A stretch of DNA of 24,790 nucleotides from a virus. Both the position numbers and the translations under genes were made by a program. The notes below the pieces were generated by a model, which searched no databases, was not told where the DNA came from, and saw nothing but the letters and a program-made list of their open reading frames with translations. Location: positions 1 through 24,790 of IMG/VR virus record IMGVR_UViG_3300021964_000499; one strand, written 5' to 3'. Below, in pieces: positions 1 to 24,790 of the stretch (positions are counted from its first letter, which is position 1; each line of letters starts with the position of its first letter).

Positions 1-30
1 ATGTTGACGCCTTCTAGGAGATTCTATTAA
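1..30 (+). CDS. 3' end of an upstream gene (partial)
   Basis: Frame 1 is open from the window edge and ends at a TAA at 28-30. The final A of that stop is also the first base of the next ATG (TAATG arrangement), which is the packing used throughout this genome. The last residues read MLTPSRRFY. The ATG at base 1 may be internal to a longer gene, so no function can be assigned. An AGGAG at 16-20 inside this stretch serves the next gene. Confidence 0.4.
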   Translation: MLTPSRRFY

Positions 31-755
31 TGGCTTACGCTCAGGGTAAATACGCACGAGCGATATGTGATCGATGTGGTTTTGATGTAGCTTATTTAGA
101 GCTTAAAAAAGAATGGACTGGATTTAAAGTTTGTAGTGAATGTTATGAACCTAAATCACCTCAGTTAGAACCATCTCATCAAGTTACTGATCCAGAGTCT
201 CTTCATCAACCAAGACCTACAATCTCAGCACCTACTACAGGACAAGGTCATGTTATAATTTCTAACCCGAAAAATTCACTGGGTGTAAGTTCTCCTATTA
301 TGTGGGCAGAAAATAGTGACACAATAGGCTCGATGTATAATATGTCTGCATTAAGCGGTAGTGTAGGAGAAGTAACTATATCAGGAGTAGCAGCAACACC
401 TAGTCCTAGCCCTAGCCCTAGTGTAACAACATACACAGTAACAGTAGCTAGTTATTTAGGAGCTAATTATTTTTACATAGATGGTTCTAGAGCTGCAGCT
501 TTAACAGTAACCGAAGGTCAAACATATAAGTTTGATCAGTCAGACAGTACTAACAGTAGTCATCCTTTAAGATTTTCCACCACTTCAAACGGTACACATG
601 GGGGTGGAACCGAATATACAACAGGTGTTACAACTAGTGGAACTCCAGGAAGTTCAGGAGCCTACACACAAATTGAAGTAGCATCTGGAGCACCAACTCT
701 ATACTATTATTGTACTAATCATAGTGGAATGGGAGGTATAATATATACATCATGA
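30..755 (+). CDS. zinc-ribbon protein with C-terminal cupredoxin-like domain, probable virion protein
   Basis: 241 residues with two putative metal sites. Near the N-terminus two CxxC pairs (C13/C16 and C35/C38) form a four-cysteine zinc-ribbon pattern. A Pro-Ser linker (about 124-131) leads to a beta-rich domain (about 134-241). It contains SHPLRF (H178) and then YYYCTNHSGMGG (C228, H231, M234). His followed by C-x2-H-x2-M is the ligand order of type 1 copper proteins, and the loop spacing equals that of amicyanin. Marine phage structural proteins carry this C-terminal module; I infer a virion or neck role. Copper binding is not demonstrated and the fold could be used without metal. The start is supported by AGGAG ten bases upstream. 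The stop overlaps the adaptor gene start (ATGA). Confidence 0.7.
   Translation: MAYAQGKYARAICDRCGFDVAYLELKKEWTGFKVCSECYEPKSPQLEPSHQVTDPESLHQPRPTISAPTTGQGHVIISNPKNSLGVSSPIMWAENSDTIGSMYNMSALSGSVGEVTISGVAATPSPSPSPSVTTYTVTVASYLGANYFYIDGSRAAALTVTEGQTYKFDQSDSTNSSHPLRFSTTSNGTHGGGTEYTTGVTTSGTPGSSGAYTQIEVASGAPTLYYYCTNHSGMGGIIYTS
399..422 (+). repeat. hexamer tandem repeat encoding a Pro-Ser linker
   Basis: Four copies of a CCTAG(C/T) hexamer encode four Pro-Ser dipeptides. They separate the N-terminal part of the first complete gene from its cupredoxin-like C-terminal domain. Such in-frame hexamers can change copy number without disrupting the protein. Confidence 0.7.
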
Positions 756-1402
756 GTTTTACATACACAACTTTAAAAACAGCTATACAAGATTACTTAG
801 AAAGTTCAGAGTCTAGTTTTGTAACTAACCTACCTACGTTTATTACAACAGCAGAAGAACGTATATTTAAAAATGTACAGTTAGATGATTTTAGAAAAAA
901 TCAAGTTGGAAACCTTACATCTTCAGGAACTTATTTAGAAACACCTACTGATTACCTAGCACCTTTTAGTTTAGCTGTTATAGATAGCAGCAGTAACTAT
1001 AACTACCTACTATTAAAACAAGTTTCTTTCATTAGGGATTTTACTCCTAATGCATCCACAACAGGACTACCAAAATATTACGCAGAATTTGACGACAATA
1101 CTTTTATAGTCGCACCTACCCCAGATTCAACCTACGAGGTTGAACTGCATTACTACTATAGACCAGCATCACTCACTACTACTACAGGCAGTGAAACAAC
1201 ATGGCTGTCTAAAAATGCTCCTAATGCTATTTTATATGGCAGTTTAGTCGAAGCATGCACGTATCTCAAAAATTATGAAGCAATACCAGCATACGAATCT
1301 AAGTTTCAAGAGGCTTTATTAGGATTAAAAAATCTTGGTGAAGCTAAATCAACTAGAGACCAATACAGGTACGATGAAATAAGGAGAGAACCACAAGCAT
1401 GA
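752..1402 (+). CDS. head-tail adaptor protein, SU10-type family
   Basis: 216 residues. The N-terminal pattern (TLKTAIQDYLESSE, then a helix ending FITTAEERIFKN) followed by a beta-rich middle with YLETPTDYLAP and FIVAPTP is typical of the SU10-like adaptor family of podoviruses. These proteins form the ring under the portal to which the tail nozzle docks. The C-terminus is helical and charged, as in other adaptors. The gene starts in an ATGA overlap with its upstream neighbour and ends in another ATGA overlap with the next gene, implying translational coupling. Recognition rests on family resemblance read by eye; the exact family should be confirmed by profile search. Confidence 0.7.
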   Translation: MSFTYTTLKTAIQDYLESSESSFVTNLPTFITTAEERIFKNVQLDDFRKNQVGNLTSSGTYLETPTDYLAPFSLAVIDSSSNYNYLLLKQVSFIRDFTPNASTTGLPKYYAEFDDNTFIVAPTPDSTYEVELHYYYRPASLTTTTGSETTWLSKNAPNAILYGSLVEACTYLKNYEAIPAYESKFQEALLGLKNLGEAKSTRDQYRYDEIRREPQA

Positions 1403-2139
1403 AAATACCAGAACTTAAAGGCAAACATGTAGCAATAGTAGCCATGGGCGAAAGTCAAATAGATTTTCACTTATCTCGTGTTCACAGTAACAAGTATGAT
1501 GAAGTGTGGGGAATAAACTGCATGGGTGAAATAACTAAGTGTGATAGAGTATTTATGATGGATCCAGTAAGTCGTTTTCTCGATACAGATGACGCTGGTA
1601 GTCAAACTGAAATTATGGCAACTATGTTTAAAAACTATAAAGGACCAATCTACACTTGTGAACTAGATGACAGAGTACCTAACGCAGAAGTGTTTCCTTT
1701 ACAAGAAGTAGTTTCATACGCAGATTGTGCTTATTTAAATAACACAGTACCTTTTGCTTTCGCTTTTGCTCTGTATCAAGAAGTAGACTCAATTAGTATT
1801 TATGGAATAGATTTTAGTTATAGAGGTAATTTGCATTTTGCAGAAGCAGGAAAAGCATGTTGTGAATTTTGGTTAGCTAAATGTATTGAGCGAGGAATGA
1901 CTGTAGGTGTAGGTTCAAGATCTGGTTTGTTAGACACTAACGTTCCAATAGATGAAAGAATATATGGTTATCATAGACTACCTGACCCTGTTATAATGGC
2001 AGTAGAAAATGGTGCTTTTAAACAAACAACTTTGAGTCAATATAATAAAAAACTCAGAGATGAAAATGTAAGAAAATTAACTCAAGGCGAAATAGAAGTA
2101 CCATCAGTACTTCACGCACCAGAAGCTAAAAGGTATTAA
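1399..2139 (+). CDS. Rossmann-like protein resembling DUF115/MptE family
   Basis: 246 residues without a signal peptide or membrane segment. An N-terminal beta-strand and turn (HVAIVAMGESQIDF, residues 10-23) is followed by EVWGINCMGEITKCDRVFMMDP (35-56, first part shown only as a landmark). A second landmark is SISIYGIDFSYRG (131-143). Strand-rich Rossmann-like proteins of the DUF115/MptE type, related to GT42 sialyltransferase-like folds, show the same sequence of landmarks, including a YGxDF element. Whether it is an enzyme and on what substrate cannot be read from the sequence. It lies between adaptor and small structural genes, unusual for an enzyme, which suggests a virion-linked role or modification of a glycan. 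ATGA overlap with the adaptor gene. Confidence 0.5.
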   Translation: MKIPELKGKHVAIVAMGESQIDFHLSRVHSNKYDEVWGINCMGEITKCDRVFMMDPVSRFLDTDDAGSQTEIMATMFKNYKGPIYTCELDDRVPNAEVFPLQEVVSYADCAYLNNTVPFAFAFALYQEVDSISIYGIDFSYRGNLHFAEAGKACCEFWLAKCIERGMTVGVGSRSGLLDTNVPIDERIYGYHRLPDPVIMAVENGAFKQTTLSQYNKKLRDENVRKLTQGEIEVPSVLHAPEAKRY

Positions 2140-2140
2140 T

Positions 2141-2431
2141 TTGTTTCCTACAGACGGTGTTTCTGGGTTTGGTCAAATCACAGTAAAAACAGAAACTAAT
2201 AAAGGTCATAGCCCTGAGTTTTGGGCAGAGCAATGTACGAATAGAATATGTGGTATTTCTGCAAATGCACAAGATCATATTCGTCAACAAGCAGAAGAAT
2301 ATAGACTAGCTATTTACAATACAATACTTTATCATATTAAATGTGCAATGAACAGTGAGCGATGTACAATGGCTAACCTATTAGGCACACAAGGTCACGA
2401 AGACCTAGCTAAAATATTAAAGGAACTTTAA
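2141..2431 (+). CDS. conserved small phage protein, function unknown
   Basis: 96 residues, mostly alpha-helical. It begins with TTG, preceded by an AAGG about eight bases upstream and placed one base after the previous stop. No ATG lies in a position that would keep the conserved N-terminal part. The core HSPEFWAEQCTNRICG plus HIRQQAEEYR is a pattern I recognise from cyanophage and other marine podovirus proteins of unknown function encoded near structural genes. No membrane segment or known catalytic motif is visible. Its position between the connector genes and the fibre genes suggests an assembly or minor structural role, which is inference. Confidence 0.65.
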   Translation: MFPTDGVSGFGQITVKTETNKGHSPEFWAEQCTNRICGISANAQDHIRQQAEEYRLAIYNTILYHIKCAMNSERCTMANLLGTQGHEDLAKILKEL

Positions 2432-2432
2432 C

Positions 2433-2861
2433 ATGGCAATATCATCAACACTTACGACTAGTTTTAAGAAAGAACTATTAGAAGCTAAACATAATTTTTT
2501 AGCGTCTGGTGGTAATTCATTTAAATTAGCTTTATACACTAGTTCAGCAACAATGGGTGCTACTACTACAGCGTACAGTACAAGTCAAGAATCATCAGGG
2601 ACAAATTATACTGCAGGTGGTTCAGCTTTAACAAATATTAATCCAACAAGTTCAGGAACTACAGGTTTTACTGACTTTGCTGATTTAACATTTGGTACAG
2701 CGACTGTTACTGCTAGAGGTTGTTTAATTTATAACGACACAAATGCTGATAGATCAGTAGCAACAATTGACTTTGGTGGCGATAAAACATCTACCGCTGG
2801 AGACTTTACTATTGTATTTCCTGCTGCAGCAGCCAGCACAGCGATTATAAGAATCGCCTAG
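2433..2861 (+). CDS. small Thr/Ser/Ala-rich structural protein
   Basis: 142 residues. It opens with a helix (FKKELLEAKHNFLASGG) and continues as a beta-rich, Thr/Ser/Gly-rich chain beginning SFKLALYTSSATMG and including a TNYTAGG segment. Proteins with this opening are common in the structural modules of marine and other environmental phages; their exact place in the virion is not known to me. A good AAGGA ribosome-binding site lies just upstream, and the ATG follows the previous stop by one base. The lack of charged residues in the C-terminal half is typical of a packed capsid or tail surface protein. Confidence 0.6.
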   Translation: MAISSTLTTSFKKELLEAKHNFLASGGNSFKLALYTSSATMGATTTAYSTSQESSGTNYTAGGSALTNINPTSSGTTGFTDFADLTFGTATVTARGCLIYNDTNADRSVATIDFGGDKTSTAGDFTIVFPAAAASTAIIRIA

Positions 2862-2867
2862 CCTTAA

Positions 2868-3506
2868 ATGGCTATTGTTAACGGTTGGGGTAGAGGCACG
2901 TGGGGTCAACTCACATGGGGAGAACCTATACCACTTACACTTACTGCACCTTCAGCAGCAATATCTGCTCTCGGAACTGTAACACCAAAAGCAGCAGCAA
3001 CAATTACTCTTACAGGTTTAAGCGTAACTGCTACTAATGGTGGCGTAGCAGTAGAGGCAGGTGGTAAAATTGGAGTCAATGGTTTAGCAGGAACTTCTGC
3101 TTTAGGAACAGCAACCACAGTTTCAAACAACACTTTAAATGTTTCAGGTTTAGCAGGAACTTCTGCTTTAGGAACAGCTACAACTGATGCAGAAGCCAAT
3201 GTAAGTCCTTCAGGTTTAGGAGCTACTGGTGGAGTAGGTTCTTTAACTGTTACAGGAAAAGCTATTCAAACTCCAACAGGACAAGCTGGAACATCAGCTT
3301 TAGGTACTGCAACTACTCAAACTGATAATAGATTTGTGATAAATGTATTTGGTAATACTGTTGGATTGGTTGGAGATCCAACTTTTATTATTACAGCTAA
3401 TGTTACATTAACAGGTGTATCAGCTACAGGAGTAGTAAGTACACTTAATATTTGGTCGCCTGTTAAGGATGACCAAACAGCAAACTGGAGAGAAATTGCA
3501 GCATAA
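2868..3506 (+). CDS. Gly/Ala/Thr-rich repeat protein with N-terminal GWG motif, probable virion surface protein
   Basis: 212 residues. The N-terminus carries GWGRGTWGQLTWG (residues 6-18), a Trp-Gly pattern typical of marine phage surface proteins. The rest is a low-complexity array of Gly, Ala, Thr and Leu. GLAGTSALGTATT appears twice perfectly with 22-residue spacing, and a variant (GQAGTSALGTATT) occurs later. The C-terminus ends in a distinct segment with WSPVKDDQTANWREI. The repeats suggest an extended beta structure, such as a decoration or fibre-base protein. No strong ribosome-binding site is visible in front of the ATG, so translation may be coupled to the upstream gene, whose stop is six bases away. 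Function unknown. Confidence 0.6.
   Translation: MAIVNGWGRGTWGQLTWGEPIPLTLTAPSAAISALGTVTPKAAATITLTGLSVTATNGGVAVEAGGKIGVNGLAGTSALGTATTVSNNTLNVSGLAGTSALGTATTDAEANVSPSGLGATGGVGSLTVTGKAIQTPTGQAGTSALGTATTQTDNRFVINVFGNTVGLVGDPTFIITANVTLTGVSATGVVSTLNIWSPVKDDQTANWREIAA
3081..3316 (+). repeat. in-frame direct repeats inside the GWG repeat protein
   Basis: A 32-base unit at 3081-3112 is repeated without change at 3147-3178, 66 bases later (22 codons). A diverged third copy lies around 3282-3316. The first two being identical at the DNA level, including synonymous positions, points to recent duplication or recombination between copies. Confidence 0.75.
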
Positions 3507-3561
3507 TAAAACTATAAACTTTTCTCTTTTTGATTTATTATATACAATATAGGAACAAATT
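3507..3561 (+). promoter_or_regulatory. A/T-rich intergenic gap with possible promoter
   Basis: This is the longest gap between plus-strand genes in the window. It contains a pyrimidine run (3520-3530) and then an A/T stretch with TATACAATAT (3541-3550) that could act as a -10 element. AGGA (3551-3554) is the ribosome-binding site of the fibre gene at 3562. No convincing -35 box was found and no hairpin precedes the T run, so promoter and terminator are both only possible. Confidence 0.25.
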
Positions 3562-4542
3562 ATGGCAACCTACGTTAACAATTTAAGACTCAAGGAAATC
3601 AGCACAGGTGACGAAAGCGGAACTTGGGGTACTTCTACTAATACTAATCTGGAATTAATTGGTGAAGCTCTAGGCATAGGTACTGAAGCTATTACCACTA
3701 ATGCAGACACTCACGCTACGACAGTAGCAGATGGAACAGCAGACGCAGGAAGAGCCTTTTATCTTAAATACACAGGTACTCTAGATTCAGCTTGTACCAT
3801 TACGATTGGTCCAAACACTATGAAGCGTGTGCAAATTATTGAAAACGCTACTAGTGGATCGCAAAATATAATTATATCGCAAGGCTCTGGAGCCAATGTG
3901 ACTATTGCTGCTGGAAAAGTAGCAGTAGTTCAATTAGACGGAGCAGGAAGTGGAGCAGCAGTATTAGATGTATTCACTGATTTAGCAGTTACAGATAGCT
4001 TATCAATTAACGGAACTACTTTAACTATTGGTGATGCTACAGCAGAAGATACTAAAATAGTTTTTGATGGCAATGCCCAAGATTTTTATGTGGGATTAGA
4101 TGATAGTGCTGATGATTTAGTTATAGGACTAGGCTCAACAGTTGGTACAACACCAGCTATATCAGTAGATGAGGATCAGTTTGTAACAATGCCTAAAAAA
4201 GTTACAGCTTCTACTTCAGCTAATATTAGCCAAGTAGCTATTACTTCAAGCTCTAATGCAACAGCTTGGGATGCACGAGCAGCAGCGAATGCATATTATG
4301 TAACAGTTGAAAACACAACATTCTCTGCACCAAGTAATGCAGTAGAGGGAGCTATTATTAGTATTGAGATAGCTCAAGGTGGGACAGCTAGGACAGTTGC
4401 TTGGAATACAGTATTCGAGTTTGCAGCAAGTACAGCTCCTACTGTTACTGCTACAGCTTCTAAAACAGATATATTTGCATTTAGATACAATGGCTCTGTA
4501 TGGCAAGAAATAGGCAGAAGTCAAAATATGGCTCAAACCTAA
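3562..4542 (+). CDS. tail-fibre-type structural protein with conserved N-terminal region
   Basis: 326 residues. The N-terminal segment (ATYVNNLRLKEISTGDESG, then TWGTSTNTNLELIGEALG) is a recurring module in marine phage fibre and tail proteins, where it probably attaches the protein to the virion. The middle and C-terminal parts are beta-rich, with many Ala, Thr, Ser and Gly, low charge and no membrane segment. The C-terminal half (about 225-326) resembles a compact beta domain ending FAFRYNGSVWQEIGRSQN, common at fibre tips. AGGA eight bases upstream supports the start. The next gene begins two bases after the stop. The host-binding role is inferred from the family and position. Confidence 0.65.
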   Translation: MATYVNNLRLKEISTGDESGTWGTSTNTNLELIGEALGIGTEAITTNADTHATTVADGTADAGRAFYLKYTGTLDSACTITIGPNTMKRVQIIENATSGSQNIIISQGSGANVTIAAGKVAVVQLDGAGSGAAVLDVFTDLAVTDSLSINGTTLTIGDATAEDTKIVFDGNAQDFYVGLDDSADDLVIGLGSTVGTTPAISVDEDQFVTMPKKVTASTSANISQVAITSSSNATAWDARAAANAYYVTVENTTFSAPSNAVEGAIISIEIAQGGTARTVAWNTVFEFAASTAPTVTATASKTDIFAFRYNGSVWQEIGRSQNMAQT

Positions 4543-4543
4543 C

Positions 4544-5953
4544 ATGGAAACCCTACAGAGAACAGCTAATCGAGGTAGCGTATCTACTGGGTATGATGTA
4601 GATAACTCTTGTGCATTTGAAGATGGTCTTTCAGAAGGTTTACATAAATCTCTATCAAGTCAAAGCAGAGATTGTTTTACAATTAGTTTTTGGTTAAAAA
4701 GAACAGCCTTAGGTGCACAAAGACTTGTAGGAGCAGGTGCAAGTGGCGACAACGAAGTTATTATTCAATTTACAAGTTCTGATGAATTAGAGTTTTACTC
4801 ATGGGAAGGTGCATATGCTATGCGCTATAAAACCAATAGAGTTTTTCGTGATACGAATGCTTGGTATCATTTTGCTTTTCTTGTAGATACAAGACTTTCA
4901 ACAGCAAGTGAAAGAACACAAATTTATGTTAATGGTGTTTTGGAAACATCATTTTCTGTTTCTGTAGTGCCTGGACAAAATTCATTATTTGATTGGACTA
5001 CTAATATTTATGTAGGTAAAGGAGGAGCTGCGGCAGATGCAGACATGAGTGGTTATTTATCTGAGTTTGTTTATTTAGATGACACTAAAGCTGCACATAC
5101 AGACTTAGGAGAGTTTGATAGTGACACAGGTATTTGGATTCCTATAGATGTAAGTGGTTTAACTTTTGGTACTAATGGAGCATATTTAGATTTTAAAGAT
5201 TCCTCTAACATGGGTAATGATGCTAATGGTGGTACAGACTTTACTGAAACCAACATCTCATCCGCAGATCAAGCGACTGACACACCAACCAATAACTTTG
5301 CAACCTTTAACCAATTACATCCCAAAGCTGCAAGCACAAATGTAGCTAATGGTGCAGTACAATTTTATATAAATAGCAATTATCAAACAGCAGTTTCATC
5401 TATAGCAGTTACAACAGGCAAGTGGTATGCAGAGTTCAGCTGCAATTCAACCACATCTTTTATTGGTATAGTTGATGTTGAGGATGGATATATACCGCAA
5501 AACCATACTGGTTATTATTTAGGTTATGCAGGTGGTAATCAAAATAGGTCAGTTGGTTTAAGAGGCTCAGATGGAGCTTTGCTAAATAGGACTGGTGATT
5601 TTTGGGGTGCTTCATATAGTGCCAATGACATTATTGGTATTGGTTTGAACATGGACGATAGAAAAATAAATTTTTCTGTAAACGGCACTTGGATGTCATC
5701 AGATAATAGTGGCACGCCTGCGAATGGTGCTACATGGAACACAAGTTCTAGTCTTGGCGATGCTTGGACTGATGTTATAACAATGGGTGTAACTGGCTAT
5801 AGTAATATTACTTGGAAATGTAATTTTGGTGGTTATACTTTAATTTCTATATCAAGTGGCAACAGCGATGCCAACGGATATGGCAACTTTGAATATGCTG
5901 TGCCGTCTGGTTTTTATGCTTTGTGTTCAAAAAATTTAGCGGAGCATGGATAA
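4544..5953 (+). CDS. LamG + SPRY domain protein, probable receptor-binding or fibre protein
   Basis: 469 residues. The first domain (about 43-180) reads as a LamG/concanavalin-like jelly roll: FTISFWLKR, then NAWYHFAFLVD, then IYVNGVLETSF and YVGKGG. A linker with DTPTNNFATFNQL (about 246-258) is followed by a SPRY-like domain (about 292-430) with GKWYAEFS, FIGIVDVEDG and IGIGLNMDDRKINFSVNG. Both folds commonly bind sugars or proteins at cell surfaces, so adhesion to the host is the likely role. The C-terminus (SGFYALCSKNL) is the joint that in many marine phage proteins continues into a further domain; here a stop codon follows and the continuing family is encoded by the next gene. The start is two bases after the previous stop, without a clear ribosome-binding site. 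Confidence 0.7.
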   Translation: METLQRTANRGSVSTGYDVDNSCAFEDGLSEGLHKSLSSQSRDCFTISFWLKRTALGAQRLVGAGASGDNEVIIQFTSSDELEFYSWEGAYAMRYKTNRVFRDTNAWYHFAFLVDTRLSTASERTQIYVNGVLETSFSVSVVPGQNSLFDWTTNIYVGKGGAAADADMSGYLSEFVYLDDTKAAHTDLGEFDSDTGIWIPIDVSGLTFGTNGAYLDFKDSSNMGNDANGGTDFTETNISSADQATDTPTNNFATFNQLHPKAASTNVANGAVQFYINSNYQTAVSSIAVTTGKWYAEFSCNSTTSFIGIVDVEDGYIPQNHTGYYLGYAGGNQNRSVGLRGSDGALLNRTGDFWGASYSANDIIGIGLNMDDRKINFSVNGTWMSSDNSGTPANGATWNTSSSLGDAWTDVITMGVTGYSNITWKCNFGGYTLISISSGNSDANGYGNFEYAVPSGFYALCSKNLAEHG

Positions 5954-7060
5954 ATGGCTTATACAACAATAGACAGACCTGAAGATCATTTTACTACAAT
6001 GACTTATACAGGAAATGGAACAGATGATAGAGCATTAACTAATGGCAATGAAAATAATTTAAAGCCAGATATTTTGTGGATTAAAAAACAAGATGCTGCG
6101 GCAGGTTATTACTGGGGAACCAGTTCATGGAGAACAGGTGGCGGTGCTATAAGTGCAGCTTTGTATTACGAAACAGATGCTAATGGTGCAAGACTTTACG
6201 ATACAACCACAGTCAAAAGTTTTGATACAGATGGCTTCACGCTTGGGACAAACAGTGGAACAAATACTAATGGAGATAAGTATATAGCCTGGCAATTCAA
6301 AATGAATGAAGGAACTTTAAGCACAAACAGTGATGGAGATGTCAATACATCTATACAGATTAATAGTGATGCAAAAATTTCAAGCGGAACTTATGTAGGC
6401 AATGGTACTTCCGATACTTCTTTTGGGCATGGATTAGGATTAAAACCTGATTGGATATTTATACGATCTTTTTCAAGAACTGAAGATGGCAAAGTTTATA
6501 TGAAAGGTGCTGAAACTGCTAATGGCGGTATGCAGACACTAAATGAAAATACAGTGCCTAACAATTCAAATGCTCTTATGTATTCACAACCAACAACCAG
6601 TGTGTTTACACTTGGGAATGCTTTGGAAGTAAACCAAAATAGCGGTAATCTTGTTTTTTGGGCGATGGCTAATGTGCAGGGTTTTTCTAAAAGTGGTAAG
6701 TATGTTGGTAATGGAACTAATGATAATGGTCCATTTGTATATCTCGGCTTTACCCCATCATTTGTAATGATAAAAAGGACTGATACAACTGATAATTGGG
6801 TAATACATAGTTACAAATTAGGAACCAATGCAGGTAGTGGTAATAATATTGGCAACTTATTTAATCTAAATGACTGCACTTTAAAAGCAAACACAAATGA
6901 TCAAGCAGGAGCATATGGAGAAATAGATATGTTATCCAATGGATTCAAAGTTCTTTTAGGTGGTGCTGCTGAAAACGCATCAGGTGGTACATATGCCTAT
7001 CTTGCTATAGCTATTCATCCAATGGTTACAAGTGGCGGAGTGCCTGCTTGTGCAAGTTAA
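5954..7060 (+). CDS. three-repeat fibre-associated protein
   Basis: 368 residues, beginning MAYTTIDRPEDHF. Three copies of a roughly 100-125-residue unit are visible. Each opens with Y-x-GNGT-x-D and then has a P-(D/S)-x-x-x-I-(K/R) element: residues 16-44, 144-171 and 247-274. The units are rich in aromatic and Gly residues and look like beta-sandwich domains. This family, with its PDxxWIK-type signature, is frequent in marine phages either alone or fused behind SPRY-type domains. The ATG directly abuts the stop of the LamG/SPRY gene, with GGAG nine bases upstream inside that gene. I infer that the two products work together in an adhesion device. Confidence 0.6.
   Translation: MAYTTIDRPEDHFTTMTYTGNGTDDRALTNGNENNLKPDILWIKKQDAAAGYYWGTSSWRTGGGAISAALYYETDANGARLYDTTTVKSFDTDGFTLGTNSGTNTNGDKYIAWQFKMNEGTLSTNSDGDVNTSIQINSDAKISSGTYVGNGTSDTSFGHGLGLKPDWIFIRSFSRTEDGKVYMKGAETANGGMQTLNENTVPNNSNALMYSQPTTSVFTLGNALEVNQNSGNLVFWAMANVQGFSKSGKYVGNGTNDNGPFVYLGFTPSFVMIKRTDTTDNWVIHSYKLGTNAGSGNNIGNLFNLNDCTLKANTNDQAGAYGEIDMLSNGFKVLLGGAAENASGGTYAYLAIAIHPMVTSGGVPACAS
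5999..6775 (+). repeat. three protein-level repeat units within the fibre-associated gene
   Basis: The signature segments lie at 5999-6085, 6383-6466 and 6692-6775. Conservation is visible at the protein level (TYTGNGTDD, TYVGNGTSD, KYVGNGTND, each followed about 15 residues later by a P-x4-I-(K/R) element) but DNA identity is low, so the duplication is old. Confidence 0.65.
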
Positions 7061-7081
7061 TAAAAAAATGAGGAATAAATT

Positions 7082-7621
7082 ATGTGGGCATTAGTAGAAT
7101 CAGGAAATATAAGTAAGGTTTATAGTAAACCTTCACAATTAACCATAGGAGACATTCAATATCCTAGCAATATTCATAGCCTTTGGTCAGAGGCAGAACT
7201 CAAAGCCATAGGTGTTTATGAAGTCGTAGTAGATAATACCAACCTTAAAAATGGGGGGTATTATAACAACACAAATCAATCGTTTACATTTGCTAGTAAT
7301 AAGGTAACTGCAAGTTATGGAACAGCCACAGCAAGAGATTTAGACACCTTAAAAACAAGTCATTGTGAAACAATAGATAATCAAGCTTATAGCTTACTAA
7401 AACCTAATGATTGGATGGTGGTTAGAAATGCAGAAAGTTCTAAAGCTATACCTTCAGATTGGCTAGACTACAGGGTAGCAGTCAGAACAGCAGCATCAAG
7501 CATGAAAACAAAAATTAATGCAGTTGCAAATGTAGATGCTTTGGCAGCACTATATGTGTATAACGATGCCACACCACCAGTAAGACCTCTGGGTGAGTGG
7601 CCAACCCCACCAACTTCATAG
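7082..7621 (+). CDS. tail assembly chaperone-like protein (Phage_tail_APC type C-terminus)
   Basis: 179 residues. The N-terminal part (ISKVYSKPSQLTIGDIQYP, then LWSEAELKAIGVYEV) is a module often encoded right after fibre genes. The C-terminal part (about 101-136) has the pattern of Pfam Phage_tail_APC: AYSLLKPNDWMVVRNAES, then IPSDWLDYRVAVR, i.e. LL-x2-x-DW ... E ... P-x-x-W-x-x-YR. Proteins of this kind assist folding or assembly of tail fibres, which fits the position directly after three fibre-type genes. Start supported by GAGG about ten bases upstream. It is not clear whether this protein stays in the virion. Confidence 0.6.
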   Translation: MWALVESGNISKVYSKPSQLTIGDIQYPSNIHSLWSEAELKAIGVYEVVVDNTNLKNGGYYNNTNQSFTFASNKVTASYGTATARDLDTLKTSHCETIDNQAYSLLKPNDWMVVRNAESSKAIPSDWLDYRVAVRTAASSMKTKINAVANVDALAALYVYNDATPPVRPLGEWPTPPTS

Positions 7622-7630
7622 GAGTAAAAT

Positions 7631-7738
7631 ATGGATATATTAATACCATTAGCAATAGCAGTAGTGATTATAGCTTGGTCTGTAAAAAAATTCAAACCTG
7701 AGCTTTGGAATAAAATTACAGCTAAATTTAAAAAATAA
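7631..7738 (+). CDS. 35-residue single-span membrane peptide
   Basis: A short reading frame starts at an ATG with AGGAG about seven bases upstream, ten bases after the previous gene, and ends at TAA 7736-7738. The product starts MDILIPLAIAVVIIAW, a single hydrophobic helix, and continues with a Lys-rich tail ending KITAKFKK. The pattern (short acidic N-terminus, one span, basic amphipathic tail) resembles small phage membrane peptides such as holin-like or pinholin-like proteins, but no family is recognised. The strong ribosome-binding site and exact fit between neighbours argue that it is a real gene. It is the first of a block of envelope-directed genes. Confidence 0.6.
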   Translation: MDILIPLAIAVVIIAWSVKKFKPELWNKITAKFKK

Positions 7739-7746
7739 TAACTTTC

Positions 7747-7782
7747 TATATTCTCACATGATATAATTCATATGTGAATATA
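7747..7782 (+). promoter_or_regulatory. -10 box inside a hairpin overlapping a GTG start
   Basis: TATAAT, a perfect -10 consensus, lies at 7762-7767. It sits in the loop of an 11-bp inverted repeat: TATATT + CACAT (7747-7752, 7755-7759, with a 2-base bulge) pairs with ATGTG + AATATA (7772-7776, 7777-7782). The predicted transcription start falls at or next to the GTG start codon at 7774, and no ribosome-binding site precedes that codon. The arrangement is compatible with leaderless expression, an operator, or an mRNA hairpin. No good -35 box is present. Confidence 0.35.
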
Positions 7783-8853
7783 GATTTAAAAAAGTTTTTA
7801 TTAGTAGCTCCTTTATTTTTTTCGCTACACGCTGTTAGTGATCAAACAGGCACCTGTACTTCGGGTACTCAGTATTGTGAAGACAATGGTTTGACTACTA
7901 TTAATACTACGGTGACTACAAATACCAACACAAACAACAACACAAACAACAACACCAACAGCAATACTAATGTTAACACAAACACCAACACAAATAATAG
8001 CACGAATACGAATAACTCCACGAACACGAACACGAATAATAACATTTCTACAAATGTTAATACCAGTAATAATACCAATACTAATAATTCTGTAAGTGTT
8101 AATACAAACAACAATAATAACACTTCAACCTCTACATCAAACTCTACTGTAAACTCAACGGTAAATCAAAACGTTAATAACAATAGTAATTCTACTAGTA
8201 ACAATACAAATACTAACAACAACACTAATGTCAATCAATCTACTTCGGATTCTAATGTTACTACTGATAATACTAATACCAATAATAACAACACACAGTC
8301 TAATAACACTAATAGAAACATTAACGAGTCCAACTCTACTCAAACCATAAATCAAAATATAAAAAGTGAGGCACCACCAGCCTCTGCTATTGCTCCTTCT
8401 ATAATGAGTTATTCACAAGACTTATGTACTACTGGTGTAAGTGGAGCTTTTCAAGGTCAAGTATTTGGTTTTTCTGGTGGTAAAACAGTAACAGATAAAA
8501 ACTGTGAAAGGCTCAAACTTTCTAAATATTTATATGATATGGGTATGAAAGTAGCCTCAGTTAGTTTGTTATGTCAGGATGAAAGAGTTTTCAAAGCTAT
8601 GAAAATGGCAGGCACACCTTGTCCATACGAAGGTAAGATAGGTAAAGAAGCTTCAGCAGAGTGGGCTAAAAACCAATCTAAAAGACCTGATGTAGAAGAT
8701 GCTGAAAAAGAGTTCATTACTAAATGTACACACGAAGCTAATCCAAATAGATCTAAAATAAATAAAGATGTTGTAGGATTAGTTAAAAAAACTTACACAA
8801 GAAAAACTAAAACTGACAAACAATGCAAAAAAGAATTTTATGCTACGCAGTAG
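7774..8853 (+). CDS. exported Asn/Thr-rich protein with conserved six-cysteine C-terminal domain
   Basis: 359 residues. The start is a GTG and no other start codon would retain the signal peptide (MNIDLKKFLLVAPLFFSLHA, likely cut after residue 20). Residues about 41-196 consist almost only of Asn and Thr with some Ser and Val. The C-terminal domain (about 207-359) is globular: IMSYSQDLC, then CERLKLSKYLYDMGMKVA, then QDERVFKAMKMAGTPCPYEG, with cysteines at 218, 244, 267, 283, 318 and 351, suiting disulphides outside the cytoplasm. I recognise this C-terminal family from marine phage genomes, where its function is unknown. The last 31 bases overlap the next gene, whose product is also exported, so the two are probably expressed together. 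Confidence 0.65.
   Translation: MNIDLKKFLLVAPLFFSLHAVSDQTGTCTSGTQYCEDNGLTTINTTVTTNTNTNNNTNNNTNSNTNVNTNTNTNNSTNTNNSTNTNTNNNISTNVNTSNNTNTNNSVSVNTNNNNNTSTSTSNSTVNSTVNQNVNNNSNSTSNNTNTNNNTNVNQSTSDSNVTTDNTNTNNNNTQSNNTNRNINESNSTQTINQNIKSEAPPASAIAPSIMSYSQDLCTTGVSGAFQGQVFGFSGGKTVTDKNCERLKLSKYLYDMGMKVASVSLLCQDERVFKAMKMAGTPCPYEGKIGKEASAEWAKNQSKRPDVEDAEKEFITKCTHEANPNRSKINKDVVGLVKKTYTRKTKTDKQCKKEFYATQ
7894..8361 (+). repeat. low-complexity AAC/ACN-type tract coding for Asn/Thr
   Basis: About 470 bases of AAY and ACN codons, with few G on the plus strand, code for a chain of Asn and Thr. Copies are not uniform (AAC, AAT, ACA, ACC, ACG, ACT are mixed), so selection acts on the amino-acid composition rather than this being a simple DNA slip. 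The tract gives spurious Leu/Val-rich frames on the other strand. Confidence 0.8.
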
Positions 8854-10973
8854 CTTGTTTGCTTAGTGTAAATGTTTTTAGTCAGTACATATACGAAAGT
8901 AATCAATCTTTAATAGATTTAACTAATCAATCAAACACTACTAACCTTAACGCAGGAGACGATCAAGTATCTGCAGCTTTTAACTTAGGTTTCACTTTTG
9001 ATTTTTATGGTCAGGCTTTTACACAAGGCAGAATAGCCACGAACGGTTGTCTTCATTTTAAAACTTCTGGAGCATTTTGTAATGATTATACACCTGATCC
9101 TTTAGCTAATCAATACACTTACACCTTACTACCTTTTTGGACTGACCTTATAAGAGATAATGGTTCAAGTATGTTAGCTAAGAGTTTTAGTGACAAAACT
9201 GTGTTTGGTTGGTACAATATGCGGGAATACAATCGTGCGTCTGACAATAGTTTTGAAGTCATACTGTGGACTAACGATACCTTTGAGTATAGATACGGTG
9301 CATTAAATATAATTAATCACGATGTTTTTATTGGTGAAATAGGTAATGATAGCTCTGAAGTTTATACATACTTATATCACGATGAATGTAACACAGGCAC
9401 AACTAACTCTAGTAGCTGTGTAAATACAAACTGGAACAGTACTGACAAAAATCAAAACTTAGAAAATGGTGGTTCTTTGTATGGTACTGGGAGCGGTAAT
9501 GGTATTGACTGTAGCAACCCTTTAAATAATTCAAGTTGTAGTGGTTATTCAAGTGCTTTATTAACACAACAATGTAATATAAGCTCTCTTTATAGTGAGT
9601 CCTGTCCTTTGTACTGGGAAGCATATGATGATCAACAATGTGACTTAGATCCACAATACGGACCATTTTGTCAAGGGTACAGACAAGAACAAGATATAGG
9701 TTATTTTCAAGAAGAAGAACAGTTTGATTATGGTTACGAGGAAGAAGAACAATTTGGGTACGAAGAAGAACCAATGTTTGAAGAATTTGTATTTGAATTT
9801 GAAGAGCAAAGGTTTGAAGAGCCAGAGTTTATTTTTGAAGAAGAAATAATTTTTGAACAGGTATTTTCTCAAGAAGAATATTACGAGCCTTTTGAACCGA
9901 CGCATGACTTACCTATGCATGAAGAAGAAATTTTTATGCCGATAGAAGAGTTATTGATTGATGAGTTTGTCTTTCAAGAAACATTTTTAGTAGAAGATTA
10001 CGCAGAACCAAACACGTTTATAGAATTAGAAACTATTGAAGAACTGGAAGAATGGTTTGAGGAAGAGACAAGGATGGAAGATGAACTTGCAGATCTTGAT
10101 GATCCAGAAGAAGAGTTTATAGAAGAAATATTTGAAGAGGAAGCTGTTGAGGAAGTCTTTGAAGCCATAGAAGAACGCATGGCTGAGGCTGAAGTAGAAG
10201 AAGAACGTATAGAAAGAGAAGAAGTAACAGAAGAAAAGTTTCAAGAAGAATTTCAAATAACTGAAAGAGAAAATATAAAAGGAGAAAGCTCTATTAGTAA
10301 AGCAACTGCTTTACGTGTGGTTGCTTCTACAATAATAACCGCAAATCAAAGTGTTAGTGGTACTAACTCTGGTAATTCTGTTCACGCTACAGGCAATAGT
10401 GTTGCTGCAGGTAACTCAGTAAGTTCTTCTTCTAACACAGGAATAAGTACGAGTAGTTCGCCAAGTATGTCAGATCAATTTGCTTCTTCCTCAGCTCAAA
10501 CAAATCAAACATTAACTATGAGTGTAACTGATACAGTATCCTCATCTACAAGTATTTCAAATATAGACACCGATGTAGAAACAACAGCAGAAGTACTTGT
10601 TGCTGATATACAAGTACAAAATGTTCAAAATGAAATCGTTACTGCTGTAGCAGATGTATCAACAACTTCGGAAGCAGATCAAATAGCAGATAAAATTATT
10701 GCTGCAAATATAGAAGCACAGCAAGAAGAAATAGAACAAAAACAACAAGATACAGGAGAGTACGGAGATGAATCTAAACTAATAGCTTTAATAGGCTATG
10801 TTCCTGACTTTAATCAATACCAAACAGTTTCTCTACCAGATCAAGAAAAATGGTATTCAGAACGTGTAATATATACTAAAATATTAAATGATAATACTCA
10901 AGCATTCTACGGTTTAGCAAGTCAAAGTATAGATACTTTATCTAAATTGAAAAAAATGCAACCTAATTTATAG
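8823..10973 (+). CDS. exported modular protein: NIDO-like domain, Cys repeats, Glu/Phe-rich region
   Basis: 716 residues, starting inside the previous gene (31-base overlap). A signal peptide (MQKRILCYAVACLLSVNVFS) is likely cut at about residue 20. Residues about 52-172 resemble a NIDO (nidogen-like) domain: LGFTFDFYGQ, IATNGCLHF, LLPFWTDLIRD and FEVILWTNDTFEYRYG. Cysteines 239, 251, 261, 273 and 283 define 22-residue repeats with a QQC signature. Residues about 293-483 are dominated by Glu with Phe and Tyr. A Ser/Thr/Asn-rich stretch (about 495-590) leads to a C-terminal segment (IGYVPDFNQYQTVSLPDQ, then WYSERVIYTKI) that looks conserved. Extracellular adhesion or envelope association is inferred from these parts; no catalytic motif is seen. 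Downstream genes are lysis genes. Confidence 0.65.
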   Translation: MQKRILCYAVACLLSVNVFSQYIYESNQSLIDLTNQSNTTNLNAGDDQVSAAFNLGFTFDFYGQAFTQGRIATNGCLHFKTSGAFCNDYTPDPLANQYTYTLLPFWTDLIRDNGSSMLAKSFSDKTVFGWYNMREYNRASDNSFEVILWTNDTFEYRYGALNIINHDVFIGEIGNDSSEVYTYLYHDECNTGTTNSSSCVNTNWNSTDKNQNLENGGSLYGTGSGNGIDCSNPLNNSSCSGYSSALLTQQCNISSLYSESCPLYWEAYDDQQCDLDPQYGPFCQGYRQEQDIGYFQEEEQFDYGYEEEEQFGYEEEPMFEEFVFEFEEQRFEEPEFIFEEEIIFEQVFSQEEYYEPFEPTHDLPMHEEEIFMPIEELLIDEFVFQETFLVEDYAEPNTFIELETIEELEEWFEEETRMEDELADLDDPEEEFIEEIFEEEAVEEVFEAIEERMAEAEVEEERIEREEVTEEKFQEEFQITERENIKGESSISKATALRVVASTIITANQSVSGTNSGNSVHATGNSVAAGNSVSSSSNTGISTSSSPSMSDQFASSSAQTNQTLTMSVTDTVSSSTSISNIDTDVETTAEVLVADIQVQNVQNEIVTAVADVSTTSEADQIADKIIAANIEAQQEEIEQKQQDTGEYGDESKLIALIGYVPDFNQYQTVSLPDQEKWYSERVIYTKILNDNTQAFYGLASQSIDTLSKLKKMQPNL
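9537..9671 (+). repeat. 22-residue cysteine repeats in the exported modular protein
   Basis: Cysteines alternate at spacings 12, 10, 12, 10. Two full units (CSGYSSALLTQQC with its tail, CPLYWEAYDDQQC with its tail) and the start of a third (CQGY) are seen. Tyr at position 4 of the unit and QQC at the second cysteine are constant. Confidence 0.65.
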
Positions 10974-10981
10974 GAGAATGT

Positions 10982-11323
10982 ATGAATTGGTTTGAAAATA
11001 AAACAACACAAGTAATCGCTTTAGCTGGTATTGTAACAACCCTCGCTGGTTTTGGCTATACTGGTGCTACTTATGTTAATAGAATAGATAACCTTGAAGC
11101 TAAGATTGGTGGTATAGGCGATACTGAACAAGCACAAAAAGTTATAGAAGAAAGGTTTGGTAAGATTGAAACAGCTGTTCAATTTTTAGAAAAAGAAATT
11201 GACAATTTAAACATACCAGATGTTACAGAAATTAAAACAGATATCGCTACAATTAAAGCCGATTTAATTAGTCTTGATAAAGAGATATCTAAACTAGAAA
11301 GTGGTAATCCACTAGCGGGGTAA
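10982..11323 (+). CDS. membrane-anchored coiled-coil protein, spanin-like candidate
   Basis: 113 residues. One hydrophobic span near the N-terminus (about 10-32: VIALAGIVTTLAGFGYTGAT) is followed by a long heptad-like charged helix (about 33-107) with a central NIPDVTEIKTDIATIKADL segment. An N-terminal anchor with an extended coiled coil is the layout of inner-membrane spanins, and the next three genes are lysis genes. No lipobox-bearing outer-membrane partner is visible, so the spanin reading is inference; a virion or membrane scaffold is also possible. AGGAG eight bases upstream supports the start. The next gene begins two bases after its stop. Confidence 0.5.
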   Translation: MNWFENKTTQVIALAGIVTTLAGFGYTGATYVNRIDNLEAKIGGIGDTEQAQKVIEERFGKIETAVQFLEKEIDNLNIPDVTEIKTDIATIKADLISLDKEISKLESGNPLAG

Positions 11324-11324
11324 T

Positions 11325-11810
11325 ATGAAGTTTGATTTAATAAAAAATATGGTTGGAGCTTTAGCCCCAACACTCGGTTCAGCTTTAGGTGGTCCGTTAG
11401 GTGGTCAAGCAGCATCGGTTATCGCAGGTGTGTTAGGTTGTCAATCAGATCCTAAATCTATTAATAAAGCTATTCAATCAGCTACTCCTGAACAAATGCT
11501 TGAGCTTAAAAAAGCAGAACAAAGTTTTGAGTTACACATGAAAGAATTAGAAGTAGATGTATTTAAACTAGAAGTTCAAGATAAAGCTGACGCTAGAGGC
11601 AAGTTTAGTAAAGACTGGACAGCTAGAATTATGGGTACAGTTGTTGTAGGTGGGTTTATGGGCTACATATTTTTAGTGACACTACAACCACCAGAGCAAA
11701 ACAGCGAAGCATTAATTAACTTAGTGCTAGGTTATTTAGGAGGTCTAGCAAGTGCTGTAATTTCTTTCTATTTTGGTGCTTCTAATACTCCTGATAAAGA
11801 TGGCGAATAG
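11325..11810 (+). CDS. holin, Holin_3TM type (gene-transfer-release family)
   Basis: 161 residues. The N-terminal segment (APTLGSALGGPLGGQAASVIAG) is hydrophobic and Gly-rich, a central charged helix (about 55-95) contains KADARGKFSKDW, and two clear membrane spans follow (about 102-120 and 130-150). This order matches the Holin_3TM family (PF11351), first described for release of gene transfer agents. Holins open the inner membrane so that a cytoplasmic endolysin can reach peptidoglycan; the endolysin two genes downstream lacks a signal peptide and would need such a holin. The last 11 bases overlap the XhlA-like gene. Confirm by profile search. Confidence 0.65.
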   Translation: MKFDLIKNMVGALAPTLGSALGGPLGGQAASVIAGVLGCQSDPKSINKAIQSATPEQMLELKKAEQSFELHMKELEVDVFKLEVQDKADARGKFSKDWTARIMGTVVVGGFMGYIFLVTLQPPEQNSEALINLVLGYLGGLASAVISFYFGASNTPDKDGE

Positions 11811-12015
11811 AAAAACAGCACATGATGTAGCGTCAGATTTACGAGCACATGAAGCAAAATGCGAGGAAAGATGGAAAACTATTTTTGCAGAAACAGCAGA
11901 TATAAAAAAAGAAATGAACGATCTAAACGGAACATTAAAGATGGCAATGTTTGGAACTTTGGGTTTTATGGCGACACTCTTGCTGGCATCTTTGACAGGA
12001 ATAGTAGCAATTTAA
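11800..12015 (+). CDS. XhlA-like coiled-coil membrane protein
   Basis: 71 residues from the ATG at 11800, which keeps the MANRKTAHDVAS start and overlaps the holin gene by 11 bases; an in-frame ATG nine codons upstream would add only a short hydrophobic tail inside the holin gene. A charged helix (about 8-47) with a WKTIFAETADIKKEMNDLN coiled-coil segment is followed by one C-terminal span (about 50-70). This is the layout of haemolysin XhlA proteins (PF10779), which act with holins and endolysins in several phages. The stop shares its last A with the endolysin start codon (TAATG). Confidence 0.55.
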   Translation: MANRKTAHDVASDLRAHEAKCEERWKTIFAETADIKKEMNDLNGTLKMAMFGTLGFMATLLLASLTGIVAI

Positions 12016-12455
12016 TGCATATTTCAGACGCTGGGTATGAACTCATAAAATCTTTCGAAGGTTGTGAACTTGAAGCATATCAATGTGCCGCAGGTGTATG
12101 GACTATAGGTTATGGTCATACTAAGGACGTACAAGAAGGTGACAAGTGGTCAGAAGAAAAAGCAGAATTTATGTTATGGCGAGAACTTGAAGAGGAATAC
12201 GAACATTATATCAACTCTTTAGTAACTGTACCTATAAATCAATGTCAATTTGATGCTTTAGTTTCTTGGGTTTACAATTTAGGACCAAACAATTTAAAAA
12301 AATCTAGTATGCTACGAATTTTAAATGAAGGAAAATATGATGAAGTTCCAGCTCAAATGAAACGTTGGAACAAAGCAGGTGGAAAAATTTTAGAAGGTTT
12401 AGTAAGAAGAAGAGAAGCAGAATCAGATATGTTTGAGGGTCAAAATGCCACTTAA
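12015..12455 (+). CDS. endolysin, GH24 lysozyme (T4/P1-type) with Glu-Cys-Thr triad
   Basis: 146 residues from the ATG at 12015, chosen because it couples to the upstream stop (TAATG) and removes a meaningless extension in the reading frame. The active-site pattern is E15-x8-C24-x5-T30 in FEGCELEAYQCAAGVWTIGY. This is the E-8-(D/C)-5-T triad of GH24 muramidases in its cysteine form, as in P1 Lyz. The enzyme cuts the glycan backbone of peptidoglycan. Further landmarks are FDALVSWVYNLG (about 78-89), MLRILNEG and the C-terminal GLVRRREAE. No signal peptide or SAR anchor is present, so release depends on the holin. The end overlaps the tail hub gene by 11 bases. Confidence 0.9.
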   Translation: MHISDAGYELIKSFEGCELEAYQCAAGVWTIGYGHTKDVQEGDKWSEEKAEFMLWRELEEEYEHYINSLVTVPINQCQFDALVSWVYNLGPNNLKKSSMLRILNEGKYDEVPAQMKRWNKAGGKILEGLVRRREAESDMFEGQNAT

Positions 12456-14316
12456 CAAATTTGTTTTTCGTCCAGGAGTATCTAGAGAAGGTACCGATTA
12501 CGATAATGAGGGCGGTTGGTTTGATGCTAACTTAGTTAGGTTCAAAGCAGGCAGACCACAAAAAATAGGTGGTTGGCGTAAAGATAACCTCACTACGTTT
12601 TTAGGTACATGTAGAGCTTTACACGGTTGGCTTACTTTAGCAGGCACAAAACTTTTAGGGTTAGGCACAAACAAAAAATACTACATAGAAGAAGGTTCAA
12701 CTTTTAACGATATAACTCCTTTAAGATCTACCACTAGTGCTGGGGATGTTACTTTTGCTAAAGTAGGCAACGGAGATGCTACAATTACAGTTAGTGATAC
12801 AGCACACGGAGCAGTAGTTGGTGACTTTGTTACCTATAGTGGAGCAGTTAGTCTAGGTGGAAATATTGTTGCTGCTGTGTTAAATCAAGAATATGAAATA
12901 GCCACGATTGTAAATGCTAACTCCTATACGATAGAAGCTAAAGATACAAGTGGAGCTACAGTTTTAGCAGCAGCAGGTGACAGCGGAAACGGTGGTGGAT
13001 CTACAGTAGGGGCTTATCAAGTTACCATAGGATTAGATATTTTTGTTACTTCTACAGGTTGGGGTGTAGGGCTTTGGGGAGACAGTACATGGGGCAGCAC
13101 AACTGCTTTAACTTTAGGTAATCAGTTAAGACTTTGGTCACACGATAATTTCGGTGAGGACTTACTTATAAATCCACGTGGCGGAGGAGTATATTATTGG
13201 GACGCGACTAACGGTGTGACAACAAGAGCTTATAACTTAGCCACACAAAGCGGAGCAGATTTAGTTCCTACACTAGGGCTACAAGTTCTTGTTAGCGAAA
13301 CCGATAGACATGTTATAGTTTTAGGAGCTGATGCTATATCAGGTAGTTCTAGAACAGGAGTTATTGATCCTATGCTCATAGCTTTTAGTGATCAAGAAAA
13401 TCCACTTGACTTTAATCCCAGTAATACAAACACAGCAGGTAGTTTAAGACTTTCTGAAGGTAGTCAAATTATCGGAGGTGTAAAAGCTAGACAAGAAGTA
13501 TTGATCTGGACTGATACAGCTTTATACTCTATGCAGTTTATTGGACCACCGTTTACATTCGGTTTAAATTTAATTAATGACAGTAGTGGTCTTGTAAGTC
13601 CTAAGGGAGCTATTAGCAGTTCTAGTGGAGTTTACTGGATGGGTTACGATAGTTTTTATGTATATAACGGATCAGTGCAAAAAATACCTTGTAGTGTCTT
13701 GAGTTATGTATTTGATGACTTTAATCCAGGTCAGGCTTTTAAAGTGTTTGCTTTCAATAATAGTGAATTTAATGAAGTAGGTTGGTTTTACCCTTCCGCT
13801 AGTTCTGATGATATTGATCGTTATGTTATTTACAATTACGCAGAAAAAGTCTGGACTATAGGTCAGTTAAATAGAACAGCATGGTTAGATTCTGGTGTAG
13901 AAAATTATCCTAGAGCTACGACAGGTAGTTACTTGTATGAACAAGAGTTTGGTTATGATAATGACGGCAGTCCTATGACAAATGTGTTTATAGAAAGTAG
14001 TGATGTTGATATAGATGATGGTGAAAATTTTGCTTTTATTAACAGAATTATTCCAGATATTAAATTCTTGAGCAACAGCAGTTCAGGTAAAGTTAATCTG
14101 GTATTAAAAACTAGAGATTATCCAGGAGATACATTAACTACAGCTAGTACAAGTCAAATTGCTGCAGATACTTCAAAAGCAGATATACGAGCTAGAGCTA
14201 GACAAATAACATTTAGACTTGAATCTGATGACGACGCTGGTAGTTCTGGTAATGATAATGTTGGGTGGCGTTTAGGAGCTACAAGACTTAATGTACAACC
14301 TGATGGACGTAGATGA
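12445..14316 (+). CDS. tail hub/nozzle-like protein (P22 gp10-like packaged-DNA stabilisation type)
   Basis: 623 residues from the ATG at 12445, which has GAGGG five bases upstream; an in-frame TTG at 12433 would add four residues and lacks such a site. The N-terminal motif FRPGVSREGTDYD with DANLVRFKAGRPQKIGGW (about residues 27-44) is shared by P22 gp10-like stabilisation/nozzle proteins of podoviruses. A beta domain is inserted at about 95-185, with HGAVVGDFVTYSG and NSYTIEAKD. A GWGVGLWGDSTWG motif follows at 205-217, then beta-propeller-like blades. The role would be closing the tail under the adaptor; this is inferred from the motif and the adaptor gene upstream. The 5' end overlaps the endolysin gene by 11 bases. 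Confidence 0.6.
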   Translation: MPLNKFVFRPGVSREGTDYDNEGGWFDANLVRFKAGRPQKIGGWRKDNLTTFLGTCRALHGWLTLAGTKLLGLGTNKKYYIEEGSTFNDITPLRSTTSAGDVTFAKVGNGDATITVSDTAHGAVVGDFVTYSGAVSLGGNIVAAVLNQEYEIATIVNANSYTIEAKDTSGATVLAAAGDSGNGGGSTVGAYQVTIGLDIFVTSTGWGVGLWGDSTWGSTTALTLGNQLRLWSHDNFGEDLLINPRGGGVYYWDATNGVTTRAYNLATQSGADLVPTLGLQVLVSETDRHVIVLGADAISGSSRTGVIDPMLIAFSDQENPLDFNPSNTNTAGSLRLSEGSQIIGGVKARQEVLIWTDTALYSMQFIGPPFTFGLNLINDSSGLVSPKGAISSSSGVYWMGYDSFYVYNGSVQKIPCSVLSYVFDDFNPGQAFKVFAFNNSEFNEVGWFYPSASSDDIDRYVIYNYAEKVWTIGQLNRTAWLDSGVENYPRATTGSYLYEQEFGYDNDGSPMTNVFIESSDVDIDDGENFAFINRIIPDIKFLSNSSSGKVNLVLKTRDYPGDTLTTASTSQIAADTSKADIRARARQITFRLESDDDAGSSGNDNVGWRLGATRLNVQPDGRR

Positions 14317-14636
14317 GCAAACTACTGCCTACACGTTTACCCATCAGTTTGTCTCCTCAGGTAGAATCTGATACGTATAACCGTTTAGTACGTGTACTAG
14401 AACTCAACTTAGGGCAGTTCGACCCTGATAATACACGTCAAATGAATACGGTAGAAAGAAATGAAGGGTTCTTTAATATCGGCTCTTTAGTATTTAATAC
14501 AAATACTAATACATTACAATGTTGGGATGGTACTTTATGGAGAGATTTATTTACGTCTCAATTTTACGCTACAAACTCTGGCTACTCTACTACAGCTAGT
14601 TTGGGCACGGTAAGTGTTACAACTCAACAAAATTAA
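14313..14636 (+). CDS. small conserved structural protein
   Basis: 107 residues, in ATGA overlap with the hub gene. The opening LLPTRLPISLSP with VESDTYNRLVRVLELNLG is a pattern I recognise from marine podoviruses. The middle GFFNIGSLVFNTNTNTL followed by WDGTLWRDL resembles the small sugar- or protein-binding modules at the tips of tail proteins. No membrane segment. Its exact role is unknown. The last 23 bases overlap the HNH gene. Confidence 0.6.
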   Translation: MSKLLPTRLPISLSPQVESDTYNRLVRVLELNLGQFDPDNTRQMNTVERNEGFFNIGSLVFNTNTNTLQCWDGTLWRDLFTSQFYATNSGYSTTASLGTVSVTTQQN

Positions 14637-15090
14637 TCACCGTTGTGTTGATTGTAAAAAAGTCAAACTTTTTATATTTTTTGATCAAAAACACAAACGT
14701 CGTCAATGTTTAAAATGTAAAACAGCTCAAGCGGTACATCGAGTGAATCGCAGTCCTAAAAGTTATATTCGTAACTTAGTAGTACAACTACGATACAGTC
14801 GTAAAAAACAAGGACATAAGTGGGACATAGGAAAAAAAGAAATATATCAACTGTATCTCAATCAAGAAGGTAAATGTGCTCTTTCAGGAGTAGAAATGAC
14901 GCATGTAAGAACACACGCTGAAATAGGAGAGACAAACATATCAATAGACCGTATAGACCCAGAAGGTCAATACGTTATAAGCAATATACAACTCGTTTGT
15001 AAAAGGGTAAACTATATGAAACACAATAAAGATCAAAAAACCTTTCTTAATTGGGTAAGTTTGATATACAATAATAGTAACAATGACTGA
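14614..15090 (+). CDS. HNH-type endonuclease with N-terminal zinc-ribbon cysteines
   Basis: 158 residues. Start is a GTG that directly follows an in-frame TAA, so no longer start exists; the first cysteine pair is only ten residues later, so no later start is reasonable. C11/C14 and C32/C35 form a zinc-ribbon-like pattern with a basic region. The nuclease core is C88-ALSGVEMT, then SIDRIDPEG (110-118), Y120-x3-N124, C129 and VNYMK (132-136). This is the variant of the HNH fold where the usual His-His pair is replaced by ID-RID, seen in phage-encoded endonucleases. It may be a homing-type element or a packaging/recombination nuclease. The overlaps at both ends (23 and 8 bases) argue against a recent free-standing insertion. 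Confidence 0.7.
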   Translation: MLQLNKINHRCVDCKKVKLFIFFDQKHKRRQCLKCKTAQAVHRVNRSPKSYIRNLVVQLRYSRKKQGHKWDIGKKEIYQLYLNQEGKCALSGVEMTHVRTHAEIGETNISIDRIDPEGQYVISNIQLVCKRVNYMKHNKDQKTFLNWVSLIYNNSNND

Positions 15091-15220
15091 TCCAATGACA
15101 AAACAACAAGATTTTAAAGGATGGTTTTGGGATGATGTTAATAAACAGTTTTACAGGTGGCATGACCTCAGACTTTTGATGAACGAACGTGAAATTAAAA
15201 AGAAAGCCAGGGAAAAGTAA
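15083..15220 (+). CDS. 45-residue basic/aromatic small protein
   Basis: A short frame begins at an ATG that overlaps the HNH stop by 8 bases and ends at TAA directly in front of the next ATG. Residues FKGWFWDDVNKQFYRWHD (11-28) are aromatic, and the rest (LRLLMNEREIKKKAREK) is a basic helix. No family is recognised. The exact fit between two genes in a dense operon and the amphipathic character support coding, but a chance frame of this length is not excluded. Confidence 0.5.
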   Translation: MTDPMTKQQDFKGWFWDDVNKQFYRWHDLRLLMNEREIKKKAREK

Positions 15221-16174
15221 ATGGGTGGATTAAAAAAAGTAGGAAAGTTCTTTAAGAAAAACTTACGAGATATCGCCACGGTTGTAGGGTTTGTAGTCGG
15301 TGGACCAGCAGGTGCTGCTATAGGACAAGGTATAGGTTCAACAGCAGAAGGCAGAAGTTTTAAAGATTCATTAACGAGTGCAGCTAAAGTTTACGGTGGT
15401 GCTCATATGGCAGTAGGGGCTGGTATTACACCAGACACCATAACTCCTGGCAGTGGAAGTTTTTTATCTAGAACTGCACCAACAGCTACTAAACAAGGTA
15501 TAGGCGGATTTTTTCAAAATTTAGGTTCTTTAGGCTCAAATTTAGCTACTGGAACATCTTATGGTACAACACCTTTAGGGTTAAGTTTTAGTTCTTTAAC
15601 TCCTTTACAAAAAGCAGGAGTTACAGCTGTTGGAGGATCAATGTTAAGTGGGTTAGGGGCAGAAGAAGGTAACGCACAAATGCCAGCAGCAACAAATCCT
15701 TATCTTACCAGAGGTTTAACACCAGCTACATTAAGTAACGCATATAGTACAGCAGGCATACCTGTAGGACTACCTGGAGGTGGTAATGCATTAGCTTCTA
15801 GCTTTGCTGGGTATGACCCTATTAACCAAACCTACGCTGGTTTATTAGATCAAGGTTACGGTGATATTGCTTTTCCTGAGTTTCAACAACAGCCTATAGG
15901 AGCTAAGTTTGGGGGCGGAATAGCTAAGTTAATGGACGGTGGTTCTATACCTCAAATGGATTTAAGAGAAAACGGTGGTGATATAAATGACCCAGAAGGT
16001 TCTGGTGATGAAGATACTGTACCTGCACTACTAGCGGACGGTGAGTTCGTGATGACTAAACAAGCAGTAACAGGTATAGGTAACGGAAACCACGACACAG
16101 GCATAGCTAATCTATACGCTATGATGGATAGAAATGAAAACAAAGCTCAAAGTATGGGCATAGGAAGAGCATAA
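15221..16174 (+). CDS. internal virion/ejection protein with tape-measure-like C-terminal motif
   Basis: 317 residues. A basic N-terminus (MGGLKKVGKFFKKNLRDIA) precedes a small hydrophobic Gly/Ala segment (VVGFVVGGPAGAAIGQGIG, 21-39), suited to membrane interaction. A long Gly/Ser/Thr-rich middle follows. Near the C-terminus lies EGSGDEDTVPALLADGEF (259-276), continuing VMTKQAV (277-283), then LYAMMDRNE. The GxG..D..PA.L.DGEFVM signature is common at C-termini of phage tape-measure proteins and of marine podovirus core proteins. I infer an internal or ejected protein that helps DNA cross the envelope. AAAAGTAAATG spacing follows the 45-residue ORF directly; the stop overlaps the next ATG by one base. 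Confidence 0.6.
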   Translation: MGGLKKVGKFFKKNLRDIATVVGFVVGGPAGAAIGQGIGSTAEGRSFKDSLTSAAKVYGGAHMAVGAGITPDTITPGSGSFLSRTAPTATKQGIGGFFQNLGSLGSNLATGTSYGTTPLGLSFSSLTPLQKAGVTAVGGSMLSGLGAEEGNAQMPAATNPYLTRGLTPATLSNAYSTAGIPVGLPGGGNALASSFAGYDPINQTYAGLLDQGYGDIAFPEFQQQPIGAKFGGGIAKLMDGGSIPQMDLRENGGDINDPEGSGDEDTVPALLADGEFVMTKQAVTGIGNGNHDTGIANLYAMMDRNENKAQSMGIGRA

Positions 16175-17385
16175 TGGCTACAGAGACAGCTTACACAAGA
16201 CAGGAAAGTTTACCACCAGCATATTTACAACAGTTTTTTGCTGGTGTGCCAGGAGCCAATGTCCCTGGAATAATGCCGTTGATGAATCAAGACCTTGTTA
16301 ATAAATTACAGAGCATGGGTCAAGAGGGAGGTTCTCCGTTTAATTACACAGACCCACGTATAGCTGGGTTTAGCGGGGCAGAACGACAAGGGTTTCAAAA
16401 TGCAGCAGAAGGCATAGGTAGTTATCAACCGTTTTTTAGAAGAGGTGAACAACTAGCCGAGCAAGGTGTGTCAGACGTAAGAAGAGCCAGTGACATAGGT
16501 ACTCAATACATGCAACAAGCTGGTCAGGAAGGGGCAGGTGCGGTAAGAGAAGCAGCAGGAATGTTAAGGGGGTTACCTGGACAATTTAGAACAGCTCAAA
16601 ATTTAGGTTCACAAGGTACAAACACTTTTAATCCAGGAATGGCTCAAGGGTATTTTAATCCTTTTGAAGACCAAGTAGTAGATCAAACTCTACAAGATAT
16701 AGATAGGCAGTTTGGTATAGCTTCTGTACAAGATAGAGCAAATCAAGTGGCTAGTGGTGCGTTTGGTGGGAGTAGAGGTAGATTAAATCAAGAAGAGATA
16801 GCACGACAGTTTGGTCGTGGTGCAACAGAAGCAGTTGGCGGAATACGTGCTGGTGGATTTAGTCAAGCTCAAAATCAAGCACAACAAGCATTCGAACAGC
16901 AACAACGTAGACAGCTTCAAAATGCACAGTTATACGGTAATTTTGCTGGTCAACAAGGTAACGTCGCTGGAGGACTTGGAGCGTTAGGAACAGGGTTAAG
17001 TAATATATATGGTGGAGTAGGGCGAGATATAGCTACCACAGGGCTAGGGTTAGGTCAGTTTGGCTCTAACGTAGGCGGTCAGTTAGCTGGTTTCGGTCAA
17101 GGTTTAGCTGGGTTACAAAACCAAGATACTCAAACTTTATTAGGCATAGGCGGAATGCAACGTGGATTAGATCAAGCTAACTTAGATATGAACTATCAAA
17201 ACTTTGTAGGTCAATATAACTTACCTACTCAGCTCTTTAGTCAATTTGGTCAAACTGCTGCAGGGTTCGCCCCAGCGTTAGGCGGAACTAACTTAACTCA
17301 ATCTAGTACTAGTAGCCCTAGTAATTCATTAATGCAAGGCATAGGTACAGCAGCAGCAATTTACGGTGCTACTAGACCAACATAG
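16174..17385 (+). CDS. internal virion protein, Gln/Gly-rich, probable ejection protein
   Basis: 403 residues, starting one base inside the previous stop (TAATG). The N-terminal third carries PPAYLQQFFAGVPG and YTDPRIAGFSGAERQGFQ. The centre has NPFEDQVVDQTLQDIDRQ (162-179) and GAFGGSRGRLNQEEIARQ (195-212), a signature I know from many marine podovirus proteins placed between tail and internal genes. From about 230 on the chain is Gln/Gly/Leu-rich and lacks charged clusters. No transmembrane helix or enzyme motif is seen. Position and composition suggest an internal core component; the family's exact function is not known to me. Confidence 0.6.
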   Translation: MATETAYTRQESLPPAYLQQFFAGVPGANVPGIMPLMNQDLVNKLQSMGQEGGSPFNYTDPRIAGFSGAERQGFQNAAEGIGSYQPFFRRGEQLAEQGVSDVRRASDIGTQYMQQAGQEGAGAVREAAGMLRGLPGQFRTAQNLGSQGTNTFNPGMAQGYFNPFEDQVVDQTLQDIDRQFGIASVQDRANQVASGAFGGSRGRLNQEEIARQFGRGATEAVGGIRAGGFSQAQNQAQQAFEQQQRRQLQNAQLYGNFAGQQGNVAGGLGALGTGLSNIYGGVGRDIATTGLGLGQFGSNVGGQLAGFGQGLAGLQNQDTQTLLGIGGMQRGLDQANLDMNYQNFVGQYNLPTQLFSQFGQTAAGFAPALGGTNLTQSSTSSPSNSLMQGIGTAAAIYGATRPT

Positions 17386-17393
17386 GATAAAAC

Positions 17394-19835
17394 ATGGCAA
17401 TTGATCCGTTAAGATTTCTAAACGAACAAAAAGCATCGGACATGCTCGATCGTAATATTCCTATGGAAACTATTATAAAAGAGACTGGCATACCTAGAGA
17501 GCGTGTTACTGCTATGTTACAAAGCCAAGGTCTAGATTCAAGTTTTCAACAAAGTAATGTGCCTGCTACTATAAATGCAGGAAGACAACTGTCTCAAACG
17601 ATGCCCAGTGGTATACCGAGTGTCCCTATGAATGAAGAGATGGGGGCGTTAGTAGGTCAAGATGTAGCCGACTATCTAGTTGAAGATATAGGTGCAGATC
17701 CAGCTAACCCAGGTGAAGTATTACCTGTATTAGATAAAAGACAAGAGACAGGTCAAATTGATTCTATTCAAATGTTAGCTTCTGGTAATGAAAAAGATGT
17801 AAAAAACATTATAAAAACCAAAGGCGAAATACTGGCGTCAGATCCTACAGACTTTGATATGGATCAAATTTACGCAGCAGCAGAATTATTACAAGGTAAA
17901 TTAAAATACAATGAGGATATACCAAAACCAAGTGAAGGTCTGCCGTGGTTAATGTTAGCTTCTAAGCTAATTAAATCTGGTGCTGAAGGAGATGATTGGA
18001 GCACAGCTTTAAGTGAAAGTGCTTTAGCTTATTTTACAGCTAAAAAATCAGGTGAGTTAAATTACAAAAAAGAATTACGAGCAGAAGACAGACAAAAGTA
18101 TAGTGATTACAATAACTTAGTAATGCAGTTTGGTATGTTAGACTTTAAAAATAAAGCAGCACTTAATAAAGCGTTAAGAGATCAAAGTTTAAAAGCTCCT
18201 AAAATGTACGACGTAAGTAATAATAGTGAATTTACAGATAAATTAACTATACCCTTATCTGATTCAGCTTTTAGTCTGTACGCTAAAAACTTCCCAGAAA
18301 ATATAAGACCTGCTAAAAATGCAGATGTTCAAGCTATGAGTGTGTACACTCAAGATGGTGGCATTTTACATACAATGATGGATCAAGATGCAATCAACGC
18401 TTGGGATCCTGCTAGACAAGGTGGAGCGACATTGAGAGAAGGGCACAAAGACCCAACAAATTTAACATTATACAGCATAAAAAATAAAGATGGTGTTCAA
18501 CAAGATAATAAATGGTTAACACCTGATCAATACACAGCACAACAAGAATTAGGTTTTGACCTTACAAGAATTCCTGGAGGTGCACCTAAATTTGTTATAA
18601 ACAAATCTACAGGCGAGCAAGAATTAGTAACCATGGAACAACTTATAGCTAACCCTGACGCATATAGAGACGACGGTGGTTTTAATTTCGTTATGGGAGC
18701 AGACGGTGAAGTTGCTTTTACTAGTGGTTCAGCTGGCATGCAACGTTTATTAAAAGGCAAAGGCATAAAAGCCTATGACGAGTTAGTAGGTGTAGCAGAC
18801 GCTACTCAACAAGCAGTATTCAATTATTTTAGCTCAGCAGGAGAGCAAGATAGAATATTAAAAGAGTTTTTAGAAGCTAATCCTGGTGCAAAAGATTTAC
18901 CTTTCAATAATCTTGCAGGTACTGCAACTAGATTTGTAGATTCTCTAAGAATTAATTTTGAGGCTTTTAGTAATGTGTTAGGTGGTGACGCTAAAAACGG
19001 TGGTGCTACTTTTTATATTGGAGACGAAAAAGTAACTAAAGATGCTTTGTTTACTAATTTTACTAACTCAGAAGGTTATGCAGAATTTAGAGAAAGTCCT
19101 TTAGCTAAGTTTTTTGAAGACAATGGTGTAGTAGGAGATGCATTAGATGCAGCTTTATTTGATTTAGCTTTAGTAGGAGCATCAACTTATTCTCCTAACA
19201 AAGGTGGTTTAGATTTAAGAGCTATTTCTGATAGAGATATGATATCGTTTATCAAACTACAAGGTGGTCAAGCTAGATCACTTAACGCTTTTATTGATAT
19301 TTCAAATAGATTCAGACGTAACTTAATTAATAGAAACAGAAACGCCTTAAAGCAATTAATAAAACCAACTAACTTAATCAGAATCACTGACGAAAATGAT
19401 CAACCTGATGAAACTAGAATAGAAGCTCTTAAAGGTAATGTAGCTAAAACATTATCAGAACTTGATGAGTATGAAACAAAATATCAAACTTCTTACACAT
19501 ATGGTTTGGGTAATCCTGGTGAATTAATTACACCTAATACTTTTGTAGTTGACAAAAGTGTAGACGAAGACAATGATAATGTCATAGCTTACAATCCTAG
19601 AATTACCATGGACAGTCAAACAGGACAACAGTTTGGATTTACTAAAGACTATGATTTACAAACGAACACTGAACTAGAAGGCACTTTTAGAGAAATACTT
19701 AATAAATACACTGCATTAAGAAGCCGACCACCAGAATTAAACGCTTATTTTGATAACCTAGTAATGAATTTATCAGAAGAAGAAATGATAGCGTTTAAAA
19801 TATTCTTACAAAAAGCTCCGCAGACAGGTAATTAA
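17394..19835 (+). CDS. large internal virion protein, function unknown
   Basis: 813 residues. The N-terminal segment (IPMETIIKETGIPRERVTAM, about 23-42) reads like a helix-turn-helix. The protein is otherwise largely helical, acidic and without membrane spans. A C-terminal region (about 575-660) with ALFDLALVGASTYS and LRAISDRDMISFIKLQGGQA resembles segments seen in large internal proteins of marine phages. It lies in an array of large proteins that differ from known tape measures, which fits an ejected core or lining of the ejection channel. Gap to the previous gene is eight bases with AGGA upstream of the ATG. The next gene starts two bases after the stop. Confidence 0.55.
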   Translation: MAIDPLRFLNEQKASDMLDRNIPMETIIKETGIPRERVTAMLQSQGLDSSFQQSNVPATINAGRQLSQTMPSGIPSVPMNEEMGALVGQDVADYLVEDIGADPANPGEVLPVLDKRQETGQIDSIQMLASGNEKDVKNIIKTKGEILASDPTDFDMDQIYAAAELLQGKLKYNEDIPKPSEGLPWLMLASKLIKSGAEGDDWSTALSESALAYFTAKKSGELNYKKELRAEDRQKYSDYNNLVMQFGMLDFKNKAALNKALRDQSLKAPKMYDVSNNSEFTDKLTIPLSDSAFSLYAKNFPENIRPAKNADVQAMSVYTQDGGILHTMMDQDAINAWDPARQGGATLREGHKDPTNLTLYSIKNKDGVQQDNKWLTPDQYTAQQELGFDLTRIPGGAPKFVINKSTGEQELVTMEQLIANPDAYRDDGGFNFVMGADGEVAFTSGSAGMQRLLKGKGIKAYDELVGVADATQQAVFNYFSSAGEQDRILKEFLEANPGAKDLPFNNLAGTATRFVDSLRINFEAFSNVLGGDAKNGGATFYIGDEKVTKDALFTNFTNSEGYAEFRESPLAKFFEDNGVVGDALDAALFDLALVGASTYSPNKGGLDLRAISDRDMISFIKLQGGQARSLNAFIDISNRFRRNLINRNRNALKQLIKPTNLIRITDENDQPDETRIEALKGNVAKTLSELDEYETKYQTSYTYGLGNPGELITPNTFVVDKSVDEDNDNVIAYNPRITMDSQTGQQFGFTKDYDLQTNTELEGTFREILNKYTALRSRPPELNAYFDNLVMNLSEEEMIAFKIFLQKAPQTGN

Positions 19836-19837
19836 TA

Positions 19838-21988
19838 ATGGCACAAAATGATATTATAGATATTGATGAGGTTATAGACGAAAAGCTAATACTAGATAAT
19901 AGTAGACCTCCTGGTATGGTCTTACCACCACCAGAACAAACAATCGAACCTGGATGGTATGGTCCTAAAACACAAAAAAGAGAACTTATTTCTCCTGACG
20001 TAAAAAATTATTTAATGGATAAATTTCCTAATCTCAGTCCAGATGTGTTCGACACAATATTAGGTAAACCGAATAGTGTAAAAGATAGATATTTTAATTT
20101 AAACCCAATCGACGCTGTAAGAGATCTTATACGTCTTGGTATTCCTGGCGATCAACCACTTAGGGAAGACCAACAATCATTCGGTTTAAATTTAAAAGAA
20201 CTGTATTCTCCTCGCACAGCTGAGATACAAGCTGTAGAACGTTCTGGTATAAATGTTGATAAAGGTGCACCGTATCAAGTACAAAAAGATGCAGCGTATT
20301 TACCAGCTGACCAACGAGACAGAGGATTAAAAGCCTTGTTATTAGAAGCATACCCTGGATCAACTTTAGAACAATTAAATTTACAAATAGAGCCACGTAC
20401 TAATAGAGTACTTTACACAGACCCAGAAACTGGAAACAAACAATTTGTTTCTCCTCCAGGTATTGATTGGCCAGATGTTACAGCAGTTATGGAACCGTTA
20501 GCTTTAGAAATTGCTGCAGGATTAGCAGGGTTTGCTTATGGTACTACGGTTGGTCCAGTACAAGGCAGTGTTGTTGGGGGTGGTCTTGGATTAGCTGGCA
20601 CAACTGCGATAACAGACAATGGATTTTTTCAATTAGCAGGCACAGCAGCAGGTGCTACAGCTGGTTTTTATGGTGCACCATTAACTTTTACAGTTGGTGG
20701 AGAGACCATGGCTCACTTTATGTGGCGCTATCAAAACCTTAAAGGTATGAAAGAACGTGGCATATTAGACGAAACTTATACACCAGAAAAAATAATGCAA
20801 ACAGCTATAGATGATTCTAAAGTTGTTGCTGCATGGTCATTAGGTGGTAATGCAGCTTTCGCAACTTTTGCTAAATTTATGGGGGCTAACCCTGTTAGCA
20901 TAGGTATAGACAAAGAGACTTTCGTAAATGCATGGGAAACAACTCAAGATTTACAAAAAACTGGCACTAGTGCTGGAGCAGCTGTGATTGATACACTTAC
21001 AACTCCACAAGTAATGGGCGTAAGTGATGTAGGAACGAGAGTACAAAGAGGCATACTTCAAAGAGAAGTTGATCTTTCAGCTGAAACTGCTGTAGACATT
21101 GAACGTAGCGTTATTGGGCAACAAAATGTTATTAAACAAGGTTACGATGAAATTTTTGAAGAGACAGGGGTGAATCCTGTTATACTGGATTTAGGTGATC
21201 CTGTTGTATTAAAACAAAGTTTCGGCAATAGAATTATAAATGATGTAGATTTAGAAGATATAAAAAACTTGCCCACAGATGAAAAAGCTCTAGCTTTTAA
21301 ATTAAAAAGTGCTATGAATCGAAATGAACCAGAAGCATTGTTTGATGAAATATGGAAAGACGGTAGAATAAGTAATACACAAACATTATTAAAAGTTTTA
21401 CCAGAAGAATCTATTGCTGATTTTCAAAAATTAATCTATAGAGACTTTATAGAAAAAGGAAGCAATAGCCCTGAAGCTATTAGTAAATACTTACAACAAC
21501 ATGGAGAAGGTCTCAGAGTTGTGTTTGGAGACGAGTTTGTTAGCGGTTTAAACACTTACAATAAAATAATTAAAAGTGTTAATGTAGAGTCTGTTGGTGG
21601 TAAAATAGGTGATGATGAACTAATGACGATGACTACTAATTTAGCAAGGGCATACGTCGGAATTTTTACTCGTCCTGGTAGGGTAATCACTGCTGTAAAT
21701 CAAGTAAGGCGTAAAGTTAGAAAAGGTAGTTTTGAGGAAATGATTCTTAATCCAGAAAAACTATATAAAAGAATAAAACGTGGAGAGTTTTTAGAAAATC
21801 AAGCCTTTATGACTAATGCTAGAGCATTAGGCAGATACTATGGACAAGAAGAAGGCGGTACTAGTAAAGCAGAACCAGACCAACCAAGTGCGTTACCTAT
21901 ATCTACTCCTGACATGAGCATAAATTTAGAAGGATTAGAACTGAACAAAGGCGGTAGCCCACTAATAGAATTAAAGTATAATTATTAA
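19838..21988 (+). CDS. large internal virion/ejection protein with Gly/Ala membrane-active segment
   Basis: 716 residues. The N-terminal part (1-110) is charged with a PPGMVLPPPEQ stretch. A central region (about 215-285) is hydrophobic and rich in Gly/Ala, in several blocks (LALEIAAGLAGFAYG, GSVVGGGLGLAGTTAI, LAGTAAGATAGFYGAP). This is typical of proteins that form or cross membranes during genome ejection. The C-terminal half is helical and basic in places, with NQVRRKVRKGSFEEM. The last residues carry NKGGSP (703-708), a short motif found in three neighbours. No lysozyme or transglycosylase signature is present. The gene sits two bases after the previous stop and one base before the next start. 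Confidence 0.6.
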   Translation: MAQNDIIDIDEVIDEKLILDNSRPPGMVLPPPEQTIEPGWYGPKTQKRELISPDVKNYLMDKFPNLSPDVFDTILGKPNSVKDRYFNLNPIDAVRDLIRLGIPGDQPLREDQQSFGLNLKELYSPRTAEIQAVERSGINVDKGAPYQVQKDAAYLPADQRDRGLKALLLEAYPGSTLEQLNLQIEPRTNRVLYTDPETGNKQFVSPPGIDWPDVTAVMEPLALEIAAGLAGFAYGTTVGPVQGSVVGGGLGLAGTTAITDNGFFQLAGTAAGATAGFYGAPLTFTVGGETMAHFMWRYQNLKGMKERGILDETYTPEKIMQTAIDDSKVVAAWSLGGNAAFATFAKFMGANPVSIGIDKETFVNAWETTQDLQKTGTSAGAAVIDTLTTPQVMGVSDVGTRVQRGILQREVDLSAETAVDIERSVIGQQNVIKQGYDEIFEETGVNPVILDLGDPVVLKQSFGNRIINDVDLEDIKNLPTDEKALAFKLKSAMNRNEPEALFDEIWKDGRISNTQTLLKVLPEESIADFQKLIYRDFIEKGSNSPEAISKYLQQHGEGLRVVFGDEFVSGLNTYNKIIKSVNVESVGGKIGDDELMTMTTNLARAYVGIFTRPGRVITAVNQVRRKVRKGSFEEMILNPEKLYKRIKRGEFLENQAFMTNARALGRYYGQEEGGTSKAEPDQPSALPISTPDMSINLEGLELNKGGSPLIELKYNY

Positions 21989-21989
21989 T

Positions 21990-23333
21990 ATGAGTATTTA
22001 CGATAGATTTAAAAACCAACCCCTAATGCGTATGCAAGACGGTGGAACACCAACAGATGCTGAAAACACAGAGACTGTTGATGTTGAAGTTGTTGGCATT
22101 CCTAAATATCCATACGGACATCCAAGTGAAGCGGTTGAAAACTTGCACGATAGAAGAAGAGACATAAATGAGAGTATTAAAAAGGGTTATTACAGAGGAG
22201 AGTTTCTAGATGATAATCCAAAAACTTTTAAGGCATTGCTTAATGAACTTAAGATGATTGATAAAGAATTGCAAATGACACAAGGCATGGGTGGAAATAC
22301 AAGAAGAATGAATGAAGCAAACCAAAGCATGGCAGATACACTTAAAAATTTGCGTGGATATGCAGACGGTGGTTCACCACTAACTAGAGAACAAGCTGCA
22401 GAAATACTTAATATGTCTAAAGAAGGCATTCCTATGTTTTCTGGTGACGGATCTTTTACTACGCCTAGTATAGATTTAGGTGGTGGTCTAGGAGCTATTC
22501 CTGGAGTTACTTTAAACTATAACGACATATTAGCTGGGTTAAAAGACCAAATGTTTGGTATACCAACCGTGTTTACAGATCCAGTAGAAGAGGAAATAGA
22601 AGATGAAATAAAAACTACAGCCCCAGTTATGCCTGTTGCTCCTGTTAAAGACCCAGTTGTAGAAGTAGTAAGTGAGGAAGTTGCTGAGGAAGTAGTTCCA
22701 TCGCCAACACCAGCACCAGCACCAGCACCAGCACCAGCTCCTCCAGTAGTAGATACATCTGGTATAGGTAGTTTACCTCAAGTTGTCCTTCCACCAACAC
22801 CAGCTGAAGATATGAATTTAATTACAGGTACTGATGCAGGTCTTACTGACGAAGAGATAAGTTCAGTTGCTAATCCAACGTTGACACCCACAACAGGTGC
22901 AGACTTAGCTAGATTAAATCAACAATACAATGACACATTTTTAAGATTTTTGGCTCAAGACCCAGCTGACGCACAAGCTACAGCACAAGCCAATGAACCT
23001 GTGTATAGTGCTACAAGCCCACAAGGAACACAGTCTGGTTTACAAGCAGGTGAATACATAAGTCGTTTTGCTCAACCTAATATTCAACAACCAATAGACT
23101 ACGGTTATGGGGCATCTAATAATTACACTATGCCAGCTAACGTTCAGTTTCAAATGGATAATGTTTTTGCAGACAACAGAAACAGAGATTATTTAAGGAA
23201 TCGATCAATTCAAAATTTAGATCCTTCTATAAGAAATAGCCAGTTGTACGGAGATTTATTATTCCCTGTCTTTGGTTCGGGAGTAACTTCTCTTGTCCCA
23301 CAACAAGCTGTTAATGAGTTATTTAAACGCTAG
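21990..23333 (+). CDS. virion-associated protein with DGG motifs and Pro-Ala linker
   Basis: 447 residues. Two short motifs, RMQDGGTP (14-21) and YADGGSPLTREQAAEIL (124-140), flank a helical, charged segment. A hinge rich in Val, Glu and Pro (about 200-240) ends in Pro-Ala repeats (about 239-251), followed by a Pro/Thr-rich part and a C-terminal region with NRNRDYLRNRSIQN. No enzyme signature is seen. The architecture suggests two structured parts joined by an extended linker. It is the last plus-strand gene, and its TAG stop shares the CTAG at 23330-23333 with the oppositely oriented helicase gene. Function unknown; an internal virion or accessory role is inferred from context. Confidence 0.55.
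   Translation: MSIYDRFKNQPLMRMQDGGTPTDAENTETVDVEVVGIPKYPYGHPSEAVENLHDRRRDINESIKKGYYRGEFLDDNPKTFKALLNELKMIDKELQMTQGMGGNTRRMNEANQSMADTLKNLRGYADGGSPLTREQAAEILNMSKEGIPMFSGDGSFTTPSIDLGGGLGAIPGVTLNYNDILAGLKDQMFGIPTVFTDPVEEEIEDEIKTTAPVMPVAPVKDPVVEVVSEEVAEEVVPSPTPAPAPAPAPAPPVVDTSGIGSLPQVVLPPTPAEDMNLITGTDAGLTDEEISSVANPTLTPTTGADLARLNQQYNDTFLRFLAQDPADAQATAQANEPVYSATSPQGTQSGLQAGEYISRFAQPNIQQPIDYGYGASNNYTMPANVQFQMDNVFADNRNRDYLRNRSIQNLDPSIRNSQLYGDLLFPVFGSGVTSLVPQQAVNELFKR
22708..22739 (+). repeat. CCAGCA-type hexamer tandem repeat
   Basis: About five copies of an ACCAGC hexamer encode a Pro-Ala run in the linker of the last plus-strand protein. It is a candidate for copy-number variation among relatives. 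Confidence 0.75.
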
Positions 23334-24775
23334 ACTAACCAGTCAGTAATACGATCTTCACCTAGAACTAAACTAGCAATAGATTGTTTCTTCCTTAATG
23401 CTTTTACTATTTTTTCATCTACTGTTTTTTCACAAACAATATCTATGTAAGTAACTTTATTAGTTTGACCTATACGATGAGCACGGTCTTCTGATTGTAG
23501 ACGTTTTTCTAAATCATAGTTGTTACTGTAATACACCACCGTACTAGCAGCAGTCAATGTTATACCGTAACCACCAGTCTGAGTATTACCTACAAAAAAT
23601 CTAAGAGGACTGTCTGGGTTTTGAAACTCTTCAATTACCCTTTCACGTTCTTCTTGTTCAACTCCACCGTAGTAAGTTCCTACTGAATTATTACCATAAA
23701 GTTCTTTTAAGGTTTTTTCTATACGTTGTATGTCATATCTGTAGTTTGCCCAAATAATCATCTTTCCATCAGTTTCTTCTATAATAGAGAGCAATTCTGG
23801 AAGCCTCTGAGAAGATATTTCGGTAGTAACTCCGTCATCGGTTACTGTGAATCCACATGAAATCTGATGCAAACGTATGATTTGCGTTATTACATGGTTT
23901 ATGGTTACAGTTTTAGAATTTTTTAAAAGTGTCACTGAAAAGTTTTGTAATTCTTTATATGCTTTAGCTTGATCAGGTGTCATTTGTATTTCTCTACGCA
24001 TATAAACTTTTTCAGGTAGATCTAAACAGTCTTTCTTTAAAACTCTATGGCTAAACTTTTCTAAAGTTTCATTAAGTTCTTCTAAATTTTTATATCCTGC
24101 AACAAACTTAAAAGTTCTACCGTGTCCACGTTTTTCTACTAAGTCTGCATATCTTGCACGGAAAGAATAAAAACTACTAAAGCCTAATATTGCTGGATCT
24201 AAAAACATACACTGACTATATAAATCTAGTGGACTTTTAGTGATAGGTGAACCTGTTAAGATTCTTTTGTAATGTGCATACTTACCTAACCTTACACAAT
24301 TAGCTGTGCGTTTTGCTTCAGGGTTTTTTATAGTTGTGCTTTCGTCGATTATAAACATAGTTTTATTATGTTGTATAAACCTACTAGCATATTGACAACC
24401 TTTTTTAGTACTAAAGGCATCTATATTCATAACAAGGATTTTTAGTTTATGGTCAAACTCAAAAAGTTTAGACATTTCTCTTTCAAATTTCTTAGTATGA
24501 TTACTTTGCCACTTTACTATGTCGTGTGTAACATGGTCTGGCATGTGTGATGGTATTTCTTTAGCTATCCAATTATTATAAACACCTTTAGGGGCTACAA
24601 TTAAAACATTATATACTTTAGCTTGACCATACAGATGTACAAAGTTATCTATAGCTACTTTAGATTTACCACAACCCATCTCCATAAAAAGAGCATACTC
24701 TTCTTTATCACAAGACTCAGTTAAGGCTTGGCGTTGATGATCATAAGGATCTGTCTTAAATATAAATTCTGTCAT
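23330..24775 (-). CDS. SNF2-family DEAD/DEAH-box helicase/translocase
   Basis: 481 residues on the minus strand, apparently complete (start codon at 24773-24775; GAG about five bases upstream, no strong site). ATPase landmarks in order: Walker A MEMGCGKS (31-38), Walker B DEST (144-147), TGSP (174-177), GGYGITLTAA (401-410) and QSEDRAHRIGQ (427-437). The last element is the SNF2 form of motif VI. Such phage-encoded SNF2-like proteins couple ATP hydrolysis to movement on double-stranded DNA and are thought to serve replication, recombination or counter-defence; which of these applies here is not visible. It is the only minus-strand gene and probably the last gene of an oppositely transcribed early/replication region beyond the right edge. 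Confidence 0.9.
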   Translation of the reverse strand: MTEFIFKTDPYDHQRQALTESCDKEEYALFMEMGCGKSKVAIDNFVHLYGQAKVYNVLIVAPKGVYNNWIAKEIPSHMPDHVTHDIVKWQSNHTKKFEREMSKLFEFDHKLKILVMNIDAFSTKKGCQYASRFIQHNKTMFIIDESTTIKNPEAKRTANCVRLGKYAHYKRILTGSPITKSPLDLYSQCMFLDPAILGFSSFYSFRARYADLVEKRGHGRTFKFVAGYKNLEELNETLEKFSHRVLKKDCLDLPEKVYMRREIQMTPDQAKAYKELQNFSVTLLKNSKTVTINHVITQIIRLHQISCGFTVTDDGVTTEISSQRLPELLSIIEETDGKMIIWANYRYDIQRIEKTLKELYGNNSVGTYYGGVEQEERERVIEEFQNPDSPLRFFVGNTQTGGYGITLTAASTVVYYSNNYDLEKRLQSEDRAHRIGQTNKVTYIDIVCEKTVDEKIVKALRKKQSIASLVLGEDRITDWLV

Positions 24776-24790
24776 TTGTCTCGTTTCTTA

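Follow-up and report, generated by a model that had tools for sequence, protein, structure and literature searches.

Does a marine phage display a type 1 copper domain on its particle, and does a zinc ribbon on the same chain work together with it? The question is raised by a 241-residue protein encoded on the plus strand at positions 30–755 of the window, the whole 24,790-base virus record (IMG/VR) analyzed here. Based on the open reading frame, PHROG matches, and flanking adaptor genes, we read this gene as encoding a probable virion neck protein, composed of an N-terminal anchor, a Pro/Ser linker, and a C-terminal cupredoxin. The anchor domain (about 69 residues; 30–236, plus strand) was delimited by its match to phrog_28581 and an AlphaFold2 (AF2) model, and contains a CxxC-x18-CxxC pattern formed by C13, C16, C35, and C38 (nucleotides 66–68, 75–77, 132–134, and 141–143). 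The Pro/Ser-rich spacer ATPSPSPSPSVT was read directly at 393–428, and sequence comparison showed that its length differs among relatives (PSPSPTPAPTP...). The cupredoxin domain (residues 134–241, 108 residues), as defined by AF2, VIA-align, and hhalign, occupies 429–752; the interval 435–755, to which the original prediction had assigned the copper site, corresponds to this domain and the stop codon. The protein matches PHROG tail-fiber, baseplate, and structural families, and its label as a structural protein is based on these matches and the gene context.

The ORF translation contains both SHPLRF and YYYCTNHSGMGG, as predicted, and confirmed the series H178...C228-x2-H231-x2-M234. The first copper-type ligand, H178, is encoded at 561–563, and the ligand loop, with its amicyanin-type spacing, at 711–731 (C228, 711–713; H231, 720–722; M234, 729–731), all on the plus strand. 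The two N-terminal Cys pairs, C13/C16 and C35/C38, were likewise found in the translation as claimed. The pattern H-x(25–75)-C-x2-H-x2-M occurs once in the window, as compared with an average of 0.017 in shuffled ORF sets, and arose in 32 of 20,000 shuffles of the 241-residue protein. Judged from the family alignment, the top conservation of the ligand residues is far stronger support for the site than this chance figure.

To describe this conservation, we used 203 unique copies of the domain from IMG/VR and isolated phages, gathered by iterative HMM searches. The full ligand set was present in 178 copies, with 168 reading HCHM and 10 reading HCHQ. Both His and the Cys, H178 included, were kept in all 178, and only the axial position varied between Met and Gln. 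In stellacyanin, Gln naturally serves as the axial ligand. The other 25 copies lack the Cys-His-Met loop, and 24 of them have no residue aligned at the Cys or the second His; some of the 25 may be alignments that end ahead of the loop, so the number of true losses is uncertain. The first His is also missing in 23 of those 24, and one of the 25 reads HSD-. Among 24 ligand-bearing copies sharing less than 70% identity, H178, C228, H231, Y226, and G152 were invariant, and M234 was conserved at 96%. The free loss of Cys or His, which had been named as the observation that would speak against the site, was not seen across the 203 aligned copies. Each cupredoxin domain contains one Cys. We also noted cyanophage structural proteins that carry two or three cupredoxin-like copies (L102–L175, e.g., L105, L097, and L171); these copies are of the standard type, of a type with Gln in place of Met (CHYHTGQ), or of a type without the four ligands.

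Structure prediction of residues 134–241, which had been proposed as a check, gave a confident AF2 model (pLDDT 93.0, pTM 0.84; alignment of 30 viral sequences), in which the predicted strand order places the ligands at the cupredoxin positions. A Foldseek search of this model against the PDB yielded a best E-value of only about 0.015, with cupredoxins mixed with Ig domains and many Ig chains of similar E-value among the best rows. Foldseek alone was ambiguous between the two folds, and the choice was settled by VIA-align and profile alignment. When VIA-align was run on the best 1000 Foldseek chains, the best 50 entries listed were all cupredoxins or multicopper oxidases. The top matches were the cupredoxin domain of the three-domain nitrite reductase 2dv6 (Z 8.3, 93 residues, 2.5 Å) and rusticyanin 2cal (Z 7.7, 103 residues, 3.1 Å), followed by the Nitrosopumilus purple cupredoxin (Z 7.3) and, in the plastocyanin/azurin range of Z 6–6.5, azurin (Z 6.5) and plastocyanin (Z 6.3); a Z of about 8 is close to the level that the tool calls common and on its own would not decide. 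The two best structural matches share only 15–19% identity with the phage domain and come from a different biological setting. The AF2 model, the moderate VIA-align Z, and an independent profile match all indicate a Greek-key beta-sandwich of cupredoxin topology.

Pfam and NCBIfam searches with the window protein matched no cupredoxin model. A nucleoporin match in the single-sequence PDB search was discarded as false, as it arises through the PSPSP linker. The link to known cupredoxins was obtained at the profile level, by comparing the viral family profile with six cupredoxin domains from bacteria, SAR11 and SAR86 proteins among them. This hhalign comparison gave P 7e-5 and a score of 30.0 with H, C, H, and M all in register, as compared with 16.2 for the best of 200 column-shuffled decoys and 8.4 for the reversed profile. 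The match was weak when a small alignment was used (P 0.008) and improved to the above value with the full family. In a PDB-sequence search, the family profile weakly matched amicyanin entries, with YFCTPHPFMRGKV aligned to YYYCTNHSGMGGTI. Furthermore, domain 2 of a cyanophage P-HM1 protein scores 36 bits against a family HMM built without the P-HM1 locus and matches the NCBIfam plastocyanin model (E 5.5e-4); its match to PF00127 (E 9e-4, 20.0 bits) falls under the cut-off of 21.2. This domain thus appears, by sequence, to be a bridge from the viral family to the plastocyanin models.

Because of the conservation, the predicted fold, the profile match, and the P-HM1 bridge, we accept the domain as a predicted member of the cupredoxin superfamily. 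Membership in PF00127 (Copper-bind) is not claimed, as the window protein has no match and the P-HM1 relative scores under the curated cut-off. The predicted fold, the invariance of the ligands, and the profile alignment support the original prediction of a cupredoxin-like copper site with amicyanin spacing. Like the amicyanin/plastocyanin cupredoxins (PF00127; TIGR02657, TIGR02656), the phage domain is a predicted beta-sandwich with an upstream His and a C-x2-H-x2-M loop, preceded by YxC and followed by G, and the loop spacing is identical to that of amicyanin. In contrast to these secreted single-domain electron carriers, it is fused to virion proteins, follows its first His ligand with Pro instead of the customary Asn (HP for HN), and scores under the curated cut-offs. 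The family alignment is also weakly similar to the plant family PF25489 (At5g54830-like; E about 0.002–0.02), which might represent distant eukaryotic relatives.

The N-terminal module was modeled with lower confidence (pLDDT 77.6, pTM 0.47). Its Foldseek rows were largely zinc-finger proteins, with a weak best E of 0.46, and its matches to Pfam zinc-ribbon families were weak as well (best E about 0.006). Among 64 unique homologues of residues 1–60, all four Cys were present in 38, none in 22, one in 3, and three in 1. The corresponding position patterns were CCCC (38), SSGE (21, the commonest replacement), CSGQ (3), CCCD (1), and SSHE (1). This all-or-none pattern fits a putative zinc site that is retained or dropped as a unit. 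The quartet is lost or altered in 26 of the 64 homologues (about 40%), and along the tree the full set changes no fewer than 3 to 5 times, while the copper-type set is kept in 63 of the same 64 proteins. Regarding the claimed zinc ribbon, the two CxxC knuckles are real and follow the all-or-none pattern, but they are not conserved as a family feature. A single functional unit of zinc and copper modules was rejected, since the Cys quartet is repeatedly lost while the copper-type set stays; the loss of the quartet in about 40% of the homologues argues against a functional tie between the two modules. By sequence comparison, the N-terminal module is a separate anchor, independent of the copper-type domain.

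Where on the particle would this protein reside? The next gene (752–1402, plus strand), which at its start shares ATGA with the 3' end of the cupredoxin gene, encodes an SU10-type adaptor (PF24175, E 3.7e-28). An adaptor-like gene was found directly upstream in 72 of 76 loci with enough flank and directly downstream in 75 of 75. In locus L005, the upstream gene also matches the SU10_adaptor family (E 9.6e-14), and in the relative L036 the major capsid gene lies farther upstream. The 241-residue protein itself has no PF24175 match; in nearly every homologue its gene is flanked on both sides by SU10-adaptor-like genes, and the protein is an accessory beside the adaptors rather than an adaptor. 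In phage 023Pt_psg01 (L088:2989–4086), the upstream, portal-side adaptor carries the cupredoxin as an N-terminal fusion; the remainder of this adaptor shares 35% identity with the L005 adaptor, and the adjoining anchor protein has no cupredoxin. Such an arrangement would represent domain transfer between neighboring neck genes. In SU10, the adaptor ring joins the portal and the nozzle and bears the long tail fibers (PMC9509320). From the flanking adaptor genes and the fusion to the upstream adaptor in 023Pt_psg01, we infer that the cupredoxin probably decorates the virion neck.

The domain is not confined to this locus. At least 598 relatives were found in IMG/VR, annotated as 'tail fiber', 'structural', or 'hypothetical', and the record of one relative names an Ig protein. 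Phages of Pelagibacter, Synechococcus, and Prochlorococcus carry the domain on annotated tail fibers and virion structural proteins; cultured carriers include the Pelagibacter phages HTVC028P and EXVC032P, cyanophage S-TIM5, and Synechococcus phage S-H9-2. Two SAR86 proteins also carry it, one with a lipobox-like N-terminus (contig L185:2621–4333) and one a very large repeat protein of more than 1,500 residues (L186:1–4509); these copies may reflect use outside viruses or host–phage exchange. The same anchor gene occurs in CRP-902, HTVC027P, HTVC023P, DSL-LC04, and Pag-Yong1, where it has a different tail or no tail at all, and the sequence around it gave no match to the family. Because such same-anchor phages have no family match nearby, the domain is not essential, and we read it as an accessory, displayed part. 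In L180 and L181, it lies at the N-terminus of long GWG/TWG-repeat proteins resembling the product of the window gene at 2868–3506, and a gene of this kind would be a third neighboring gene able to carry the domain. A copy on a repeat protein in L184, a single-cell assembly whose record is titled Epulopiscium SCG, could represent viral contamination or an unrelated contig.

Taken from sequence and modeled structure, we read the domain as a modular, surface-displayed, predicted type 1 copper domain. The reading that we favor, as reasonably probable, is that the protein decorates the neck of a short-tailed marine phage as a modular part with a metal-locked role in surface display or adhesion, and its putative function is most likely that of a metal-locked adhesin. 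The N-terminal domain, zinc-ribbon-like in the window phage, would dock the protein at the portal/adaptor region, and the Pro/Ser spacer would hold the C-terminal cupredoxin, with its type 1 ligand set of His, Cys, His, and Met, outward. Copper is the metal that this ligand set predicts. The phage assembly site, a cytoplasm with almost no free copper, counts against the copper reading. For the same reason, loading after lysis is plausible: the domain could fold in the host cytoplasm without metal or with another metal, and would take up copper tightly in seawater. The metal would then lock the disulfide-free beta-sandwich into a robust module for display or adhesion, which would serve much as Ig-like domains do in other phages and be swapped among neck proteins, tail fibers, and host surface proteins.

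The main rival to this metal-locked adhesin with predicted copper is zinc occupancy, in which a cupredoxin-fold adhesin holds zinc, other metals, or a mixture for stability only, and no copper or blue-copper role exists in the phage life cycle. We regard it as somewhat unlikely. Assembly in a copper-poor cytoplasm would favor it, recombinant cupredoxins do take up zinc in the cytoplasm, no electron-transfer partner is visible in the window, and the conservation of the site itself suits this rival as well. Zinc would not need Met, however, and the near-invariant Met, together with the Met-to-Gln exchange, is how the axial ligand of a type 1 copper site is expected to vary. We hold it improbable that the domain is a metal-free Ig-like adhesion domain, with packing or ligand binding as the reason why His, Cys, His, and Met are retained. 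The similar Foldseek E-values of Ig folds and the one record naming an Ig protein speak for this possibility, and Ig-like domains, promiscuous beta-sandwich surface domains, are common on the virions of tailed phages. They are likewise surface beta-sandwiches, but have no metal site and an unrelated ligand set. The exclusive presence of cupredoxin-type folds among the best 50 VIA-align entries, the four ligands in register in the profile match, and the retention of the ligand set or absence of the loop as a whole argue against an Ig identity, and the single Cys per domain excludes an Ig disulfide.

A copper site serving redox or copper sensing, or host-surface electron transfer, and triggering adsorption or ejection, is very improbable in our judgment. 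Type 1 sites of known cupredoxins are redox active. The probable position of the protein at the neck, beside adaptors that in SU10 anchor the long tail fibers (PMC9509320), would also suit such a trigger. Against it, we saw no gene for a redox partner, the domain occurs on unrelated virion and cell-surface proteins, other phages with the same anchor lack the domain around it, and the presence of the zinc module varies independently; no evidence was found for the redox or copper sensor that had been proposed. It is also doubtful, if less so, that marine virions bear functional type 1 copper at necks and fibers that is needed for host attachment, possibly via copper-scavenging surface proteins. 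This would be the copper counterpart of the iron 'Ferrojan horse', and if it held, phages would also constitute a marine pool of strongly complexed copper.

The fold and the site are known, and the virion setting appears to be new within the literature covered: our search, whose coverage missed most subscription journals, returned no paper on a cupredoxin domain in phage virions. Cyanophages encode a cupredoxin, the plastocyanin PetE (PMC3037559). PetE, acquired from the host, is a stand-alone gene for a soluble metabolic protein, whereas the present domain is part of structural proteins, and its fusion to virion modules rules out identity with the host metabolic plastocyanin. A phage tail fiber protein, T4 gp37, binds iron at HxH sites, the subject of the Ferrojan horse hypothesis (PMC11705849). 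In both cases the metal is bound by a phage tail protein, or predicted to be; the HxH sites hold octahedral iron between fiber chains, whereas the present site is a predicted intra-domain copper site. The domain appears as a recurrent building block of the particles of phages whose hosts are dominant marine bacteria, among them SAR11, Synechococcus, and Prochlorococcus. Should the sites be occupied, virus particles would contain copper in a defined amount, attachment might rely on the chemistry of copper, and the metal content of phages would be measurable with isolates already cultured. Even with a purely structural metal, a widespread unannotated domain would be explained and named.

Elsewhere in the window, the structural block includes a gene for a 246-residue protein (1399–2139) that is conserved in relatives and matches neither Pfam nor PHROG. 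Positions 7774–10973 encode an Asn/Thr-repeat protein and, after it, a 716-residue acidic, Glu-rich protein, and an SNF2-type helicase (PF00176) is encoded at 23330–24775 on the minus strand, opposite to the structural genes.
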